A DNA stretch of 64,000 bases, from contig JAJYWF010000001.1 of NCBI GenBank assembly GCA_021791635.1, positions 1 through 64,000 of the forward strand, in the 5' to 3' direction. Each line of letters opens with the position of its first letter. Position 1 is the stretch's first letter. This stretch comes from Actinomycetes bacterium. Its GTDB lineage: Bacteria > Actinomycetota > Acidimicrobiia > Acidimicrobiales > RAAP-2. The translations under genes were made by a program, and so were the position numbers. Below, one piece after another: positions 1 through 64,000 of the stretch. The notes under the pieces are model-generated. The model had not been told where the DNA came from, made no database searches, and saw only the letters and a list, made by a program, of their open reading frames with translations.

Positions 1-2
1 CA

Positions 3-869
3 GAGCCCCTCACGTGGTATCCCCACTTCGCCGATCTCTGCCGGCGCCACCGGCGTCGGATCGAAGATCTGCTCGCCACTCGGGCGACCCAGACCAACGA
101 GATCGGCCGCTGCTCGGCCCTCTTCCAGGTCCTGTGCACCGTCGCCGGTTGGCACCCCGGACCGCTGGCCGTCGTGGACCTGGGGGCCTCGGCCGGCCTC
201 AACCTCCTACTCGACCGGTTCGCCTACTGCTACGTGGACCTCACGTCCTCGCCGATCCCCTCCGTACTGGGCGGTGGGGACCCCGACTCGCGGGTCCGCC
301 TCACCACCACGCTGCATGCATGGGGCCGGCCAGATCTGACCATGCCCCCGGTGGCTTGGCGGATCGGCATCGACCGATCCCCGGTCGACCCCCTGGACGA
401 CGAGGCCGCTCTGTGGCTGCTGGCCTGCCAGTGGCCCGAGCACCCTGAACGGTTCGAGCGACTGAGACACGCCCTGGCGCTGGCTCGATCAACCCAAGCT
501 CCGGCGGTGGTGCGAGGTGACGTCATCGACGACCTGGGCGAGCTGGTGGCCACGGTGCCCGAAGACACCCACCTGTGCCTGGTGCACTCCTGGGTGGCGC
601 CCTACCTCTCCGAGACCCACCAGAGAGAGCTGCACCGTGTCGTCGCCGGCATTGCCTCTACCCGTCCGGTGAGCTGGATGTTCGCCGAAGAACCGTTCGA
701 ATGCCCCGGCCTGCCCATACCCCCCTCCCCCGACCCCCACCTCGGTCGGGCCAAAGGTGCGACCGCGGTGGTCCTGGTCGAGATGGACCCGGTACGCGAA
801 GCGAGACCGCGACGCATGGCCGATATGCACCCCCACGGACGGTGGCTCCGCTGGTGGGGCGCTCCCTGA
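3..869 (+). CDS. DUF2332 family protein (5' truncated by window edge)
   Basis: The reading frame is open from base 3 with no start codon that fits the family, so the N-terminus lies upstream of the window. About 288 residues are present. The conserved core DLGASAGLNLLLDRF (about residues 59-73 of the visible part) and the C-terminal HPHGRWLRWW are hallmarks of DUF2332, a family common in actinobacteria with no established biochemical role. The glycine-rich DLGASAG segment looks like a Rossmann methyltransferase motif I, but a methyltransferase activity is only inference. It converges on dinB with a 9-base gap. An internal ATG at 174 would remove conserved sequence and is not the start. Confidence 0.8.
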   Translation, partial: EPLTWYPHFADLCRRHRRRIEDLLATRATQTNEIGRCSALFQVLCTVAGWHPGPLAVVDLGASAGLNLLLDRFAYCYVDLTSSPIPSVLGGGDPDSRVRLTTTLHAWGRPDLTMPPVAWRIGIDRSPVDPLDDEAALWLLACQWPEHPERFERLRHALALARSTQAPAVVRGDVIDDLGELVATVPEDTHLCLVHSWVAPYLSETHQRELHRVVAGIASTRPVSWMFAEEPFECPGLPIPPSPDPHLGRAKGATAVVLVEMDPVREARPRRMADMHPHGRWLRWWGAP

Positions 870-878
870 GCGAGCGCG

Positions 879-2321
879 TCAGCTCGCTTCGTCCGCCGGC
901 CCCCAGGCCGCTCCCCGTCTCCGTGGCACCACGATGCCACCTTCGTCCACCATGGCCGCCGTTCCCACCGCTTCGGCACCGAACCGTTCACGGATGGAGT
1001 CCACCGCCGCCGAGATCTCCCGCCGGTCCTCCTGGAGCGAACCGACGCGTTCCCACACCGCCCCGACGTCCACGGGACCGGGCCCGGCCGTGTCCCCGCC
1101 GGCACTGCCCGCACCGCCCCCACCGCCACCACCGCCCGGATCTCCGTCAGCGCCGCGGGAGGTCGGCAGGACACCGATGAACTGGAGCTGCTCACCCGCC
1201 CGACGATCCCTGAGACCGCCGGCAGCGACGCCCAGAAGTCGAACACCGGCGCCGATGTCGACCGACTCGAGGAGCGCGACGGCGACGCTCGCCAGCGAGT
1301 GCGCCGTGTCGATGCCTCCGCCGAGCGTGTGGCTACGGGTGACCACGGCCAGGTCTGGGCTTTTCACCTTCACCGTGACCGTCCGGGCCCGCACCGACGA
1401 GGCTCGGAGCTGGATCGCCACGGACTCGGCCATTCGCACTGCGTGACGTTCGAGGGTGCTGCGATCGGTGACGTCGGAGGGGAACGTCTCCTCGTGCCCG
1501 ATGGACTTGGCCTGACGCCCGGGGACCACGGGGTCACGGTCGATGCCATGCGCCAGTTCCGACAGCCGTCGGCCCGGCGAGGAACCCAGTTGGTGGACGA
1601 GGGCGGAGCTCGGCACGTCAGCCAGATCGCCGACGGTGGTGAGGCCCAGGGCGTGCAGCCTCGCCGCCGTGGCCGGGCCTACCCCCCACAGGGCCTCGAC
1701 CGGTAACGGACGCAGGAACGCCGCCTCCTCATCCGGCCCGACCGTGACCACACCGGCTCCAGGCTCCTTTCCCCGAATGGACGCCCGGGGTTTGGCCGCT
1801 CGCGAAGCCAGCTTGGCGATGAGCTTGGTCCGCCCGATCCCCACCGAGCAGTCCAGTCGAAGGCTCTCGATCACTTGACGACGTATCTCCCCGGCCATCA
1901 GCTCGGGCCTGCCGAGGAGATTCTGGGCACCCGTCACGTCCAAGAACGCCTCGTCCAGACCGATCGGCTCCACCAGAGGGGTCACCGAGGCGAAGATCTC
2001 GTGGAGCCGGCCGCTCACTTCGGCATACCGGGAGTACCGGCCGTCGACGAAGATCGCTTCGGGGCACAGCCTCTTGGCCTGGAGCGAGGGCATGGCCGAC
2101 CTGACCCCGTACGCCCGCGCCTCGTACGTGCACGAGGCCACCACCCCGCGTGCGCCACTTCCCCCGACGATGACCGCACGTCCGGAGAGCTTCGGGTCGT
2201 CGAGCACCTCGACCGAGGCGAAGAACGCATCCATGTCCACGTGGAGCACGACCCTTGTCCACGGCGCCTCTCCCGATATCGCCGCTGTCCTGGCGCCACA
2301 ACCACGCACGGCCACGCTCAC
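879..2321 (-). CDS. dinB: DNA polymerase IV (Y-family translesion polymerase)
   Basis: 480 residues from a GTG start. It is a Y-family polymerase that copies past damaged bases. The catalytic acidic residues are visible: D29 in HVDMDAFFASVE and D123/E124 in GLDEAFLDVT. The helix-hairpin-helix stretch LWGVGPATAARL and the little-finger domain follow. EQLQFIG after the little finger resembles a beta-clamp binding peptide. A run of nine glycines then links to an about 60-residue C-terminal segment. The SIDEA of E. coli is GLDEA here, within known family variation. It is last in the leftward LysM-nrdR-PIG-L-dinB run that starts at the LexA-box promoter, so SOS control is likely but inferred. Confidence 0.93.
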   Translation of the reverse strand: MSVAVRGCGARTAAISGEAPWTRVVLHVDMDAFFASVEVLDDPKLSGRAVIVGGSGARGVVASCTYEARAYGVRSAMPSLQAKRLCPEAIFVDGRYSRYAEVSGRLHEIFASVTPLVEPIGLDEAFLDVTGAQNLLGRPELMAGEIRRQVIESLRLDCSVGIGRTKLIAKLASRAAKPRASIRGKEPGAGVVTVGPDEEAAFLRPLPVEALWGVGPATAARLHALGLTTVGDLADVPSSALVHQLGSSPGRRLSELAHGIDRDPVVPGRQAKSIGHEETFPSDVTDRSTLERHAVRMAESVAIQLRASSVRARTVTVKVKSPDLAVVTRSHTLGGGIDTAHSLASVAVALLESVDIGAGVRLLGVAAGGLRDRRAGEQLQFIGVLPTSRGADGDPGGGGGGGGAGSAGGDTAGPGPVDVGAVWERVGSLQEDRREISAAVDSIRERFGAEAVGTAAMVDEGGIVVPRRRGAAWGPADEAS

Positions 2322-2336
2322 CTCCCCCGACCGCAG

Positions 2337-2381
2337 CTCCGACGGCTCCGAATGCTCCGACGGCTCCGACGGCTCCGACTG
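2337..2381. repeat. Five 9-bp tandem repeats between PIG-L gene and dinB
   Basis: Five consecutive 9-bp units of CTCCGACGG type (units 2 and 5 differ at the last two or three bases) fill the gap between the PIG-L stop codon and the dinB start. They lie outside both reading frames, and no hairpin or terminator is evident. The unit length is a multiple of three, as in the other repeat tracts of this window. Confidence 0.8.
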
Positions 2382-2382
2382 C

Positions 2383-3105
2383 TCACACCGTAAGCCCTTC
2401 GAGGTGGAGGCACCGAAACCCTTCGGCGAACTCGACTCCGGCCCGGCGCCCCTCTTCCGCCGCCCGGCGCCTCACGGCTGCCGCGGCCCACGAGCCGTCG
2501 CTCCCGACGAACTGGCTCCGGTGACAAGTCACGGAGGCCACCTTGGCCTCGACCCAGGCCGTGATGTCGACCCAGATGTCGGGCTCCAAGGTCCCAGACA
2601 GCAAAGCCGTCACCACTTGGTGAGGGGGCCCGGCGCCGGGGAAGTAGTGCGGGAGGGCCGAGGCCGGGGCCAGCGCGTCCAGCGTCGCCCAACCGGCCGT
2701 CCGGTGATCCCGGTGGTTGAAGTACTCCCGCCCGAAGAACACTGCCGTGGGATCGTGCCCGACCACGACGTCGGGCCTGAGGGCTCGCACCCACCTGACC
2801 AGCTCTTCGCGTAGCCCCACCCGCTCCTCCAGCTCCCCGTCTGGCGCCCCCAACACCCGCCAGGACGCCAAACCGACGACCTCAGCCGCCTCGGCCAGCT
2901 CTCGAGAGCGCCGGACACTCAGCTCCTCGGTCGTGATCGACCCATCGAGGCTCCCCTTCCCCCCATCGGTGCAGACGACGAGATGCACCTCGGCCCCGCC
3001 TGCGGCCCAACGAGCCAACGCGCCCCCACACGCCACGTCGGCGTCATCGGGATGTGCGTAGATCGCCAGCACCACCGCGGGCTCGACTTCGAAGAGCTCA
3101 GCCAC
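2383..3105 (-). CDS. PIG-L / LmbE family zinc-dependent N-deacetylase
   Basis: 240 residues. The N-terminal zinc motif AHPDDADVACGG (residues 17-28) and the later HRDHR supply the His and Asp ligands and base typical of the PIG-L/LmbE fold, which removes N-acetyl groups from GlcNAc-type sugars. Actinobacterial members include MshB (mycothiol synthesis) and Mca (mycothiol S-conjugate amidase). This one is shorter than MshB and its exact substrate cannot be read from sequence. It lies 22 bases after nrdR and 61 bases before dinB on the same strand, so it is probably co-transcribed from the SOS-controlled promoter at 4.2 kb. A role in detoxification linked to DNA damage is inference only. Confidence 0.85.
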   Translation of the reverse strand: MAELFEVEPAVVLAIYAHPDDADVACGGALARWAAGGAEVHLVVCTDGGKGSLDGSITTEELSVRRSRELAEAAEVVGLASWRVLGAPDGELEERVGLREELVRWVRALRPDVVVGHDPTAVFFGREYFNHRDHRTAGWATLDALAPASALPHYFPGAGPPHQVVTALLSGTLEPDIWVDITAWVEAKVASVTCHRSQFVGSDGSWAAAAVRRRAAEEGRRAGVEFAEGFRCLHLEGLTV

Positions 3106-3127
3106 TTGCCCTCGACGTCCCCATCGG

Positions 3128-3598
3128 TCAGGACCGTCGCTTCGGCGCCGTGGTCTTGGTCAAGAGCCCGACCTCGCGGGCGAAGTCACCCAGGTCCTCG
3201 AAGCCCTTGTACACGCTGGCGAAACGCACGTAGGCGACATGATCCAGGGCCTTCAAGTGCTCCAGGACCGCCAGCCCCACCTGCTCGGTCGTAGGTTCGT
3301 CACCCTTCACCCTCACGTCTTCTTCGACCGCCTGGGCGACACGGTCCATGTCCTCCACCGTCACCGGTCGGTTCTTGCAGGCTGCCCGGACCCCTTCGAC
3401 CACCTTCAATCGCTCGAACGGCTCGCGCCCACCCGAGCGCTTCACGACCCACAGGATCTGCTCTTCGATCCGCTCGAAGGTCGTGAACCTCCGCCCGCAG
3501 CTCAGGCACTCCCGCCGCCTCCGGATCGCCACGCCCTCCTCGGACACCCGCGAGTCCACGACCCGGTCATCGTCGGTCGAGCACCACGGGCAGCGCAT
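3128..3598 (-). CDS. nrdR: Transcriptional repressor NrdR (zinc-ribbon/ATP-cone)
   Basis: 156 residues, the usual length. The N-terminal zinc ribbon has C3-x2-C6 (CPWC) and C31-x2-C34 (CLSC). An ATP-cone domain follows (about 49-139; KRSGGREPFERLKV), the nucleotide sensor by which NrdR represses ribonucleotide reductase genes. It lies 21 bases after the LysM protein gene. The arrangement lexA / LysM protein / nrdR matches my memory of mycobacteria (lexA, Rv2719c, nrdR), which supports both calls. No ribonucleotide reductase gene is in the window, so its targets are elsewhere. Confidence 0.96.
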   Translation of the reverse strand: MRCPWCSTDDDRVVDSRVSEEGVAIRRRRECLSCGRRFTTFERIEEQILWVVKRSGGREPFERLKVVEGVRAACKNRPVTVEDMDRVAQAVEEDVRVKGDEPTTEQVGLAVLEHLKALDHVAYVRFASVYKGFEDLGDFAREVGLLTKTTAPKRRS

Positions 3599-3619
3599 GC
3601 AGCGACGATACTGCCACCC

Positions 3620-4153
3620 TCAGGGCACGCGAATCCTCTCCCCCGGGACGACAACCTGCGACCCCAGCCGTTGCGAAAGGGCCGCCACCAGCTCCTGAGG
3701 GTCGCCCCCCTGGTCGAACTGCCGGGCGATGGTCCACAGGGTGTCACCGGGCTGGACCACATAGACGAATCCACCGATCGGTGCACCGGCCACGGTCCCG
3801 TGCGTGACCGCCGGACGCCCGGCCAGGGCACTGACCGGCAGCGCCAGGAGCACCGTCACCCCGACGACCACGCCCCAAGCCGCCAACCTGCTCCAGCGCA
3901 CCCGGGGACGGCGCCGGTCCACCCGACGACCTCGGGGAGCCCCGGGGGCCCCACTCTGAGGGCCGACACCCGCCCCCCTGGCCTCCAGAGCGATTGTCGC
4001 CACTCCACATTCGGGGACCACCTGCAACCATGGCCGCGGACACGCATGGACGTCCGAAACGGCCGGGAACATCTCGACTACGGCCACCTCGGGCCTCCCC
4101 ATCGGCCCCCAGCGGAGGCCACCCCGCCCGGGAGGTACCCGAGGGCCGGCCAC
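3620..4153 (-). CDS. LysM-domain membrane protein, SOS cell-division inhibitor type (YneA / Rv2719c-like)
   Basis: 177 residues from a GTG start. A basic, proline/arginine-rich cytosolic arm (1-87) is followed by one membrane segment (about 88-111) and an extracytoplasmic LysM domain (about 130-176; YVVQPGDTLWTIARQF), which binds peptidoglycan. Proteins of this layout beside lexA (YneA in Bacillus, DivS in Corynebacterium, Rv2719c in mycobacteria) delay division during DNA damage. Function here is inferred from layout and position. It diverges from lexA and leads the nrdR-PIG-L-dinB run. The 5' end is uncertain: the GTG at 4153 lies about 25 bases from the predicted transcription start, with only a weak ribosome site. 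Confidence 0.8.
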   Translation of the reverse strand: MAGPRVPPGRGGLRWGPMGRPEVAVVEMFPAVSDVHACPRPWLQVVPECGVATIALEARGAGVGPQSGAPGAPRGRRVDRRRPRVRWSRLAAWGVVVGVTVLLALPVSALAGRPAVTHGTVAGAPIGGFVYVVQPGDTLWTIARQFDQGGDPQELVAALSQRLGSQVVVPGERIRVP

Positions 4154-4159
4154 GAGTGG

Positions 4160-4171
4160 GAACGTCTGTTC
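4160..4171. promoter_or_regulatory. Weaker LexA-box-like palindrome
   Basis: GAAC-N4-GTTC (spacer GTCT), a core match to the actinobacterial/Gram-positive LexA box (CGAAC-N4-GTTCG) without the flanking C and G. It lies just downstream of the predicted start of the leftward LysM transcript and could be a third, weaker LexA site. Confidence 0.5.
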
Positions 4172-4182
4172 TCCATGAGTTC

Positions 4183-4211
4183 ATTTCAACACGAACAGAT
4201 GTTCGTGTCAA
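4183..4211 (-). promoter_or_regulatory. Sigma-70-type promoter for the LysM-nrdR-PIG-L-dinB run
   Basis: On the minus strand TTGACA (4211-4206) is followed by a 17-base spacer and TGAAAT (4188-4183). The perfect LexA palindrome fills the spacer, so bound LexA would occlude RNA polymerase. The predicted transcription start is about 4176, some 23 bases before the GTG of the LysM protein. Confidence 0.7.
4189..4208. promoter_or_regulatory. LexA operator (perfect SOS box)
   Basis: ACACGAAC-AGAT-GTTCGTGT is a perfect 20-bp palindrome with a 4-base centre. Its core is the CGAAC-N4-GTTCG consensus of actinobacterial and Bacillus LexA boxes. It lies between the divergent lexA and LysM genes, in the spacer of the leftward promoter. 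Confidence 0.9.
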
Positions 4212-4219
4212 GCACTTCT

Positions 4220-4235
4220 TCGAACAGATGTTTGC
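4220..4235. promoter_or_regulatory. Second LexA operator overlapping the lexA promoter
   Basis: TCGAAC-AGAT-GTTTGC has a consensus left half-site and one mismatch in the right half (GTTTG for GTTCG). It shares the same AGAT centre as the perfect box 31 bases away and overlaps the -35 element of the rightward lexA promoter, as expected for LexA autorepression. Confidence 0.82.
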
Positions 4236-4260
4236 AATTCTTCAAGAACGTGTGTACGAT
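4232..4260 (+). promoter_or_regulatory. Sigma-70-type promoter for lexA
   Basis: TTGCAA (4232-4237), a 17-base spacer and TACGAT (4255-4260) form a good housekeeping promoter reading toward lexA. The -35 overlaps the second LexA box. The predicted start near 4267 leaves a leader of about 77 bases before the lexA ATG. Confidence 0.7.
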
Positions 4261-4343
4261 TCGAGCCGTGACCCGATGCGGCGGACCCCGGGGCCAGCGG
4301 TCTTGACGATGGGGCTCCACTTCGACGAGGTGAGGAGGGCGAG

Positions 4344-4973
4344 ATGGCCGAGGCTCTGACCGGGAAGAGAGAGCAGATCCTGGACTTCATCGGGAAGTGC
4401 ATCCGAGAGCGCGGGTACCCTCCTTCGGTCCGGGAGATCGGTGATGCCGTCGGCCTAGCGTCCTCCTCCACCGTCCACACCCACTTGGCAGTGCTGCAGC
4501 GTGAAGGCTTTCTCCAACGGGATCCCACCAAGCCGCGGGCGATCAAGGTGCGCTACGACCCTTCGTCGAAGGTCGCCATGGCCGCCGGCCCGGTCCGGCA
4601 CGTGCCGCTCGTGGGTGAAGTCGCCGCCGGGACCGGCGTCCTGGCCCAGGAGAACGTCGAAGAGGTCCTCGCCCTTCCTGAGCAGTTCACCGGCACCGGA
4701 TCCACCTTCATGCTCCGGGTCCGAGGTGACTCGATGATCGATGCGGGCATCTTCGATGGCGACTTCGTGGTGGTCCGCCAGCAGCCCGAAGCCGATCCCG
4801 GCGACATCGTCGTCGCCGGGATTCCCGACGGCGAGGCCACCGTGAAGTTCTACGACCGCCGGGACGGCTGCGTCGTGCTCACGCCGGCGAACCCGGACAT
4901 GACGCCGATGTCGTTCGACCCGACGGACGTCGTGATCTTCGGCCGGGTGGTCACCGTGCTCCGCCGGCTCTGA
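4344..4973 (+). CDS. lexA: LexA repressor, SOS regulon
   Basis: 209 residues. The N-terminal winged helix (about 1-70; YPPSVREIGDAVGLASSSTV) binds SOS boxes. The C-terminal S24 peptidase domain carries the self-cleavage site A95-G96 (VAAGTGV), nucleophile S130 (RGDSM) and general base K168 (ATVKFY), all intact. A GAGGAGGGCGAG ribosome site precedes the ATG. LexA represses its own gene and DNA-damage genes until RecA-ssDNA filaments trigger autocleavage. Two strong boxes and a weaker one upstream indicate autoregulation and control of the divergent LysM-nrdR-PIG-L-dinB run. No recA is in the window. Confidence 0.97.
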   Translation: MAEALTGKREQILDFIGKCIRERGYPPSVREIGDAVGLASSSTVHTHLAVLQREGFLQRDPTKPRAIKVRYDPSSKVAMAAGPVRHVPLVGEVAAGTGVLAQENVEEVLALPEQFTGTGSTFMLRVRGDSMIDAGIFDGDFVVVRQQPEADPGDIVVAGIPDGEATVKFYDRRDGCVVLTPANPDMTPMSFDPTDVVIFGRVVTVLRRL

Positions 4974-4981
4974 GCCGGCGG
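4961..4981. terminator. Hairpin between convergent lexA and the 4996 gene
   Basis: CCGCCGGCT and AGCCGGCGG form a perfect 9-bp stem around a 3-base loop that includes the first bases of the lexA stop codon. No T-run follows on either strand. It is placed to act as a bidirectional, U-poor terminator, which is inferred. Confidence 0.45.
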
Positions 4982-4995
4982 CATCGCCGTTCCGT

Positions 4996-5871
4996 TCAGG
5001 TCCAGAGACGGTCGGTGTAGGTGTCAGTCCCCGGGATCGTCGGAATGAACGGAAGTGCCGCCACGACCGTTCCCATTCCGGCATCCTCCAGGGCATGCCG
5101 GTGCCGAGCGATGGTGGACTCCCAAGCTTCGATCGGATTGGTGTCGAGAAACCACAAGAGCAGGAGCCGCTGATCGCTGGCCTCCTGGCGGGGGACGTCA
5201 CCGGGAGCTTCGATCAAGAGGGGGAGGGGGGTGAACGCCGCCACCAGGCCGGCACCACTCCCGGGTAGGAGGCCGGGAAGATGCTCCCCTCGCAGCCACT
5301 CCGAGAGGCCGTCGGCGGTGACGGAGTCGGAGCGATCGACCCACACAGGCACCACGCCGGCGAATGGATGGTCCAATGCGACCTCCACGGGGACGGCGTC
5401 GGCACCGCGACCCTCAGCCCAGGCAAACCGGTAGAGGAGGGTGTGCACGTGATCCCGTTGCTCGAACATCCTCCCAGCAGCGTGCAGCGCCCGGACCTGA
5501 CGGACCGCCCATCGGTTCCACAGGTCGTGGTAACCGTCGAGCACCCAGTAGAGCGCCATGTATGAGCCGCGCTCGGGTGCACCGGTGATGGTCGACGGAT
5601 CCGGGTCCCGCAGGGCCTTGAGCTCGGCCGTGGCGACGTACCGGCGCCCGGCGAAATTGTACGGGCCGACCATGCACCCCGAGTAGAAGTGGTCCCGCTC
5701 GTACCAACGGTTGTAGTCCACCTCGTGACCCCGGTGGGGCTCGACCACGGTGAGGAGCATCGAACCCAGCTTCACCGGCTCGGCTCCCGCAGTCACCTCG
5801 ATCGGGCGTGGCGTCTTTGGCGTCTCGTTCGGCATCTTGGCACCGTAACATTCGTGAGCCGCTCCGCTCAC
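4996..5871 (-). CDS. Conserved hypothetical protein, possible dimeric alpha/beta-barrel (EthD-like) domain
   Basis: 291 residues from GTG; an ATG at residue 13 (5835) is an equally good start. I do not recognise a named family. The segment MLLTVVEPHRGHEVDYNRWYERDHF (positions 38-62) resembles the N-terminal strand and helix of EthD/antibiotic-monooxygenase-like ferredoxin folds. A second similar stretch (about 174-215; VPVWVDRSDSVTADGLSEWL, then RGEHLPG) suggests a tandem repeat of the fold. There is no signal peptide or membrane segment. It lies 36 bases downstream of the anti-sigma gene on the same strand and may be co-transcribed with the sigma/anti-sigma pair. It converges on lexA. Function unknown. 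Confidence 0.6.
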   Translation of the reverse strand: MSGAAHECYGAKMPNETPKTPRPIEVTAGAEPVKLGSMLLTVVEPHRGHEVDYNRWYERDHFYSGCMVGPYNFAGRRYVATAELKALRDPDPSTITGAPERGSYMALYWVLDGYHDLWNRWAVRQVRALHAAGRMFEQRDHVHTLLYRFAWAEGRGADAVPVEVALDHPFAGVVPVWVDRSDSVTADGLSEWLRGEHLPGLLPGSGAGLVAAFTPLPLLIEAPGDVPRQEASDQRLLLLWFLDTNPIEAWESTIARHRHALEDAGMGTVVAALPFIPTIPGTDTYTDRLWT

Positions 5872-5907
5872 TCCCAGTCTGGGCCAAGTGGTGCGCCAGC
5901 CGTGGGT

Positions 5908-6807
5908 TCAGGCGGTCGGCAAGCTACCGGAGGCCACAGGTGCTCGGTCCGGAGTGGCCACACCCCCAGCCGGCTCGACGGTGATGGCCAGGGCAGACGG
6001 GGTGAGGAGCGAAGAGACGGTGAAACCCGCATGCCGGGGCTGGTGCCCGAGGAGGCCCAGGGAGATCGGTTGTCCGGCGATGATGCCCCAGAGCTGGTAC
6101 GTCTCGTCGTCGGGAATGGCAGGCATCTTCGACGAGAGCATGTAGCCCTGACCGCTCGGGACGACCACGAATTCGGCCAATTGAACGCCATCGGGGGTCG
6201 TCATGTGCACGATCCGGTGACCGGGGGTCGACAGGGCCGCCTCGACGCTCGCCGTCGGACCGCGTTGAGCCAGCGCGGCCTTGGTCTGCGAGAGCTGTCC
6301 GTTGACCCGGGAGAGTTGTACGCCGAGAACGGCGATGGCCGCCACCGACGCCGCGAGGGCCAGCGCCCCGACGATCCGAGCAGTTCGCCTTCCCCTCCAT
6401 CGGTCCGCGCCCGAAAGGCTCGGGGGCTCCGTGCCCGTCGCCGCTTGCCCCTCCCACGGGCGAGTGGGGGATGGGGCTTCCGCTCTCGAGTGGAGCGACA
6501 GCTTCGGCATCGGGACCATCCCGGAGACCGACGATTCCCCCAGGGATCGATTCGATCCCGGCGACAGGCCGGCTGATATCCGTTCCCACAGCCCGGAAGG
6601 AAGCGGCTCGGTGCTCTCCAGTGCCATCGCCGTTCCCATGGATCCCGCCAGCTCTCGATAGGCGTCCACATCGGACCTACAGCGAGGGCACTCCTCCAGG
6701 TGGTGCTCGATCTTCGCCCTCTCGTCAAGATCAACGGCATCGAGTGCGTACGCGGCCAGGAGGCTCTCCACCACGTCGTGCCCGTCACCGGCCAGCCGAT
6801 CACTCAT
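5908..6807 (-). CDS. Zinc-type anti-sigma factor with RskA-like extracytoplasmic domain
   Basis: 299 residues when started at the ATG overlapping the sigma stop (ATGA, 6804-6807); the longer open frame upstream lies inside the sigma gene. The N-terminal anti-sigma domain has the zinc motif H36-x3-C40-x2-C43 (HLEECPRC), typical of factors that bind ECF sigma factors. A linker, one membrane segment (about 143-164) and an outside RskA-type domain (about 165-299; ETYQLWGII, GFTVSS) follow. Such proteins hold the sigma factor inactive until regulated proteolysis. Translational coupling to the sigma gene supports partner assignment. By inference it would sense an envelope redox or metal signal, given the divergent ferritin/cupredoxin genes. 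Confidence 0.88.
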   Translation of the reverse strand: MSDRLAGDGHDVVESLLAAYALDAVDLDERAKIEHHLEECPRCRSDVDAYRELAGSMGTAMALESTEPLPSGLWERISAGLSPGSNRSLGESSVSGMVPMPKLSLHSRAEAPSPTRPWEGQAATGTEPPSLSGADRWRGRRTARIVGALALAASVAAIAVLGVQLSRVNGQLSQTKAALAQRGPTASVEAALSTPGHRIVHMTTPDGVQLAEFVVVPSGQGYMLSSKMPAIPDDETYQLWGIIAGQPISLGLLGHQPRHAGFTVSSLLTPSALAITVEPAGGVATPDRAPVASGSLPTA

Positions 6808-7373
6808 GGCTCCCTCACCTCGAATTCGTCCAATACGTGCTTCATTCGTCGGAGTCCCGAACGGATCCTGCTCTTCACCGTCCCTTCGGGCTCCGACAGC
6901 TTCGTCGCCACCTCCCGGTACGTGTACCCCCCGTAGTAGGCCATGGTGATCGGCAGCCTCTCGTCTTCGGGAAGGGATGCCAGAGCCTGGCCCACCTGAT
7001 CGGCCACCGTGAACTCCCACACCTCTCGCTCGAGGTCGCCCCCGGTAGCGACTGCACCCCGCACGTCTGCTTCCTCCCGGCGGGCCCGAGCTGACTCGGA
7101 GCGCACGACATCGACCGAGCGGCTGTGGGACTGCGTGAGGAGGTACGACCTCAGCGTGCCGCGAGCCGGATCGAACCGCTCGGGATGGTTCCAGAGCCTG
7201 AGGAAGACCTCCTGGGTGACGTCCTCGGCCAGTCCGGCGTCGCCGGTGACCCGACGGGCCACGTTGTACACGACCGCTCCGTGCCGGCGGTACACCTCGG
7301 CCAGGGCGTCCTCCTGGAAGCGGCCGACAGCTACGACCAGCTGCGCGTCCCCGAGCTCTCTCACGTGTGGCAC
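6804..7373 (-). CDS. ECF-family RNA polymerase sigma factor (SigK-like)
   Basis: The sigma2 region (ALAEVYRRHGAVVYNVARRV, then DVTQEVFLRLW) and sigma4 region (LPEDERLPITMAYYGGYTYR and the helix-turn-helix EGTVKSRIRSGLRRM) are clear. The open frame extends to a TTG at 7457, but that is the first base of the divergent ferritin-like gene. I prefer the GTG at 7373, giving 189 residues and an about 80-base divergent promoter region; GTG at 7364 is also possible. Its RskA-type partner overlaps its stop codon, so SigK/RskA-type logic is likely. Target promoters are probably those of the ferritin-like run (inference). Confidence 0.88.
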   Translation of the reverse strand: MPHVRELGDAQLVVAVGRFQEDALAEVYRRHGAVVYNVARRVTGDAGLAEDVTQEVFLRLWNHPERFDPARGTLRSYLLTQSHSRSVDVVRSESARARREEADVRGAVATGGDLEREVWEFTVADQVGQALASLPEDERLPITMAYYGGYTYREVATKLSEPEGTVKSRIRSGLRRMKHVLDEFEVREP

Positions 7374-7422
7374 CGAGTGAGTATCCGGTGCCGGGGTCCG
7401 GTCTGGACGAGGGAAACCCGGA

Positions 7423-7450
7423 TCATCCGCGAACCTCGGTGGCATCGGAA
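7423..7450 (+). promoter_or_regulatory. Possible ECF-sigma promoter, near-leaderless, for the 7457 gene
   Basis: TCATCC (7423-7428), 17 bases, CGGAA (7446-7450), only 6 bases before the ATG at 7457. It resembles the two CCATCC-N16-CGGAT/CGAAG elements upstream of the 8467 gene and, from memory, the mycobacterial SigK consensus (CCATCC, CGAAT). One mismatch in each half makes it tentative. Confidence 0.3.
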
Positions 7451-7456
7451 CCTTCA

Positions 7457-8248
7457 ATGACTATGCGAACCACCATCGACTCCTACAAGACCCGAGCCGG
7501 TCGGCTCGACACGTCCGACATCGACTTCGGCTCGTTCATGGACCGTCCGCTCTCTCCGGAGGGCCTTCGCTGTCTCCGGTACATGCACGATATCGAACAT
7601 CACACTGTCTGCTACCTACGTGATCTTCTGCTGACCCCGGCCCACAGGGATCCCGACGTCACCGCGTTCCTCTCGTGCTGGAGCTACGAAGAGCTCTGGC
7701 ACGGGGAGGCCATCGCCTGCGTCCTGGAAGCTCACGGGGAGGAGGCAGGAGCCCCGAGGATCGCCAGGCTCCGATCACGTCGCCCCAAGCGGGACCTGCT
7801 GGCTCTGGTGGCAAAGCTCGGGCTCTCGACCACCGCCGGTGACGCGTTCGTGGCGCTGCACATGACCTGGGGCGCAGTGAACGAGTGGACTACCCAAGCC
7901 GGGTATGCCCGCCTGGCTTCCCTCGAAGGTCATCCGGTCCTGTCCGAGCTCCTGAAGCGCATCATGAAACAGGAGGGCCGCCACGTCGACTTCTACGCAT
8001 CCGAGGCAGCGCGCCGGCTCACCGGAAAGCCGAGATATCAGCGGCTCACCAGACTGGCGCTTCGCCATCTCTGGCGACCGGTCGGTTCAGGGGTGATGCC
8101 GCGTTCCGAGGTGGCATTCCTGGTTCAGCATCTCTTCGACGGCGAAGAAGGGCGGTCGATGGCCGCACGGATCGATCGGAGGATCGACGCGCTTCCGGGC
8201 CAAGAGGGCTTGGACCTTCTCGGCCGAGCGGTGGCCCGTACCAGGTGA
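7457..8248 (+). CDS. Cytosolic ferritin-like di-iron protein
   Basis: 263 residues from the ATG at 7457; the open frame further upstream overlaps the sigma gene. Four-helix ferritin-like signature: E in DIEHHT, E-x2-H in YEELWHGEA, E in GAVNEWTT and E-x2-H in KQEGRHVDFY, i.e. a full E/ExxH/E/ExxH di-iron ligand set. No signal peptide or membrane segment is visible. The reaction is unknown: candidates are iron oxidation, peroxide removal or an oxygenase. It diverges from the ECF sigma gene and is the first of three ferritin-like genes in a row, so regulation by that sigma factor is likely. Confidence 0.75.
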   Translation: MTMRTTIDSYKTRAGRLDTSDIDFGSFMDRPLSPEGLRCLRYMHDIEHHTVCYLRDLLLTPAHRDPDVTAFLSCWSYEELWHGEAIACVLEAHGEEAGAPRIARLRSRRPKRDLLALVAKLGLSTTAGDAFVALHMTWGAVNEWTTQAGYARLASLEGHPVLSELLKRIMKQEGRHVDFYASEAARRLTGKPRYQRLTRLALRHLWRPVGSGVMPRSEVAFLVQHLFDGEEGRSMAARIDRRIDALPGQEGLDLLGRAVARTR

Positions 8249-8272
8249 GGAGAAGTCCTCGGTGAACTTTGC

Positions 8273-8299
8273 CCATCCAACCGGGCGTCGGCACCGGAT
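8273..8299 (+). promoter_or_regulatory. Candidate ECF-sigma promoter upstream of the 8467 ferritin-like gene (copy 1)
   Basis: CCATCC, 16-base spacer, CGGAT. It agrees with the SigK-type -35/-10 pattern as I remember it. It lies in the 218-base gap (8249-8466) between the first and second ferritin-like genes. A second CCATCC-N16 element lies 53 bases further on. Confidence 0.4.
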
Positions 8300-8325
8300 A
8301 CCAGTCGGGTACCGGGATGGGACTT

Positions 8326-8352
8326 CCATCCGGGTGCCGGCGAACGGCGAAG
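8326..8352 (+). promoter_or_regulatory. Candidate ECF-sigma promoter upstream of the 8467 ferritin-like gene (copy 2)
   Basis: CCATCC (8326-8331), 16-base spacer, CGAAG (8348-8352). Same geometry as copy 1. It would give a leader of about 105 bases before the GTG at 8467. The rest of the gap shows no gene. Confidence 0.4.
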
Positions 8353-8466
8353 CCACAGTGCGAGGCACGAGTAGATCAGTCGAGGGTGTCTTCGGACGCC
8401 GGCAGTGGCCCAGTCACATCAACTGACCGACAGCAACCCAATACAAGCCCGATACAAGGAGGCGAA

Positions 8467-9339
8467 GTGACCACAGACCCAGGAGCCTTGAAGGCTCTCC
8501 TAGAAGAGTCCCAGGACGTCCAGACGGACGCCCTTCGGGCCAGTGCCGAACCGCTTGAAGAACTGGTGGAGATCGGGAGGCTCGGATCCACAATGGAAGC
8601 TCGAAGCGATGTCACGACGAACCAGCAGTTCGCCGCCGAGCACCGTCGCTCCCTCCAAGCCAGTCTGGCCGGAGCCTCGGCCCTCGGCGTTGCCGGTGGA
8701 GGGCTCCTCCTCGGAATGCTGGCCTCTCCGGCCTTCGCATCATCTTCGCCCGACATCCAGATGCTCCAGACTGCGGCGTCGATCGAGGTCCTGGCCGTGA
8801 GCACCTACACCACGGCGCTGACGCTTCCCTACATCGGAGGGTCCACAGCCAATCCAGTGGTCACCAAGTTCTGTCAGGTCACGCGGAGCCAGCACACACA
8901 GCACGAGAAGGCGTTCAATGCCGCCATCACCGGACTGGGCGGGAAGGTCCAGACCAACCCTGACCCGGTCTTCGTCCCTGTGGTCCAAAAGGCCGTAGCC
9001 AGTTTGGCTGGTGCCTCGGCAGCCCAGGGAGCGCTCGGCGTTGTGGCTCTGGCACTCGAGCTCGAGAACGTGGCGGCCGAGACCTACGTGAACGACACCA
9101 TCAAAGCGTCGAGCTCGCAGAACAAGGCCCTCTTCGCCAGCATCATGGGCGTCGAGGCCCAGCACGCCGCGGTGCTCCTTGCCGTTCAGGCTCTACTGAA
9201 AGCAGGTGCACCCCAGCTCATCTCCCTGACACCGGCAACCGTGACCAAGCTCCCGGCCGCGGCCGGGAACGTTGCCTTCCCCAATGCCTTCTACCCGACC
9301 AGCCAGGCCGCGCCTGCGAACCAAGGAGCCGTAAAGTGA
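8467..9339 (+). CDS. Exported ferritin-like protein with Tat-type signal after a long N-terminal arm
   Basis: 290 residues from GTG, chosen because AAGGAGG lies just upstream; the longer frame back to 8269 has no such site. A soluble arm (1-58) precedes a twin-arginine segment (HRRSLQ, R60-R61), a hydrophobic stretch (about 66-86) and a signal-peptidase-like site (AFA-S, about 91). The mature part is a ferritin-like domain (PF13668 type) with E107, the HTQHE segment, ELENVAAETY and EAQH as likely metal ligands. It overlaps the next gene by GTGA. Function in the envelope (iron binding or peroxide handling) is inferred. The arm before the signal is unusual. Confidence 0.78.
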   Translation: MTTDPGALKALLEESQDVQTDALRASAEPLEELVEIGRLGSTMEARSDVTTNQQFAAEHRRSLQASLAGASALGVAGGGLLLGMLASPAFASSSPDIQMLQTAASIEVLAVSTYTTALTLPYIGGSTANPVVTKFCQVTRSQHTQHEKAFNAAITGLGGKVQTNPDPVFVPVVQKAVASLAGASAAQGALGVVALALELENVAAETYVNDTIKASSSQNKALFASIMGVEAQHAAVLLAVQALLKAGAPQLISLTPATVTKLPAAAGNVAFPNAFYPTSQAAPANQGAVK

Positions 9340-10142
9340 GAGACCACCAGAACCCGATGGCCGCGTCCGAAGACGAGGTCCACCGCATGACCGGCGACCT
9401 CGACGCCCTCCACCACGACGTGGGCATGCCGGCGATGAAGGCCAGTCTGGCCGAGTGGAGGGAGCACCTTCGCTCGGGCACCACGAAGCCCACGAGCCGC
9501 CGGGTGTTCCTCCTCGGCACGGGCGGTCTCATCGGCGCCGGGGCACTGGCCGCGGCCTGTTCGAGCTCCCCGAGCAGCACGTCGAAGGCTGCAGCGGCCG
9601 GTGCCTCGGCGGGCACCAGTGGATCCGCGACTCAGGCGCAGCTCTCCGGCGACCTCGCCGTAGCGGCCCTGGCGGCGAGCTTGGAGAACCTGGCGGTGTA
9701 TGCCTACGGTGCAGCGATCAGCGCCGCCAAGGCCGGAAAGCTCGGCACGGTGCCTCCGGCCATCAGCCAGTTCGCCGTCACCGTGCGGACACAGCACGTC
9801 CAGCACGCGGCGGCCTGGAACTCCATTCTCACGGCGGCCGGGAAAAAGCGGGTGACCGTCACCGACCCCACGCTCACGCCGACGGTGAACCAGAAGTTCG
9901 CCCAAGTGACCAACGTCACCGAGCTGGGACAGTTGGCGCTGCTGCTGGAGAACATCGCCGCCCAGACCTACCAGGCCGAGGCGTCCAAACTCCACAGCAG
10001 CAAGGCGGTCGCGGTGGCGTCGACCATCCAGCCGGTCGAGATGCAGCACGCGGCGATCCTCTACTACGTGCTGGGCGAGTACCCGGGCATCCAGAACTCC
10101 TCGGGTCCTCTGGCCTTCAACCCCACCACACAAGCAGCCTGA
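9336..10142 (+). CDS. Ferritin-like Tat lipoprotein
   Basis: 268 residues, GTG start in a GTGA overlap with the preceding ferritin-like gene. An arm of 54 residues precedes a classical Tat motif (SRRVFLL, R55-R56), a hydrophobic stretch and a lipobox (LAAAC, C75), so the protein is probably exported folded and lipid-anchored. The ferritin-like domain follows, with helices carrying ASLENLAVYAY, QHVQH, LLENIAAQTY and VEMQH as likely di-iron ligands. It is a paralogue of the upstream gene. Tat export would allow cofactor insertion before translocation, consistent with the tatB and tatC genes just downstream. Confidence 0.8.
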   Translation: MRDHQNPMAASEDEVHRMTGDLDALHHDVGMPAMKASLAEWREHLRSGTTKPTSRRVFLLGTGGLIGAGALAAACSSSPSSTSKAAAAGASAGTSGSATQAQLSGDLAVAALAASLENLAVYAYGAAISAAKAGKLGTVPPAISQFAVTVRTQHVQHAAAWNSILTAAGKKRVTVTDPTLTPTVNQKFAQVTNVTELGQLALLLENIAAQTYQAEASKLHSSKAVAVASTIQPVEMQHAAILYYVLGEYPGIQNSSGPLAFNPTTQAA

Positions 10143-10165
10143 ACCGCTGATCCCCTGTCCCCCCG

Positions 10166-10206
10166 CCCCACGGGCACGGTGCCATCCCGGCGCCGTGCCC
10201 GTGGGG
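10166..10206. terminator. Long GC hairpin between ferritin-like lipoprotein and cupredoxin genes
   Basis: A perfect 14-bp stem (10166-10179 with 10193-10206) and a 13-base loop lie 24 bases after the ferritin-like stop. No T-run follows. It may be a partial terminator or an mRNA-stability element separating the ferritin-like genes from the cupredoxin-tat genes. A GTG at 10179 lies in this hairpin and is unlikely to be the cupredoxin start. Confidence 0.5.
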
Positions 10207-10226
10207 ACGTGACCGAAAGGCCCTCC

Positions 10227-10739
10227 ATGGCCACCTCACGACTTCCCCGCTCCACCGATTCGAGCTGCCGTCCAGAGCAGTGCCACGGCTCGACCGCTCC
10301 ATCGAAGCTTGGCGAGCGTCCAGCGCAGCCCCGGAGACGGCCCCGTGGCCGGCCCCGAGGACCACGCCGGGGCCGACGCATCACCGGAGCTGTTCTGGTC
10401 CTGTCCGTTCTCGGGCTGCTGCTCGGCGCATGTTCGACGGCGTCCTCGTCAGGGCCAACCCAGTCGGCCACGCCGAGCTCGGGAGCCGCATCGGCCACGA
10501 TCACCATCCAGAACTTCTCTTTCATGCCGGCGACCCTGACCGTACGTCCCCGGGCTCGGGTCACCGTCACCAACCGTGACTCGGTGACCCACACGCTGAC
10601 GTCCACCACCCGCGTCTTCAACACCGGTGACATCGCACCCGGACAGACGGTCACCTTCATTGCGCCTAGCGCTCCGGGGAAGTACCCGTACCTGTGCCTG
10701 ATCCATCAGTACATGACCGGCACTCTGATCGTCTCCTGA
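10227..10739 (+). CDS. Cupredoxin-type (type 1 copper) lipoprotein
   Basis: 170 residues from the ATG at 10227, preceded by GAAAGG; an upstream GTG at 10179 sits in a hairpin. An arginine/proline-rich arm with RRGRR, a hydrophobic stretch and a lipobox (LLGAC, C69) indicate lipid anchoring outside the membrane, possibly through Tat. The mature domain is a small blue-copper fold with the ligands H122 (VTHTL), C157, H160 and M163 (YLCLIHQYM). It would carry electrons or bind copper in the envelope. Between ferritin-like proteins and tatBC it may pass electrons to or from the ferritin-like partners; that is inference. Confidence 0.85.
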   Translation: MATSRLPRSTDSSCRPEQCHGSTAPSKLGERPAQPRRRPRGRPRGPRRGRRITGAVLVLSVLGLLLGACSTASSSGPTQSATPSSGAASATITIQNFSFMPATLTVRPRARVTVTNRDSVTHTLTSTTRVFNTGDIAPGQTVTFIAPSAPGKYPYLCLIHQYMTGTLIVS

Positions 10740-10752
10740 CGGCCACGACGTC

Positions 10753-11268
10753 ATGCTCCCCCTCGACCCGATCAAGCTGGCGATCATCGCCCTGGTGGCC
10801 CTGGTGGTCCTCGGGCCCGACAAGCTGCCGGCCGCCGCCCGCAAGGTGGCGTCGGTGTGGTCCGAGGTCCGCAACCTTCAGAGCTCGCTCCAGCGAGAAG
10901 TCTCCGGCCTGGTCTCCGAGCTCCCGCTGGTCGATTCCGTGCCGGCCTCCCTCCCCGACGCTCCCGGCGAGCTGATCGGTCGGGCTCGGAGCTTCCTCAA
11001 CGGACCAACCGACCCTCGCCAGGCCCTCTACCGGTCCATCGGCCTCTCCGAGGCCGACGACGGCGTGACGGATGGCGCTCTCGCTGGCTCGCTCGCTGGC
11101 CCAGTGGACAGCCCGGTCGACGCTCCAGTGGACGGCGCAGCCCGGGGAAGGGGAACCGACTCGGGACCCGGCACCGACGACCCCGTCCCCGCTTCGATCC
11201 CGATCCTGGTCCCAAGATCCCCCGGTCTCGCCGGGACGATGACGTTCGGTGACCCGGGCGCCAACTGA
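10753..11268 (+). CDS. tatB: Twin-arginine translocase subunit TatB-like
   Basis: 171 residues, ATG start. An N-terminal membrane helix (about 7-20), the hinge LGPDKLP and an amphipathic helix (AARKVASVWSEVRNLQSSLQREV, residues 28-50) are the TatA/TatB pattern; the Asp-Lys hinge and long charged tail favour TatB. The C-terminal 70 residues are low-complexity. It partners TatC, whose gene overlaps its end, in recognising RR signal peptides. Only one TatA/B-type protein is present here, so TatA may be encoded elsewhere or this one may serve both roles. The two preceding ferritin-like genes carry Tat signals. Confidence 0.82.
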   Translation: MLPLDPIKLAIIALVALVVLGPDKLPAAARKVASVWSEVRNLQSSLQREVSGLVSELPLVDSVPASLPDAPGELIGRARSFLNGPTDPRQALYRSIGLSEADDGVTDGALAGSLAGPVDSPVDAPVDGAARGRGTDSGPGTDDPVPASIPILVPRSPGLAGTMTFGDPGAN

Positions 11269-12073
11269 CGCCGGTGACGACATGAGCTTTCCCTGGCACT
11301 CCCTGGCCCTTCGAGGAGCCGGCCGGGTGACACCACCGAACCCGATGACCCTGGGCGAGCACTTGTCCGAGCTTCGCCATCGGGTCTTGGTGGTCGCGGC
11401 GGTATTCACCGTGGCCAGCGTCGCGGCCTTCATCCTCTACAGCCACACCCTCGCACTCTTGCTGGCTCCCTACTGTCAGGCCCTCGGGCCGGGGCACTCG
11501 TGCCACCTCTACGTGACCGGACCTCTCGACGGCCTCTCGCTCCGGGTCGAGGTGGCGGCCTACAGCGCCCTGGCCATCTGTCTCCCGGTCATCCTCTGGC
11601 ATGGATGGCGGTTCGTCGCGCCGGGCCTGCTCCCGCGCGAGCGGCGTCGGGCGATGGCCTTCGTCACCTCCTCGACCATGCTGTTCGCGGCGGGTGCGGC
11701 GGTGGCCTTCCTTGTGTTCCCCCGAGCCCTGCGCTTCCTCGACGCCGTCGGAGGGCCGTCGCTGCACCAGCTGTACTCCCCTTCGAGCTACGTGGGCCTG
11801 TTGTTGTTGATGATGGCGGCCTTCGGCGTCACCTTCGAGCTCCCCGTCCTCTTGGTCTTCTTGCAGCTGGCCGGCATCGTCACCCCCACCCAGCTCTCGT
11901 CATGGCGTCGGTGGGCGATCGTCGCCCTGGTGACGCTGGCGGCCGTCATCACCCCCAGCTCCGACCCCTTCTCGATGCTGGCGATGGCCGTGCCGCTCCT
12001 CGTCTTCTACGAGGCGTCGATCGTCATCGGGCGCCTGGTGCTCCGCGCCAGGAATGCCGCACCGGCCCACTGA
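11249..12073 (+). CDS. tatC: Twin-arginine translocase subunit TatC
   Basis: 274 residues from GTG, overlapping tatB by 20 bases; an ATG at 11282 is an alternative start that gives no overlap. Six membrane segments are predicted. The family motif HLSELRHRV near the N-terminus binds the RR signal peptide. FELPVLLVFL and ITPSSDPFSMLAMAVPLLVFYE near the C-terminus are typical TatC sequence. It forms the substrate receptor with TatB. Position after two Tat-exported ferritin-like proteins and a copper lipoprotein suggests dedicated or co-regulated export. Confidence 0.93.
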   Translation: MTRAPTDAGDDMSFPWHSLALRGAGRVTPPNPMTLGEHLSELRHRVLVVAAVFTVASVAAFILYSHTLALLLAPYCQALGPGHSCHLYVTGPLDGLSLRVEVAAYSALAICLPVILWHGWRFVAPGLLPRERRRAMAFVTSSTMLFAAGAAVAFLVFPRALRFLDAVGGPSLHQLYSPSSYVGLLLLMMAAFGVTFELPVLLVFLQLAGIVTPTQLSSWRRWAIVALVTLAAVITPSSDPFSMLAMAVPLLVFYEASIVIGRLVLRARNAAPAH

Positions 12074-12078
12074 TCCAG

Positions 12079-13431
12079 GTGGGCCACCCCGCAGACCCGA
12101 CCGCAGAACCGTCCGAGGACCAGGTCGACACCCGGGCAGCCAGTGGCTGGGACGGACAGCGCCTGCTCTCCCGGCGCCGGGTCCAGACGGTCCTCGGAGC
12201 GCTCTGGATCCTCGACGCCCTCCTGCAGGCCCGACCGGCGTTGTTCAGCCCGCACTACCCGACCCGCACACTGGCCCAGTCGGCGATGGGGTCCCCCGCC
12301 TGGGAGCGCCACCTGATCTTCGCCGGGATCCACCCGTTCGCCGCCCACTGGGGTTGGTGGAACCTGGGAGCGGTCATCCTCCAAGCGGCCATCGGCGCGG
12401 CGTTGATGTCCGGACGCTGGGTGAGGACGGCGCTGTGCTGGTCGTTTGTCTGGGCTGCCGTGGTGTGGCTACTCGGAGAGGGGCTCGGCTTGGTCCCGAC
12501 CGGCTTCGCCCTCATGGCCGCCGGGGCCCCGGGGCCGGCGGTGCTCATGGTGGCAGCCGGCGGCCTCGCTTGGCCCCACCCCGTCCATCGTGACGTGTCG
12601 GCACGCGCCTGGAGCGTCGTGTGGGTCGCACTGTGGGCGGGAACGGCGGCGATGGTGATCCCCTGGGTGTACCCGGTCCGCGAGATGCTCACCGCCAACC
12701 TCTCCGAAGTGGCGCAGGGCCAACCGGCGCCGCTCGCCCACCTGTCCGACGCCACCACCCGGCTGGTGACCTCGGACCCCGTGGCGATCGCCGTCGCCAT
12801 GGTGGCGGTCCAGTTGGCCGTGGCCGGCGGTTGGCTGGCCGACCGTCGCCATCGGCGCCCTTGGCTACTGGTGGCAGTCGTCGTCACCCTCGTCTACTGG
12901 GTGGCCGGTCAGGCCCTCGGGGGAATGCTCGAGCCCAGCGGCACCGACCCGGGCACGGCGCCTTTGGTGGTGTTGCTGGCCCTCGCCGCCTGGCCCGCCC
13001 GGACCGTTTGGCCCGCCCGCACCGCCCGGCCCGGCTCCTCGGCCGGGTGCCGCGCTCAAGCCGGTGTCGTGGCCCAGCCCGACGCCGGATCAGCGAGCAG
13101 GCCGGCAAGGACCGTCCGCACCTGGTCCAGTGAGCTGGCCCGGACGTGCTCGTCGGCCCGGTGGGCCAAGAGCGGGTCCCCGGGTCCGAAATTGGCCGCC
13201 GGCACCCCCCGCTCGGCGAACCTCGACACGTCGGTCCATCCGACCTTGGCCTTCGCTGACGCGCCACTGGCCCCGACGAGGGCCGACACCAGCGGGTGGT
13301 GGAGTCCGGGGAGGGCCCCCGGCGCCTGGTCCACCACGTCGACCCGGTCGCCCAGCTCGTCGTCGAGGAGCCCGGCGGTGAGGGCTTCGAGGAACTCCCG
13401 GGCCGCCGGCTCGTCACGATCAGGCGCGTAG
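12079..13431 (+). CDS. Polytopic membrane protein of unknown function (3' end overlaps dapE)
   Basis: 450 codons from a GTG 5 bases after the tatC stop; the frame open further upstream is the antiphase of tatC. The first about 310 residues show seven or eight hydrophobic segments (from LGALWILDALLQARPALF to LVVLLALAAW) and resemble small DoxX-like or uncharacterised actinobacterial membrane proteins with a WLLDGLLQ-type N-terminus. The last about 125 residues are Ser/Arg/Ala-rich, coincide with the antisense of dapE (13056-13431) and look non-native, so either a frameshift or a real convergent overlap is present. It is probably co-transcribed with tatBC. Function unknown. Confidence 0.6.
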   Translation: MGHPADPTAEPSEDQVDTRAASGWDGQRLLSRRRVQTVLGALWILDALLQARPALFSPHYPTRTLAQSAMGSPAWERHLIFAGIHPFAAHWGWWNLGAVILQAAIGAALMSGRWVRTALCWSFVWAAVVWLLGEGLGLVPTGFALMAAGAPGPAVLMVAAGGLAWPHPVHRDVSARAWSVVWVALWAGTAAMVIPWVYPVREMLTANLSEVAQGQPAPLAHLSDATTRLVTSDPVAIAVAMVAVQLAVAGGWLADRRHRRPWLLVAVVVTLVYWVAGQALGGMLEPSGTDPGTAPLVVLLALAAWPARTVWPARTARPGSSAGCRAQAGVVAQPDAGSASRPARTVRTWSSELARTCSSARWAKSGSPGPKLAAGTPRSANLDTSVHPTLAFADAPLAPTRADTSGWWSPGRAPGAWSTTSTRSPSSSSRSPAVRASRNSRAAGSSRSGA

Positions 13432-14156
13432 CGGTAGTTCACGGTGAGAGCTGCGGTGTCCGGCACCACGTTCCCGGCCACGCCCCCCTCCACTCCCACG
13501 GCCTGGAGCTGCTCGACGTACTCGCAGCCGTCGAGGACCACGGCTCGGCCCTCCCAGCCGGCCACCGTCGCGAGCACCGGAGCCAGGCGGTGGATGGCGT
13601 TCACCCCGGCGTACGGCCGGGCGGTGTGGGCCCGCACCCCGCCCACGTGCACGACGGCCCGCATGGTCCCCTGGCACCCGGCCTCGACCCTGCCGTCGGT
13701 AGGCTCGGCCAGGACGGCCATGTCGGCCTCCAGGAGGTCGGGCCGGGCCGACCAGAGCTCCTCCAACCCGCTCTCATGACGGCTCACCTCTTCGCGGGCG
13801 TAGAAGCACCACGTCACGTCCACCACCGGTGCCGCCACCTGGCGCGCCAAGGCCACCATGACCGCGAGACCGCCTTTCATGTCGCAAGCCCCGAGTCCCC
13901 AGACTGCGTCACCGGTGATCCTGGCCTTCTCGTTCCCTGCCGGCGGCACGGTGTCGAGATGCCCGGCGACGATCACCCGGCGGGGGCGGCCGAGGCGGGT
14001 ACGGGCCACGACGTTCTCCCCGACCCGCTCCACCTCCAGCCAACCACACTGCGAAAGACTCGATGTCACCCAGTCGGCCAGCATCCCTTCATCCCGGCTG
14101 GTCGACGGGATGGCCACCAGCTCGGCGGTGAGAGCCACGAGGTCCGTCGAGGTCAC
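13056..14156 (-). CDS. dapE: Succinyl-diaminopimelate desuccinylase (M20 peptidase family)
   Basis: 366 residues from the GTG that overlaps the dapD stop (GTGA); the frame open further upstream is inside dapD. M20 metal and catalytic motifs are GHLDTVPP (His and Asp), GLGACDMKGG (bridging Asp), FYAREEVS (general base and metal Glu) and AEPTDG, with a late GPGDPLLAHRADEHV His ligand. The enzyme hydrolyses N-succinyl-L,L-diaminopimelate to LL-DAP and succinate. It is translationally coupled to dapD and follows dapC, completing the succinylase branch. Other M20 deacylases are similar, but context makes DapE secure. Confidence 0.92.
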   Translation of the reverse strand: MTSTDLVALTAELVAIPSTSRDEGMLADWVTSSLSQCGWLEVERVGENVVARTRLGRPRRVIVAGHLDTVPPAGNEKARITGDAVWGLGACDMKGGLAVMVALARQVAAPVVDVTWCFYAREEVSRHESGLEELWSARPDLLEADMAVLAEPTDGRVEAGCQGTMRAVVHVGGVRAHTARPYAGVNAIHRLAPVLATVAGWEGRAVVLDGCEYVEQLQAVGVEGGVAGNVVPDTAALTVNYRYAPDRDEPAAREFLEALTAGLLDDELGDRVDVVDQAPGALPGLHHPLVSALVGASGASAKAKVGWTDVSRFAERGVPAANFGPGDPLLAHRADEHVRASSLDQVRTVLAGLLADPASGWATTPA

Positions 14157-15043
14157 GCCGAGACCCCGTGCTCCCGCAGCACGGCGTTCAGCTGCGCCTT
14201 GTCGTGGCGCTGCCCTTCGGAGAGGCGCTTGATCACCAGGACGCACGGGAGGAAGAACTCCCCTCCGGGGTACGTGCGCCGCCGGGAGGCCGAGACGGCG
14301 ACCGACCAGGCTGGGACGACGCCGCGTCCGAGCTCCTCACCGGTCTCGGCATCGACCACCGGGATGCTCGGGTTCAGGATCGTCCCCTCCCCGAGGACCG
14401 CCCCCCGTCCGACCCGGGCACCTTGAGTCACCATGCAACGGCTTCCCACCAGGGCGTCGTCTTCGATCACCACCGGCGTGGCGTTCGGAGGTTCGAGCAC
14501 TCCCCCGATGCCGACCCCCCCGGACAGGTGCACCCGGGCCCCGACCTGGGCGCAGGACCCGACCGTCGCCCACGTGTCGACCATGGTGTCGGCGCCGACC
14601 CGGGCGCCGATGTTCACGTAACCGGGCATCAGGATGACCCCGGGGGCCAGGTACGACCCCCACCGAGCCGAACCTCCCGGCACCACCCGGACTCCTGCCG
14701 CCGCGTAGTCACGCTTCAAAGGAAGCTTGTCGGCGAACTCGAACGGCCCTACCTCGACCGTCTCGACGGAGCGGAGCCTGAACAGCAGCAGGATGGCCTT
14801 CTTCAACCACTCGTGGACCACCACCTGGTCGTCGCTTCCGATCTCGGCCACCCGGAGGACGCCCCGATCGAGCAGGTCGATCGCCTCGGTGACCGCCTCC
14901 GCCCCGGTCCCCGACGGCGGCCCGCCGCCAGCCACCTGCTCCCAGAGCTCCTCCACGGCCGGCGCCAGCTCGGCACCGGGCCCGGCGGCGTCCGACGCCG
15001 GCCGAAGGGATGGCGGATGGTGTGGGGGTGTGGGGGTGCTCAC
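14153..15043 (-). CDS. dapD: Tetrahydrodipicolinate N-succinyltransferase, E. coli type
   Basis: 296 residues. A helical N-terminal domain precedes a left-handed beta-helix built of hexapeptide repeats (ILMPGYVNIGARVGADTMV at about 137-155, then DTWATVGSCAQVG and HLSGGVGIGGVLEPP). These strings closely match the proteobacterial DapD, rather than the divergent mycobacterial form as I remember it. It transfers succinyl from succinyl-CoA to tetrahydrodipicolinate. It lies between dapC (41-base gap) and dapE (GTGA overlap). The proline-rich first 30 residues are an extension. Confidence 0.94.
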   Translation of the reverse strand: MSTPTPPHHPPSLRPASDAAGPGAELAPAVEELWEQVAGGGPPSGTGAEAVTEAIDLLDRGVLRVAEIGSDDQVVVHEWLKKAILLLFRLRSVETVEVGPFEFADKLPLKRDYAAAGVRVVPGGSARWGSYLAPGVILMPGYVNIGARVGADTMVDTWATVGSCAQVGARVHLSGGVGIGGVLEPPNATPVVIEDDALVGSRCMVTQGARVGRGAVLGEGTILNPSIPVVDAETGEELGRGVVPAWSVAVSASRRRTYPGGEFFLPCVLVIKRLSEGQRHDKAQLNAVLREHGVSA

Positions 15044-15084
15044 GCTCAGACTGTAGCCAGACCGGATCGGAGATCAGGGCGTGC

Positions 15085-16236
15085 TCACGTCCAGCCGGCG
15101 GCCGCCAGTCGTTCGACGGCCAGCCTGAGCCGGACCATCGGCTGGACGGTGGCGATCCGCACGTGGCCCCGACCGGCCTCCCCGTAGAGCTCGCCCGGGC
15201 TGACCAGGAGACCGGCCACCCGGGCCAGGTCCTCGGCCAGTGCCCAGCCGTCAGGCCACGTCGCCGGCACCGCCATCCACAGGTAGAACCCTCCCTGCGG
15301 CAGCTCCACCGGGCAGCCTGCAGCCTCGAACTGGGACGCCAGGAAGCCGAGGCGCTCGAGGTAACGCTGCCGCTGCGCTTCGACGTGGGCGTCGTCGGAG
15401 AGGGCCACCGCGGCCGCAGCCTGCACTGGGCCTGGGACCATGAGCCCGGCGTGCTGGCGGACACCGCGCAGGTACTCGACCACGTCGGGGTCCCCGACGT
15501 AGAAGCCGGCCCTCACTCCGGCCAGGTTCGATCGCTTCGACAAGGAGTGCACGGCCACCACTCCGTCGATGCCGGATTGGATGATCGAGCGGGGATACCC
15601 GTCCCACGTGAACTCGGTGTAGCACTCGTCGGAGAACACCGGGACGCCGTGCTGGCGACCCCATCGGGCCAGCTCGTCCAAGTCACACAGCCCACCGGTG
15701 GGGTTCCCCGGTGAGTTCGCCCACAAGACCAGCGCCCGAGCAGCGTCCGCGGGCTCGATCGCCGCCAGGTCCATCCCACGCCCGTCGGACCACGCCGGCG
15801 GGACGGCGACCGCACGACACCCGGCCAGCTGGGCGCTCATGGCGTAGGTCGGGTAGGACACTGCCGGGTACAGCACCGTGTCCCGATCAGGGCTCCGCCG
15901 GTGCAGGTACTGGGCCGAGGACGCCACCAGCTCCTTGGTCCCCACACAGGCGGCGATCGCTCCGGCGTCGACCGTGACCTCGAAGCGGCGCCGGATCCAG
16001 TCGGCGGCGCTTCGCCGGAAGGCCGGGCTGCCGGCGGAGGTCGGGTACCCGCGCTCGGTGCCCGACACAGCCAACGCTCTCACCGACGCCGGAGGTGGAG
16101 CGTCGCACGGCGTCCCCACCGAGCAGTCCACGACGCCGCCGGGCAACGAGTCGGCCAGGGCACGAAGCCCGTTCAACCTGTCGTAGGGGTACGGAGGCAA
16201 CCGGAACGGGCCCCCTGTCACACCGGTGCCGGTCAC
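15085..16236 (-). CDS. dapC: Succinyldiaminopimelate aminotransferase (DapC, PLP fold type I)
   Basis: 383 residues from a GTG overlapping the hflX stop (GTGA); a second GTG five codons in is possible. The much longer open frame upstream is the antiphase of hflX. Fold-type I aminotransferase features are NSPGNPTGG (Asn and loop around PLP), SDECYTEF (Asp and Tyr), and SLSKRSNLAGVRAGF with the Schiff-base lysine. It converts N-succinyl-2-amino-6-ketopimelate to N-succinyl-LL-DAP using glutamate. Position directly before dapD-dapE supports DapC over other class I/II aminotransferases. Confidence 0.9.
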   Translation of the reverse strand: MTGTGVTGGPFRLPPYPYDRLNGLRALADSLPGGVVDCSVGTPCDAPPPASVRALAVSGTERGYPTSAGSPAFRRSAADWIRRRFEVTVDAGAIAACVGTKELVASSAQYLHRRSPDRDTVLYPAVSYPTYAMSAQLAGCRAVAVPPAWSDGRGMDLAAIEPADAARALVLWANSPGNPTGGLCDLDELARWGRQHGVPVFSDECYTEFTWDGYPRSIIQSGIDGVVAVHSLSKRSNLAGVRAGFYVGDPDVVEYLRGVRQHAGLMVPGPVQAAAAVALSDDAHVEAQRQRYLERLGFLASQFEAAGCPVELPQGGFYLWMAVPATWPDGWALAEDLARVAGLLVSPGELYGEAGRGHVRIATVQPMVRLRLAVERLAAAGWT

Positions 16237-17510
16237 GCCGGCACCACCGCGAACCTGCGGAAGCGAGCCCGCCCGGCGTCGTCGAGCACCACGTGGACCC
16301 GTGCCGCTTCGGGACCGGGGTCCTGGCTCAGAACCTCTCCCTCCCGGTGCACCGCGGCCAGCACGTCGCCCCGGGACCACGGGATCTCGAGCTCGATCAC
16401 CCGGTCCGCCACCCGCAGCCGGTCGGCGACGCAGCGCAGTAGGACGTCGATGCCCTCGCCGGTCTTCGCCGAGATTCGCGGGGCGTCGGCGGTATCGCCG
16501 GCGAAGCGAGTCGGGGCGTCCCCTCTGTCGGCCTTGTTCACCACCAAGAGCTCGGGGATCCCCCCGGCACCGATCTCCTCCAACACCACCCGCACGGCGT
16601 CGATCTGCGCTTGCGGGTCGCTGGCCGCGCCGTCGACCACGTGCACCAGCAAGTCGGCCTGGCACACCGTCTCGAGGGTGGAGCGGAAAGCCTCGACCAG
16701 CTCGTGGGGAAGCTTGCGCACGAACCCGACGGTGTCGGTGACCAGCACCGTCTCTCCCCCCGGCATCGGCATCTGGCGGGTGCGGGGATCCAGGCTGACG
16801 AACAGCCGATCGGCCACCGGCACCCCCGACCCGGTCAGGCGGTTCAGCAACGTGGACTTGCCGGCGTTGGTGTACCCCACCAGGGCGAGCTGGCGGTGCC
16901 GCCCCCTCCCCCTCCATCGCCGCTGGACCTGTCGGGTCCGGTCCACGCCCCTCAGGTCGGCCTCGAGCCGCTGCATCCGCCGGACGAGGCGCCGCCGGTC
17001 CACCTCGAGCTGGGTCTCCCCCGGCCCCCGGGTCCCGATCCCCCCGGCCTGCTGGCTGAGCCCGGTGCCCCGGCCTCGAAGGCGGGGAAGCCGGTATCGG
17101 AGCAGCGCCAGCTCCACCTGGGCCTTCCCCTCGGGGCTCCGGGCGTTCTGGGCGAAGATGTCGAGGATCACCGCCGTCCGCCCGATGGCCGTACGCCCCA
17201 AGATGGTCTCGAGGTTGCGCTGCTGGGCCGGCGTCAGCTCGTCGTCGAACACGACCGTGTCGGCATCGACCGCTTCGGCGAGAGTGGCCAGCGCGTCGGC
17301 CTTGCCCCGCCCGATGTAGGTGGCCGGGTCGGGGCGGTCACGACGCTGCACCTGGCGGGCGACGACGTCGGCGCCGGCGGTGTCCACCAGCTTGGCCAGC
17401 TCGTCCATGTTCGCTTCGACCGAGGCCGGGTCCACCCCGGGGAGCACGACACCCACCAGCACGATCCGCTCCCGGAAGCGCCGGTCGATGAGGGTGCCGG
17501 TGTGAGGCAC
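16233..17510 (-). CDS. hflX: GTPase HflX
   Basis: About 425 residues from the GTG at 17510; a TTG two codons upstream overlaps the dapF stop as TTGA and is an alternative. The N-terminal HflX domain includes ATYIGRGKAD and FDDELTPAQQRNLE. A coiled region (GPGETQLEVDRRRLVRRM) is followed by the G domain with G1 GYTNAGKST, G3 DTVGF and G4 NKAD. HflX binds stalled or heat-damaged 50S subunits and splits ribosomes. It lies between dapF and dapC, the neighbourhood also seen in mycobacteria after miaB-miaA-dapF. Confidence 0.95.
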   Translation of the reverse strand: MPHTGTLIDRRFRERIVLVGVVLPGVDPASVEANMDELAKLVDTAGADVVARQVQRRDRPDPATYIGRGKADALATLAEAVDADTVVFDDELTPAQQRNLETILGRTAIGRTAVILDIFAQNARSPEGKAQVELALLRYRLPRLRGRGTGLSQQAGGIGTRGPGETQLEVDRRRLVRRMQRLEADLRGVDRTRQVQRRWRGRGRHRQLALVGYTNAGKSTLLNRLTGSGVPVADRLFVSLDPRTRQMPMPGGETVLVTDTVGFVRKLPHELVEAFRSTLETVCQADLLVHVVDGAASDPQAQIDAVRVVLEEIGAGGIPELLVVNKADRGDAPTRFAGDTADAPRISAKTGEGIDVLLRCVADRLRVADRVIELEIPWSRGDVLAAVHREGEVLSQDPGPEAARVHVVLDDAGRARFRRFAVVPA

Positions 17511-17512
17511 GC

Positions 17513-18379
17513 TCAACGGGCCCCGGCCCGGTCCAGCCACGCTGCGTCGACCAGGACCCGGGCCACCCGGCGTACCGGGCCGGCCAAGGTCACCCGGTCC
17601 GACTCGAAGCGGACCTCGAGCGTTCCGCCGGGGTTGTGCACGGGGACCACGTCGCCGACGAGTCCCCAGCTCCGTGCGGCGGCGGCGGCGGCGGCGCTCC
17701 CGGTGCCACAGGCCAACGTCTCTCCCACCCCGCGCTCCCACACCCGCAACACCAGCTCGCCGGCCGCGGGTCCAGGAGCCACGAACTCCACGTTCGTCCC
17801 CCCGGGCGTCCCGGTGTCGATGCGGGCGCCGATCTCGGACACCGCCAGACGGTCCGGGTGCTCGGTTCCGTACAACACCACGTGGGGGTTCCCGGCATCC
17901 ACTTCACGGGCCCGCCGGCCCGGACCCGGCTCCTGCCGCTCTGCACCGAGGCGCACGGTGCCCATGTCCACGCTGGCCCACCCGGTCGGAGAAGGGCCCG
18001 CGGAGCCTTCCCCTCCACCAGTCGCCGCGGGCTGGTAGGTGACATGGCGCACCCCTGCCGCGGTGGAAACCACGACGTCGGGAGGGGAGGCCAGTCCGGC
18101 GTCCACGGCCGCCTGGACCAGGCACCGGATGCCGTTCCCGCTCATCTCGGCCACGCTCCCGTCGGCGTTCCACAGTTCCATCGACACCTCGGCGCCGGCG
18201 TGGCGGCCTCCCACTCTGATGAACCCGTCGGCCCCCACCCCACGGTGCCGGTGGCAGAGCGCCTGCACCATGGTGGCGTCGACGTCCCAGCTCCGGTCCA
18301 CGTCGACCAAGACGAGGAAGTCGTTGCCCGCACCCTCGTGCTTGGTCAGCGCCAGCTCCTGTGCGGCCGAGGAGATCAC
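17513..18379 (-). CDS. dapF: Diaminopimelate epimerase
   Basis: 288 residues from the GTG overlapping the miaA stop (GTGA); the open frame further upstream is antiphase to miaA. The two catalytic cysteines are C86 (MSGNGIRC) and C224 (ACGTG), both in canonical context, with KHEGAGNDF at the start. It converts LL-DAP to meso-DAP, needed for peptidoglycan and lysine. A 15-residue Gly/Ser-rich insertion (about 119-133) lies between strands. The gene is embedded in the miaB-miaA-dapF-hflX block conserved in actinobacteria. Confidence 0.96.
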   Translation of the reverse strand: MISSAAQELALTKHEGAGNDFLVLVDVDRSWDVDATMVQALCHRHRGVGADGFIRVGGRHAGAEVSMELWNADGSVAEMSGNGIRCLVQAAVDAGLASPPDVVVSTAAGVRHVTYQPAATGGGEGSAGPSPTGWASVDMGTVRLGAERQEPGPGRRAREVDAGNPHVVLYGTEHPDRLAVSEIGARIDTGTPGGTNVEFVAPGPAAGELVLRVWERGVGETLACGTGSAAAAAAARSWGLVGDVVPVHNPGGTLEVRFESDRVTLAGPVRRVARVLVDAAWLDRAGAR

Positions 18380-19365
18380 CCCTGTAGTCTCGCGCCCCCG
18401 AGCGCGCTCCCGAGCACTTCGGCACCACTCTCTCTGGCCACCGGTCCCGTCAGATCGAGGGCCGCGGCCAGGCGAAGACGGGGGTCTTCTCCTTCCTCGA
18501 CCCACTCGATGCGAGGATCCCGGCGGAACCACGCCCACTGCCGGCGGGCGAGGGACCGGGTCCTTCGGACGATCTGGTCCACGCACTCGTCCAGGCTCGC
18601 CCCTTGTTCGAGATGGGCCAAGATCTCCCGGTAGCCCAGGGCCTGACGTGCGGTGCGGGAGAGCCCCCCCGGCCGGGCGGCCAGGTTCCGGACCTCGTCC
18701 ACCAACCCTCGGTCCAGCCAGTCGTGCACCCGAGCTTCGATCCTCGGGTCCACCACTTCGGCTACGAAGGGGATCCCGATCATTCGAATTCGGGTCGGCT
18801 GGTACACGTCCATACCGGGACCGAAGGAAGAGAACAGCCGGCCCGATCCAATCGTCACTTCGAGGGCACGCACCACCCGACGTCGGTTCCCGGGCTCGAT
18901 CCGGGAAGCAGCCACGGGATCGACGGCCACCAGGCGCCGGTACAACGAGTCCAGCCCGCCGGGCCGGTCGGCGTCCGCCTCCAGGGCACGGGCGACCTCG
19001 GGCCACCGGCCGGGAAGATCCAGACCGTCGGTCACGGCCCGGAGGTAGAGGCCGGTCCCACCCACCAGGAGGGACCGGTGCCCGCGAGCTTCGATCCCGG
19101 CCAGTGCAGCCCGGGCCAGGCGCTGGTACTCCGAGACGGTGAACTCCTGGGAGGGGTCGGCCACGTCGATCAGGTGGTGGGTCACCGCCGCCCGGGCCGC
19201 CGGGGTGGGCTTGGCCGTGGCCAGGTCCATGGAGCGGTACACACACATCGAATCGACCGAGACGATCTCCACGTCGGAGCGAGCCACGGCCACGGACATC
19301 GCCACCTCGGACTTCCCCGACGCCGTGGTCCCGACGAGAGCCACCGGCCCGGACGCGTGGGCCAC
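18376..19365 (-). CDS. miaA: tRNA dimethylallyltransferase
   Basis: 329 residues, GTG start 2 bases after the miaB stop. P-loop GTTASGKSE (12-20), DSMCVYRSMDLATAKPT and LVGGTGLYLRA are family signatures. MiaA adds a dimethylallyl group to A37 of tRNAs that read codons starting with U, giving i6A, the substrate of MiaB encoded just upstream. Its stop overlaps the dapF start. Length is slightly above the family average because of a C-terminal tail of about 40 residues. Confidence 0.96.
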   Translation of the reverse strand: MAHASGPVALVGTTASGKSEVAMSVAVARSDVEIVSVDSMCVYRSMDLATAKPTPAARAAVTHHLIDVADPSQEFTVSEYQRLARAALAGIEARGHRSLLVGGTGLYLRAVTDGLDLPGRWPEVARALEADADRPGGLDSLYRRLVAVDPVAASRIEPGNRRRVVRALEVTIGSGRLFSSFGPGMDVYQPTRIRMIGIPFVAEVVDPRIEARVHDWLDRGLVDEVRNLAARPGGLSRTARQALGYREILAHLEQGASLDECVDQIVRRTRSLARRQWAWFRRDPRIEWVEEGEDPRLRLAAALDLTGPVARESGAEVLGSALGGARLQG

Positions 19366-19367
19366 CG

Positions 19368-20858
19368 TCAGCCCGCCGTCACCGGGATCCTCGTTCGAAA
19401 GCGTGGTCGGGAGGTGACCTGGAGGAGGGTCCCGACGAGATGGTGGGGCGCGGCACCGGTCACCCGGACGTCGGCGAACGATCCCACCGGCAGCCCGCCG
19501 GGAGCCGTGGTGTCTCCGCCTCGCCTACGTTCCCCGCCATCCCCGCCTTCGCCCGGAGCGGCCGGGGCGAAGTGCACCAGCTTGCCCTGACCGGTCCGCC
19601 CGGTCGCCATCGACGGATCGCGACGGCTCGGCCCCTCCACCAGTACCTCTTCCACGCGTCCCACACGCTGGCGGTGCCGGGCCAGCGCCGAGCGCTCCAC
19701 CACCACCCGGAGCCGCTCGAAGCGCTCGGCCACGACCTCGGGATCCACCGCCTGCTCCTCGGCCAAGACTGCCGCCCGGGTTCCCGGGCGGGGCGAGAAG
19801 ATGAACGTGTAGGCGCTGTCGTAGCCGGCTTCGGCGGCGACGCCGAGGGTGTCGGTGAAGTCACCTTCCGTCTCCCCGGGGAACCCCACGATGATGTCGG
19901 TGGTCACGGCCAGATCGGGAATCGCCTCCCTGGCCGCGCCGAGCCGTTCGAGGTAGCGCCGACCCGTGTAGCCCCGTCGCATGGCGGCCAGGACCCGGTC
20001 GCTGCCCGACTGGAGGGGAAGGTGCAACTGGGGGCATACGGCCTCGACGTCGGCCATGGCCGCGATCGTCTCGGGACGCAAGTCCTTCGGATGGGGACTG
20101 GTGAAACGCACCCTCCGGATGCCCTCGACCTGTCCCACCCTCCAAAGGAGCTCGGCGAACAAGGGCTTGCGGCGGGTGATGTCCCGGCCATAGGAGTTCA
20201 CGTTCTGGCCCAAGAGCGTGACCTCCACGACGCCACGTCGGGCCAGCTGGCTGACCTCGTCGACGATGTCGTCCATTCCCCGGCTGTGCTCGGGACCTCG
20301 GACCGAGGGCACGATGCAGAACGCGCACGAGTTGTCGCACCCGGTCTGGATCGTCACCCAGGCCGCGTGGGGGAGCCCGCTCCGGGTGGGTGGCGTCAAC
20401 GCCGCCGACGGTCCGGGGAGCGGGTCGTTCGCCGCCGCCACCGGGTCCACACCCACCGGCGCGGCCGACCCGGCGTCGACGATCTCGACCACCGGTCCTT
20501 CGATTGCGGCTTGGCGCAGCAGGGTGGGCGCCCGATCCAGGTTGTGGGTCCCGAACACCACGTCGACGTGCCCGGCCCGCTGCCGGATGAGGTCACGATC
20601 CTTCTGGGCCAGGCAGCCACCGACGGCGATCTGGAGGCCCGGCTTGGCCTCACGCAACGACTTCAGATGCCCGAGGTGACCGTAGAGCCTGTTGTCGGCG
20701 TTCTCGCGGATGCAGCAGGTGTTCAGGACCACGACGTCGGCTTCCCCGAGCTCCTCGGCAGGCTCAAGGCCGTCGGCAACCAGGAGGGCAGCCAGGCGCT
20801 CGGAGTCGTGCTCGTTCATCTGGCACCCGAAGGTGCGAATGACGAACTTCCGGGTCAC
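19368..20858 (-). CDS. miaB: tRNA-2-methylthio-N6-dimethylallyladenosine synthase
   Basis: 496 residues, GTG start. UPF0004 domain with Fe-S cysteines C12, C48 and C82. The radical-SAM domain has C174-x3-C178-x2-C181 (GCDNSCAFC). A C-terminal TRAM domain (about 390-475) is interrupted by a Gly/Arg-rich insertion. MiaB methylthiolates i6A37 to ms2i6A in tRNA; MiaA, encoded next, makes the substrate. Residues 131-158 between the first two domains form a Pro/Ala-rich linker longer than usual. Confidence 0.96.
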   Translation of the reverse strand: MTRKFVIRTFGCQMNEHDSERLAALLVADGLEPAEELGEADVVVLNTCCIRENADNRLYGHLGHLKSLREAKPGLQIAVGGCLAQKDRDLIRQRAGHVDVVFGTHNLDRAPTLLRQAAIEGPVVEIVDAGSAAPVGVDPVAAANDPLPGPSAALTPPTRSGLPHAAWVTIQTGCDNSCAFCIVPSVRGPEHSRGMDDIVDEVSQLARRGVVEVTLLGQNVNSYGRDITRRKPLFAELLWRVGQVEGIRRVRFTSPHPKDLRPETIAAMADVEAVCPQLHLPLQSGSDRVLAAMRRGYTGRRYLERLGAAREAIPDLAVTTDIIVGFPGETEGDFTDTLGVAAEAGYDSAYTFIFSPRPGTRAAVLAEEQAVDPEVVAERFERLRVVVERSALARHRQRVGRVEEVLVEGPSRRDPSMATGRTGQGKLVHFAPAAPGEGGDGGERRRGGDTTAPGGLPVGSFADVRVTGAAPHHLVGTLLQVTSRPRFRTRIPVTAG

Positions 20859-20907
20859 CCCGGCATTCTACGCCCGTACCGGGGATGGCTCGGCGACGAC
20901 AGGCCGT

Positions 20908-21882
20908 TCAACTGCCGGCGTCGAAGTCGAACACCCGGCGTCCGACGCCGGACTTGGTGCCGGGCGGCTCCCGACCGCTCCCACCGGCAGCTTCGAGCGT
21001 GTCCGGCCCGACGTCCACGGCCTCGAGGCGTGCTTCTTCGCCGGTGACCAGGCCGATCCGATCGGGCTTCAGCACCAGGACCCGACCCGGTACGCCGGCG
21101 TCGCCGAGCGCACCCTGACCGGCCCGGCGCACGGCCGGCGCGTGTGTCGAGGTGCAGATGCCGAGCAACGTCGGGCCGGCCCCGGACCAGCACACGGCCA
21201 GGGCACCGCCGTCCAGGAGCCCCGAAAGGATCATCGGAGCCTCGGGGAACAGCGGAGCCCGGTAGTCCTGATGGAGCCGATCCTCGGCTGCCTCCCTCAC
21301 CAGGACCCGGTGGTCGGCCAGACCGGCCAGCAGCATCCCCATCCGTCCCAAGTTGAACGCCGCGTCTTCCCTGCTCACCTGGGGAGGAAGGACCTGACGG
21401 GCTTTGGCGGTCGGCAGTGAACGGTCGGGCACCACGGCCACCAGGACCAGCGCCGGGTCCATCGGCACCTTGGCCACCCGTACCGCACCCCGGACCATCC
21501 CGGCCACCACGAGCCCGCCGACGACGCTGGCGGCGGCGTTCTCGGGATGGCCGTCGACGTGGGCAGCAACGGCCAGTGGATCTCGCGCCCCGGCGGCGGC
21601 GGCAGCGGCAGCGGCCAGGGCCGCCGAAGACCCCAGTCCCCGGGCCACCGGGATCTGGGACCGGACACTGATGGAGATCCGATCGTGCCCGACGACGTCG
21701 ATGGCCACCCGAGCGGCCAGATGGCCGGCATCGTCGGACATCCCGGCCCCTTCGCCCTCACTGCGCACGATGAGCCGGGACGCCGGCTCCACCTCTACTT
21801 CGACATATCGGTCGACGGCGACGGCGAGAGCGTCGAAACCCGGGCCGAGGTTGGCAGCGGAAGCGGGGGCCCGGGCACGCAC
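20908..21882 (-). CDS. thrB: Homoserine kinase (GHMP family)
   Basis: 324 residues, GTG start. GHMP-kinase signatures are the N-terminal SAANLGPGFDALAVAVD and the ATP-binding PVARGLGSSAALAAAAAAA, plus SGAGPTLLGIC near the C-terminus. It phosphorylates homoserine for threonine synthesis. The last 40 residues are an unusual Gly/Pro tail. thrB usually sits with hom and thrC; here it lies between miaB and a D-Ala-D-Ala carboxypeptidase, within the leftward dap-region run. Both products draw on aspartate semialdehyde. Confidence 0.92.
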   Translation of the reverse strand: MRARAPASAANLGPGFDALAVAVDRYVEVEVEPASRLIVRSEGEGAGMSDDAGHLAARVAIDVVGHDRISISVRSQIPVARGLGSSAALAAAAAAAAGARDPLAVAAHVDGHPENAAASVVGGLVVAGMVRGAVRVAKVPMDPALVLVAVVPDRSLPTAKARQVLPPQVSREDAAFNLGRMGMLLAGLADHRVLVREAAEDRLHQDYRAPLFPEAPMILSGLLDGGALAVCWSGAGPTLLGICTSTHAPAVRRAGQGALGDAGVPGRVLVLKPDRIGLVTGEEARLEAVDVGPDTLEAAGGSGREPPGTKSGVGRRVFDFDAGS

Positions 21883-21888
21883 TGTTCC

Positions 21889-23244
21889 TCAGAATAGGCC
21901 GTGCGTCGGTGGCGGGGCCCGGAGGCGTCGCACCGAGCGCACCTGGACCGCCACTTGCTGCTGGCCCAGGGTGCACAGGACCATCCCCACCGGCGTCCCG
22001 GCCCGGGCCCCGGCCCGTGGATGGTGGTCGACCACCAGCGACTCGGTGACCGTCTGACCGGGCATCGCCAGCAGCGTCGCCGGTGCCGTCGTGACCACCG
22101 GAGAGCTCGAGCCTTCTGCGGAGATGGTCGCCACCTGACGGTCCCGGAGCAACGCTTGGACCGGCTGGACCTCGGCCAGGGCGGCCTGTGCCAGCCCGAG
22201 GTCGATCTGGCCGCACCGCAGGAGGACGCTGGGGCCTTGTTGAGAAGTCACGGCGGCCAGGGCTTCGACTGGCTCCCCGTCCACTGTGCTCCGGAAGGCC
22301 AGGATGTCGCCGCCGCCGGCCGCTGTCGTGTACCCCGACTTCACACCCACGACTCCGGCGACGCCCTGTGTCCCACCGGCCAGTAACGGCGTGTACGTGG
22401 CGACCATTCCGGCCACCGGAAGTGTGTAGTCGGGCATGCTCACTGCTTCGGCGAACACCGGTATGTCCATCGCCAGCGCGGTGACCTTCAAGAGGTCGGC
22501 GGCGGTCGACACCGACTGGGGTGTGTACCCGCTGGCATCGGCGAAGTGGGTCTGGGACATCCCGAGCGACGCCGCCGTGGCATTCATCTTGGCCACGAAG
22601 CTCCCGAGTGTGCCGGCATCCCAGCAGGCCAACGCGTAGGCCAGGTTGTTGGCCGAGTGGACGAGCATGGCGTCCAGCATCTGGCGCTCCGACAGCACCT
22701 CGCCGGTGGTCACCAGGACGCTCGACTGGTCGGTCACGATGTCTGTGGAGTAGTTGGCGGCATCCGCGGCGGTGATGGTGATGCTCGGACCGTTCTCGTT
22801 CCCCGGCAGCGGGTGGTCGTGGAGCACGACGTACGCCGTCATCACCTTCGTCATGCTGGCCACCGGCACCGGTTGCTCGGGACCGGACTGGGCACTGAAC
22901 CCGACCAGGGGAACGGACACGGCCGCCTCCCCGCTCGCCGGCCACGGGAGGTTCTGCGGCACCGGCGGTACGGCCACCGAGGGCGTCGGGTCCGGACGGA
23001 TCGAGGCCAGGGGCACCGGTGGCGGCGTCCGGGTGAGCTGGAGCACCCCGAACGTGGGCAACGCCACCACCGCCCCCACGACGACCAGGGCCGCGCCGGC
23101 GACCAGCGCCCGCCTCCTCTGCAATCGGCGGCGCCGGGCGTGAGCCATGCGTAGGTCCCGGGTGCTCCCGGCGAGGGCCGGGTGCCGTGACCGGGGTCCC
23201 CGAGACCTCTGGAGCAGGCGTGCGAACCGCGACGGACGTGTCAT
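21889..23244 (-). CDS. D-alanyl-D-alanine carboxypeptidase (S11, low-molecular-weight PBP)
   Basis: 451 residues. A basic N-terminus with one membrane segment (about 46-66) acts as signal anchor. A proline-rich linker leads to the penicillin-binding catalytic domain: SMTK (SxxK nucleophile), SANN (SxN) and KSGYT (KTG equivalent). A C-terminal beta domain of about 100 residues follows. It trims the terminal D-Ala of peptidoglycan stems outside the membrane. It lies 33 bases downstream of ftsK and 6 bases upstream of thrB. KSG in place of KTG is common in S11 enzymes. Confidence 0.9.
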   Translation of the reverse strand: MTRPSRFARLLQRSRGPRSRHPALAGSTRDLRMAHARRRRLQRRRALVAGAALVVVGAVVALPTFGVLQLTRTPPPVPLASIRPDPTPSVAVPPVPQNLPWPASGEAAVSVPLVGFSAQSGPEQPVPVASMTKVMTAYVVLHDHPLPGNENGPSITITAADAANYSTDIVTDQSSVLVTTGEVLSERQMLDAMLVHSANNLAYALACWDAGTLGSFVAKMNATAASLGMSQTHFADASGYTPQSVSTAADLLKVTALAMDIPVFAEAVSMPDYTLPVAGMVATYTPLLAGGTQGVAGVVGVKSGYTTAAGGGDILAFRSTVDGEPVEALAAVTSQQGPSVLLRCGQIDLGLAQAALAEVQPVQALLRDRQVATISAEGSSSPVVTTAPATLLAMPGQTVTESLVVDHHPRAGARAGTPVGMVLCTLGQQQVAVQVRSVRRLRAPPPTHGLF

Positions 23245-23277
23245 CGATGGGGTGTGTGCTTGTGTGTCGCCCGCCCG

Positions 23278-25890
23278 TCAGCGCGGGCGGGAGTCGAGCT
23301 CTTCAGGCGTCATGAGGACCGCCCGGGCCTTGGACCCCTCCGAGGGCCCCACCACTCCCTGCCGTTCCAGCAAGTCCATGAGGCGACCGGCCCGGGCGAA
23401 TCCTACCCGAAGCTTGCGCTGGAGCATCGACGTGGACCCGAGTTGGTTACGAACCACCAGCTCAAGGGCGTCGGCCAGCAGGTCGTCTCCGTCGAGCTCG
23501 TCACCCGAGGTACCGGGCCGCTCGGCGTCCTCGCCGATGGACGTCACCGGCTCGGTGGTGCGCCCCTGCCGACGCCAGTGCCCGACGACGGCCCGTACCT
23601 CGGACTCGGACACCCACGGTCCTTGGAGCCGGACAGGGTTGCTGGAGGACGCGGTGAGCAGGAGCATGTCACCCTTCCCTACGAGCCGCTCGGCACCGGG
23701 CTGGTCCAGGATCACCCTGCTGTCGGCCAGCGACGACACCGAGAAGGCCAGCCGGCTGGGCACGTTCGCCTTGATGACCCCGGTGATGACGTCGACCGAC
23801 GGCCGCTGGGTGGCGAGGACCAGGTGGATGCCCACGGCACGGGCCATCTGGGCAATGCGGCACACCGAGTCCTCCACGTCCCGGGCGGCGACCATCATGA
23901 GGTCGTTCAGTTCGTCGACGACGACGAGGATGAACGGCAGCCGCTCGGCCTCGCTATCCGCTTCTCCCCCCCCAGAGGGGCCGGCGGGGTCGTGGGTGCC
24001 CGGGTCGTGGGTGCTGGCGGGGTCGTGGGTGCTGGCGGGGTCGTGGGTGCTGGCGGGGTCGTGGGTGCTGGCGGCGTCGTGGGTGCCGGTGGGGTCGTCG
24101 ATCTCGGTCGTCGGGCTCGGTGCTCGGTCGAGGGAGGGCAGGGCTGTGGCCACGGAAGTGGGCGCCGGTGCGGCGACCGGCATAGACCCTGTGGAGACCC
24201 TGGTGAGAGCTCCGTGATCGAACGCCTCGTTGTACCCGGTGATGTCCCTCGCTCCGTAGCGAGCCAGCAGGTCGTAGCGACGTTCCATCTCCTTGACGGC
24301 CCACGCCAGGGCATTCGCTGCCTTCTTGGGATCGACGACCACCTGGGATAGGAGATGAGGCAGCCCGTTGTACTGGCCGAGCTCGACCCGCTTGGGATCG
24401 ATGAGGATCAGTTGGACTTGCTCTGGGGTGGAGCGCATGAGGATCGACGTCAGAAGCGAGTTGATGCAGGAGGACTTCCCGGCTCCGGTGGCCCCGGAGA
24501 TCAGGACGTGCGGCATCTCGGCCAAGTTCGCCATCACCGGGGTGCCGGCGATATCTCGGCCCAGTGCGACTTCCAGCGGATGCTGGGCTTGCGCGGCTTC
24601 GGGCGACCCCAAGATGTCCCCGAGCGAGACCAGCTGACGCCGGCGGTTGGGGACTTCGACTCCGATGGCCGACTTGCCGGGGATGGGAGCGAGGATCCGT
24701 ACGTCGGACGTGGCCATGGCATAGGCCATGTCCTTCGAGAGGCTCGTGACCCGAGCGACTTTCACCCCCGGACCCAGCTCCAGCTCGAATCGGGTCACCG
24801 TGGGTCCCACCGTGCGTCCCACGAGCCGCGTCTCGACCCCGTGAGCGGCCAAGGCGGCCACCAGATCGGCGCCGGCCGCGTCGATGAGCCTATCGTCGGG
24901 ACGCTCGTGAGCAGACCGGCTCAGGAGGTCAGCCGGCGGCAACTCCCAGTCTCCTGGACCCCGGCGAGCCGGCCGCGGATCCGGTACGGGGGCCGGGGGC
25001 ATAGCCACGTCCGCTGCGGGGAGGACCACGTCAAGAGGTGGCCCACCGTCGTCTGGAACGGTGGCCGGTTCCAATTCTTCGTCGACATCGCTCGCCCAGG
25101 GGACCCGGCCCGGTTCCGCGTCGCCGACGACGTCATGCTGGTGGAGCGTTCCCGCTCCGGCAGCCCGACGCTCCGCGGCGCCCGACCGCCAGCGGGCCAA
25201 GACGCGTCCCACGGCTCGGAATGCTCCGGCGAGGCGCCGGCCGAGCTCGACCAGGGGAACGCCGGTGCACAAGACCACACCGACGGCCACCAGGGCGAGA
25301 AGGACCACCACCGCCCCGGCGGTGCCCAGGCCCACCTCCAAAGGCCTCCCGACGCCAGCTCCGATCCAACCACCGGCCGCTCGAAGCCGGGCGAGTGACG
25401 CCCCGATCCCGGGGGAACCGCCGGCCAACTCGGCCAGACCGCTCACGGCGACGATGCCCACGCCCGCTCCCACTGCAGCCCGGGTCGGGTCCAATCGCCG
25501 GCGCCCGGCTACCACGACCGCACCACCTGCGATCAGCACCGGCGGCAGGGCGAACCGGGTCCAGCCGACCACCGCCCCGAGCCCCAGGTCGATCCCCCGG
25601 CCCACGGACCCGGCGCCTGCCCCGTACGTCGCCAGTGCCAGAAGGATGCCGAGCGCGAGCAGAGCGATCGCCCAGAGGTCCGTCTTCAGGTCGGCGAAGA
25701 TACTGCGACCCTCCGAACCCCTACCCGCAGGGCCGCGACGACGGCGATCACCAGGCGCGGAGCCCCTCCCCTTGGGCACCGAGGCTCGCCTTTTCCCGGA
25801 CGTCGAGCTCGACCGAGTCGCGGAGCGCTTTGCCGGCGGTCGGCTCTGGGTCGTCACCACAACACAGCCAGGATACCGCTCGGTGTCCAC
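23278..25890 (-). CDS. ftsK: DNA translocase FtsK with unusual repeat insertion in the motor domain
   Basis: 870 residues. A basic arm (1-62) precedes four membrane segments (about 70-225), a linker, and the alpha/beta/gamma translocase. Walker A is GATGAGKSS (about 465-473). Walker B is VVVDELNDLMM (about 652-662), with Asn where DELADLMM is usual. The gamma winged helix at the C-terminus (RAGRLMDLLERQGVVG) reads KOPS-type sites. It pumps chromosome ends at the septum for dimer resolution with XerC/D. Between DITGYNEAF and LPFILVVVDE there is an about 90-residue low-complexity insertion with STHDPA repeats, where homologues have a short loop. Confidence 0.95.
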   Translation of the reverse strand: MDTERYPGCVVVTTQSRPPAKRSATRSSSTSGKRRASVPKGRGSAPGDRRRRGPAGRGSEGRSIFADLKTDLWAIALLALGILLALATYGAGAGSVGRGIDLGLGAVVGWTRFALPPVLIAGGAVVVAGRRRLDPTRAAVGAGVGIVAVSGLAELAGGSPGIGASLARLRAAGGWIGAGVGRPLEVGLGTAGAVVVLLALVAVGVVLCTGVPLVELGRRLAGAFRAVGRVLARWRSGAAERRAAGAGTLHQHDVVGDAEPGRVPWASDVDEELEPATVPDDGGPPLDVVLPAADVAMPPAPVPDPRPARRGPGDWELPPADLLSRSAHERPDDRLIDAAGADLVAALAAHGVETRLVGRTVGPTVTRFELELGPGVKVARVTSLSKDMAYAMATSDVRILAPIPGKSAIGVEVPNRRRQLVSLGDILGSPEAAQAQHPLEVALGRDIAGTPVMANLAEMPHVLISGATGAGKSSCINSLLTSILMRSTPEQVQLILIDPKRVELGQYNGLPHLLSQVVVDPKKAANALAWAVKEMERRYDLLARYGARDITGYNEAFDHGALTRVSTGSMPVAAPAPTSVATALPSLDRAPSPTTEIDDPTGTHDAASTHDPASTHDPASTHDPASTHDPGTHDPAGPSGGGEADSEAERLPFILVVVDELNDLMMVAARDVEDSVCRIAQMARAVGIHLVLATQRPSVDVITGVIKANVPSRLAFSVSSLADSRVILDQPGAERLVGKGDMLLLTASSSNPVRLQGPWVSESEVRAVVGHWRRQGRTTEPVTSIGEDAERPGTSGDELDGDDLLADALELVVRNQLGSTSMLQRKLRVGFARAGRLMDLLERQGVVGPSEGSKARAVLMTPEELDSRPR
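23986..24090. repeat. 18-bp tandem repeat within ftsK
   Basis: About 5.8 copies of an 18-bp unit (GGGGTCGTGGGTGCTGGC on the plus strand). Units at 24019, 24037 and 24055 are identical and the outer ones vary. It encodes STHDPA-type hexapeptides at about residues 601-635 of FtsK. Near-identity suggests recent slippage expansion. Confidence 0.92.
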
Positions 25891-25928
25891 GCAACGGTGG
25901 ACGTGCCGGCCCCGCTGGCCGGAGTTGC

Positions 25929-27767
25929 TCAGACCACCATCACGATCGGCACGATCATCGGGCGCCGATGGGTGCGATCCCCCACCAGCTTCCCCAGTGC
26001 CTTGCGGGCGTGCCGGCAGAGCACCTCGGAGTCACGCGCTCCGTCGGCCATGGCTGCTTCCACGGCATGGGCCACGACCTTCCCGGCCTCGTCGAGGAGG
26101 GCTTCCGCCTCCGGGGCGTGGACCCAGCCCTTCGTGGCGATCTGCGGGCTCCCGCTGAGGGTGCCCTTGTGGAGGTCCACGGTCACCACGACCATCACCA
26201 CCCCCTCCTCGGCCAGAGCCTTGCGGTCACGAAGGACCCCGTGCCCCACATCTCCAACGGTGCCGTCCACGTAGAGGTACCCACCCGGTACCGAACCGTC
26301 ACGGTGGAGACCACGTTCGTCCAGACGAACGGCGTCACCGTCCTCACACAGCAGCACAGAGTCGGCAGGCACACCCATGCTGCGGGCCAGGGACGCGTGG
26401 TGCACCATGTGCCGGTACTCTCCGTGGACCGGGATGAACGACTCCGGTCGGGCGACAGAGAGAAGCGTGCGAAGCTCCCCTTGCCGGGCGTGACCGCTGA
26501 CGTGGACCTTCTCGGAGCCCGAGTGGATCACTTCGGCCCCCCGTCGGTGCAGCTCGTCGATGACCCTGCCGACGGACCACTCGTTGCCGGGGATCGGATG
26601 GGCGCTGATCACCACGACGTCGCCCTGTTCGATCTGAAGACGCTTGTTGTTCCCAGTGGCCATGAGCGACAGCGCCGACATCGGCTCTCCCTGCGAGCCG
26701 GTCGAGATCACGCAGATCTGCCCATCGGGAAGCGAGTCGATGTCGTCGATGTCGACCAAGACACCATCGGGGACGTTGAGCACGCCCAGGCGCTTCGCCA
26801 GCTCCACGTTCTTCCCCATCGACCGGCCGAGGGTGGCCACTTTGCGCCCACTGTGGATCGCGGCGTCGACCACCTGCTGCACACGGTGGATGTGGCTGGC
26901 AAAGCACGCCACGACGATCCGACGACCGGAGGACTCGAGGAAGACCCGACGCATGGTGGTTCCGACCGTGCTCTCCGAAGGGGTGAAACCGGGTTCTTCG
27001 GCATTGGTGGAGTCCCCGAGGAGGAGGCGAATGCCGTGCTCGGATGCCAGGGCGCCGATACGGGCCAGGTCGGTACGCCGGCCGTCGACGGGCTCCAGGT
27101 CGAGCTTGAAGTCCCCCGAGTGCAGGATCACCCCCTGGGGCGTGTGGAAGGCCAGCGCGAAAGCGCTGGGGACGGAGTGGGTCACGGGGATGAACTCCAC
27201 GTCGCACGGCCCGATCCTCCGTCGCTCGTTGTCGGCCACGACCACGTACTCGGCCCGACCGCTCAGGCCGGCTTCGTCGATCCGGTTCCGAGCGAGTCCC
27301 AACGACAGCGCGGACCCGTAGATCGGTACCTCGAGGTCCCGTAGCAGGAAGGCCAGGCCCCCGGTGTGGTCCTCGTGACCGTGAGTGAGCACCACGGCCA
27401 CGACTCGGTCGGCGTTCTCCTTCAGGTAGGAGAAATCCGGCAGTACCAGGTCCACTCCGGGCATGTCGGGATCCGGGAACATGATGCCGCAGTCGAGCAC
27501 CAGAATTTTTCCGTCTACTTCGACGCAGGCGCAGTTCCGGCCGATCTCACCGAGCCCCCCGAGGAAGACGATCCGGACCGGTGATCGGGGTCCCTCCTTC
27601 GACCGGGGTCTTGCCGGTGATCGGGGTCCCTCCTTCGACCGGGGACTTGGCCCGCCGGTCGAACCGACACCGTCAGAGTCTTGCGGATCCGAATCTTCGG
27701 CCCGGGGCCGATCACCCCGGACAGCCTTCGGTTTACGGCGCTTGGCGCCCTCAGCCACCGCCACCAC
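25929..27767 (-). CDS. rnj: Ribonuclease J (metallo-beta-lactamase/beta-CASP)
   Basis: 612 residues, GTG start overlapping dapA by 17 bases. A basic low-complexity arm (1-62) contains a duplicated 12-residue unit (PRSKEGPRSP). The metallo-beta-lactamase core follows with the zinc motif HGHEDH (TLTHGHEDHTGG type) and further His/Asp ligands (THSVPSAF, HSGDFKLD). The beta-CASP domain includes STGSQGEPMSAL and SGHARQGEL, and a C-terminal domain closes the protein. It is an RNA 5' exonuclease and endonuclease. The gene sits between dapA and ftsK, an order conserved in actinobacteria. Confidence 0.95.
   Translation of the reverse strand: MVAVAEGAKRRKPKAVRGDRPRAEDSDPQDSDGVGSTGGPSPRSKEGPRSPARPRSKEGPRSPVRIVFLGGLGEIGRNCACVEVDGKILVLDCGIMFPDPDMPGVDLVLPDFSYLKENADRVVAVVLTHGHEDHTGGLAFLLRDLEVPIYGSALSLGLARNRIDEAGLSGRAEYVVVADNERRRIGPCDVEFIPVTHSVPSAFALAFHTPQGVILHSGDFKLDLEPVDGRRTDLARIGALASEHGIRLLLGDSTNAEEPGFTPSESTVGTTMRRVFLESSGRRIVVACFASHIHRVQQVVDAAIHSGRKVATLGRSMGKNVELAKRLGVLNVPDGVLVDIDDIDSLPDGQICVISTGSQGEPMSALSLMATGNNKRLQIEQGDVVVISAHPIPGNEWSVGRVIDELHRRGAEVIHSGSEKVHVSGHARQGELRTLLSVARPESFIPVHGEYRHMVHHASLARSMGVPADSVLLCEDGDAVRLDERGLHRDGSVPGGYLYVDGTVGDVGHGVLRDRKALAEEGVVMVVVTVDLHKGTLSGSPQIATKGWVHAPEAEALLDEAGKVVAHAVEAAMADGARDSEVLCRHARKALGKLVGDRTHRRPMIVPIVMVV
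27578..27649. repeat. 36-bp direct duplication in the rnj 5' region
   Basis: Two adjacent 36-bp units (27578-27613 and 27614-27649), nearly identical over their first 31 bases, encode two 12-residue units in the basic N-terminal arm of RNase J, outside the catalytic core. Confidence 0.85.
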
Positions 27768-28683
27768 CGTGCAGGGCCGGCACCGCCAGACGTGCGATCA
27801 CCCGTCGCGCCTCGCCTTCGAGCTCGGGCGGAGACGCCCCAAGGGGAAGCCGGCACTGGCCCACAGCAAGCCCTTGAATCCGGCATGCCGCCTTGGCCGG
27901 CAGCGGATTGGGGAAGTCGTCGCAGGACTCGAACCCGTAAGACTCCACGAGCCGGGCGTTCAAGTGGGCGGCACCGGTGACGTCACCGGACTCGAAGGCG
28001 GTGATCATCTCCCGAATCTCCCGGCCCGCCCAGTGGGATGCCACGCTGACCAGCCCCACGGCACCGACCGACAGGAAAGGAAGAGTCAGAGCGTCGTCGC
28101 CGCAGTAGACCTGCAGGGCTCCCGGCGCTTCGGCCATGAGGCGAGCAGCACCTGCAGCGTCGCCGGTGGAGTCCTTCACGGCCACGATGTTCGGCACCTC
28201 CGTCGCCAGGCGCACGATCGTCGGGCGGGAGATCAGGCGACCAGTCCGGACGGGGATGTTGTACAGCATGACCGGGAGGCCGGTCGACCCGGCGACCGCT
28301 GCGAAATGCTCGTAGATGCCCGACTGTGAGGGCCTGCTGTAGTAGGGGGTGACCAGCAAGAGCGCATCGACGCCGACATCGGCAGCCGTGGCCGCCAGGT
28401 CGATCGAGTGGCGGGTGTCGTTCGTACCGGCACCGGCGATGACCGGCACCGTGACCGCCTCGGCTACCGCCCTCCACAGATCCCGCTTCTCGGCGTCGGA
28501 GAGCACCGATCCCTCGCCGGTCGAACCGGTCACCACGATCCCTTCGGTGCCGTGCTCCACCAGCCAGCGCGCCAGGGTCGCCGCGCCATCAAGGTCCAGC
28601 TCGCCTCCGGCGTCGAACGGGGTGACCATGGCCGTCACCAAGGTGCCGAACCGTGGCGGCTGTTCACGTCGGGTCATCGACAC
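27751..28683 (-). CDS. dapA: 4-hydroxy-tetrahydrodipicolinate synthase
   Basis: 310 residues. (beta/alpha)8 aldolase-type lyase with S54-T55 in TGSTGEG, Y141 in MLYNIPVRTG and Schiff-base lysine K170 in VAVKDSTGD. It condenses pyruvate with aspartate semialdehyde, the first committed step to DAP and lysine. It overlaps rnj by 17 bases. Its 48-base upstream gap to the di-iron gene contains a 7-bp hairpin, and a promoter there is possible. dapA-rnj-ftsK is a conserved actinobacterial order. Confidence 0.96.
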   Translation of the reverse strand: MSMTRREQPPRFGTLVTAMVTPFDAGGELDLDGAATLARWLVEHGTEGIVVTGSTGEGSVLSDAEKRDLWRAVAEAVTVPVIAGAGTNDTRHSIDLAATAADVGVDALLLVTPYYSRPSQSGIYEHFAAVAGSTGLPVMLYNIPVRTGRLISRPTIVRLATEVPNIVAVKDSTGDAAGAARLMAEAPGALQVYCGDDALTLPFLSVGAVGLVSVASHWAGREIREMITAFESGDVTGAAHLNARLVESYGFESCDDFPNPLPAKAACRIQGLAVGQCRLPLGASPPELEGEARRVIARLAVPALHGGGGG

Positions 28684-28692
28684 CGTACGCTA

Positions 28693-28722
28693 CCAGCCAC
28701 GACCTTCGATCCGGTTGGCTGG
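28693..28722. terminator. Hairpin between di-iron gene and dapA
   Basis: CCAGCCA (28693-28699) pairs with TGGCTGG (28716-28722) around a 16-base loop, directly after the leftward di-iron gene stop. There is no T-run. It possibly ends the tetR-di-iron transcript before dapA. Confidence 0.35.
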
Positions 28723-28731
28723 AGGTTCAGG

Positions 28732-29904
28732 TCACGCCACCTGGCGCTCGACGGGAGATCCGTCGGCGAAGGCATCGGCGTCTTCGGTGGAGTCCGAGAG
28801 GTGCTCGAAGGCAATGGCCCCCATCTCGGTGAACTTCCCACGCAGCCACCCGTCGGCGGCGTCCAGGAGACCCAGCTTCTTCAAGTTCGGGACGATCTTC
28901 GAGAAGAGCAGTATCTGGAAGTCGTCCCGCTCGGGTGCCTGCGAGACGATCTTCAAGACGTCGCCCGGAGGCACCTCCAGGCGCTCCCACATCTCCTGCA
29001 TGAGCATCCTGTCCTTCATCCGGATGGCGGCCTCGAACGCGAACTCCTGGCGCTCACGAAGCTCGGAAGCCGAAAGCTCCTGGTAAAGCTCCTGTAGGCT
29101 CAGAACACCGAAGGCCACGTGGCGGGCCTCATCGGCCATCACGTAGCGCAGGAGCTGTTTGAGCAGCGGTTCGGTCGTCATCGCGTGGATGAATCCGAAC
29201 GCAGCCAGGGCCAGACCCTCCACCATGATCTGCATCCCCAGGTAGGTCATGTCCCATCGGGAGTCGGCCAGGATGTCGTCGAGCAGCAGGCCCAGGTGGC
29301 CGTTCAAGGGGTAGTGACCGGAGAGCTTCTCGTCGAGGTACTTGGAGAACACCTCCACGTGGCGCGCCTCGTCCATCACCTGGGTCGCGGCGTAGTACTT
29401 GGCGTCGATCCACGGCACGGTCTCGACGATCTTGGCCGTGCACAGGAGTGCTCCCTGCTCCCCGTGCATGAACTGGGACAGAAGCCAGTTCTGGTTCTCG
29501 ATGCCGAAGCGGAGCCAGTCCTTTTCGTCCCACTTCTCGAGCACGGTCCCGGCAACGTCGGTGTCGGACCAGCGGAGCGCGTCGTTGTTGGCCTCGGCGT
29601 TGGCCAACACCACCTTCTCCTGGTCCACTTCGGTGTCCCAGGGCAGATCGGTCTGACCGTTCCACTGGGCCTTCTTGGCCTTTTCGTAGAGCTTGTCGAG
29701 CTTGGCCCGAGCGCCCTTCTCGTAGTCCCACGTGAACTCGGCCGGGCACTGGTCGGTTACGAGGTGGCGACCGTCGGTCTCCTGGCGACCCACCACTGCC
29801 AGGACGGCGGCGACGTCGTTGATGTCCTCGCGTCCGATGAGCTCGGCGTTGCTGCGCATTCCGTGGCTCGCGCCGTCCGTGTGGGCGGTCTCTACATCGG
29901 TCAT
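28732..29904 (-). CDS. Ferritin-like / R2-like di-iron protein in a TetR operon
   Basis: 390 residues from an ATG preceded by GGGGAGAGC and overlapping the tetR stop (ATGA); the open frame upstream is antiphase to tetR. Helices carry a full di-iron set: E in HGEQGALL, E-x2-H in DEARHVEVF, E in MVEGLALAAFGF and E-x2-H in ADEARHVAFG. This is the layout of ribonucleotide-reductase-R2-like or AurF-like oxygenases. No transport signal is visible. The substrate is unknown; fatty acid or aromatic amine oxidation would fit the family but is inference. Regulation by the coupled TetR protein is likely. Confidence 0.78.
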   Translation of the reverse strand: MTDVETAHTDGASHGMRSNAELIGREDINDVAAVLAVVGRQETDGRHLVTDQCPAEFTWDYEKGARAKLDKLYEKAKKAQWNGQTDLPWDTEVDQEKVVLANAEANNDALRWSDTDVAGTVLEKWDEKDWLRFGIENQNWLLSQFMHGEQGALLCTAKIVETVPWIDAKYYAATQVMDEARHVEVFSKYLDEKLSGHYPLNGHLGLLLDDILADSRWDMTYLGMQIMVEGLALAAFGFIHAMTTEPLLKQLLRYVMADEARHVAFGVLSLQELYQELSASELRERQEFAFEAAIRMKDRMLMQEMWERLEVPPGDVLKIVSQAPERDDFQILLFSKIVPNLKKLGLLDAADGWLRGKFTEMGAIAFEHLSDSTEDADAFADGSPVERQVA

Positions 29905-30839
29905 CTGCTCTCCCCTTGTCGTACTGGTCTTGCCTTCGCTGACTGCTGAGGTTGTCGTGGATTTCGTGCCGGTCCGTCTGGTCCGCCGGTGGTTGTCGAA
30001 CCGGAGTGGGACGGCGCCCGTGCCGCCCGCCTCTCGGCGGTGGCCACCTGGTGTGGGCCGGAGCCATTCGGACGGGGCCGCGGCGCAGCACGGAGCGAAC
30101 GAGGTGAGACCACCCCTGGAGCAGCGTTCCGCAGCGCCTGGATACCCGGCATGACGAACGTGCGCACCAACCGTCGCGTATCGCTCGGTGACGTCAGGTC
30201 GGTCCCTGGAGTGGGGGCTGAGAGGTAGGAGACCACGATGCGCACAGCCCACTCGGCCGCCCGCGCCGCCTGATCGGGCTCCAGCCAACGCCCGAAGAAC
30301 GGTGCGGTGAACGCACTCGCCGCGAGCAGGAGCTGGTCCATCTCGGCGAACGCCAAATGCGGAAGGATGACCTCGGGCTCTTCGGCGAGCAGGTAGGCCA
30401 GAGCGGCATGGGACGAGAGCCGCCGAGCTGCCTCGACCATCCCGGCCACCAGCACGTCCTCGAGGTCGGCGGCTTCACCCATCACGACGGCGAGTCCGGA
30501 GAAGAACCGTGCCACCTCGGTCTCGACCACGGCCTCGAGCACGGCGTCACGGCCCCCGGGGAACGCCCGGTAGACCGTCGCCCGGGACAGCCCGGCGGTA
30601 CGCGCCAGATCGTCGACGGTCGTCTTGCGGGTGCCCTGCTCGGCGATGCAGCGGAGCGCGGCGTCCACGACCCGCACGCGAGCAGACGTGCGGTCGTCGG
30701 TCCCCAGGTAGCGCACGACACCTGTGGGGGCGTGCGTGTCCGGCAATGTGCCGGGGTGTCCGGCACGCTGGGTCGGGACCAATCGCTCGGCTGGTCCTAC
30801 GGGCTGGACTCGCCCAGCGGCCAGCACCCGAGAAGACAT
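29901..30839 (-). CDS. TetR-family transcriptional regulator with long disordered C-terminal tail
   Basis: 312 residues, ATG start. An about 50-residue N-terminal arm precedes the TetR helix-turn-helix (TTVDDLARTAGLSRATVYRA, then FPGG; about 73-96) and an all-helical ligand domain (to about 240). The final about 70 residues are Pro/Arg/Ser-rich and probably disordered, which is unusual for the family. Its stop overlaps the di-iron gene start. Overlapping palindromes at 30858-30879, 19 bases upstream of the start, are a likely operator for itself and the divergent methyltransferase. It is a paralogue of the regulator at 32581-33174. Confidence 0.85.
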   Translation of the reverse strand: MSSRVLAAGRVQPVGPAERLVPTQRAGHPGTLPDTHAPTGVVRYLGTDDRTSARVRVVDAALRCIAEQGTRKTTVDDLARTAGLSRATVYRAFPGGRDAVLEAVVETEVARFFSGLAVVMGEAADLEDVLVAGMVEAARRLSSHAALAYLLAEEPEVILPHLAFAEMDQLLLAASAFTAPFFGRWLEPDQAARAAEWAVRIVVSYLSAPTPGTDLTSPSDTRRLVRTFVMPGIQALRNAAPGVVSPRSLRAAPRPRPNGSGPHQVATAERRAARAPSHSGSTTTGGPDGPARNPRQPQQSAKARPVRQGESR

Positions 30840-30857
30840 GGATGAAACAGTACGGCG

Positions 30858-30879
30858 AATGATGTCTCATTGTCAATGA
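30858..30879. promoter_or_regulatory. Overlapping palindromes: candidate TetR operator
   Basis: AATGA-TGTC-TCATT (30858-30871) and TCATTG-T-CAATGA (30867-30879) are two perfect palindromes sharing the central TCATT. They lie in the 69-base gap between the divergent tetR (start 30839) and methyltransferase (start 30909) genes, where a self-regulating TetR protein would bind. Confidence 0.6.
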
Positions 30880-30908
30880 CGTCGGCGTGCGCCTGGCATC
30901 ATGGAGCG

Positions 30909-31709
30909 ATGGCCGACGTCTACACCCATGGGCACCACGAGTCGGTCCTCCGCAGCCATACCTGGCGCACTGTGGCCAATTCCGCTGCCTACCTCGTTGA
31001 ATCGCTCAAACCTGGGATGTCTCTCCTCGACGTCGGCTGCGGGCCAGGGACCGTGACCGCCGAACTGGCCGGCCGCACCGCGCCCGCCGCGGTGGTGGGT
31101 GTCGACACCGCCTTCGAGGTGCTCGACCGGGCCCGGGCGTCAGCCGACCGTCTGGGAGCCACGAACGTGGCCCTCATCTGCGCCAGCGTGTACCAACTTC
31201 CCGTGGCCACCCACAGCTTCGACGTCGTCCACGCACACCAGGTGCTCCAACACCTGTCTCGGCCGGTGGACGCTCTGGTGGAGATGCGCCGGGTACTTCG
31301 TTGCGGTGGCACGCTGGCTGTCCGCGACGCCGACTTCGGGTCGTTCGTCTGGGCGCCTTCAGACCCGATGCTCGACCGATGGTTGGAGTTGTACCTGGCC
31401 GTCACCGAACGCAACGGCGCCGACGCCTGTGCCGGCCGCCATCTCCGCGGCTGGGCTCGGGACGCCGGGTTCGGCACGGTGACGACCACGACGTCCACGT
31501 GGACGTTTGTCGAGCCAGACCAGCGGAGGTGGTGGGGCGAGCTCTGGGCCGATCGCACGTTGTACAGCTCCTTCGGCGCCCAGGCCCGCCGCTACGGTCT
31601 GTGCGGCGATGCCGACCTGGTAGCCATCGCCGAAGCCTGGCGGCGGTGGGCCGCAGCGCCGACAGGCTTCTTCGCCCTCCTCCACGGCGAACTTCTGGCC
31701 ATCCCCTGA
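30909..31709 (+). CDS. Class I SAM-dependent methyltransferase
   Basis: 266 residues from the ATG at 30909, preceded by GGAG; the in-frame ATG at 30870 lies over the operator and is less likely. The Rossmann SAM site has motif I LLDVGCGPG, the acidic VGVDTAFEVLDRA at the end of strand 2 and FDVVHAHQVLQHL, as in the UbiE/Methyltransf_11 group. The C-terminal part shapes the substrate pocket, but the substrate cannot be told. It diverges from the TetR gene and is followed after 25 bases by a DMT transporter on the same strand, so the two are probably co-expressed. Confidence 0.83.
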   Translation: MADVYTHGHHESVLRSHTWRTVANSAAYLVESLKPGMSLLDVGCGPGTVTAELAGRTAPAAVVGVDTAFEVLDRARASADRLGATNVALICASVYQLPVATHSFDVVHAHQVLQHLSRPVDALVEMRRVLRCGGTLAVRDADFGSFVWAPSDPMLDRWLELYLAVTERNGADACAGRHLRGWARDAGFGTVTTTTSTWTFVEPDQRRWWGELWADRTLYSSFGAQARRYGLCGDADLVAIAEAWRRWAAAPTGFFALLHGELLAIP

Positions 31710-31734
31710 GCTCGGTGACGAGCCGGAGCTCCCC

Positions 31735-32574
31735 ATGCTCGTCGTCGTCCTGGCCCTCCTGAGCGCCGCCTGTTACGGAGTCGCCGCGGTGCTCCAGCAC
31801 CAAGCAACCGAGACCCAGCCGCCCGAGCTCTCGATGCGCCTGGGGCTCGTGGTCGAGCTGGTGCGCAATCCCCGGTGGCTGTTCGGCAACGTCGTCGACG
31901 TCGCCGGCTTCGCCTTCCAGCTCCTGGCCCTACGAGCGGGCCCGTTAACCTTGGTGGAGCCGCTGCTCGTCACCAGCCTGCTCTTTGCCTTCCCGGTGTC
32001 AGCCTGGCTCGGGCACCGTCGGGTATCGAGCTCAGAGACGCTCTCGGCGGCCGTCGTGGCCGGCGGCCTCAGTCTGTTCCTATGGATTGCCCGCCCGGTG
32101 CCAGGACACGTCGAAGCATCGACCGTCGCTCTCGTCACCATGACGGTGGTGGTCGTTGGGGTCGCCGGGACGTTGGCCCTCATCGCCTGGAAGGTGGCGC
32201 GGAGCGTCTCAGGCCTGCTCCTGGCGGCAGCGGCAGGCTTCGCCTTCGGCTACATGGCGTCAGCGGCGTCAATGTCATGGCAGGAGATCACTCACGGGGC
32301 CGTGTCGGCCTTGACCTCGTGGGCCCCCTACGGCCTCGTGGTGAGCGGGATCGCCGGCATACTGCTCACCCAGTCGGCGTTCCACTCTGGTCACCTCCGC
32401 CTCTCCCTCCCAATGATGACGGTCGTGCAGCCCGTCGTGGCCATCGTCATCGGCATCTTCGTGTTCGGGGAGCACATCGCCACCCGAGGCGCCTCCCCGG
32501 CCATCGAGATTCTCGGCCTGGCCGTCATGGTGGGTGGGGTGTTCGCACTGGCCCGACCCGAATTCCCCGAGTAG
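31735..32574 (+). CDS. DMT-superfamily (EamA-like) transporter
   Basis: 279 residues with nine or ten hydrophobic helices and no signal peptide. The N-terminal half (SAACYGVAAVLQHQA) and C-terminal half (TQSAFHSGHLRLSLPMMTVV, VGGVFALARP) follow the drug/metabolite transporter pattern, close to the multidrug-resistance-like DMT proteins common in actinobacteria. The substrate is unknown. It follows the methyltransferase by 25 bases and converges on the second TetR gene (6-base gap). Confidence 0.82.
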   Translation: MLVVVLALLSAACYGVAAVLQHQATETQPPELSMRLGLVVELVRNPRWLFGNVVDVAGFAFQLLALRAGPLTLVEPLLVTSLLFAFPVSAWLGHRRVSSSETLSAAVVAGGLSLFLWIARPVPGHVEASTVALVTMTVVVVGVAGTLALIAWKVARSVSGLLLAAAAGFAFGYMASAASMSWQEITHGAVSALTSWAPYGLVVSGIAGILLTQSAFHSGHLRLSLPMMTVVQPVVAIVIGIFVFGEHIATRGASPAIEILGLAVMVGGVFALARPEFPE

Positions 32575-32580
32575 CCGGTG

Positions 32581-33174
32581 TCAGCTCGATCCAGGTGGCA
32601 CGATCCCCGCCAGCAGCTCGGCCCTGACCAGGCGCGCTACCTGGTCGGGATCCTCGAGGTCCCATCGCCCTGGTGATGCGATGTAGGAAAGGACCATTCG
32701 CGCCAGGAAGTCGGCTGCCAGCTCGACGTCGGTTCCCGGTGCCAGCTCGTGACGCATGAGATAGGGGACGAGGACCGCGGCAATAAGCTGCTGGGTGCCG
32801 GTGCTCTCCACCGTGAGGGTTGGGAGGAGCATGTCGGGCTCGGTCTGAAGGATCCGCTGGAGCACCTCGTGCTCGCGAATGGAGCGATGGGCGAAGGCCA
32901 GCCCACGCTCCATCACCTCTTCGAGCGAATCACACGCCTGCACCTCCTGGTACAGGCGTCCGAAGAACCGGGCGTACTCCCACGCCACGACGGCATTCAC
33001 CAGTTCGGACCGGCCCCCGGGAAAATAACGGTAGATCGTGGCCCTCGAGAGACCGGCCTGGCGGGCGGCGTCTTCGACCGTCGTCTTCGACAGGCCCCAG
33101 CGGGCCACGCAGTCGTAGGTAGCCTGGAGGATGCGCTCGCGGACTTCGGCGGCGTGCTGATCGACGGGCGTCAC
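32581..33174 (-). CDS. TetR-family transcriptional regulator coupled to dapB
   Basis: 197 residues from the GTG that overlaps the dapB stop (GTGA); the large frame upstream is antiphase to dapB. The helix-turn-helix is TTVEDAARQAGLSRATIYRY (then FPGG), followed by a helical ligand domain (to ELLAGIVPPG). It is clearly a paralogue of the TetR regulator at 29901-30839 (same FPGG turn, ARFF, and a similar SYxxxP segment near the end) but lacks the long tail. As the last gene after dapB it has no promoter of its own that I can see. Its targets are unknown; the adjacent DMT transporter is a candidate. Confidence 0.88.
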   Translation of the reverse strand: MTPVDQHAAEVRERILQATYDCVARWGLSKTTVEDAARQAGLSRATIYRYFPGGRSELVNAVVAWEYARFFGRLYQEVQACDSLEEVMERGLAFAHRSIREHEVLQRILQTEPDMLLPTLTVESTGTQQLIAAVLVPYLMRHELAPGTDVELAADFLARMVLSYIASPGRWDLEDPDQVARLVRAELLAGIVPPGSS

Positions 33175-33980
33175 AGCTCCAAGAATGGTTCGAGTCCCAC
33201 GGTGAGGCCCGGTCGCTCGGGCACCTTGCGCACCGCCATCAGCACGCCGGGCATGAACGAGGTTCGATCGTAGGAGTCGTGCCGGATGGTGAGGCTCTGG
33301 CCCAGCGCCCCGAACAACACCTCTTCGTGTGCCACCAACCCCTTCAGCCTCACCGAATGGATTCGGATGCCATCTGACCCTTCGGCACCCCGTGCGCCGG
33401 CCAGCACCTGCTGGGTCGTGGGGTCCGGCGTGAAGGGTCCCGCTCCCGATCGGCGCCGGGACTCGGCAATCCGTTGGGCGGTCTGTAGGGACGTTCCCGA
33501 AGGGGCGTCGCGCTTGTTCTCGTGGTGCAGCTCGACGATCTCCACCCCGTCCATGAACGGAGCTGCCATCTCGCAGAAACGCATCAACAGCACCGCGCCG
33601 ATGGCAAAGTTCGACGCCACCACCGCATTGGCTCGCACTCCATCGAAGTCCTGCTTGAGCGACGTCAGATCCTCTCCGACCAATCCCGTCGTGCCCACTA
33701 CGGCGTGGATCCCGTGGGCCGCGCACCACGGCAAGGTCCGGCGGGCGGCGTCGGCCACCGTGAAGTCGACGATGACCTCCACTCGGGCCTCGAGAAGTGA
33801 ATCGAGTGTGCTGGCCACCACCATCTCCGACGAACCACGAGCAACCAGGTCCCGTACACTCACCCCGGCGGCCTGCGGGTCGACGGCCGCCCCCAAGACC
33901 AGGTCACCAGCGGCGTCGACGGCACGGCACACCTCACGGCCCATCCGCCCCCCAGCACCGATCACCCCCACCCGAAGCAT
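33171..33980 (-). CDS. dapB: 4-hydroxy-tetrahydrodipicolinate reductase
   Basis: 269 residues from the ATG at 33980, 10 bases after the M16 peptidase stop; the frame open upstream overlaps that gene. The nucleotide-binding loop is GAGGRMG (8-14). The catalytic motif LHHENKRDAPSGTS carries the general acid His and Lys (H152/H153, K156). It reduces the DapA product with NAD(P)H. Its stop overlaps the TetR gene. The order pnp-M16-dapB is conserved in actinobacteria. Confidence 0.96.
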   Translation of the reverse strand: MLRVGVIGAGGRMGREVCRAVDAAGDLVLGAAVDPQAAGVSVRDLVARGSSEMVVASTLDSLLEARVEVIVDFTVADAARRTLPWCAAHGIHAVVGTTGLVGEDLTSLKQDFDGVRANAVVASNFAIGAVLLMRFCEMAAPFMDGVEIVELHHENKRDAPSGTSLQTAQRIAESRRRSGAGPFTPDPTTQQVLAGARGAEGSDGIRIHSVRLKGLVAHEEVLFGALGQSLTIRHDSYDRTSFMPGVLMAVRKVPERPGLTVGLEPFLEL

Positions 33981-33990
33981 CGACAGAACC

Positions 33991-35310
33991 CTACCGGGAG
34001 ACGCTCGTCCGCTCGCTGCCGGCCCTTCCGGCCCAAGGACCCAGGATCCCATAGTCGATGGAAGCGGGATCCACGGGTCCTACCACCGAGAGGGTCCGGG
34101 GACTCTCCGCCAGCTCGGCCGCGCTCTGCTGCACCTCGGCCGGACCTACGTCCTCGAATCGGGCCAGGAGATCCGCCATGGATCGCACCTCTCCGTGAAG
34201 GAGCAGTGACGATCCAAGCCAGCTCATGCGGGATCCGGAGTCCTCCACGGACAGGAGCATGTCGGCCCGGATGTTGCTCTTCGCCACCTGCAGCTCCCGG
34301 TCGGTGACGCCGTGGTCGGCCAGCCGCTCCACCGCCCCCTCGGTGATCCGCAGCACCTCGTCGAAGTGCTCCACGGACGTGCCGGCCATGACGCAGAGCA
34401 GACCCGTCTCTTCGTAGGAGACCCGCTCCGACCAGATGGAGTAGGCCAAGCCTCGCTCCTCCCGGACCTCCCGGAAGAGCCGGCTGGACAATCCACCACC
34501 CAGGACATGGTTCAAAAGGGCGAAGGCCCACCTCCGCTCGTCATGCCGTGATGGCGCCCGGCAGCCCAAGACCATATGGACCTGCTCAGTATCACGTTCG
34601 AGGGCCGTGAGGGGCTCCGGCATTGCAGTCGGCGGCCGGCGGGTCGGCGCACCACCTCCTGAGGGGCCACGGAAGCGGTCCTCCAGGGACCGGGCCACCA
34701 CTTCGTGCTCGCAATCACCGGCCACCGACACGACGATGTTCCCCGGTCGGTAGTGCTGCTCGAAGAACTTCCTCACATCTCCAGCGGCAATGGCCTTGAC
34801 GCTTTCGGCCGTTCCCAGCGTGTCCCTTCCGAGGCCGTGCTCTGGAAAGAGCGCGGCATTCCATCGCTCTGCGGCTTGGTCCGCTGGCTCGTCGGAGTGC
34901 ATGAGGATCTCGTCGAGGATCACCATCCGCTCGGCTGTGACGTCGTGGGGGCTGAGGGCTGGCTGCCACATGATGTCGCTCAATATGTCCAAGCCCAGCG
35001 GAAGGTCCTGGGCCAGCAGCCGGATGTGGAAGTTCGTGTACTCCTTCGTGGTGAAGGCGTTGCAGTCCCCACCTACCTCATCCAGGGACTCGGCAATGGA
35101 AGCCGCCGTGCGCTCGTCAGTCCCTTTGAACAGCAGGTGCTCGAGAAAGTGCGACGCGCCAGCCATCTCTGCGGGTTCGTCACGCGATCCCGTCCCCACC
35201 CAGAATCCGAGTGACACCGAGCTCACACCCGGCATCGTCTCGCTGACGAGACGCAGTCCGCACGCAAGCTCCTCGGTGTGCACCTCGGTAAGCCCACTCC
35301 GAGGGGTCAA
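33991..35310 (-). CDS. M16-family zinc peptidase (PepR / mitochondrial-processing-peptidase-like)
   Basis: 439 residues, TTG start in a TTGA overlap with the pnp stop. The inverted zinc motif H54-x2-E57-H58 (HFLEHLLFKGT) and a downstream Glu (in AERMVILDEI) are intact, so it should be active. The C-terminal domain has the R/Y pair region (GGGLSSRLFREVREERGLAYS). The partner of pnp in many bacteria; substrates are unknown. Single-chain M16B enzymes act as homodimers or with an inactive partner. Confidence 0.93.
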   Translation of the reverse strand: MTPRSGLTEVHTEELACGLRLVSETMPGVSSVSLGFWVGTGSRDEPAEMAGASHFLEHLLFKGTDERTAASIAESLDEVGGDCNAFTTKEYTNFHIRLLAQDLPLGLDILSDIMWQPALSPHDVTAERMVILDEILMHSDEPADQAAERWNAALFPEHGLGRDTLGTAESVKAIAAGDVRKFFEQHYRPGNIVVSVAGDCEHEVVARSLEDRFRGPSGGGAPTRRPPTAMPEPLTALERDTEQVHMVLGCRAPSRHDERRWAFALLNHVLGGGLSSRLFREVREERGLAYSIWSERVSYEETGLLCVMAGTSVEHFDEVLRITEGAVERLADHGVTDRELQVAKSNIRADMLLSVEDSGSRMSWLGSSLLLHGEVRSMADLLARFEDVGPAEVQQSAAELAESPRTLSVVGPVDPASIDYGILGPWAGRAGSERTSVSR

Positions 35311-37784
35311 CGGCGGCGCGATCGGTTCCGCGATCTCCGTCGGTCACCGTCGTCAGCGGAACGCCCGCCGTCGTCGGGCCGGCCTGCCGACGCTGGCCCC
35401 AGATCACCCAGCTCGGCCACCAACTCGGCCTCGAAAGCCTCCTCGAAGGACGCCACCGCTGAGCTCGCGCTTGATCCACTCGACTGCGGGCCTGGACCTG
35501 CGCCATGCCCTCCGTCAGACCCTCTGCCCGGTCGGTCGCGGTCCCGCTGGCGCTCACGTCCCGGGCCACCGCTCGAGCCGTCTCCTCCCCCTGGAGGCGC
35601 TGACGCCAGCGACAGGGACACCTTGCCCTGAGGATCGATGTCGTCCACCCGCACTTCGACGGACTCTCCAAGAGTCAGGACGTCTTCGACTTGGTTCACC
35701 CTCTTCCCGCCCGCTAGGGACGAGAGCTTGGAGATGTGAAGGAGACCATCGCGTCCGGGGAGGACGTTGACGAACGCGCCGAACTTCGTGAGGTTCACTA
35801 CCCGTCCCTGGTACACGGCACCGACGTCGGCAGTCGGCGGGTCGAGGATCAACGAGATTCGCCGGCGGGCCTCTTCCACGGCGTTGGAGTCCTTCGCGCC
35901 AATCGTCACGGTCCCGACCATGCCATCGTCGTCGACGGCGATGTCAGCACCCGTTTCCTGCTGGAGGGTGTTGATCACCTTGCCCTTGGGACCGATCACC
36001 TCGCCAATCTTGTCGATAGGAATCTCCATCGAGACGATCTTCGGCGCGGTAGCCGCCACCTCTGCACGGGGTTCGGCGATAGCACCCCGCATCACGTCGA
36101 GGATCTTCAAGCGGGCTTCTTTGGCCTGGAGAAGTGCACGACTCAGCACCTCGGCGGGCAACCCGTCGATCTTCGTGTCGAGCTGTAGAGCGGTCACGGC
36201 ATCCGCCGTACCGGCCACCTTGAAGTCCATGTCGCCGAACGCGTCCTCGGCTCCGAGGATGTCGGTGAGGGTGACGTACTCTCCGCCTTCGTACACCAGG
36301 CCCATGGCGATCCCGGCCACTGGGGCCTTGATCGGTACGCCGGCGGCCATGAGCGAGAGCGTCGAGCCGCAGACCGACGCCATCGAGGTCGATCCGTTGG
36401 ACGCCAGGACATCGGACACCACTCGCAATGCGTATGGGAACTCCTCCTGGCTGGGCACCACCGGAAGCAGCGCCCGCTCGGCCAGCAAGCCGTGCCCGAT
36501 CTCCCGGCGCTTTGGACCTCTCATGAAGCCGGTTTCTCCGGTGGAGAACGGCGGGAAGTTGTAGTGGTGCATGTAGCGCTTGGAGTCGTCAGGACTGATC
36601 GTGTCCAGCATCTGGTCCATCCGGGGCATACCCAACGTCGTCACGTTCAGCACCTGGGTCTCGCCGCGCTCGAAGAGAGCGGATCCGTGAGCCGTAGGAA
36701 TGAGGTCCACCTCGGCCGAGAGGGGTCGGATGTCGGTCGTGCCCCGGCCGTCGATCCGGATGCCCTCCGAGATGATGCGAGCGCGCACGATCTTCTTCGT
36801 GAGCGAGCGCAACGCGGCCTTGATCTCGCCAGCCCGGTCGGGAAACTCATCGGCCAGATCGGCCATCACCGCCGCCGTGACCTCCGCTGTCATCCGCCCT
36901 CGTTCAGCCTTGTCGGCGATGGCGTTTACCTGGGCCAGCCGATCAGAAGCAGTCGCTTCGACCCTGCTCCACACGTCGTCTTCGTAGTCCGAGAAGGTAT
37001 TGAAGACGATGGGCTCGATCTCTCCTTTGCGGCGCACGACTTCGGCAACCAGCTCCCGCTGGAGGTTGATCGACTCCCGGATCCACGTCTTGGCGGCCTC
37101 CAACCCTTGAGTCAGGACCTCTTCGGTGACCTTCGGGGCACCGGCGCCGTAGTACTGCCAGGAGCGCTCCGTCCCGCCAGCTTCCACCATCATGATGGCA
37201 ATCTCTGAGTCGGGATCGTCGCCGAGCGAGCGCCCGGCCACGACCAGCTCGAACGTTGAATCGTCACCTTCCTGGTAGGTGGGATGCGGCAGCCAGGTGC
37301 CATCGACGCTGTACGCGATGCGGACCGCTCCTATTGGGCCTTCGAACGGGATCCCCGAAAGCATCAAGGCGGCAGACGCTGCGTTGATAGCCAGCACGTC
37401 GTGGGGGTTCTCCTGGTCAGCACCGAAGATCGTCCCGACTACGTGGACCTCATTCCGGAACCCCTTGGGGAACGACGGCCGCAGAGGCCGGTCGATGAGG
37501 CGGCACGTCAGGATTGCCTGATCTGATGCTTTCCCTTCGCGTCGAAAGAACGACCCAGGGATCTTCCCGGCGGCATATGCCCGTTCTTCGATGTCGACGG
37601 TGAGGGGAAAGAAGTCGGCCCCCTCCCGAACCGACCGGGACGCGGTCGCCGTCGCCAGGAGAACGGTATCGCCGATTCGCGCCAACACGGCTCCATCGGC
37701 CAACTTCGCCAGCTTCCCGGTCTCGAACGTGAGGGTACGGTCGGTGCCACTGATGGGCGCCGACACGGTAATGGCGTCAGCCAT
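35307..37784 (-). CDS. pnp: Polyribonucleotide nucleotidyltransferase (PNPase)
   Basis: 825 residues from the ATG at 37784, chosen because AAGGAG lies 8 bases upstream; an ATG five codons earlier lacks a site. Two RNase PH domains, a helical middle domain, KH (EIPIDKIGEVIGPKGKVINT) and S1 (GAVYQGRVVNLTKFGAFVNV) follow in normal order. A Gly/Arg/Asp-rich tail of about 90 residues ends in RSRNRSRRR, longer than usual and possibly RNA-binding. It degrades RNA 3' to 5' using phosphate. It follows rpsO after 200 bases and is coupled to the M16 peptidase. Confidence 0.97.
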   Translation of the reverse strand: MADAITVSAPISGTDRTLTFETGKLAKLADGAVLARIGDTVLLATATASRSVREGADFFPLTVDIEERAYAAGKIPGSFFRREGKASDQAILTCRLIDRPLRPSFPKGFRNEVHVVGTIFGADQENPHDVLAINAASAALMLSGIPFEGPIGAVRIAYSVDGTWLPHPTYQEGDDSTFELVVAGRSLGDDPDSEIAIMMVEAGGTERSWQYYGAGAPKVTEEVLTQGLEAAKTWIRESINLQRELVAEVVRRKGEIEPIVFNTFSDYEDDVWSRVEATASDRLAQVNAIADKAERGRMTAEVTAAVMADLADEFPDRAGEIKAALRSLTKKIVRARIISEGIRIDGRGTTDIRPLSAEVDLIPTAHGSALFERGETQVLNVTTLGMPRMDQMLDTISPDDSKRYMHHYNFPPFSTGETGFMRGPKRREIGHGLLAERALLPVVPSQEEFPYALRVVSDVLASNGSTSMASVCGSTLSLMAAGVPIKAPVAGIAMGLVYEGGEYVTLTDILGAEDAFGDMDFKVAGTADAVTALQLDTKIDGLPAEVLSRALLQAKEARLKILDVMRGAIAEPRAEVAATAPKIVSMEIPIDKIGEVIGPKGKVINTLQQETGADIAVDDDGMVGTVTIGAKDSNAVEEARRRISLILDPPTADVGAVYQGRVVNLTKFGAFVNVLPGRDGLLHISKLSSLAGGKRVNQVEDVLTLGESVEVRVDDIDPQGKVSLSLASAPPGGGDGSSGGPGRERQRDRDRPGRGSDGGHGAGPGPQSSGSSASSAVASFEEAFEAELVAELGDLGPASAGRPDDGGRSADDGDRRRSRNRSRRR

Positions 37785-37942
37785 GGTGCTCCTTCTCATT
37801 CAGGGGCACTCCACGGCCGGTTCCCAGTGGTCGACCACCTTCCTCCGCAGTCGATCTCGTCCCCGGTGGGAACGACATGGTGAAGGTAATCGGCGACTGG
37901 CAGCCGACGTCTCGGATTGCCCGCCCTTTTTTTCTATTCGAA

Positions 37943-37964
37943 CGCCCGACCGAGAGGCCGGGCG
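37943..37964. promoter_or_regulatory. Hairpin in the rpsO-pnp intergenic region
   Basis: CGCCCG (37943-37948) pairs with CGGGCG (37959-37964), with two further inner CC/GG pairs across a mismatch. On the leftward transcript it follows the rpsO stop by about 20 bases and is followed by an A-run, not a U-run, so it is not an intrinsic terminator. By analogy with the rpsO-pnp region of E. coli it may be a processing site; inference. The rest of the 200-base gap (37785-37984) shows only the pnp ribosome site. Confidence 0.4.
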
Positions 37965-37984
37965 CAGAAGTCCATCATGGTCAT

Positions 37985-38242
37985 CTAGTGGCGGATACCC
38001 AGGCGGGAAGTAATGCCTCGGTACCTTTCAACGTCGTTGTGCCTCACATAGTCGAGGAGCCGCCGGCGCCGGCCGATGAGCTTCATGAGTCCCCGGCGGG
38101 TGTGGTGATCGCCCTTGTGCACCTTCAAGTGCTCGGTCAAGTGCGAGATCCGCTCCGTCAGCAAGGCGATCTGAACCTCGGGCGAGCCGGTGTCGGTCTC
38201 GTGGAGGCGATGATCGGCGATGGTGGCCTGTTTGTCGGGCAT
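37985..38242 (-). CDS. rpsO: 30S ribosomal protein S15
   Basis: 85 residues from the ATG at 38242; a longer frame upstream adds sequence with no family match. S15 motifs are [32 protein letters not shown] (residues about 36-51), then [11 protein letters not shown]. It binds 16S rRNA helices in the platform. It is followed by pnp, the usual order. An extended -10 promoter at 38371-38379 gives a leader of about 120 bases, room for autoregulatory structure. Confidence 0.98.
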
Positions 38243-38370
38243 ATGTGCGGTGACCTCGGAAGCTGACGATGGGGCAGGCGTCGGGCGCAAGCTTCCTGCG
38301 AGCGCCGAGGGAACGTCGGACTTCCGGTGAAAGCGTAGACGTCGGCTGCCAACCCGATATGAACGGCTCT

Positions 38371-38379
38371 ATCCTAGCA
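38371..38379 (-). promoter_or_regulatory. Extended -10 promoter for rpsO-pnp
   Basis: On the minus strand TGC-TAGGAT (38379-38371) is an extended -10 element (TGnTAnnnT). No good -35 is visible. The predicted start near 38364 lies about 120 bases before rpsO. It lies just downstream of the hairpin that may end the ribF transcript. Confidence 0.45.
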
Positions 38380-38387
38380 GGTCGTGA

Positions 38388-38421
38388 GGGCCCATGCCTG
38401 ACTTCGGCGGCATCGGGGCCC
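38388..38421 (-). terminator. Hairpin downstream of ribF
   Basis: GGGCCC-ATGCC pairs with GGCAT-C-GGGCCC (38388-38398 with 38409-38421), an 11-bp stem with a one-base bulge and about a 10-base loop. It follows the ribF stop by 20 bases on the leftward strand. No T-run, so a U-poor terminator or stability hairpin. Confidence 0.45.
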
Positions 38422-38440
38422 AGAACGGGGATGGCCTAGC

Positions 38441-39418
38441 TCAAGTGGTCTGAGCCCACCGCCGCCCTTCGGGCCCGGATAGCACCTCGCGGGTGCGTTC
38501 CACGTCGCGTGCCATCTGGTCCACCAGGTCTTCGGCTCGCTCGAACCGGCGTTCGTCGCGCAGCCGTTCCACGAACGATACCCGGGCCTCTTCGCCGTAC
38601 AGGTCCCCCTCGAAGTCCAAGAGGTACGCCTCCACCAGCTCGGAGGCGTGACCGTCCTCGGGTGGGTAGAAGGTCGGTCTGCGGCCGACCGAGATCGCCG
38701 CCGCACCAGTAGCTCCGTCGGGGTGCGTGTACCACCCGGCGAAGATCCCGATGCCCGGAAGGACCATGCGCTCGGGGACATCGACGTTGGCCGTGGGATA
38801 ACCGAGCTCGCGGCCACCGCGGCCGTCACCGCGCACCACACGACCCCGCACCTGGTGGGGCCGCCCGAGGAGCTCTCCGGCACCGACCACGTCACCGGCG
38901 GAGAGCAGGGCCCGGATCCTCGTCGACGACACGATGGCCCCGTCTTCCCCGGTCAGCTTGACGTCGTCTACGTCGAACCCGTGGTGCTCTCCCAACCGAC
39001 GTAGCAGGGCCACGTTCCCACGGCGATTGTGCCCGAAGTGGAAGTCTTCTCCTACGACCACGACTCGAGCTCCCAGGGTCTCCACCAGGACCGCCGACAC
39101 GAACTCCTCGGCCGGCTCTTCGGCGCGATCGGCATCGAAGGGAACGACCATCGTGACGTCCACCTCGCATTCAGCGAGCAGTTCCAGCTTCTGCGTGAGG
39201 TCGGTAAGCAGCTTCGGAGCCGACTCGGGGCGGATCACGCTGGCCGGATGCCGATCGAACGTCACCACCACGCTTTCGAGCCCGAGGCGACGCGAATGGC
39301 TCCTGATCCGCTCCAACAGCTTACGGTGGCCGATGTGGACCCCATCGTACGCTCCGATCGTCACGGCGGTTCCCCCCGGCGGCCGCTGAAAATCGTTCGG
39401 TCCGACGACCTCCATCAA
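38441..39418 (-). CDS. ribF: Bifunctional riboflavin kinase / FAD synthetase
   Basis: 325 residues. The N-terminal FMN adenylyltransferase domain has the nucleotidyltransferase motif GAYDGVHIGH and the later ISSTRIR-like VSSTRIR. The C-terminal flavokinase domain has GYPTANVDV. Together they make FMN and FAD from riboflavin. It closes the rimP-nusA-ylxR-infB-rbfA-truB-ribF group, 84 bases after truB, a position seen widely. Length is typical. Confidence 0.96.
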   Translation of the reverse strand: MMEVVGPNDFQRPPGGTAVTIGAYDGVHIGHRKLLERIRSHSRRLGLESVVVTFDRHPASVIRPESAPKLLTDLTQKLELLAECEVDVTMVVPFDADRAEEPAEEFVSAVLVETLGARVVVVGEDFHFGHNRRGNVALLRRLGEHHGFDVDDVKLTGEDGAIVSSTRIRALLSAGDVVGAGELLGRPHQVRGRVVRGDGRGGRELGYPTANVDVPERMVLPGIGIFAGWYTHPDGATGAAAISVGRRPTFYPPEDGHASELVEAYLLDFEGDLYGEEARVSFVERLRDERRFERAEDLVDQMARDVERTREVLSGPEGRRWAQTT

Positions 39419-39502
39419 CCTTGTCCCATGACTCTGCCGGGATCGACGGTCGCAGTGCTCACCGAGGGGAGATTAGACGCCGATCACCGGGCGCCTCGCA
39501 CG

Positions 39503-40423
39503 TCACCGGGCGGCCAGCACCACGGACGGTCGGATACGGTCACTCTCCGTGCCTTCGTAAACGGCGAGAAGGTGCTCCTCGTGGTCCAAGAGAGCCCACG
39601 GCCCGCTGCCGACGACTCCGAGGGGTACCCGATCCAGCGGCAGTCCCCTTGCCACCATGTCGCCGATCTCGGCTGAGACCTCGACGGCCTCGAGATGACC
39701 GAGCGCATCGCGGGGTGAGACCACCGAGCTGGCGTCGATGGATGTCACAGGTCGAGCTTCGGCCAGGGTGAACGATCCGATGGCCGTGCGGCGTAGCTTG
39801 CGCAGGTGCGCTCCCCCACCGAGCGCGGCCCCGAGATCTGCGGCCAAGACCCGGACGTACGTACCGGCGGAGCAAGTCACTTCGATTCGCACCACGCCCG
39901 GCTCGTCACCGGGCTCGACGTCGAACTGTTGCACCGTCACCTGTCGAGCCACCCGATCGACCTCGATCCCCTGGCGCGCCAGCGTGTGGAGTCGACGCCC
40001 GCCGACTTTGAGTGCCGACACCATCGGCGGCACCTGTTCGATCTGCCCCGTGAACAATCGCGCCGCATATTGCACTTGTTCGCACGTAACACTGCTCATA
40101 TCCCAGGTGCCGACAACGTCTCCAGAGTCGTCCAGGGTCGTCGTCGCAACTCCCAGGACAACTTCGGCTGAATAGGTCTTTTCGAGCGGCGTCAGGAACC
40201 GCAGCAGGCGGGTGGTCTTGCCGACGCCGACGAGCAGTACCCCGGTGGCGTCGGGATCCAGGGTCCCGGCGTGCCCGACCCGCCGCGTGCCGAACGCCCT
40301 CCGGAGTCGGGCCACCACGTCGTGAGACGTCCATCCCGCATCTTTGTCCACCACCACTAGTCCTGTGATCGCCGCGCTGATCTCCCCGCTACGTCCTTCT
40401 ACGTGGCCGGCGGAGCTACTCAC
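39503..40423 (-). CDS. truB: tRNA pseudouridine(55) synthase
   Basis: 306 residues, GTG start overlapping the rbfA stop (GTGA). The catalytic aspartate lies in GHAGTLDPDATGVL; KTYSAEVVLG and SAGTYVRVLAADLG are further TruB motifs, with a C-terminal PUA-like region. It isomerises U55 in the T-loop of tRNAs. Typical length and standard position after rbfA. Confidence 0.96.
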   Translation of the reverse strand: MSSSAGHVEGRSGEISAAITGLVVVDKDAGWTSHDVVARLRRAFGTRRVGHAGTLDPDATGVLLVGVGKTTRLLRFLTPLEKTYSAEVVLGVATTTLDDSGDVVGTWDMSSVTCEQVQYAARLFTGQIEQVPPMVSALKVGGRRLHTLARQGIEVDRVARQVTVQQFDVEPGDEPGVVRIEVTCSAGTYVRVLAADLGAALGGGAHLRKLRRTAIGSFTLAEARPVTSIDASSVVSPRDALGHLEAVEVSAEIGDMVARGLPLDRVPLGVVGSGPWALLDHEEHLLAVYEGTESDRIRPSVVLAAR

Positions 40424-40893
40424 GGATCACCGGTGGCTTCCTCTTGAGGGGTGGAAGCTGTGTTCGACGAGTGCTGGGGGGAAGCATTGGTGCCGGCCGC
40501 TCCACCAACGCGCCTCTCTTCGAAGACACGGCGGAGGGCAGCCTCGATGCGCTCTCCTTCCGCCACGGCCGGATCCGCCGCAAAGCGCAGACGCGGGGTC
40601 CGCTTCATCCGTACCTGCCTACCCACTTCCCGCTGCAGCTGGGACCTCCGTTCCTCCAGGGCGTCCGCCCCTTCGCTACCCAGCCCGTCGAGGTACACGG
40701 TCGCTACTCGAAGATCAGATGAAGTGTCGATCGAAGTGACCGTGAGGAGACGCAAGCGCTCATCGGCGTCTGCCAGTCTCTCGATCGACTCGGCAACGAT
40801 CTGTCGAAGAAGCTCGTTCACGCGAAGCGTCCTTGGATAGGCTGCAGCCCCTCCGACCGAACGTGCCCGACCGTACCTTGCCGATGACATCAC
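40420..40893 (-). CDS. rbfA: Ribosome-binding factor A
   Basis: 157 residues. The KH-like RbfA core is present (RVNELLRQIVAESIERL, ATVYLDGLG, KRTPRLRFAADPAVAEGERI at about 97-116). The last 30 residues are a low-complexity tail. RbfA helps 30S maturation at the 5' end of 16S rRNA. It lies 87 bases after infB and is coupled to truB. Start is the first of two ATGs in tandem (40893 or 40890). Confidence 0.93.
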   Translation of the reverse strand: MMSSARYGRARSVGGAAAYPRTLRVNELLRQIVAESIERLADADERLRLLTVTSIDTSSDLRVATVYLDGLGSEGADALEERRSQLQREVGRQVRMKRTPRLRFAADPAVAEGERIEAALRRVFEERRVGGAAGTNASPQHSSNTASTPQEEATGDP

Positions 40894-40980
40894 GAAGACC
40901 GCGTCAACCTTCCGTCCGATACTTCACTGACGTCATGATCGCGCTCCTCGTCGTATGCGTATCCTCGACCTCGAACGACC

Positions 40981-43815
40981 TCAGCTTCTCGGGATCTCCC
41001 GTTCCTCAAAGGTCTCGATGACGTCACCCTCTTTCAGATCCTGGTAGTCGGAAAGGCCGATGCCGCATTCGAAGCCGGCCTGCACCTCCCGGACGTCCTC
41101 CTTGAACCGGCGCAGCGAGGTGATGGTGCCTTTCCAAATCACCACACCCTCGCGAAGGAACCTGACCTTGGAACCCCGGGTGATGGTGCCTTCCCGGACG
41201 TAGCATCCGGCCACTGCACCCACGCGTGGGATCCTGAACACCTGTCGGACTTCCGCTTCACCAGTCACGACCTCCGTGAACTCGGGTGCGAGGAGTCCCA
41301 ACATCGCGGCTTCGATGTCCTCTAGGAGCTTATAGATGATCTCGTAGGTCCGGATCTCCACATTGCTCGCTGCTGCCAGCTCGCGGGCCCGCCGATCGGG
41401 TCGAACGTTGAAGCCAATGATCGTGGCATTAGAGGCCTTGGCCAATTGCACATCGTTCTCGGTGATCCCGCCGACGCCACGATGGACGAAGCTCAGCTTC
41501 ACATCCTCTCGTTCGAGCTTACGCAAGCTTTCGACCACCGCCTCCAACGAACCCTGAACATCGGTCTTCACGACCAAGTTGAGCGTCGCTGTCTCCCCTC
41601 GCCGGATCTGCTCGAAGAGATCCTCCAACTTCGCCCCCGTCGCGGCAGACGCCACCGGCAGATGACCGGACAGCCGGAAACGCTGCGCCCGAGCTTCCCC
41701 CAAAGTTCGGGCCGTGGCCTGATCCTTGGCCACCCGAAGCTCGTCGCCGGCCTGCGGTGGCTCGGAGAAGCCAAGGACCTGGACGGGCGTCGAGGGCGGC
41801 GCCTCTTTCACTTGCTCGCCACGATCGTTGATCATTGCCTTGACCTTGCCCCACGCTGCCCCGGCGACGACCGGCTCCCCCACCCTGAGCGTGCCGCTCT
41901 CCACGATCACCGTCGCCACCGGCCCCCGGCCATCTTCGAGGTTCGCTTCGAGGACCGTGCCCCGAGCATGCCCCTCGGGGCTCGCCCGCAGTTCTTCCAC
42001 TTCGGCGACGAGAATGATCTGTTCCAACAAATCGTCGATGCCCGTGCCGTTCAGTGCCGACACTTGGACGGTGATGGTGTCGCCGCCCCAAGCTTCGGGC
42101 ACGAGTCCCCGCTCTGAGAGCTGTTGGAGCACCCGCTCGGCGTTCGCATCAGGACGGTCCATCTTGTTGACCGCCACGATGATGGGGACATCCGCAGCCC
42201 GGGCATGGTCGATTGCCTCGATCGTCTGGGGCATAACACCGTCGTCTGCCGCTACGACAAGGACGACGATGTCGGTAACTTCGGCACCACGAGCTCGCAT
42301 AGCCGTGAACGCGGCGTGGCCCGGGGTGTCGATGAAGGTCACCGGATGGCCATGCCACGTCACCTGATAGGCACCTATGTGCTGGGTGATCCCTCCAGCC
42401 TCGCCGGCCACGACGTCGGTGGAGCGGATGCGATCCAGCAGGAGCGTCTTTCCGTGATCGACATGTCCCATGACCGTCACCACCGGAGGCCGCTCCCGGA
42501 GGTCGGCTTCGTCTACCTCGTCGTCTTCGTCGGCTTCGAAGTACTTGGCCAAGAGCTCCGCCTCGCGCTCTTCGCCGGGGTCAACCAATCGGACAGTGGC
42601 TCCCAGCTCGGCAGCGAAGAGCTCGATCATGTCATCGGAGAGCGACTGGGTAGCCGTCAGCATCTCCCCTTGAAGGAGTAGGAACCGGACGATGTCCCCA
42701 GCCGATCGATTCAACTTCGGGCCGAGATCGCGCGCCGTCGATCCCCGCTCGACGATCACTTCGCCCTCGGGCACCGGGGCCGTCGAAGGCGTGTAGGCAG
42801 TGAGCTGGGTCGGCTCGAGTTCCTCGAGATTACGGCGGCGGCGACGCGAACGACGCTGTGGAGGACGTCGTCCCGGAGCACCGCCGCGTCCCGGTGGAGG
42901 CCCACTTCCCACCGGGCCTCCAGCACCGGCGCGACCCGAGAAACCCCCGGAGCCGGCGGGGCGTCCACCGAAACCGCTCGAGGGCCTTCCAACTGCACCA
43001 CTTCCGACGGAGGGCCGTCCCCCGGTCCGAGGGGGATAGCTCCCGGCTCCCGGGCGAGGCCGGGACGCCGCAGGCGGTGGTCGACGACCCCCCATTCCCG
43101 GCGGCGGCGGGATAGGTCTTCCACTCGGTCCAAGCGGAGGACGGACCACCGGAGCCGGAGGCGCGGCGGGCGGAGCTTCAGCCGGCGGCGTCGGGGCGGA
43201 CGCCGTGGCGGCCGGTGCCTGGGCGGCCGGTGCCTGGGCGGCCGGAGCCTGGGCGGCCGGAGCCTGGGCGGCCGGTGCCTGGGCGGCCGGTGCCTGGGAC
43301 TTTGCTGGCGCAGTCGCAGGGGCCGACGGAGTCGAAGCTTGGCTTGGTGCGGCCGGTGCTTTGGCGGCCGGAGCCGGTGCTTTGGCGGCCGGAGCGCTCG
43401 ATGGTTTTGCGGGAGAGGGGAGCGGAGCTGCTGGGGAGGCCGGCACGGCTCGGCCGCGAGGGGCCGCCGCCGGAGGGGCCGAGACCCCGCGGCTGCTCAC
43501 CAGCCGGGGACGGGATGTCGCCGTGCCGGTGTCCTCAATTCGGCCAGCTGCCTTCGCGGCGCCAGGGGTGGTCTTCGACCCCTGCTTCGCCGGGGCCTTC
43601 TTCTGGGGCTTCTCCGGAGGAGCTTCTTCGGGCTGCACCGACCGTCGAAGACCTTCGGCGTCGGCCTTCCTGCGGACGCGGTCAGCCTGCGCGTCCTCGA
43701 TCGAGGAGGAATGGCTCTTCACCCCTATGCCTAGGGCCAGGCAGAGGTCCAGGGCCTCCTTGTTCGTGAGCCCCAGTTCACGGCCCAATTCGTAGACGCG
43801 TATCTTCTTCGCCAA
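40981..43815 (-). CDS. infB: Translation initiation factor IF-2
   Basis: 944 residues, TTG start ([16 protein letters not shown], read as Met first). The N-terminal IF2_N motif is followed by a long Ala/Pro and Gly/Arg-rich region (about 50-335) with six AQAPA-type repeats, a second IF2_N ([20 protein letters not shown]), then the GTPase with G1 GHVDHGK (about 448-454), G3 DTPGHAAF and G4 NKMD, and C-terminal domains binding fMet-tRNA. The TTG start with a weak ribosome site may keep expression low; inference. Order nusA-ylxR-infB-rbfA is standard. Confidence 0.97.
43208..43297. repeat. 15-bp tandem repeat within infB
   Basis: Six exact-length 15-bp units (GCGGCCGGTGCCTGG; units 3 and 4 differ by one base, GGAGCC for GGTGCC) encode AQAPA pentapeptides in the IF-2 N-terminal linker. 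Confidence 0.93.
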
Positions 43816-43821
43816 TTCGTC

Positions 43822-44181
43822 TCAGTGTCCTTTGCGTGTCCGGCTCCCATGCGGGCAGCGGGATCCTCCATCCTCGCACATCACCGGTCCCGAGCCCTCA
43901 CGGGACTTGTCAGTCTCCCCGCCGGCACCATCATCGACAAGTAGCTGCCGCCGCAATCGGGCGATCGCCTCTACCGGCACCGGCTGGTGGAACGCTCGCT
44001 CGAACGCGCCCCGCATCACCGCACGTTCGAAGCATCCAGGCTCCCCCGCGCACAGCCATGCTCCCCTCCCCCGAAGCGAGCGCCCGAGCTCGAGCTGACC
44101 ATCGGCCGCCCTCACCACTCGGACAAGTCGCTCGGACGCGACTGCTCGACGGCACCCGATGCACGTACGGACCGGGCCTAT
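43822..44181 (-). CDS. ylxR: YlxR (DUF448) RNA-binding protein; start codon problematic
   Basis: The family signature CxGCR is encoded (TCIGCRR, codons at about 44163-44143), followed by VRAADGQLELGRSLRGRGAWLC (in two halves) typical of YlxR. However, the frame has no ATG, GTG or TTG upstream of CIGCR; the first canonical start is a GTG at 44118, after the motif. An ATA at 44181-44179 overlaps the nusA stop as ATAG and has AAGAAGG 6-7 bases upstream, exactly where ATGA couplings sit elsewhere in this window. I annotate from that ATA (119 residues). YlxR is found between nusA and infB in most Gram-positives. Confidence 0.75.
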   Translation of the reverse strand: MGPVRTCIGCRRAVASERLVRVVRAADGQLELGRSLRGRGAWLCAGEPGCFERAVMRGAFERAFHQPVPVEAIARLRRQLLVDDGAGGETDKSREGSGPVMCEDGGSRCPHGSRTRKGH

Positions 44182-45440
44182 GTACTGCCTTCTTTCACTG
44201 GGGCGCCTTCTCCTGGGGCGCCTCCTCCTGGGGCGCCAGTGCCGACGTCCGAGGACCCGTCGACCCCTCCGAGGTCGCTGACCTCCTCCGTGGCTTCACC
44301 AGTCGGAGGTTCGTCCACCTCACCTTGCTCCTCGGCGGCATGAGACCATTCCTCGACGGAAATGGCCTCTCCACCCTCAGCTGGCTTCCAGACCATCTCC
44401 CCGCGCTCGTCTTCGACCCACTCCCCCTCGGCCCACTCTTGCCCTCCGTACCCCGCCTCTTCCTCGGCAAGCTGGGTCTCGCTCTTGATGTCGATACGCC
44501 ACCCGGTGAGCCGAGCTGCGAGACGAGCGTTCTGCCCCTCCTTCCCGATGGCGAGGGACAGTTGGTAGTCGTTGACGATGACGGTGGCCGTTCCGGTCTC
44601 TTCATCGAGACGGACCTCGCGAACCCTGGCCGGTGCCAACGCGTTCTGAATGAGATCGACGGGATCGTCGGAGTACGGGACTACGTCGACACGCTCACCA
44701 CGCAACTCGTTCGTGACCATCCGCACCCTCGATCCTCTCGCCCCGACACACGCCCCAACGGGGTCGATGTTCGGGTCGTTCGACCATACGGCGATCTTCG
44801 TACGATGCCCCGGCTCCCGGGCTGCAGCTTTGATCTCGACTACACCGGCGGAGATCTCGGGCACTTCGAGCTCGAAGAGCCGTTTGATAAGGCCTGGGTG
44901 CGTCCGGCTCACCACGATCTGAGGACCCTTGCTGGTCTTGCGGACTTCGACGATGTACGCCTTCAGCCGGGCTCCGTGCTCGTAACGCTCGTAAGACACC
45001 TGCTCCGCCTGAGGCAGCAGGGCCTCGACCTTGCCCAGGTCCAACAGCGTGTAGCGATTGTCCGTCTGCTGGACGATGCCCGTGACGATGTCGCCCTCTC
45101 GCCCGGCGTACTCCTCGTACTTCATATCGCGTTCGACCTCTCGGATCCTCTGAAGGATCACTTGCTTGGCCGTTTGCGCCGCGATTCGACCGAAGTCGTC
45201 CGGGGTGTCGTCCCACTCCTGGACGACATTTCCCTCGTCGTCAAGCTCTTGGCCATACACACGGATCTCGCCCGAGTCTGGATCAATCGTCACCACTGCT
45301 TCCTCGGCTGCGTCCGGTCGGCGCTTGTAGGCCGCCACCAAAGCATTCGCCAGCGCGTCCAGAAGCGTCTCGACCGAGATCCCTTTGTCCCGGGCAATCT
45401 GGCCGAGGGCGTCAAGAAACTCGAAGTTCGTCTTGCTCAT
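44178..45440 (-). CDS. nusA: Transcription termination/antitermination protein NusA
   Basis: 420 residues, ATG in an ATGA overlap with rimP. The N-terminal RNA-polymerase binding domain (1-125) precedes S1 ([20 protein letters not shown]), KH1 ([15 protein letters not shown]) and KH2 ([19 protein letters not shown]). An acidic tail of about 80 residues with Gly/Ala/Pro repeats replaces the C-terminal repeats of E. coli NusA. It modulates pausing, termination and antitermination. A terminator hairpin in the operon leader could make NusA autoregulatory. Confidence 0.97.
44198..44237. repeat. 15-bp tandem repeat at the nusA 3' end
   Basis: 2.7 copies of a 15-bp unit (CTGGGGCGCCTYCTC on the plus strand) encode the GGAPGEGAP-like tail just before the NusA stop codon. 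Confidence 0.75.
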
Positions 45441-45973
45441 GGCGTACTGACCCTCTCTGTAGATGTCGCTCCCGGCGTCGCCCCTGATCTCGGGCGCGGT
45501 GCGTGCCCCGGAGCCGGAGTAGGTCCCCAGTTGAAAACGGTCCGAGCGCGTTCAACGTCGGCAAATCGGAGGTACTGCCTCCCTCCGGGAGGGGATCCAC
45601 TCTCCACCTCGAACCCCTCGGAATCGACGCTCGTCAGTCGTCCCTGCAGGCGACGTAGTTCTGATCCCGGCACCGTTCGGATCGAGACCACCTCTCCCAC
45701 TGCAGCGGAGAAGTGCTCAGGCGTGCGAAGGCGACGCTCCACTCCCGGGCTTGAAACCTCGAGGGTGTAATTTCCGGGGATCGAACGGGACGTGTCGAGC
45801 GCCGTCGCCACGGCCTTATGGGCCGAAGCGACGGAGTCGAGATCGACTCCCCCGGGACGGTCGACGGTGATCTTGACACGCCCTCCGGCGATCTCGGCAT
45901 CTACGAGCTGCAGGTCGAGTGCCGCGAGAAGTGGCGAGAGCATGCTGGATAGCTCCTCGGAGATCACCGTCAC
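45437..45973 (-). CDS. rimP: Ribosome maturation factor RimP
   Basis: 178 residues, GTG start. Two-domain RimP: the N-terminal part has LQLVDAEIAGGRVKITVDRPGG, then VDLDSVASAHKAV, and SIPGNYTLEVSSPGVERRL (motif YxLEVSSPG). The C-terminal Sm-like domain ends at about residue 147, followed by a Pro/Thr-rich tail. It aids 30S assembly. It is first in the rimP-nusA-ylxR-infB operon, with a 259-base gap upstream carrying a promoter and hairpin. Confidence 0.94.
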   Translation of the reverse strand: MTVISEELSSMLSPLLAALDLQLVDAEIAGGRVKITVDRPGGVDLDSVASAHKAVATALDTSRSIPGNYTLEVSSPGVERRLRTPEHFSAAVGEVVSIRTVPGSELRRLQGRLTSVDSEGFEVESGSPPGGRQYLRFADVERARTVFNWGPTPAPGHAPRPRSGATPGATSTERVSTP

Positions 45974-46106
45974 GTCCTATCCTCAACCTTCCCGATGCAC
46001 CCTTCGCCCCCTTCGCGAGGCCGTCCCACGTTCCTGTACCGCTCCCGGCTGACGGCCCGAACCCGACGTACGCCCGAAAATCGCCCTTCTCAGCTCCGCT
46101 CGCAGG

Positions 46107-46138
46107 CAAAACGAAAGCGTGGGCCGCGGCCCACGCTT
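46107..46138 (-). terminator. Intrinsic terminator / attenuator upstream of rimP-nusA
   Basis: A perfect 24-bp palindrome (46115-46138; half AAGCGTGGGCCG) is followed on the minus strand by TTTCGTTTT. This is the best intrinsic terminator in the window. It lies between proS (stop at 46233) and rimP (start 45973). Because a strong extended -10 element lies upstream of it (46174-46182), it may end the proS transcript and also attenuate the rimP-nusA leader. Confidence 0.8.
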
Positions 46139-46173
46139 CGACGGGTCCTGCACTCAGACCGGACAGCACTGTG

Positions 46174-46182
46174 ATTATAGCA
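46174..46182 (-). promoter_or_regulatory. Extended -10 promoter for rimP-nusA-infB
   Basis: TGC-TATAAT on the minus strand, a perfect extended -10; no convincing -35. Predicted start is about 46167, giving a leader of about 194 bases that contains the terminator hairpin at 46107-46138. The remainder of the gap (45974-46106) shows no gene and only a weak ribosome site before the rimP GTG. Confidence 0.65.
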
Positions 46183-46232
46183 ATTTCCCGCCCCGTTCGG
46201 ATGCCGACCGCTCGTAGCGGCCCCCCCAAGCG

Positions 46233-47690
46233 TCAGTAGGCCCGCCCGACGACCGCTACCAGGGAATCCGGTGCGTCGGACGCTTCGGCGAGACCTCCGT
46301 CAGGCCGTCGTAGGCACCGAACGGTGCATCCTGCGTCAGCGAGCTCGCGCTCTCCCTCTTCACCCAGGTCTGACCAGGGAACAAGGGCGAACCCGGTACT
46401 CGCGACATCGGCTGCGGCCCGAGGGCCCCCCACCTCCACGGTCCTCCGATCCCGGAACCCGACGGCCTCTTCCCGGAGCTCAGCAGTTACCCGACCCAGC
46501 ACCTCATCGACCACGGCGACGGCTTCAGCGAGCCTCACCTGGACCTTCTTGCGCTGATGCCGGACGACCACCGTGACGTTGCCCTCTCCAAGATCCCGCG
46601 GGCCCACCTCCAGCCGAACGGGTACGCCCTTCAGCTCCCAGCCCACCGACCTGCGGCCGAATCCCGAATCGGTCCGGTCGTCAAGGCGCACTCGTCTCCC
46701 CGCCGCTCGGAGGTCAGACAGTAGGGACTCGGCCACTCGAATTACCTCGGCATCGTCTCTGACCGCCATCACCACCACTTCCACCGGCGCGAGAGCTGGG
46801 GGAAGCCGAAGGCCGAAGTCGTCCCCGTGAGCCATCACCAAGGCGCCGATCAACCTGGTCGAGACTCCCCACGACGTCTGCCACGGGTACTGGAGCTGTC
46901 CACCGTCATCGGCGTATTGGATCCCGAAAGCACGAGAGAAGTTCTGACCGAGCTCGTGACTGGTGCCCATCTGGAGTGCCTTGCCGTCACCCATCATTCC
47001 TTCACACGTCCACGTCTGCACCGCACCGGCGAAGCGCTCGCGAGCAGTCTTGTGGCCTGCGAGGACCGGGATGCCAGCCACCTCTGACATGGTCTCGATG
47101 TAGACGTTCCGAAGGATGCAAAGCGCGAACTCACGAGCCTCTTCCTGGCTCGCGTGCACGGTGTGCCCCTCCTGCCATAAGAATTCAGTGGTCCGAAGAA
47201 AAAGGCGGGGTCGCAGCTCCCAGCGCACCACATTCGCCCATTGGTTGATGATCATCGGCAGGTCACGATGACTCTGGATCCATTTGGCGAAGGAGTGGTT
47301 GATGATGGTCTCGCTCGTTGGTCGAACCACGACCGGTTCCTCGAGCAACCGACCGCCCCCGTGGGTCACCACAGCGAGCTCGGGACTGAACCCTTCCACA
47401 TGGTCAGCTTCCAGGCGGAGGAACGACTCGGGTATGAACAGCGGAAAGTACGCGTTCTCGGCCCCAGCGTCCTTGATCCGGCGGTCGAGCTCGGCTTGGA
47501 GCAGCTCCCATATCGCATAGCCCCACGGTCGGATCACCATCGTGCCGCGAACGGGTCCGTTGTCGGCCAGCTCTGCGGCAGAGATCACCTCTTGGTACCA
47601 CTGGGGGAAGTCAGTCTCGCGAGACGTGAGCGTTCCCTTGGCCCGACCGGTCGGTCGATGCCCGGTCGCCACATCGTCATCGCTGGTCAT
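46233..47690 (-). CDS. proS: Prolyl-tRNA synthetase, short (archaeal/eukaryote-like, type 3)
   Basis: 485 residues, ATG start. Class II motifs: motif 2 around RWELRPRLFLRTTEFLWQEGHT (two stretches) and motif 3 GTSHELGQNFSRAF... with GALVMAHGDDFGLRLPP. There is no INS editing domain between motifs 2 and 3, and the C-terminal extension ends in a Tyr (VGRAY), both marks of the archaeal/eukaryote-type enzyme rather than the long E. coli type. It charges tRNA-Pro. Position between ispG and rimP resembles many actinobacteria. Confidence 0.95.
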   Translation of the reverse strand: MTSDDDVATGHRPTGRAKGTLTSRETDFPQWYQEVISAAELADNGPVRGTMVIRPWGYAIWELLQAELDRRIKDAGAENAYFPLFIPESFLRLEADHVEGFSPELAVVTHGGGRLLEEPVVVRPTSETIINHSFAKWIQSHRDLPMIINQWANVVRWELRPRLFLRTTEFLWQEGHTVHASQEEAREFALCILRNVYIETMSEVAGIPVLAGHKTARERFAGAVQTWTCEGMMGDGKALQMGTSHELGQNFSRAFGIQYADDGGQLQYPWQTSWGVSTRLIGALVMAHGDDFGLRLPPALAPVEVVVMAVRDDAEVIRVAESLLSDLRAAGRRVRLDDRTDSGFGRRSVGWELKGVPVRLEVGPRDLGEGNVTVVVRHQRKKVQVRLAEAVAVVDEVLGRVTAELREEAVGFRDRRTVEVGGPRAAADVASTGFALVPWSDLGEEGERELADAGCTVRCLRRPDGGLAEASDAPDSLVAVVGRAY

Positions 47691-47749
47691 GGTGGCGCAG
47701 GTTACCGGCTGGAGATCCCGACGCCGTCCAACCGCTCGATCCGGTGAGC

Positions 47750-49063
47750 CTATGGCGAGGCGTCATTCCCGTCGGTGTCGCTCGCGGGTCCACTCGCGGG
47801 TCCACTCCCGGTGCCGCTCGCGGGTCCACTCCCCTCTTTCTCAACAGCGTGGCGGATTCGCTCGATCCGAACCGAAGCGGCGTTGGGGTCACTTCCGCCT
47901 TCGTCGAGCAAGGCCTGACGATCGGCAGCGGCTTCAGCTTCGGCCGAGGTATCGGCAGCTGCTAACCGGGCCTCCACCCCTTCGGCAACGAGCTTTTCCG
48001 CTTCCATTACGAGAGCGTCCACCATGTCGCTCTCGGGAACCACTCGAACAATCTTGCCCCGGATGAACAGGTGCCCCTTCTGCTTACCAGCGGCAATGCC
48101 GATATCGGCGCTGCGAGCCTCGCCCGGTCCGTTCACCACACAGCCCATGACGGCGACCTGGATCGGGAGGTGCCGATCCTCGAGAGCCGCCTGCGCGGCC
48201 TTGGCCACGGCGATCACGTCCACCTGCGCTCGTCCACACGATGGGCAGGCGATCAGATCGAGTCCTTTGCGTTCACGCAGACCCAGAGCCTCGAGAAGCT
48301 GGCGTCCAGCCCGAGCTTCCTCCACTGGATCGGCGGTCAATGAGAAACGGATCGTGTCGCCAATGCCTTCGGACAGAAGGGTGGCAATCCCCGCAGCTCC
48401 CTTTACCAGACCTGAAGGTGGCGGCCCGGCCTCGGTCACCCCGAGGTGAAGAGGGTGGTCGAACGTGTCTGAGGCGAGGCGATAGGCAGCAATCATCAAT
48501 GCTACCGACGAGGCCTTCACCGAGATCTTCACATCCTCGAACCCCACCTCTTCGAAATACGCCAGCTCGATACGGGCCGATTCCACCAGCGCCTCAGGAG
48601 TTGCGCCGCCGAATCGTCGGAAGACGTCTGGATGAAGGGAGCCGGCATTCACCCCGATCCGAATCGGGACACCTCGATCACGAGCCTCGGCGGCGACCTG
48701 CTTGATCTCGGTCTCTTTCCTGAGGTTTCCCGGGTTCAAGCGAAGACCCTGCACACCGGCTTCCAGGGCGGCCAACGCCATCTCGTGGTGGAAGTGGATA
48801 TCGGCCACGATGGGGACCGGAGAGCGAGGCACTATCTGGGCCAGGCCTTCAGCCGCGGCTTGTTCGTTGCAGGTGCACCTGACGATGTCAGCGCCCGCTG
48901 CGGCCAGCGCGTACACCTGGGCCAGCGTGCCTTCCACGTCTGCCGTCTTCGTGGTGGTCATGGACTGCACCGATACTGGAGCGCCACCACCGATCGCCAC
49001 CCCCCCCAGGTGGATCTGCCTGGTGGGGCGACGCGGCGTGAGTAGCTGAGATTCGTGCTCCAT
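47750..49063 (-). CDS. ispG: 4-hydroxy-3-methylbut-2-enyl-diphosphate synthase (IspG/GcpE)
   Basis: 437 residues from the ATG at 49063; an upstream frame to 49102 lacks family sequence. The TIM barrel (RQIHLGGVAIGGGAPVSVQS, then MTTTKT) and the C-terminal Fe-S domain with ACPSCGR and MGCVVNGPGEA, supplying the three cysteines of the 4Fe-4S cluster, are complete. It makes HMBPP in the MEP isoprenoid pathway; dxr lies two genes upstream. The last 90 residues are Ala/Glu-rich and then Ser/Gly repeats, an extension beyond the core. Confidence 0.96.
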   Translation of the reverse strand: MEHESQLLTPRRPTRQIHLGGVAIGGGAPVSVQSMTTTKTADVEGTLAQVYALAAAGADIVRCTCNEQAAAEGLAQIVPRSPVPIVADIHFHHEMALAALEAGVQGLRLNPGNLRKETEIKQVAAEARDRGVPIRIGVNAGSLHPDVFRRFGGATPEALVESARIELAYFEEVGFEDVKISVKASSVALMIAAYRLASDTFDHPLHLGVTEAGPPPSGLVKGAAGIATLLSEGIGDTIRFSLTADPVEEARAGRQLLEALGLRERKGLDLIACPSCGRAQVDVIAVAKAAQAALEDRHLPIQVAVMGCVVNGPGEARSADIGIAAGKQKGHLFIRGKIVRVVPESDMVDALVMEAEKLVAEGVEARLAAADTSAEAEAAADRQALLDEGGSDPNAASVRIERIRHAVEKEGSGPASGTGSGPASGPASDTDGNDASP

Positions 49064-49080
49064 GCCCCCCATTCTGCCGT

Positions 49081-49117
49081 GCCGGGCCGCCGGGCGAAGC
49101 ACCGGGTCGGGCCCGGC
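49081..49117. other. Stable hairpin between rseP and ispG
   Basis: GCCGGGCC (49081-49088) pairs with GGCCCGGC (49110-49117), a perfect 8-bp GC stem, about 17 bases before the ispG start on the leftward transcript. No T-run follows. It could modulate ispG translation or partially terminate rseP transcripts. Confidence 0.4.
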
Positions 49118-49138
49118 AGGACCGTCTCGGCCCCGAGA

Positions 49139-50596
49139 TCAGTGGAACGGGTTCCCTATGGGGTAGGCAATATCCAGGTAGATGGCCGATATGACGACCA
49201 CGAGAAGGACGGCTGAGAAGGCGTACACCACCGGCAGCAATTTCGCTGCGTCAGCACGGTAGTAGGGCCGGCCCCGGCGGGTGCGGATCCGCTCGTACAC
49301 GGCAATGGCAACGTGTCCGCCATCCAGCGGCAGCATGGGAAGCATGTTCAAGATTCCGAAGGCGATATTGAGGGCTATCAGCACTTCGATCAGGTAGAGG
49401 ATCCCGCTCTGCTCGGCCTGGGTGGCGGTGCGTACCGCCCCGAAGATCGACTCGGCTCTGGTTCCGGTCTTCGCGCTTTGCGCTGCAGCGTGCGGGCTGA
49501 CCACCCCACGGTAGAGGGACCCTATCCCTTCCGGCACGGCTCGAACCGTGGCTGCCACGTCGCGTCCGACGTCGATCACCGCGGTGCCTATCCCACGGAT
49601 CGGACCCTCCGAACCGAAGACGACCCTTTGGCTCTCGGTGATTCCGATGAGACCCACCGTTGGCGTCTTCGGTGGGCCGGCCCCGAGGGCTTCGCCTGTG
49701 GACCCCACCAGGTGCCCGAGCTCCGGCGTCACGGTGAGATGCACGATCTTCCCGTCACGTCTCACGGTGAGGGACACCGGACGGTTCGCCGAAGAACGGA
49801 TCACGTCGGCAAGGGCTGTAGCCCGATCGACTCGATGCCCATCGGCTGATTCCACGATGTCGCCAGGACGAAGTCCGGCCGCCTGTGCCGCCGTCTCCGA
49901 GTGGCCAGGCCACGTTGCGAAACCGGCGATCGTCGTCTGGACACCCTGGGTAGGGGTCCCGAAGTAGAGCAGCGCGGCATAGGCCAGAAGGAAGGCCATG
50001 ACGAAGTGCATGAACGAGCCGGCAGAAGCCACGATGATGCGCTTGTGGAAGGGTTGTTGGCGGTACGTGCGATCCTCGTCGGCCGGATCGATTTCCTCGA
50101 GATTGGTCATGCCCGGAATCTTCACGTAGCCGCCGAGCAGGATGGGCTTGACCCCGTAGTCGGTCTCACCCTTACGGATCGACCACAGGCGCGGACCGAA
50201 CCCGACGAAATACTCGGTGACCTTCATATGGCTCCACTTGGCGGTGATGAAGTGCCCGAACTCGTGCACCATCACGATCACGATGATGGCGATGATCACG
50301 ACAAGGAGCGGGCCCAATCCCAAGAGGAGGAAGCCAGCCACGATCACCCCCAGGACCAGTGCCAGGCGTATCAGGCCCCAGGCACCACGCCTCCGAGGAA
50401 GAGGAGCTACCGGGTCGGGAGGGGCGTCGGCACCTGTATCGCCCGAGGCCCTCCATCCGCCGGCCTCCGATGGGCCGGCCGCCGATGGGACGGCCTCCGG
50501 GGGAGAGCCCGCCGGAAGCTCCTCCGCCGGGGAGCCGGACCCTGCCACGGTGACCTGACGCTTCGAAGACCTAGGCGCCGCACGTTGCTCCTTCAC
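49139..50596 (-). CDS. rseP: RseP-family site-2 membrane metalloprotease (M50)
   Basis: 485 residues, GTG start in a GTGA overlap with dxr. A Pro/Ala-rich cytosolic arm (1-70) precedes membrane helices with the zinc motif H111-E112-x2-H115 (HEFGH), a PDZ domain (about 230-300; AGLRPGDIVESADG) and the third ligand motif NMLPMLPLDGGH. Site-2 proteases cut anti-sigma factors within the membrane. The RskA-like anti-sigma at 5.9 kb would be a plausible substrate; inference. Order dxr-rseP-ispG is conserved in actinobacteria. Confidence 0.95.
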   Translation of the reverse strand: MKEQRAAPRSSKRQVTVAGSGSPAEELPAGSPPEAVPSAAGPSEAGGWRASGDTGADAPPDPVAPLPRRRGAWGLIRLALVLGVIVAGFLLLGLGPLLVVIIAIIVIVMVHEFGHFITAKWSHMKVTEYFVGFGPRLWSIRKGETDYGVKPILLGGYVKIPGMTNLEEIDPADEDRTYRQQPFHKRIIVASAGSFMHFVMAFLLAYAALLYFGTPTQGVQTTIAGFATWPGHSETAAQAAGLRPGDIVESADGHRVDRATALADVIRSSANRPVSLTVRRDGKIVHLTVTPELGHLVGSTGEALGAGPPKTPTVGLIGITESQRVVFGSEGPIRGIGTAVIDVGRDVAATVRAVPEGIGSLYRGVVSPHAAAQSAKTGTRAESIFGAVRTATQAEQSGILYLIEVLIALNIAFGILNMLPMLPLDGGHVAIAVYERIRTRRGRPYYRADAAKLLPVVYAFSAVLLVVVISAIYLDIAYPIGNPFH

Positions 50597-51789
50597 GCCG
50601 CCTCCTTCCAGCCGCGAACGAGTGCCTGAGCGTGACGCCGGGCCTGGCGATCAGCGTCCAAGACCTCGTCGAGGGACGTCAGGGAGCCGCCAGGGCACTC
50701 GGCGAGTGCGGCGTCGACAACGTCGACGATCGCCAACCACGAAATTCTCCCTTGGAGGAACGCCTCGACGGCGATCTCGTTGGCGGCGTTGAGCCAAGCG
50801 GGGAATGGCCCGCCGGCCCGTCCGGCGCGATAAGCGAGGTCAATGCCAGAGAAGACTGAGCGATCTGGGAGCTCGAAACTGAGGGAGCAAGGATCGGACC
50901 AGTCGATCCGCCCAAAGGCCGCCCCGATGCGCTCCGGCCACCCCAGGGCATATCCAATGGGCAATCGCATGTCCGGAATCGACAGCTGGGCCAAAGTAGC
51001 TCCATCGATGAACTCCACCATGGAGTGAACGATCGACTGTGGGTGCACCACGATGTCAATTCGATCATAGGGAACGCCGAACAATTCGTGGGCTTCGATC
51101 ACCTCCAGGCCCTTGTTCATCAGGGTAGAGGAGTCGATCGTGATCTTCGGACCCATTTTCCACGTGGGATGTGCAAGGGCTTGCTCGACGGTGACTGTTC
51201 TGAGCGACTCGCGCGTCCGCCCCCTGAAAGGTCCTCCCGAGGCGGTCACTATCAACCGTGCCACCTTCGCCGAGTCTCCCGTGGTCCCGTCACTCCCACA
51301 CCCCACGACCTCAGGTGAAGTGGCTAGGCACTGATGGATCGCACAGTGCTCCGAGTCCACCGGCAACAGCTGCGCCCCGGGGGTACGCCGCGCCCTTTGC
51401 ACAATTGGGGCACCGGCGATGAGGGACTCCTTGTTGGCCAGAGCCAACCGGCGACCAGATTCGAGGGCTGCGAGCGTCACGGGAAGGCCGGCGAACCCGA
51501 CAACGGCGTTCAACACCACGTCGGCTACCGATGCCGCTGCCTCAAGTCCCTCGGGTCCGGACATGACTTGGACACCCGGACCCACTCGAGAAGACAGTTC
51601 CGCTGCTCGAGACGGATCGCCGATCACCACGAGCTCAGGTCGCACACATTCTGCCTGCTCTACCAGGGCATCGACGGAGTGCGCCGCGCTGAGTGCCACG
51701 ACGCGAAACCGGTCCGGCTGGCTGGCAATGACTTCCAGAGCCTGGGTGCCTATCGATCCCGTCGATCCCACCAGGCTGACCGTTCTCAT
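50593..51789 (-). CDS. dxr: 1-deoxy-D-xylulose-5-phosphate reductoisomerase
   Basis: 398 residues, ATG start. The NADPH-binding GSTGSIGTQALEVI at the N-terminus, NKESLIAG, PVDSEHCAIHQCL and TASGGPFRG, and KITIDSSTLMNKGLEVIEAH are complete Dxr motifs including metal ligands (Asp and Glu) and the flexible loop. It converts DXP to MEP, the committed step of the isoprenoid pathway. It lies between cdsA and rseP. The 115-base gap upstream holds a 9-bp tandem repeat. Confidence 0.97.
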   Translation of the reverse strand: MRTVSLVGSTGSIGTQALEVIASQPDRFRVVALSAAHSVDALVEQAECVRPELVVIGDPSRAAELSSRVGPGVQVMSGPEGLEAAASVADVVLNAVVGFAGLPVTLAALESGRRLALANKESLIAGAPIVQRARRTPGAQLLPVDSEHCAIHQCLATSPEVVGCGSDGTTGDSAKVARLIVTASGGPFRGRTRESLRTVTVEQALAHPTWKMGPKITIDSSTLMNKGLEVIEAHELFGVPYDRIDIVVHPQSIVHSMVEFIDGATLAQLSIPDMRLPIGYALGWPERIGAAFGRIDWSDPCSLSFELPDRSVFSGIDLAYRAGRAGGPFPAWLNAANEIAVEAFLQGRISWLAIVDVVDAALAECPGGSLTSLDEVLDADRQARRHAQALVRGWKEAA

Positions 51790-51838
51790 GGCGAACTACC
51801 CGTTACTCCCGCTGTGGACACTTCGGACCCTCCGGATG

Positions 51839-51874
51839 TTGGGGACGTTGGGGACGTTGGGGACGTTGGGGACC
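51839..51874. repeat. Four 9-bp tandem repeats between cdsA and dxr
   Basis: Four units of TTGGGGACG (the last ends in C) in the 115-base gap between the cdsA stop and the dxr start. Non-coding. It resembles the intergenic 9-bp repeat upstream of dinB in size and position between operon genes, though the sequence differs. No other feature is evident in the gap. Confidence 0.88.
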
Positions 51875-51904
51875 AGCATGCCATCGTCGCCAATCCGACG
51901 TTCG

Positions 51905-53926
51905 TCACCCAAGGTGAAGTGCTCTCACCAAGTAATAGGTCGCAGGCATGAGGAACAGGAGGCCGTCAACACGGTCCAACACTCCACCATGACCAGGCAG
52001 GATCTTTCCCATGTCCTTGAGCCCCAAGTGTCGCTTGATCAACGACTCGGACAGGTCCCCAATCGGGCTCACGATCGCGACCACGATCCCAAGCGCCGCC
52101 GCGGCACCGTACGTCCATGGGTGGATCAGATGCACGACGATGACCGAGACCAGGATCGCAACGACTGCGCCGCCTATGAATCCCTCCCAGGTCTTTCTCG
52201 GGCTCACGCTGGGGGCCATCGGGCGACGACCTATCCACACCCCGGTTGCCCAGGCCCCGACGTCGTAGGCAACCCCGACCACGACGGCCGCCAGGAGGAA
52301 CGCGATCCCGTGGCGATCGGGGAACACTGCCGGGTTCAGCAAGAGAGCGCCGAACGAACCGAAAAGAGCAATCCAACAGAACACGATCAACGTGGATCCG
52401 GTGCTGAGGACGGGATCCGCTCTTCGGTCTACCCCGGCGAGATGCCACAACATGGTGAAGACCACCAGCAAGGCCAGAACCAGCAGAAGTGCTTGCTGGC
52501 CACGGTTGTACGTCGCGACCATCAGCGCCACGGTCGCCACCAAACCGAGCAGCGTGGCCGGGTGGTAATTCGCCTTGCGAAAGGCGCCGAACGCCTCCAT
52601 CGCGGCCAGGGTGACGACAGCGGTGACGATGATGATCGAAGGAAGATTCCCGAGCTTGAAGAAGACCAGTACAATGACCCCGATAACGAACCCAGAGGCG
52701 ACCGCCACCGGAACATTCCGACCACTCCGGTCTTCTCCACGGTCGAGGTCTGACCGAGAGACGGGTGCACCGGGGCGGCCAGGACGGTGTGGCTGGCGTG
52801 TCCCGGTCCGCTCGGCTGGAAGGCGACCGGTCGACCCATCACGCGGAGTACGGGGCGGCCTACGCTCCGCTACCTGCGCCTTCTGGCGTAGCTCCTCCTC
52901 GTGCTTGGGAGGTTTCTCCCCTCGCTTCTCCTCGACTGCGACCGCGTCTTCCTGCTCGACGGAAAGGGGCGCAGCGACCGTCGACGACGCCAACTTCTCC
53001 CGCTTTCCCGCGCGGCCTCGGTCGTCACCAGTCCCCTCGCCACTAATGTCTCCCAACCCGTGACGACCCATCGCGTCCGTCACCTCAGCTCCAGGCTGAA
53101 CGGATGCGTCCCGCTCCGACCCACCGACTCGCTCGTCGAATCGGAAAAGGATGTCGCTTGTGAAGGCTCCATCTGGTGTCTCGGAAACATCTGGTGTCTC
53201 TATGTCTTCTGGCATCCCGGATGCCGCGGGTGCTCGGGATGTCGCGGGACTCGACCTGACCGCGGGGATCATGATGGTCTCTTCGTCACCTCTAGTAACA
53301 GCATCTCCCCCGGTAGCGGCCCCTCCCCCAGCGCCAGCCGGGGAAGGCCATTCCCCACCCTCATCCCCACCCTCAGCACCGCTATCGATGGCGCCCCCCC
53401 CGGCCTCGGGGAGATCGAAGGCCCACGGCTGGCGGTCAGACCCACCAGAGTCGTCCAGTGACCCCAGGCGTGATTCTTCGTGGGCAAGCACGGAAGGATC
53501 GAACGACTCCTCGTGGGCCTCCCAGTCGGCCTGCTGTTCGCGCCACGTAGGCGCGGGGAGTGTCGACCAGGGATCGTCGTCGGACGAACTGTCGTCTGTC
53601 CGCCGTAGGACTGCCGGAACCTGTCCAGTCGGTGCCTCGGTCCAGTGTGGAAGATCCGGCTCCGCCACTCCACTCTCGGCCACTGTCGCTTCGACCATTG
53701 CCCCATCGTCGGCATCGACACCGCTTTCGGCGTCCACAGACCAGACGTCAGGGTCTGTCACAGCCTGACTGTGCTCGTCTCGGGAATCTCCGGGCTCCCA
53801 GGCAACCCTGGGAACTTCACCAGTGCCGGCCAATCGGCCGGCAGTCTCAGCCCCTACGATCCGTACCCGTCCAGTCGGCTGTTCGACCGGCTCTTCACCG
53901 TTGTTTGGGAATGGATCGTCAGCCAT
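51905..53926 (-). CDS. cdsA: Phosphatidate cytidylyltransferase with long acidic N-terminal extension
   Basis: 673 residues. The last about 270 form the membrane enzyme with seven or eight helices and the CDS signature (SPIGDLSESLIKRHLGLKDMG, positions about 626-646, followed by ILPGHGGVLDRVDGL). It makes CDP-diacylglycerol from phosphatidate and CTP. The first about 400 residues are hydrophilic, acidic and low-complexity, with no domain I recognise, and are encoded in the same frame without a plausible internal start near the membrane part. It follows frr directly (10-base gap), with no uppS between. Confidence 0.93.
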   Translation of the reverse strand: MADDPFPNNGEEPVEQPTGRVRIVGAETAGRLAGTGEVPRVAWEPGDSRDEHSQAVTDPDVWSVDAESGVDADDGAMVEATVAESGVAEPDLPHWTEAPTGQVPAVLRRTDDSSSDDDPWSTLPAPTWREQQADWEAHEESFDPSVLAHEESRLGSLDDSGGSDRQPWAFDLPEAGGGAIDSGAEGGDEGGEWPSPAGAGGGAATGGDAVTRGDEETIMIPAVRSSPATSRAPAASGMPEDIETPDVSETPDGAFTSDILFRFDERVGGSERDASVQPGAEVTDAMGRHGLGDISGEGTGDDRGRAGKREKLASSTVAAPLSVEQEDAVAVEEKRGEKPPKHEEELRQKAQVAERRPPRTPRDGSTGRLPAERTGTRQPHRPGRPGAPVSRSDLDRGEDRSGRNVPVAVASGFVIGVIVLVFFKLGNLPSIIIVTAVVTLAAMEAFGAFRKANYHPATLLGLVATVALMVATYNRGQQALLLVLALLVVFTMLWHLAGVDRRADPVLSTGSTLIVFCWIALFGSFGALLLNPAVFPDRHGIAFLLAAVVVGVAYDVGAWATGVWIGRRPMAPSVSPRKTWEGFIGGAVVAILVSVIVVHLIHPWTYGAAAALGIVVAIVSPIGDLSESLIKRHLGLKDMGKILPGHGGVLDRVDGLLFLMPATYYLVRALHLG

Positions 53927-53936
53927 GGGACCCCAC

Positions 53937-54509
53937 TCAGACCTCGAGGAGCTCTCGCTCTTTTTGGGAGAGCAATTGGTCGATCAGGCCCACCTGCTCG
54001 TGAGTAATCTTCTCGACCTCCTTCTCTACTCGCTCCAATTCATCAGATGACAACACCCCGTCCTTTTCCAGCGCTTCTAGCTCGTGACGGGTAGACCGAC
54101 GCAAGTTTCTGACCGCCACACGGCCTTCCTCCGCCTTGTGACGCACTACCTTGACCAACTCCTTCCGGCGCTCTTCGGTGAGGGGCGGAAAGGCCAGGCG
54201 GATCACGGCTCCGTCATTGGTCGGGTTGATCCCGAGGTCGGATCCTTGAATGGCTTTCTCGATCGCTCCCAGCGCACTCTTGTCGTACGGGGTGATGACC
54301 AGCATCATTGCATCGGGGACGCTGAGTCCGGCCAGCTGGCGAAGCGGCGTGGGCGTCCCGTAATACTCCACGACAAGGTGTTCGACGAGCGCCGGTGCCG
54401 CTCTTCCAGTCCGGACCGTGGCGAATTCGGCTCGTACGTGGTCCACTGCCTTCACCATCTTCGCCCTAGCGTCCTCGGTGGCAATCGCCGAGAGATCCTC
54501 GCCCGTCAT
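53937..54509 (-). CDS. frr: Ribosome recycling factor
   Basis: 190 residues, ATG in an ATGA overlap with pyrH. RRF signatures: VRTGRAAPALVEHLVVEYYG, ITPYDKSALGAIEKAI, LTEERRKELVKVVRHKAEEG and the C-terminal helix region. With EF-G it splits post-termination ribosomes. The N-terminus is a few residues longer than E. coli RRF. Order rpsB-tsf-pyrH-frr-cdsA is standard. Confidence 0.98.
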   Translation of the reverse strand: MTGEDLSAIATEDARAKMVKAVDHVRAEFATVRTGRAAPALVEHLVVEYYGTPTPLRQLAGLSVPDAMMLVITPYDKSALGAIEKAIQGSDLGINPTNDGAVIRLAFPPLTEERRKELVKVVRHKAEEGRVAVRNLRRSTRHELEALEKDGVLSSDELERVEKEVEKITHEQVGLIDQLLSQKERELLEV

Positions 54510-55225
54510 CTCACCAGCGTACCGATATGCTCGCCGCCGAGCGCACGACGCAAATTCCCGGGCTCCATCAGGTCAAAGACCAGGATGGGTAGCGCGTTGT
54601 CCTTGCAGAAGGTGATTGCCGTAAGGTCCATGACCCTAAGATCCTGGGCTACGACCTCCATGAACGAGATCGATTCGAAACGCACGGCATTGGGGTCGAC
54701 CTTCGGGTCGGCGCTGTAGACGCCATCCACTCCGCCATGCGTGCCCTTCAGCAGCATCTCGGCTTCGATCTCAGCTGCCCTGAGGGCTGCCGAAGTGTCG
54801 GTGGTGAAATACGGATTTCCCATACCGGCGGCAAAGATGACCACTCGGTCCTTCTCCAAGTGACGGATGGCCCTTCGCCTGATGTACGGTTCGGCCACCT
54901 CAGCCATGTGAACCGCGGTGAGCACACGAGTTGGCTGGCCCTGGTGCTCGAGCGCATCTTGGAGCGCAAGCGCATTGATGACGGTACCGAGCATTCCCAT
55001 CGTGTCCGACGTCGCTCGGTCCATCCCGGCACCGGCTCCGGTGGTACCGCGCCAGATATTTCCTCCCCCTACCATGACTGCCAACTGAAGATCGGCGTGC
55101 TGACGCGCTTCGGCGATCTCTCCCGCTAACCGTTCCACCACATCTGCGTCGATGGTCTCGTCCGAAGCGGCCGATGCGAGGGCCTCCCCCGACATCTTCA
55201 GCACTACGCGCCTGGTGTCACCCAT
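54506..55225 (-). CDS. pyrH: Uridylate kinase
   Basis: 239 residues, ATG start. Amino-acid-kinase fold with KMSGEAL, VGGGNIWRG, MDRATSDTMGMLGTVINALA and the UMP/ATP loop KGTHGGVDGVYSADPK. It phosphorylates UMP to UDP and is usually hexameric and GTP-activated. It is coupled to frr by ATGA and lies 42 bases after tsf. Confidence 0.98.
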   Translation of the reverse strand: MGDTRRVVLKMSGEALASAASDETIDADVVERLAGEIAEARQHADLQLAVMVGGGNIWRGTTGAGAGMDRATSDTMGMLGTVINALALQDALEHQGQPTRVLTAVHMAEVAEPYIRRRAIRHLEKDRVVIFAAGMGNPYFTTDTSAALRAAEIEAEMLLKGTHGGVDGVYSADPKVDPNAVRFESISFMEVVAQDLRVMDLTAITFCKDNALPILVFDLMEPGNLRRALGGEHIGTLVR

Positions 55226-55267
55226 TTCCTGGAACCTCGCGCTCCCCCGTGGTATCGGCGAACGGGA

Positions 55268-56068
55268 TCAGGAGCCGATCACAACCTGTGCGAACTCGAC
55301 AACCTCAGCTGAACCGAGGTGCTCGGCCACCGTCTTCTTCTCGTCACGTACGTATGCCTGCTCAAGCAGGCATCGCTCCTTGAACCAGCCGTTCATCCGA
55401 CCGTCGACGATCTTGGCCAGAGCGGCTTCGGGTTTTCCCTCATTCCGACTGATCTCCTCAACGGTCGCGCGCTCGGCGGCAACCTGGTCAGCCGGCACGT
55501 CGTCGCGTCGGAGGTACGTCGGCCTGCTGAAGGCGACGTGTACGGCTACCTCGTGGGCGAGCTGTGCGCTCCCTCCACTCAAGACGACGATGACGCCGTT
55601 GGTGCCGCGTCCGGCCTGCTGGTGGAGATACGTGTCGAGTACTTCTCCGCTTCCGGCCTCCAGGCGGACGACGCGACCGACCGAGATGTTCTCTTTCAGC
55701 ACGGTTCGCAGTCGCTCCAGATCCGCACTGGCTTCCTCGACGGCATGGGGACCTCGAGCTGCCACCGAAGCGGCTACCTCGTCGGCCAAGGCCACGAACT
55801 CCTCGGACTTGGCTACGAAGTCGGTCTCGCACCGCAACTCGACCATAGCCGCAACGGGTCCTTGTCTCACGATGGCGACTGCTCCGTCGCTCGCTTCACG
55901 ATCTTCCCGTTTGGCTGCGCCCGCCAAGCCCTGAACCCTCAACCACTGGGTCGCCTCTTCTTGGTCACCGTGCGCTGCCTCCAAAGCGCGCTTGGCGTCG
56001 AGCATGCCGACGCCGGTAGACCGGCGCAGCGCCTGCACGTCCTGAGCGGTGAATTCAGCCACGCTCAC
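55268..56068 (-). CDS. tsf: Elongation factor Ts
   Basis: 266 residues, GTG start overlapping rpsB by 14 bases; a GTG two codons later is also possible. UBA-like N-terminal domain ([19 protein letters not shown]), the core contact motif [15 protein letters not shown], and a C-terminal dimerisation part ([18 protein letters not shown]). It exchanges GDP on EF-Tu. Length is between the short (about 200) and long (about 280) forms. Confidence 0.97.
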
Positions 56069-57077
56069 TCTCCTTCTTCCCTCCTGCCTTCCCTTCTGCG
56101 TCTGCCTGAATCGAATCCCCTTCGACCTCGGTGGCCGCAGTGACCCCAGTGGCCGGAGCGGCCGTGACCGGAGCGACTTGGGTCAGCAGGGGTACTGTGC
56201 CGCCCGGAGTGGCCGCATCCTCCGCATTCGTCGGTGCGGACGGTGCGGACGGTGCGGCCGGTGCGGCCGGGGGAGGCTGGGGAGCCGGTGCGGACGGTGC
56301 GGCCGGGGGAGGCTGGGGAGCCGGTGCGGACGGTGCGGCCGGGGGAGGCTGGGGAGCCGGTGCGGACGGTGCAATAGGTGGTGGCCGGTGCGCCGCTATC
56401 CAACGCCCCTCGACGACGGCATCGGCGATCACCCGGCACATCAACGCTCCTGAACGAATGGCGTCGTCATTTCCGGGGATCACGAAGTCGATCACGTCGG
56501 GGTCGCAATTGGTGTCGACAACGGCGACGACGGGGAGTCCGAGCTTCCTGGCCTCGGTGACGGCGATGTGCTCCTTCTTCGTGTCTATGACGAAGATGGT
56601 CTCGGGGAGACGGTCCAGGCCACTGATCCCACCGAGGTTCCGGCTCAGCTTCTCAAGTTCGCGGACGTGGCGCAGGGCCTCCTTCTTCGGCATGGCGTCG
56701 AAGTCGCCCGCGGCCTGCATGCTCCTGAGCTCCTGCATCCGCTTCACACGTCCCGACACCGTGCTGAAATTGGTCAGCATCCCACCGAGCCACCGCTGGT
56801 TCACGTACGGCATCCCACACGCAGTCGCGTAGTCGGCGATAGGACCCTGGGTCTGCTTCTTCGTGCCGACGAACAGAACGTTCCCGCCCCCCGCTGCCAG
56901 GTCGCGGACGTGGCTGTAGGCAGCGTCGATGCCTTCCAACGTCTTGTGGAGATCGATGAGATAGATCCCGTTCCGCTCCCCCAGGATGTAGCGGCGCATC
57001 TTGGGGTTCCAGCGACGGGTCTGATGACCGAAGTGGACCCCGGCGCCAAGGAGCTGTCGCATGGTGACGACGGCCAT
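56055..57077 (-). CDS. rpsB: 30S ribosomal protein S2 with Ala/Pro-rich C-terminal extension
   Basis: 340 residues from the ATG at 57077, which has a strong GGAGG 8 bases upstream; the longer open frame is not coding. The S2 core (1-229; [41 protein letters not shown]-like [11 protein letters not shown]) is complete. The remaining about 110 residues are low-complexity: three [12 protein letters not shown] units then an acidic/Lys end. Extensions on S2 occur in actinobacteria, but this one is long and repeat-built. Confidence 0.97.
56233..56372. repeat. 36-bp (with 9-bp subunits) tandem repeat within rpsB
   Basis: Four 9-bp GGTGCGGAC/GGTGCGGCC units (56233-56268) run into about three copies of a 36-bp unit containing GGGGGAGGCTGGGGAGCC. 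They encode the [12 protein letters not shown] tail of ribosomal protein S2. Confidence 0.88.
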
Positions 57078-57235
57078 TATTTCCTCCAATCGGTTCTGCC
57101 TCCCCGTGCGCAGCACCCTGCAACAGGGCGACCGTGGAACGCGCTCGGGTGTGAGATGAACGTTGTGCCGACCCACCGGGCGGTGGGACCTCCAGAGCCT
57201 AGCCGAGCATGGCCCCAGCCCTCCACACGCCTCGT
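57078..57235 (-). other. Gap between xerC and rpsB (rpsB leader)
   Basis: 158 bases without a gene. It holds the rpsB ribosome site (GGAGG) and a 6-bp hairpin CCCACC-GGGC-GGTGGG at 57172-57187. I see no clear -35/-10 pair, though a promoter for rpsB-tsf is expected here or within xerC. Confidence 0.4.
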
Positions 57236-58228
57236 TCAGGCTCTGGGGTGACTTCCTTCGTACACCCTCCACAGCCGTTCCTTGCTCACATGGGTGTAGA
57301 TCTGGGTCGTCTGCAGACTGGCGTGGCCGAGCAGCTCTTGGACCACCCGAAGGTCTGCTCCACCGTCGAGCAGGTGCGTGGCGAAAGTGTGCCTGAGCGC
57401 ATGGGGATGGGTCGGAGCCGCCGAACGGCGGTCGAGGATCCGCCGAACGTCGCGCGGGCTCAGTCGGTTGCCCCGCTGGTTCAAGAACACGGCATTGGGC
57501 GGGCTGTCCGGGAGGACCAGGACCGATCGTCCCGTTTCCAGCCACTTACCGAGGGAGTCGGCGCAACGCTCGTGGACGGGGAGTAGGCGTTCTCGGTCGC
57601 CCTTTCCGATCACCGAAACCGTCCGTTCGGCCAAGTCCACCCGCTCGCGGTCGAGGCCACAGAGCTCGGCAACCCGCAGGCCGGCGGCGTAGAGCAATTC
57701 GAGGACCGCGTCGTCTCGGAGCCTGAGCGCCGTTGCCCGCAGGGTCGATGCCGGGGGAGCCCCGTCGTTCCCGACCGGATCGAACAGCACGTGCAGCTCT
57801 TCCCTGGAAAGCACCTGGGGCAGCCTTCCCCCGCCGACCGGCGACGACAGCCCCCGGCTCGGGTCCGAGGCCAGGATCTCCTCGCGCCGGCACCACGAGA
57901 AGTACGCCCGCACGGCCGCTGCTTTTCGGGCCACCGTCGATCTGGCGTACCGCCGGGTGGTCAGGTACGAGAGGTATCGACGCAGCAGCAGCCGATCTGC
58001 CCCGCCCGGATCAACCACGCCGGAGCGCTCAGCCCAGAGTGCGAATGCCGCGACGTCAGAGCGGTATGCCTGGACCGTTGCCCTCGACCGGTGCCGGAGT
58101 CCATTCGAGAAGTCCGCCAACTGCCACGCAGGGCTCGGCGCGGCGGCTTGCGTCCCATGGCCGGACCGCGGCCGGCTGGTTCCCTCGGCCTGCTCCGTAG
58201 CCTGCGCCCCGTTCCGGTCGCCTGCCAC
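57236..58228 (-). CDS. xerC: Tyrosine recombinase XerC-type
   Basis: 330 residues. An N-terminal SAM-like DNA-binding domain (about 36-125; [18 protein letters not shown]) precedes the catalytic domain with Arg in [13 protein letters not shown]-x2-R in [12 protein letters not shown], His in [12 protein letters not shown] and the nucleophile Tyr in IYTHV. XerC resolves chromosome dimers at dif with FtsK, encoded at 23-26 kb. Its position upstream of rpsB-tsf matches many actinobacteria. Whether it is XerC or a single XerD-like protein cannot be decided here. The first 35 residues look like a low-complexity addition. Confidence 0.92.
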
Positions 58229-58338
58229 TCACCCAATGTACCGTTCCCGGTGCGCCCGGGCGGTGATCCGCTCGCCCACGTCGAGCGTCCCGCGCCCCGT
58301 GACCAGCCGCGGTAACGTTGACCTCACGTCAGATTGCG

Positions 58339-58357
58339 ACCACCCCCGCCGGGGGTG
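58339..58357 (+). other. Hairpin upstream of the solute-binding protein gene
   Basis: CCACCCCC-GCC-GGGGGTGG, an 8-bp stem with a 3-base loop, 27 bases before the GTG at 58385 and just ahead of its purine-rich ribosome site. It lies in the 156-base gap diverging from xerC. It may affect translation or stability; no promoter is clear in the gap. Confidence 0.4.
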
Positions 58358-58384
58358 GCAGGACGGGAATGAGGGAGGGCTCTC

Positions 58385-60064
58385 GTGGCAAGGGAGATGG
58401 ATAGGCGTTCGTTTCTGACCCGCTCGGCGGCGGTGGCCGGTGGGGTCTTGGCAGTGGGTGCCGGAGGAGACCTCCTGAGCGCCTGCGGCTCGTCGGGGAC
58501 TTCAGCAGCCAGCTCGGCCTCGGGAAACGCCGGCAACGGGATCACCAGCGCCACGCCCAAGCGCGGAGGGTCCTTGGTGTTCGGTGTCACAGCCGAAGAG
58601 TCAGGTTTCAACCCTACGAATGCCAAATTCGACAGCGTCGGCGTGATGTACGCGCGCACCGTGTACGACCCCCTCACGATCATCACCGCAGACGGGAACT
58701 GGGCCCCCTATTTGGCGGAGTCGGTCGTGCCGAACGCCGAGTACACGGAGTGGACGATCACGCTGCGACCGAACGTCTTGTTCCACGACACAACGCCGTG
58801 CGACGGCGCGGCATACGCTCTGAATGTGGAAGCCCAGCTCAAAGGATTGATCACCGGCCTGGTGCTTCCGACGATCGTCACAACGTACTCCCAGGTGGGA
58901 CCCCTCGCGGTCAAGATCACCATGAAGGAGCCCTGGGTGCCGTTCCCGTACTACCTCGCCGGCGGGATCGGAGGGCAGCCCGCCTACCTCATGGCGCCGT
59001 CGATGATCAAGACACACACAAGCACACACAAGCCCGTGGGAACCGGTCCATTCAAGTTCCAGCAGTGGATACCCACAACACACTTCACGGCCACGGCATG
59101 GGAGCACTACTGGCGCCCCGGACTTCCCTACCTCGACCAGATCACCTTCAAGCCAATTCCTGACGGAGCCACGCGTGCCGAGGCGCTTCAGGCCGGGACC
59201 ATCGACGTCATGGTGACCGACACACCGAAGAACATCCTCGAATTTCGCGGACACTCACAGTGGTCGTACATCGACAGCAGTGCCTCGACCATCGGTGAGC
59301 CGACAGTCACATGCCTGCTCTTGAACTTGTCCAAGCCGCCCTTCGACAACCCGACAGTGAGACTGGCCGCAGCCAAGGCGGTGGACAGGACAGAGTACGC
59401 CAAGGTCATCAATTATGGCGTCGACCGGGTGGCTGACGGTCTCTTCGTCCCCGGAAGCCCGTACTACTCCCCCACGAACCTCCCCACCTACGATCCCGCC
59501 GCGGCCAAGGAGATCATCGGCAAGGTCGCACACACTACGGGCAAGCCGGTCTCCTTCGTCCTCGGCACCACCAACAGCCCCTCGGCGGAACGGGCCGGAA
59601 CCTTCTTGCAGCAACAGTTCCAAAACGTCGGATTCCACGTGACCACCACAATCGTCGAGCAGAACAAGCTCATCGACAACGCGATCTTCGGCACATTTCA
59701 GGCATTGGAGTGGCGACAGTTCGGGGCTGTGAACCCCGACCTGAACTACATCTTCTGGAGCACCTCGACCTACAGCGCCAACGGGCTGTCGATCAACATG
59801 GCTCGGAACGACGATCCGCGGGTCCAGCAGGCACTGCAGATAGGCAGGACCAACCCGAACCGCGCCACACAGATCAAGGCGTACCAGAAGGTGAACCAGC
59901 TCCTGGCTCAGGATCTCCCTTACCTCTGGGCCACGTGGTCGACGTGGGCGATCGTGGCCAAGCCGACAGTCCAGAATTTCAACAATCCCACCACGCCGTC
60001 AGGTGCCAAGGCCTATGGGCTCACAGACGGGTCGATCTGGCCCACGCAGATCTGGATCAGCTGA
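58385..60064 (+). CDS. Family 5 (peptide/nickel-type) extracellular solute-binding Tat lipoprotein, orphan
   Basis: 559 residues, GTG start with GAGGGAGGG upstream. Tat motif DRRSFL (R7-R8), hydrophobic stretch and lipobox LLSAC (C34) show export and lipid anchoring. The mature protein follows the SBP_bac_5 pattern (RGGSLVFGV, AESVVPNAEYTEWTITLRPNVLFHD in parts, PVGTGPFKFQQW, LNLSKPPFDNPTVRLAAAKAVDR-like). It binds oligopeptides or similar solutes for an ABC importer, but no permease or ATPase gene is adjacent. It lies 78 bases upstream of the response regulator and may supply a ligand signal or act with a distant transporter (inference). Confidence 0.9.
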   Translation: MAREMDRRSFLTRSAAVAGGVLAVGAGGDLLSACGSSGTSAASSASGNAGNGITSATPKRGGSLVFGVTAEESGFNPTNAKFDSVGVMYARTVYDPLTIITADGNWAPYLAESVVPNAEYTEWTITLRPNVLFHDTTPCDGAAYALNVEAQLKGLITGLVLPTIVTTYSQVGPLAVKITMKEPWVPFPYYLAGGIGGQPAYLMAPSMIKTHTSTHKPVGTGPFKFQQWIPTTHFTATAWEHYWRPGLPYLDQITFKPIPDGATRAEALQAGTIDVMVTDTPKNILEFRGHSQWSYIDSSASTIGEPTVTCLLLNLSKPPFDNPTVRLAAAKAVDRTEYAKVINYGVDRVADGLFVPGSPYYSPTNLPTYDPAAAKEIIGKVAHTTGKPVSFVLGTTNSPSAERAGTFLQQQFQNVGFHVTTTIVEQNKLIDNAIFGTFQALEWRQFGAVNPDLNYIFWSTSTYSANGLSINMARNDDPRVQQALQIGRTNPNRATQIKAYQKVNQLLAQDLPYLWATWSTWAIVAKPTVQNFNNPTTPSGAKAYGLTDGSIWPTQIWIS

Positions 60065-60142
60065 GCGAGGTCCGTCGGGCACGGCGATGCCCTCCTCGGC
60101 CGAACCAGCGTTTCCAGGGCTCGGGAACGAGGACGTCGTCAT

Positions 60143-60826
60143 ATGAACAGTCGGATCCTGGTCGTGGAAGACGACGAGCGAATTCGGTCGTCGATGCGCC
60201 TGGCGCTCGAAGGCGAGGGCTATGACATCGACGAGGCTTCCAGCGGGGAAGAGGCCCTCGACCGGTTCTCGGCCCATGCCCCTGACGTGGCCCTCATCGA
60301 CCTGATGCTTCCGGGGATGGACGGCTTCGAGTGCAGTAGGGCAATACGACGGCAAAGTGCCGTGCCCATAATCATCGTGACTGCACGTACCGATACCCAC
60401 GATGTCGTTGCCGGTCTCGAGGCCGGAGCCGACGACTACGTCACGAAGCCGTTCGTAGCCAAGGAGCTCGCAGCGCGAATCCGAGCACTGCTACGTCGAG
60501 CCCGCCCGAACGAGGAAGAGACGACAGCCTTCTCCTTTGGCGGGTTCGAGCTGCTTCCAGACGAGGGGGTACTGCGTCGGACGGGTGGGGACGAAGTCCA
60601 TTGCACCCGTACCGAGTTCAGGCTGCTCTGCGAGCTGGCAGCCAATCCGAACAAGGTCCTCAGTCGCGAGCAACTCCTCGATCGCGTATGGGGCTACGAC
60701 TACTTCGGTGACGGGCGGCTCGTGGATGTCCATATACGTCGGCTCCGAACCAAGGTGGAGGACGATCCCGCGCTGCCGCGCCACATCCTGACCGTTCGTG
60801 GCATGGGCTACAAACTGGTCCCCTGA
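60143..60826 (+). CDS. mtrA: OmpR/PhoB-family response regulator, MtrA-like
   Basis: 227 residues. The receiver domain has the acidic pocket E9/D10/D11, phospho-acceptor D53 (LIDLMLPGMDG) and the TKPF lysine; the DNA-binding winged helix (about 130-227) includes TRTEFRLLCELAANPNKVLS and GDGRLVDVHIRRLRTKVE. It is followed 1 base later by the kinase and then an LpqB-like lipoprotein, the order of the mtrA-mtrB-lpqB system that controls cell-wall and division genes in actinobacteria. The assignment to MtrA rests mainly on this context. Confidence 0.88.
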   Translation: MNSRILVVEDDERIRSSMRLALEGEGYDIDEASSGEEALDRFSAHAPDVALIDLMLPGMDGFECSRAIRRQSAVPIIIVTARTDTHDVVAGLEAGADDYVTKPFVAKELAARIRALLRRARPNEEETTAFSFGGFELLPDEGVLRRTGGDEVHCTRTEFRLLCELAANPNKVLSREQLLDRVWGYDYFGDGRLVDVHIRRLRTKVEDDPALPRHILTVRGMGYKLVP

Positions 60827-60827
60827 C

Positions 60828-62384
60828 GTGCCAGGTCAGCCCGGCCAGAGCTCACAGGACGACGGCCGGGCTGAGGAACACCTCCCCGTGCCCCATATCC
60901 GCGAAGCAGCTGGGGGCACGGTCACCGAAGCGCTGAGCCCACGCTCGAGGTCGAGGGGCACCCTGTGGGCTCGCTTGGGTCTTCGCACCCGCGTCACCGT
61001 GATGTTCGGCATGGGGGCGCTCCTTCTCTCGGCCAGCATGGGTGGTCTCTCGTACTTCACCACTCGCCACTTCCTCGTGAGCGAACGCGGGACGGCCTCC
61101 ACGCATCAGGCATACGTGAACGCATCCCTCATTCGCAAGGAGCTCCGGGCCGGGAGTACGCAGCTGGTGCCATTACTTGTCCAAGCCGATTCGGGCACGG
61201 CCGGTTCCGACTCGGTGTTGGAGGTAGCCGGGCAGTGGTATGCCCGCTCGTTCTCGGTCAGCCGTAGTGATCTCCCCAGGTCCTTCCGTCGCCTGGTGCT
61301 GTCGGGATCGGCCGCCACGCAGACGTTCCAACTGTACGGAGCCCCCGAGTTCGCCGTCGGGATCCCCATTCCGTCGGTGCACGCCGTCTACTTCGAGGTG
61401 TTCGCTATCAGCGATCTCGGTGGAACCCTCCGAGTCCTGGCTCTGGCCCTGTTCGCCGCCGGGCTGGTGACCACGATCCTGGGCGCGGCGATCGGGCGGT
61501 CAGCGAGCGGGCGGTCGCTCCGGCCCCTCACCGGCGTGTCCAGAGCCGCCGTGGCCATAGCCGGGGGCCGTCTCGACACCAGGCTTCAAGCGGCTTCGGA
61601 CGACCCCGACCTGGTGGGCCTCACGACCTCGTTCAACCAAATGGTGGATCAGCTCCAGGAGCGCATCGAACGCGAAGCTCGCTTCACGTCCGACGTGAGC
61701 CACGAGCTACGGTCTCCCCTCACCACCCTTTCCGCCAGTCTCGGTGTTCTGGAGGGCTATCGCACCGAACTACCCCCACAGGCGATTCGAGCCCTAAACC
61801 TCCTCACTGCTGAGCTACGGCGGTTCGAGCGAATGGTAAGCGATCTCTTGGAGATCTCGCGATCGGACGCCGGTTCCGCCGATGTCTCCTTGGAGGAAGT
61901 GACTGCGGGGGAGCTCATTCAACGGTCGGTGGCTGCCAACGTCCGCGGGCTCTACGGGGATCCAATCCCTCCAGAAATCCGTGTGGACCCCGACATTTAC
62001 ACAGCGCGCCTACGGGTCGACAAGCGCCGCTTCGAGAGGATCATGGCCAACCTCTTGGAGAACGCCGCCATCTACGCTGGTGGCGCGACTTCGGTGGAGG
62101 CGCACTACGGGCCGCAGCGCCACGACGGCCGATCCACCATCCGCGTGTCGGTAATCGATCATGGTGCAGGCCTGGACCGTTCTGAGCGAACCAAGGTGTT
62201 CGAGCGCTTCTATCGTGGGCACTCCTCAGGCAAGCGAGGCGCGGGTACCGGTACTGGACTGGGCCTGGCTCTCGTAGCCGAGCACACGCGACTGAACGAT
62301 GGCAGGGTCTGGGCGGAGGAAGCTGAGGGTGGTGGCGCGTGTTTCGTCGTTGAGCTGCCAATCGTGAACGGAACGATCACATGA
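60828..62384 (+). CDS. mtrB: Sensor histidine kinase, MtrB-like
   Basis: 518 residues from the GTG 1 base after the response-regulator stop. Two membrane segments (about 62-82 and 202-223) flank an extracytoplasmic sensor of about 120 residues. HAMP, the H-box FTSDVSHELRSPLTTLS with the phospho-His, N-box ANLLENAAIYA, and G-boxes DHGAGLD and GTGTGLGLAL complete the kinase. Its stop overlaps the lipoprotein start (ATGA). MtrB senses cell-wall or osmotic conditions in known systems; the ligand here is unknown. Confidence 0.9.
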   Translation: MPGQPGQSSQDDGRAEEHLPVPHIREAAGGTVTEALSPRSRSRGTLWARLGLRTRVTVMFGMGALLLSASMGGLSYFTTRHFLVSERGTASTHQAYVNASLIRKELRAGSTQLVPLLVQADSGTAGSDSVLEVAGQWYARSFSVSRSDLPRSFRRLVLSGSAATQTFQLYGAPEFAVGIPIPSVHAVYFEVFAISDLGGTLRVLALALFAAGLVTTILGAAIGRSASGRSLRPLTGVSRAAVAIAGGRLDTRLQAASDDPDLVGLTTSFNQMVDQLQERIEREARFTSDVSHELRSPLTTLSASLGVLEGYRTELPPQAIRALNLLTAELRRFERMVSDLLEISRSDAGSADVSLEEVTAGELIQRSVAANVRGLYGDPIPPEIRVDPDIYTARLRVDKRRFERIMANLLENAAIYAGGATSVEAHYGPQRHDGRSTIRVSVIDHGAGLDRSERTKVFERFYRGHSSGKRGAGTGTGLGLALVAEHTRLNDGRVWAEEAEGGGACFVVELPIVNGTIT

Positions 62385-63064
62385 CCTCGGCTCGTCATGG
62401 TGGTCGGAGGCAGCGCCACCGTAAGTGGAGGCATTCGATCGCGGGATTGGTAGCCGCAGCAGTATGCCTGGTACTCACTGCATGCGGTATCCCCACCGGG
62501 GGCGCACCCAGCCGCATTCCGGCCGCTCAGGTGCCATATGGCCTTCTCTCACCCGTGTCCCCGACGACGACGAGCGTTCCGACGTCGGCCTACAGTGTTC
62601 CGGTCACCATCTTCTTGGTCGCGCCGACACGCCAGGTGCTCATCTCGGCCGGGCGATCGGTTGCTCCACCGGGGACACTGACCTCGGTACTTGATGCTCT
62701 GCTCGGCGGTCCGACCGCCATCGAGTCCGACCGCAACATCACCACCGCCCTTGCCGGTGGTGTCCGCCTCCTGTCGGCAACCGTGAACGCCGGAGTGGCC
62801 GTCGTAGACCTCAACCGGGCATTCGGCCAGATCTCGGGCACACAGCAGATCTTGGCGGTCGCCCAGATTGTCTTCACCGTCGCCGGACAACTGGGATCGA
62901 CTGTCGGTGTGCAGTTCGAGATCACCGGGGCCCCGACCGCCGTGCCCGTCGGCTCCGGGGCTCAGGTATCAGGACCCGTGCACCTCCTGGAGTACTTGAA
63001 GGTCGCGCCGGCCGGCACGCCCGGAAGCACGGCAACTACCCCGGCATCGTCGCCCAGCGGCTGA
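62381..63064 (+). CDS. GerMN-domain lipoprotein, truncated LpqB-like
   Basis: 227 residues, ATG in an ATGA overlap with the kinase gene. A basic N-terminus, hydrophobic segment and lipobox LTAC (C35) give a lipoprotein. The visible domain (about 75-200) is GerMN: VTIFLVAPTRQVLISAGRSV, LDALLGGPTAIE and VVDLNRAF. LpqB of other actinobacteria has GerMN plus a C-terminal beta-propeller (about 580 residues); here the protein stops after GerMN with a Ser/Thr/Pro tail, so it is a short form. It probably modulates the coupled MtrB-like kinase. Confidence 0.85.
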   Translation: MTSARHGGRRQRHRKWRHSIAGLVAAAVCLVLTACGIPTGGAPSRIPAAQVPYGLLSPVSPTTTSVPTSAYSVPVTIFLVAPTRQVLISAGRSVAPPGTLTSVLDALLGGPTAIESDRNITTALAGGVRLLSATVNAGVAVVDLNRAFGQISGTQQILAVAQIVFTVAGQLGSTVGVQFEITGAPTAVPVGSGAQVSGPVHLLEYLKVAPAGTPGSTATTPASSPSG

Positions 63065-63070
63065 GCATCA

Positions 63071-63089
63071 CCTGCTTCCGAGAAGCAGG
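63071..63089. terminator. Hairpin between convergent lipoprotein and rsfS genes
   Basis: CCTGCTT-CCGAG-AAGCAGG, a perfect 7-bp stem with a 5-base loop in the 40-base gap between convergent genes. No T-run. A bidirectional terminator is plausible. Confidence 0.5.
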
Positions 63090-63104
63090 GATCCGGGCAA
63101 CTGG

Positions 63105-63545
63105 TCACTCATCGAGACGCCATCGGACCCGAGGCGCGGCTGACCAGAGGTGCTCAAGGTCGTAGTACGCGCGGGTCTCGTCCAGGAACACGTGAACGAC
63201 GAAGTCCCCGTAGTCGAGCAGCACCCAGGTTCCGTCCTGCATCCCCTCCACCGCCGCAGGGGTGATGGTGCTCTCTCCCTTCAGTCTCCGCTCGATCTCT
63301 TCAGCCAGAGAACGCACATGGCGCTCGGTGCCCCCGCTGGTCAACACGAATGCATCGACGACTCCCAATAGATCGCCCATGGCCAGGACGACAGTGTCAT
63401 GCCCCGACCGTTCCTCGGCCACTGCTGCTGCCGAAAGCGCGGCCGGCGGCACTCCGGCTACCGAGCCCGGAGCATCGTTGCCGAGCTTGATGGCCCGGTC
63501 GCGATCTGCCGTTGAAGCCTGCGCCAGTGCCGGCCTCGTGCTCAC
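63105..63545 (-). CDS. rsfS: Ribosomal silencing factor RsfS
   Basis: 146 residues. The RsfS/Iojap core is about residues 38-146: DTVVLAMGDLLGVVDAFVLTSG, GTERHVRSLAEEIERRL, WVLLDYGDFVVHVFLDETR and YYDLEHLW. The first about 37 residues are an Ala-rich extension. It binds L14 on the 50S subunit and blocks subunit joining when nutrients are low. It is usually downstream of nadD; here a small membrane-protein gene lies 7 bases upstream. Confidence 0.95.
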   Translation of the reverse strand: MSTRPALAQASTADRDRAIKLGNDAPGSVAGVPPAALSAAAVAEERSGHDTVVLAMGDLLGVVDAFVLTSGGTERHVRSLAEEIERRLKGESTITPAAVEGMQDGTWVLLDYGDFVVHVFLDETRAYYDLEHLWSAAPRVRWRLDE

Positions 63546-63552
63546 CGGCTCC

Positions 63553-63954
63553 TCAACGAACCATGTCCAGAGTCAGGATGGTGACGGCGAGCACACCCGC
63601 CAGAAGGGCCAACCCCAGCGCCATGTAGAAGAGACGTTCCCTGCGGGCTCGACGCCGCGCCAACCGCAGCTGCGAGCGCGGGGTTGAGCCGGGCTCGAAA
63701 CGGTGAGCCACTGGCTGCAGCCCTGCGACCTGGGGGCCGGGGCGTGCGATCTCCACCCGGAATGTCATGAGGGAGTGCGCGTGCTCTACCTCCGGCTCCT
63801 CGTATTCGAGCTCGTGAGCTCCCTCGGTGAGCGGGTCGCCGAGATGACCCGTCATCCCCGGGTTCACCGGTGCGGCGATCCTGGGCAGTTCCGCAGTGTC
63901 GGCGCTCGTGGCACTCACCGTCCACCAGCGTACAGATGTCTGAGGCGGATGCAA
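63553..63954 (-). CDS. Small membrane protein of unknown function
   Basis: 133 residues from a TTG at 63954; a GTG at 63918 (121 residues) is a more usual start. The N-terminal about 95 residues are hydrophilic with no family I recognise. A cluster of basic residues (RLARRRARRERL) precedes a single C-terminal membrane segment (about 108-129), so the bulk is probably cytosolic with a tail anchor. It shares the leftward strand with rsfS (7-base gap) and may be co-transcribed. The 46 bases beyond it to the window end show no gene I can call. Confidence 0.55.
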   Translation of the reverse strand: MHPPQTSVRWWTVSATSADTAELPRIAAPVNPGMTGHLGDPLTEGAHELEYEEPEVEHAHSLMTFRVEIARPGPQVAGLQPVAHRFEPGSTPRSQLRLARRRARRERLFYMALGLALLAGVLAVTILTLDMVR

Positions 63955-64000
63955 CGGATCACCGGATCGGGCACCATCCCCTCCACCGATTCACCATGCT

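Follow-up and report, generated by a model that had tools for sequence, protein, structure and literature searches.

In Mycobacterium tuberculosis, PMC8151990 describes four SOS boxes in the lexA/Rv2719c (chiZ) region, one for lexA and three for the Rv2719c operon, with a PafBC motif also present on the operon side (in one sentence of that paper the names appear in the form Rv2019c), and PMC4181829 reports LexA control of Rv2719c-nrdR-Rv2717c. ChiZ inhibits cell division, as does YneA, to which DivS is reported to be unrelated in sequence (PMC3989709, PMC13396833). Here we analyse a comparable locus in a 64-kb stretch of DNA, hereafter the window, of an uncultured Acidimicrobiia-type actinobacterium. 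It is taken from a genome of 2.46 Mb in 155 contigs, whose closest named relatives are metagenome assemblies of Acidimicrobiia/Acidimicrobiaceae. We compare it with about 90 related lexA/LysM loci from Acidimicrobiia, whose genomes are mostly draft assemblies. We assign a probability of roughly 0.9 to the reading that it holds a LexA-controlled divergent region serving both lexA and a ChiZ/YneA-type SOS division-inhibitor operon (LysM-nrdR-PIG-L-dinB).

Four LexA-type boxes between divergent genes

The gap between lexA and LysM contains four LexA-type boxes within 98 bp (A, B, C and D', Table 1), all of which match, by their palindromic sequence, the Actinomycetota-type LexA operator CGAAC-N4-GTTCG, from which the E. 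coli LexA motif differs. The initial annotation had recognised three of these, and its coordinates for A, B and C hold, but the fourth, D', had been overlooked. The palindrome extending box B was correctly located at 4189-4208 (ACACGAACAGATGTTCGTGT), with complementary arms of 9 bp, but is not perfect as had been claimed: it matches at 18/20 positions, the central two bases (GA) not being self-complementary. Box C can likewise be written in a wider form, at 4220-4235 (TCGAACAGATGTTTGC).

The pattern GAACNNNNGTTC occurs three times in the window against 0.8 expected, which by itself is weak evidence. In 60 simulated 64-kb sequences (first-order Markov model, sites with at most one mismatch), the largest cluster comprised two sites in 100 bp, compared to the four observed here. 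The cluster also recurs between lexA and a divergent LysM gene in most of the related loci, 41 of the 90 possessing all four boxes and 71 a box C ending in GTTTG. The A-B pair is present in 66/90 loci, at a spacing of 23-36 bp (most commonly 33 bp). Box A, the third and weaker GAAC-N4-GTTC of the initial annotation, is weak in sequence while conserved in position. Some loci (L059, L060, L065, L077, L082, L087, L206 and L208) have LexA boxes arranged head to tail 5' of lexA at a spacing of about 15 bp, up to three in a row.

Table 1 Features of the lexA/LysM region (coordinates within the window)
Feature	Position	Strand	Details
dinB (DNA polymerase IV)	879..2321	-	start uncertain; gap after PIG-L about 61 bp
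PIG-L family deacetylase	2383..3105	-	22 bp after nrdR
nrdR	3128..3598	-	TIGR00244; 21 bp after LysM
LysM gene, ChiZ/YneA-like	3620..4087	-	one hydrophobic segment then LysM; 155 aa
LexA box A	4160..4171		GAACGTCTGTTC; exact core, weak flanks; just 3' of expected LysM start site
-10 of LysM promoter (putative)	4183..4188	-	TGAAAT; extended -10 TG = CA at 4190-4191 on + strand
LexA box B	4193..4204		GAACAGATGTTC; exact match; between -35 and -10 of LysM promoter
-35 of LysM promoter (putative)	4206..4211	-	TTGACA
LexA box C	4222..4233		GAACAGATGTTT; one mismatch; overlaps lexA -35
-35 of lexA promoter (putative)	4232..4237	+	TTGCAA
LexA box D'	4246..4257		GAACGTGTGTAC; one mismatch; overlaps lexA -10
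-10 of lexA promoter (putative)	4255..4260	+	TACGAT, 17 bp past -35
lexA	4344..4973	+	TIGR00498, 219 bits vs cut-off 111

On the leftward side, the locus has the make-up of a ChiZ-type operon, with a LysM protein of one N-terminal membrane segment encoded divergently from lexA and followed by nrdR. The open frame of the LysM gene as listed begins at 4153, and its start is probably the GTG at 4087, which stands behind GGGGAGG; a leaderless start at the ATG at 4178-4176 was rejected, since neither in the window nor in most relatives is this ATG in frame with the gene. The same protein layout, one hydrophobic segment before the LysM domain, is found in 61/64 orthologs, and a profile built from them recovers the LysM genes that adjoin lexA in Bacillus and in mycobacterium-like genomes, with E-values that are only indicative given the small set searched. 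Formal membership of the YneA family (NCBIfam NF010723) was rejected at 24.5 bits against a cut-off of 60, the layout nevertheless being similar. The order LysM-nrdR-PIG-L-dinB is kept in most same-family relatives; of 13 relatives examined, 12 have it, including one in which the genes are spaced further apart. In the window, dinB may therefore come under SOS control through the LysM promoter.

LexA-type boxes overlapping predicted promoters

A sigma-70 consensus promoter and terminator scan of the window recovered neither of the two promoters; such a strict scan is uninformative for them, and the readings given here rest on conservation rather than on a consensus score. For the rightward promoter, we asked how often TAnnnT occurs exactly 17 bp beyond TTGnnn, a linkage that is independent of how box C is defined. 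In Acidimicrobiia, this is the case for 57/62 GAACNNNNGTTT boxes and for 2/171 GTTC boxes (Fisher 9e-46), and in a second set, of other Actinomycetota genomes, for 20/24 against 2/28 (1.6e-8), although kinship among the compared loci inflates such counts and the p-values overstate independence. This GTTTG box, followed by TAnnnT at 17 bp, is also seen in the Mycobacterium-like genomes sampled, and the GTTTG box tracks lexA across the sampled phylum. The overlap of box C, in its wider form, with the rightward -35, and the position of the -10 beyond it, were thus correctly read at the outset, and the 17-bp linkage indicates that box C ends in GTTT rather than GTTC because the T is a base of the -35. 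By the same conservation, the overlap of operator and -35 at lexA is old and widespread. The lexA leader shows no RNA structure beyond that of shuffled sequences (z = +1.1).

In the leftward promoter, box B does fill the spacer between the two elements, as originally described, entering the -35 by three bases, and TTGAC adjoins box B in 68/83 loci. At 17 or 18 bp from TTGAC, the first and last T of the -10 are conserved, as is the TG one base upstream, with the A at the second position usually absent. So while the TTGACA of the initial annotation stands, its -10 is non-canonical, lacking the usual A and preceded by an extended -10 TG. The absence of an A that most promoters need is a point against the dual-promoter model, as are the failure of both promoters in the sigma-70 scan, the loss of canonical box D from the window, the low YneA score of the LysM protein and the kinship among the loci counted. 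The complement of this TG, CA, flanks 50/64 B boxes on the left, compared to 5/61 A, 6/70 C and 5/50 D boxes. This specificity, together with the adjoining TTGAC, indicates that outside the LexA core the palindrome consists of promoter sequence, its outer edges being readable as the extended -10 to the one side and as the -35 to the other.

Which operators belong to which promoter can be read from a natural experiment, the loci in which lexA and LysM have become separated. Six relatives, belonging to three genera, have other genes inserted between lexA and LysM-nrdR, and each of them keeps two boxes at LysM (three in two of the loci) and two at lexA; a comparable split occurs in a seventh genome (L066). 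One and the same AAA-ATPase insert, with a similar partner gene, is present in genera g10 and g18, whose separations may represent one event, whereas the inserts in g6 are different. That the cluster divides cleanly with the genes is direct evidence that A and B serve LysM, and C and D serve lexA. In split or expanded arrays, the extra box that takes the place of C beside LysM reads GTTC, as would be expected where the -35 constraint is gone.

The box nearest lexA takes two forms. In most relatives (51 loci), C is followed at a distance of 39-49 bp by a box D, which lies immediately beyond the -10. The window has no canonical box D, but instead D' at +24 from C, reaching into the lexA -10. A box at exactly +24 is found in six other loci, in every case with GTACG over a TACGNT -10, and all seven loci with D', the window included, are without D. 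The simplest reading is that D and D' are two exclusive designs. The fuller proposal, that these are exclusive second-operator designs at lexA and that the lineage of the window lost D and gained D' independently of the other D' clade, we regard as evenly balanced between true and false; the independent origin is suggested by the fact that, within its family, the window alone has D'. As a separate observation, the left half of box D reads AAAC rather than GAAC in 23 of the 51 loci (e.g. L018, L021, L024), mirroring the weak right half of box C, and we found no promoter reason for this.

Motifs elsewhere in the genome and among relatives

The LexA regulon was read from pattern searches of the source genome, with reversed motifs as control. 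The strict motif CGAACRNNYGTTYG has 6 forward matches in the 2.46 Mb, compared to none for the reversed control, and two of the six are boxes B and C. Counting both strands, the remaining matches fall 5' of recA, at the ruvC start, close to a dCTP deaminase gene, within a coding region, and 5' of a reading frame that is followed by an ImuB-like gene and then by a second dnaE, which is partial and dnaE2-like. We take the names ImuA' and ImuB from gene order and from recognising the sequence; a Pfam search of the pieces of these proteins that were tested gave no match. The same motif is thus found at other SOS genes, and the genes at strict matches form a textbook SOS set, mainly recA, ruvC and imuA'-imuB-dnaE2.

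We also searched for the PafBC-type promoter motif, TGTCRS-N10-TAnnnT. It has no match upstream of LysM in the window, and the window's genome shows no excess of it (2 matches, against 2 in the control). Among the 90 related loci, TGTCAC-N10-nAnnnT is directed toward LysM in 29, usually 5-8 nt before the ATG (L051, L058, L063, L064 and L079-L081 are among the loci with such a motif), with none toward lexA and none for the reversed motif; in the window's own family it is nearly absent (3/35 loci). In the form TGTCACACC-N7-TAnnnT, which was also followed genome-wide in G038, G054 and G058, the motif usually stands 6-7 nt before an ATG, and the promoter would therefore probably be leaderless. We had considered TGTCACACC near LysM starts in relatives as an NrdR-type site, but the geometry fits the published PafBC motif TGTCAC-N10-TAnnnT instead. 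The long form, TGTCACACC-N8-A-N3-T, occurs 38 times in one genome (G054) and 32 times in another (G038), with 0 control matches, and the genes behind the motif include recA (G058), a RadA-like ATPase (G041), sbcD, rmuC and PD-(D/E)XK nucleases, among others. Going by this pattern, the LysM operon of the families that bear the motif may be under dual LexA/PafBC control, as in M. tuberculosis. One open frame of about 703 codons (G000:C25:15047-16255) contains two WYL domains, as in naturally fused PafBC.

Proposed control of the locus

What is observed here comprises the sites and how they are conserved, the geometry of the promoters, which sites go with which gene, and the genomic LexA motif set. 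From these we infer a circuit that would place LexA dimers on two operators per promoter, A and B for LysM, and C and D' for lexA. Within the LysM promoter, box B would separate the -35 from the extended -10, with box A just past the start site, while C would cover the -35 of lexA and D' its -10, so that bound LexA would keep RNA polymerase off both promoters. Upon DNA damage, RecA-stimulated self-cleavage of LexA would free the two promoters, yielding more LexA (negative autoregulation) along with the division-inhibitor and repair operon, possibly with read-through as far as dinB. The non-consensus bases in C (GTTT) and D' (GTAC) would meet the needs of the -35 and -10, tying operator strength to promoter strength. 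If the proposal of two exclusive second-operator designs at lexA is true, a direct trade-off between operator and promoter sequence at C and D' would determine the set point of LexA autoregulation, since both carry a base needed by the promoter in place of the operator consensus.

Dual SOS control of two divergent promoters, as first proposed, draws its support from conservation over about 90 loci, from the split loci, from the genomic motif set and from the M. tuberculosis region. One could argue that only the autoregulation of lexA is real, with B, C and D' serving to repress lexA and the LysM promoter being an uninvolved neighbour, either weak or constitutive, as the non-canonical leftward -10 might suggest. 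We consider this very improbable: A and B remain at LysM where inserted genes lie between it and lexA, the TTGAC and TG to which B is fused are conserved, and of the four boxes in M. tuberculosis three belong to the Rv2719c operon (PMC8151990). Even less credible is that the sites are used by a repressor other than LexA, such as an ArsR-type regulator with a similar motif. For mycobacteria it has been suggested that an ArsR motif overlaps the SOS box (PMC8151990), but the strict matches in the genome are few and fall mainly at classical SOS genes, and it is lexA that the GTTTG box follows across the phylum.

A narrower doubt concerns D', which could be a chance match within a set of otherwise genuine LexA sites, given its one mismatch, its weak score and flanks, the TAC imposed on it by the -10, and its absence from every other locus of the window's family. 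The recurrence of a box at exactly +24 in six further loci, with the same GTACG, and the lack of D in all seven make this an unlikely explanation, although not one of the outlying ones, and we retain D' as an operator in the dual-control model.

Relation to described systems

Our comparison sets the window beside the LexA-controlled region of M. tuberculosis. Both have a LysM gene, for a division inhibitor in M. tuberculosis and for a candidate one in the window, that points away from lexA and has nrdR behind it; four SOS boxes are clustered in between, and both sides are, or in the window would be, controlled by LexA. They differ in that the window has two boxes per promoter, where the M. tuberculosis region has one and three (PMC8151990); in the fusion of D' to the lexA -10; in the lack of a PafBC motif before LysM; and in the length of the operon, which in the window runs on to PIG-L and dinB compared to Rv2719c-nrdR-Rv2717c. 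The arrangement is thus, on the evidence of sequence conservation, well supported as a real and old one, of which a version was already known in the tuberculosis bacterium. A circuit known largely from work on mycobacteria would thereby reach into an actinobacterial class that is mostly uncultured, and the predictions go down to single bases. The interlock of lexA operator and -35 at 17-bp spacing, found in much of the sampled phylum, could serve as a simple marker of LexA autoregulation in unannotated genomes.

An SOS-induced division inhibitor beside lexA is likewise found in C. glutamicum (divS) and B. subtilis (yneA), and YneA, like the window protein, combines one transmembrane segment with a LysM domain (PMC3989709, PMC13396833); it is by analogy with ChiZ and YneA that the LysM protein of the window would inhibit division. 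The promoter region of E. coli uvrB has four LexA sites (PMC6015884), so that several LexA sites lie over one regulatory region, as here, but it belongs to a different gene and, unlike the gene pair of the window, is not divergent from lexA.

Follow-up and report, generated by a model that had tools for sequence, protein, structure and literature searches.

A candidate self-regulated envelope operon of ferritin-like proteins and a cupredoxin, with linked Tat genes, in Actinomycetota

Closest described systems and gene content of the locus

In Mycobacterium tuberculosis, the SigK-type ECF sigma factor and its membrane anti-sigma factor RskA control exported envelope targets such as MPT70/83, and dipZ is also a member of this regulon. 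Some Tat systems are encoded with one substrate, as TatAdCd with PhoD in Bacillus subtilis and TatAC with FepABC in Staphylococcus. The ferritin-like family PF13668, whose comparison group includes the plant relative PCC13-62, contains the FeMP metabolite phosphatases, tardigrade RvFeMP-1 and Deinococcus DRB0118. PMC11616004 describes phosphatase activity and a dinuclear site with ligands Glu51, Glu90, His93, Glu132, Asp135 and Asp162, in which Glu90 contacts both metals.

The window, i.e. the whole stretch of 64,000 nucleotides that was analysed (assembly GCA_021791635.1, contig JAJYWF010000001.1), carries all eight genes proposed by an earlier sequence-only reading, in the place and orientation claimed. 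A sigma/anti-sigma pair is divergent from a rightward module encoding a cytosolic diiron-type protein, two PF13668 proteins (F1 and F2), a cupredoxin lipoprotein, a TatB-like protein and TatC. These kinds of component are already known, and we found no description of the whole assembly in the open-licence literature; no paper there described a ferritin-like protein and a cupredoxin with anti-sigma, twin-arginine or Acidimicrobi.

Recurrence of the neighbourhood had been put forward as a check of that reading. Indeed, F1, F2 and the cupredoxin are found together in dozens of loci, and their co-occurrence exceeds chance. In a set of 81 loci chosen by the presence of F1, we detected F2 in 79, the cupredoxin in 57, the sigma factor in 43, the anti-sigma factor in 39, the cytosolic protein in 13 and TatC in 11. 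The cupredoxin was not found at 24 of the 81 loci and the sigma factor was not found near F1 at 38, some of these being contig ends; thus neither is strictly needed. The carriers, Acidimicrobiia and other Actinomycetota, form a little-known bacterial group of soil and acid water. Named hosts include Ferrithrix thermotolerans, Aciditerrimonas ferrireducens, a Ferrimicrobium MAG, Actinokineospora and Dactylosporangium. In three regions with weak PF13668 matches (L039-L041), no module protein was matched.

Other neighbours also recur (an ABC transporter, DsbD_TM/CcdA, a Kdp-like system, a glycosyl hydrolase 99 and DUF4395). They mostly track close relatives and were not counted as module parts.

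Sigma factor, anti-sigma factor and promoter

The sigma gene lies on the reverse strand from 6804 to approximately 7364 (Sigma70_r2/r4, PF04542/PF04545). Its likely start, picked by eye, is a GTG at 7364, and the open frame reaches 7457. Its stop overlaps the start of the anti-sigma gene (5908-6807, reverse strand) by 4 bases. Against solved structures, M. tuberculosis SigK (4nqw) was the best of 17 matches (E 6e-27). The SigK subfamily was also top among NCBIfam models, at 153 bits, below its cut-off of 226. The anti-sigma protein contains RskA_C (PF10099, E 7.2e-18, above cut-off) and zf-HC2 (PF13490, E 2.7e-8), so that the pair is SigK/RskA-like, as had been read from the sequence. Unlike RskA of M. 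tuberculosis, it carries an HxxxCxxC motif, which is present in 30 of 31 aligned anti-sigma factors, the remaining one being a fragment.

Inspection by eye revealed no cysteine in the window sigma factor, which therefore lacks the C133-C183 switch of M. tuberculosis SigK. Over the last 190 residues of 36 aligned sigma factors, 31 have no cysteine, four have one and one has two. A SigK-type cysteine redox switch was thus rejected for the window sigma factor. According to PMC7509140, the cysteine pair is kept in 94% of ECF18 and 56% of ECF19 members, and it is therefore not strictly defining for these groups.

Of 42 sigma-bearing loci examined, 28 have a SigK-type promoter, TCATCC-N15-CCGAATA, a short distance 5' of the module's first gene. 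The test covered 43 upstream regions, two of them from the window; L074 was left out, its region being too short. At a score of at least 11 of 13 consensus bases, 28 of the 43 regions matched, compared with a mean of 0.53 and a maximum of 4 in shuffled sequences; at 12 or more, 18 of 43 matched (shuffle mean 0.045). After removal of near-copies, 18 of 31 regions were retained as matches (shuffle mean 0.43, maximum 4), and a control inside F1 gave 0 matches at the cut-off. In the window, the promoter candidate upstream of F1 (8273-8300, forward strand, CCATCC-N15-CCGGATA) has 11 of 13 consensus bases. A weaker candidate upstream of the cytosolic gene (7423-7451, forward strand) has 10, one below the cut of 11. 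The SigK consensus, reportedly described by Veyrier in 2008, is said to be CCATCC-N14-15-CCGAAT, which the module promoter resembles. The portions of PMC4821874 and PMC7509140 available give no SigK promoter consensus.

The sigma/anti-sigma pair might be a neighbour with its own regulon that does not control the ferritin genes. The 38 loci without a nearby sigma factor would fit this, as would the 14 of 42 sigma-bearing loci without the motif (including TatC-linked L100 and L105 and cultured Ferrithrix L089) and a relative, G007, whose cytosolic gene is placed beyond the pair. However, the position of the motif just 5' of the module in two thirds of the sigma-bearing loci makes such a separate regulon very improbable. 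The motif also occurs in 9 of 36 loci without sigma, where another sigma factor may read it or the cognate gene may lie elsewhere in the genome. Control of the module by its sigma factor, as first proposed, is thus well supported by the sequence data, with promoters far above chance before the module genes; the sigma factor would bind them.

A scan of the window genome gave five promoter-pattern matches, one being that before F1. By eye, one of the others precedes a methyltransferase-like gene adjoining a sortase-like gene, and another sits among acyltransferase-like frames. A wider regulon was not claimed, because the reversed-pattern control also yielded one match.

Metalloproteins of the module

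F1 (8467-9339) and F2 (9336-10142), both on the forward strand, score 53.2 and 55.1 bits against PF13668 Ferritin_2 (cut-off 24.7). Like described PF13668 members such as FeMP, they combine this domain with a secretion signal. They differ from these in their cupredoxin and sigma partners, in their N-terminal extension, in being nearly always in tandem (79 of 81 loci) and in their metal site. Indeed, helix B carries HxxH, whereas distant PF13668 proteins have ExxH. The ligand pattern is EHHEEH in 171 of 221 translated frames and EEHEEH in 25 distant frames, and the helix-B histidine is found in all seed sequences (11/11 F1 and 12/12 F2).

F1 and F2 could be hydrolytic, like the FeMP phosphatases of tardigrades and Deinococcus, within an envelope stress or desiccation module. 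FeMP is the sole characterised PF13668 group that we found, and PMC11616004 assigns it a phosphatase activity at its dinuclear site. However, the shared glutamate that touches both metals there (Glu90 of RvFeMP-1) is a histidine in F1 and F2, and the cupredoxin partner points to redox chemistry; a hydrolytic role is therefore unlikely.

As sequence searches with the F1 and cytosolic-protein profiles matched weakly, predicted folds were compared. For F1, the only profile matches among sequences of solved structures had E-values of 0.033 and 0.048. The F1 model (mean pLDDT 64) has a predicted four-helix fold closest, among the matches listed, to bacterioferritins, with 5-19% identity and Z-scores of 16-18 from a second-round comparison in which helical bundles easily reach high values. 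Unlike bacterioferritin and ferritin, F1 has an envelope leader. FeMP was not among the listed matches, which carries no weight for or against. At E <= 0.001, Foldseek returned no match for the models of F1 or the cytosolic protein.

This fold would suit envelope ferroxidases that deal with Fe(II) where the surroundings are acid and rich in iron, and the cupredoxin would then accept their electrons. Ferrithrix, Aciditerrimonas and Ferrimicrobium among the hosts are consistent with such a role. However, Actinokineospora and Dactylosporangium, which to our knowledge are not iron bacteria, are hosts as well. Moreover, F1 and F2 have HxxH in place of the helix-B ExxH of ferroxidase centres, so that ExxH is not present on both helix pairs as it is in bacterioferritin and ferritin. 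A ferroxidase function is possible, if rather doubtful.

The sequence-only reading took both ferritin-like proteins to be Tat-exported. This holds for F2, in which the twin-arginine motif ahead of the hydrophobic stretch is kept in 49 of 50 sequences analysed (29 of the 79 F2 were outside the analysis); in the window, F2 has a Tat lipoprotein signal, SRRVFLLG...AAC. It does not extend to F1 in general. The motif is present in 12 of 71 analysed F1, including that of the window, which has a hydrophobic leader with AxA. Counted more loosely, 43 of 82 F1 have RR at some point within the 110 residues that precede the core.

The cupredoxin (10227-10739, forward strand; PF13473, E 8.5e-13; H...CxxHxxM) has the type 1 copper ligands His, Cys, His and Met in 49 of 57 sequences by pattern, and H plus CxxHxxM was present by eye in the remaining eight. 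In most loci it is probably exported via Sec. Among 40 cupredoxins with a lipobox, RR occurs within the preceding 32 residues in 21 and a loose Tat pattern in 6. The window leader also contains RR, and the Sec route is therefore not certain.

The protein described at first as cytosolic ferritin-like (7463-8248, forward strand) is indeed cytosolic with diiron-type residues, E, ExxH, E, ExxH, invariant in six sequences (E47, E79, H82, E143, E173, H176). Its predicted fold, however, resembles acyl-ACP desaturases and R2-like ligand-binding oxidases (R2lox). The likeness extends over the whole length, with Z of approximately 17-18 on the same second-round scale, and includes the residue pattern. 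Identity in the listed matches is only 13-19%, and no Pfam family was above cut-off (PF03405 FA_desaturase_2, 12.9 bits vs 22.7). Against solved structures, its profile matched a designed helix bundle (E 3.7e-5) and DesA2 (E 0.0055).

Linked Tat genes and proposed mechanism

The TatB-like gene (10753-11268) and tatC (11249-12073) lie on the forward strand. TatC scores 198.6 bits against PF00902 (E 1.3e-58, cut-off 25.1) and 186.8 against TIGR00945 (cut-off 132.7). For the TatB-like protein, PF02416 TatA_B_E is above cut-off (27.6 bits vs 21, E 1.7e-6); TIGR01410 was the best of 10 models, at 41.1 bits, below its cut-off of 56.5.

TatC lies within 8 kb of F1 at 11 of 81 loci, two of these being fragments. 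This low proportion, together with a 63% complete genome (G464) whose single TatC is linked, would fit housekeeping Tat genes that adjoin the ferritin-cupredoxin cluster by accident. However, the window genome holds another TatC besides the linked copy. Among 12 genomes with linked TatC, 10 have two copies, one gave no hit and another has two fragments; of nine without it, seven have one TatC and two have none. In a survey of the order, two TatC were found in 11 of 48 F1-bearing genomes vs 15 of 250 others, and in 10 of those 11 one TatC is beside the F1/F2 pair. Linkage occurs in different arrangements scattered over both trees, and chance would place a tatC near approximately 0.5% of loci, taking 16 kb per locus and one tatC in roughly every 3.1 Mb. 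Accidental linkage was therefore rejected as scarcely credible.

Each tree requires seven label changes (gains or losses), or, by supported branches, at least seven and at least five. In the TatC tree, four supported same-genome or same-lineage pairings indicate repeated duplication; several lineages thus seem to have separately duplicated tatC beside F1/F2. The proposal that Tat genes are encoded with their substrates therefore stands as an extra copy tied to the F1/F2 genes, but one that is optional and repeatedly acquired, not core. Since linkage is limited to a minority, the housekeeping Tat would suffice in most loci. As in the TatAdCd/PhoD and TatAC/FepABC systems, a second or dedicated translocase lies beside a presumed substrate; the substrate family is different, and the present linkage seems to be of repeated origin. 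In the open-licence literature, we found no paper on tatAC with FepB and a Tat substrate.

Taken as a whole, a self-regulated envelope metalloprotein operon is the explanation that we consider somewhat probable. A membrane RskA-type anti-sigma factor would hold the SigK-type sigma factor until an envelope signal frees it to transcribe the operon from TCATCC-N15-CCGAATA-type promoters. The cargo would not be MPT70/83, as in M. tuberculosis, but ferritin-like proteins and a cupredoxin. F1 and F2 would be four-helix ferritin-like proteins whose metal site is altered to E..HxxH..E..ExxH. The Tat signal and, in the window, a lipobox are those of F2, and F1, usually without twin arginine, probably accompanies it outwards in a folded hetero-oligomer. 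Both would fold and take up metal in the cytoplasm before Tat exports them, so that the metal in the His-rich site would be settled out of reach of outside copper, and the cupredoxin would acquire copper outside. At the outer face, electrons might pass between cupredoxin and F1/F2, for iron/copper redox or for peroxide or O2 reduction; this is the least certain step. Several lineages would have placed a duplicate TatBC or TatAC beside F1/F2, so that the pair has an exporter of its own. Export of the module is well supported on sequence grounds; its chemistry, iron/copper redox or peroxide, is what we infer.

More tentatively, F1 and F2 may define a novel class of ferritin-like redox enzyme that is exported and has a His-substituted site of three His and three Glu. 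They would be loaded with metal in the cytoplasm, exported as a folded hetero-oligomer on one Tat signal and partnered by a cupredoxin loaded with copper outside, and the need for folded export would have driven repeated tatC duplication beside the substrate in Actinomycetota.

An uncharacterised ferritin-like clade thus gains a candidate regulon and promoter, and ferritin-like and blue-copper proteins would be joined in one envelope unit. The linked loci form a natural set of cases in which the exporter was seemingly duplicated repeatedly and tied to one cargo. Two questions thereby become directly testable: whether cells use the route of export to sort metals between proteins, and whether hitchhiker export is what drives dedicated Tat systems to evolve. 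For iron-cycling acidophiles, the module provides candidate surface redox proteins.

Gene content and recurrence of the module

The window corresponds to contig C34 of a 2.46 Mb genome in 155 contigs, and gene positions and family matches confirmed that it encodes all the genes named in the sequence-only reading. The minus strand carries a SigK-type sigma gene (about 7364-6804) whose end overlaps the downstream RskA-type anti-sigma gene (6807-5908) by 4 bases. Divergent from this pair, the plus strand encodes a cytosolic protein (7463-8248), two proteins matching PF13668, F1 (8467-9339) and F2 (9336-10142), a cupredoxin lipoprotein with a type 1 copper site (10227-10739), a TatB-like protein (10753-11268) and a clear TatC (11249-12073). 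The minus-strand protein at 4996-5871 gave no match in Pfam or NCBIfam; its relative in genome G024 (72% identity) likewise adjoins the anti-sigma gene. Directly 3' of TatC, a plus-strand frame (12094-13431) that is membrane-like by eye matched no family above cut-off, and in its 3' portion it overlaps a frame on the minus strand (13056-14246). Its relatives adjoin the module in G007, G008 and G021, with a short match in G024.

When 41 genomes (the window's own and 40 relatives) were searched for PF13668, 15 carriers were detected, mostly with adjacent pairs. Tblastn on 20 fetched regions, one being the other TatC of the window's genome, revealed F1/F2 pairs in variously ordered neighbourhoods that contained cupredoxin, sigma, anti-sigma and, in many cases, the cytosolic gene; no module protein was matched by tblastn in three regions (L039-L041). 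The F1 alignment, run against named genomes, gave 159 loci, of which the best 80 were kept. These came mainly from Acidimicrobiia-labelled or Actinomycetes MAGs, other named carriers including Ferrithrix thermotolerans, Aciditerrimonas ferrireducens, Ferrimicrobium, Actinokineospora and Dactylosporangium. With the window added, 81 loci were searched with our own profiles, up to about 8 kb on each side (18 kb of the window). F1 was present in all by selection, F2 in 79, cupredoxin in 57, sigma in 43, anti-sigma in 39, the cytosolic protein in 13 and TatC in 11; these partner counts are lower bounds because contig ends cut many loci. The sigma gene was divergent and within 1.5 kb of a module gene in 35 loci; sigma matches in L096, L108, L110 and L112 lie several kb off and may be other ECFs. 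In a phylum-wide draw, the F1 profile matched 35 of 396 genomes at E ≤ 0.001, mostly weakly. Thus F1/F2, cupredoxin and sigma/anti-sigma do recur together in relatives and named genomes.

In the F1 tree, L050 (titled Saccharibacteria), L058 and L064 (both Acidobacteriota) carry an F1 nearly identical to that of actinobacterial records, and are probably mislabelled or misbinned MAGs. Genomes G029 and G025 each have three PF13668 pairs on separate contigs (L026, L031, L035, L036, L037, L038), one of those in G029 with TatC. Some of the pairs represent another, more divergent type that likewise adjoins sigma/anti-sigma (L023, L026, L038). A DsbD_TM/CcdA-type gene, named from the L067 copy, lies about 6.5-7.2 kb upstream of F1 in L061, L067, L068, L082 and L086. 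DipZ of the SigK regulon also carries such a domain.

Sigma factor and putative promoter

Enriched hexamers were found in the intergenic regions of the 35 loci with a nearby divergent sigma: CATCCG in 23 (4.0 in shuffles) and CGAATA in 17 (1.4 in shuffles). With gaps of 10-23 tried, there were 15 exact CATCC...CGAATA pairs, 11 on the operon strand, all N16, and four on the other, N16 or N17. Reportedly, Veyrier in 2008 gave the SigK consensus as CCATCC-N14-15-CCGAAT. Upstream of each locus's first module gene, 260 bases (fewer for the window's cytosolic gene) were scanned for TCATCC-N14-17-CCGAATA. At 11 or more of 13 bases, it occurred in 28 of 43 regions of sigma-bearing loci (shuffle mean 0.53, maximum 4, 200 sets), although the consensus was derived from the regions scored and the shuffle figures somewhat overstate independence. 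Spacing was N15 in 22 of the 28. The 43 regions represent 42 loci, the window counting twice; L074 and two sigma-less loci were too short and were dropped. Thinning of near-copies left the motif in 18 of 31 regions (shuffle mean 0.43, maximum 4), and 9 of 36 loci with no sigma detected nearby also had it (mean 0.2, maximum 4). No match at 11/13 was seen in a control inside F1. The motif was absent from 14 of the 42 sigma-bearing loci (L046, L049, L067, L073, L081, L085, L088, L089, L096, L100, L105, L108, L110 and L112). A putative SigK-type promoter before the module genes is supported by the fixed gap length and by the resemblance to the SigK consensus.

The window's F1 is preceded by the element CCATCC-N15-CCGGATA (8273-8300), one of five genome matches to CATCCN{15,16}CGRATA (reversed control, 1). 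This element is also the sole window match, up to one mismatch, to CATCC-N15-CCGRATA, for which 0.32 was expected and one was present in 25 of 100 shuffles. A weaker candidate (7423-7451, 10 of 13 bases) precedes the cytosolic gene.

The SigK/RskA-like assignment of the regulators held, the closest solved chain to the sigma factor being SigK. By eye, the anti-sigma stretch AYALDAVDLDERAKIEHHL resembles the AS19-1 helix motifs given in PMC7406223. The window's sigma factor lacks the SigK cysteines described in PMC7509140; therefore, its trigger likely differs from that of SigK.

Metal sites and predicted folds

Eleven F1 sequences share invariant E107, H143, H146, E200, E230 and H233. These six ligand columns were read in 221 distinct translated frames matching the F1+F2 profile, including near-copies and with frames cut at different contig ends counted apart: 171 read EHHEEH, 6 EHHEDH and 25 EEHEEH, the remaining 19 being partial or odd. 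EHHEEH also occurs in more remote pairs within the order (L003, L006, L125-L129, L131, L132) and in one protein from a genome outside it (L139). Since every EEHEEH frame belongs to a phylum-draw genome outside the order, HxxH on helix B is, judged by sequence, a mark of F1/F2 and nearer kin, distant PF13668 proteins retaining ExxH. The one characterised PF13668 group found is the FeMP metabolite phosphatases, whose helix-B Glu serves both metals according to PMC11616004. In contrast, F1/F2 have His at this position. Phosphatase activity should therefore not be carried over to F1/F2. In some F2 copies the second helix-B His is replaced by A or Q, or the helix-D Glu by D or A; F1 may thus hold the main metal site. 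A few lineages have an F2 with metal ligands lost (L020, EHAEAR; L122, EHQEDH), which suggests that its role in them is that of a structural partner and not a catalytic one.

The cytosolic protein, initially described as ferritin-like, matched no Pfam family above cut-off. Six sequences share invariant E47, E79xxH82, E143 and E173xxH176. Its predicted model (mean pLDDT 85) gave seven acyl-ACP desaturases and one R2lox as the top eight fold matches (Z 17.0-17.8, 207-236 residues, rmsd 3.1-3.6). The gene stands, and these residues and the predicted fold make its product a putative desaturase/R2-like protein, not a ferritin. For F1 the model had lower confidence (mean pLDDT 64), yet among the matches listed its core aligned with ferritins and bacterioferritins at Z 16.1-17.7 and rmsd 1.9-3.6 over 133-159 residues.

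Export and extra Tat genes

RRx[FLVIM] precedes the hydrophobic stretch in 49 of 50 F2 sequences analysed (29 of 79 were left out, the anchor pattern not matching); L049 is the exception, its SRRHFL lying farther upstream. In F1, this motif occurs in 6 of 71 sequences and RR in 12, the window's among them (11 of 82 left out). When RR was accepted at any position within the 110 residues preceding the core, 43 of 82 F1 and 61 of 79 F2 qualified, some F2 regions being misplaced. Among the sequences listed, F1 retains a hydrophobic stretch with an AxA-like site at its end. In both proteins, the signal is preceded by a conserved N-terminal extension. Of the two ferritin-like proteins first taken as Tat-exported, F2 thus fits and F1 mostly does not; the simplest reading is that F1 would be carried along with F2. 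Of 57 cupredoxins, 38 to 40 had a lipobox-like motif, depending on which of three patterns was used, as did 37 of 79 F2; cupredoxin leaders have RR in 21 of 40, and a loose Tat pattern fits 6 of 40.

The window's genome has a second TatC, on contig C135. TatC was searched in 21 genomes, 12 with a linked TatC, lying within about 8 kb of the F1/F2 pair (the window's, G029 and 10 via loci), and 9 without. Two TatC were present in 10 of the 12; G433 (L069, a fragment at a contig end) gave no match and G438 (L115) two fragments. Genomes without linkage had one TatC (seven) or none (two). Tat genes encoded with their substrates are therefore borne out as an extra linked copy, not as a general feature of the 81 loci. 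The linked arrangement varies: downstream on the same strand, upstream divergent, TatAC or TatBC.

In a tree of 27 TatC (10 linked; two fragments excluded), linked copies did not form one group. Seven label changes (gains or losses) were all forced by supported branches, and linkage showed no excess clustering over shuffles, 126 of 500 of which needed as few changes. In four supported pairings (L100; L098; G029; L058/L066), a linked copy joins its own genome's other TatC, or the other TatC of its near-identical genome pair, and the L092/L105 linked copies form one supported group with their genomes' other copies. The window's copy groups with L045, beside other copies of the family. Gene conversion could be an alternative source of the same-genome pairings. 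The F1 tree (79 rows) requires seven changes of Tat linkage, at least five by supported branches.

Across 298 genomes of the order, 48 had F1 at E ≤ 1e-50, a cut picked after the list was seen. Two TatC, counted by eye and including some split genes, occurred in 11 of these 48 vs 15 of 250 others (Fisher p 0.0008), and at E ≤ 0.001 in 14 of 78 vs 12 of 220 (p 0.0015); both tests ignore kinship. TatC lies beside the pair in 10 of the 11 (exception G684), linkage in G666 being inferred across a contig end from a fragment. G464, 63% complete, has a linked TatC as the only one found. Survey and locus counts overlap (e.g. G490 = L121, G513 = L105, G543 = L092, G602 = L066, G630 = L098, assigned by matching contig places).

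Altogether, the sequences support the recurrence, promoter, F2 Tat signal, extra linked TatC and altered site. In the mechanism we propose, the sigma factor would bind the module promoters, F1 and F2 would form a complex loaded with metal before export, and electrons would flow through the cupredoxin. Cyanobacterial MncA/CucA provide a precedent for metal sorting by export route. The chemistry could be that of a ferroxidase, a peroxidase or another oxidase. A search of the open-access literature found no paper on this gene combination. All components belong to known types; what appears to be new is their assembly, the clade with HxxH and the repeated capture of Tat genes. The system would be an ECF/RskA envelope regulon with new cargo.
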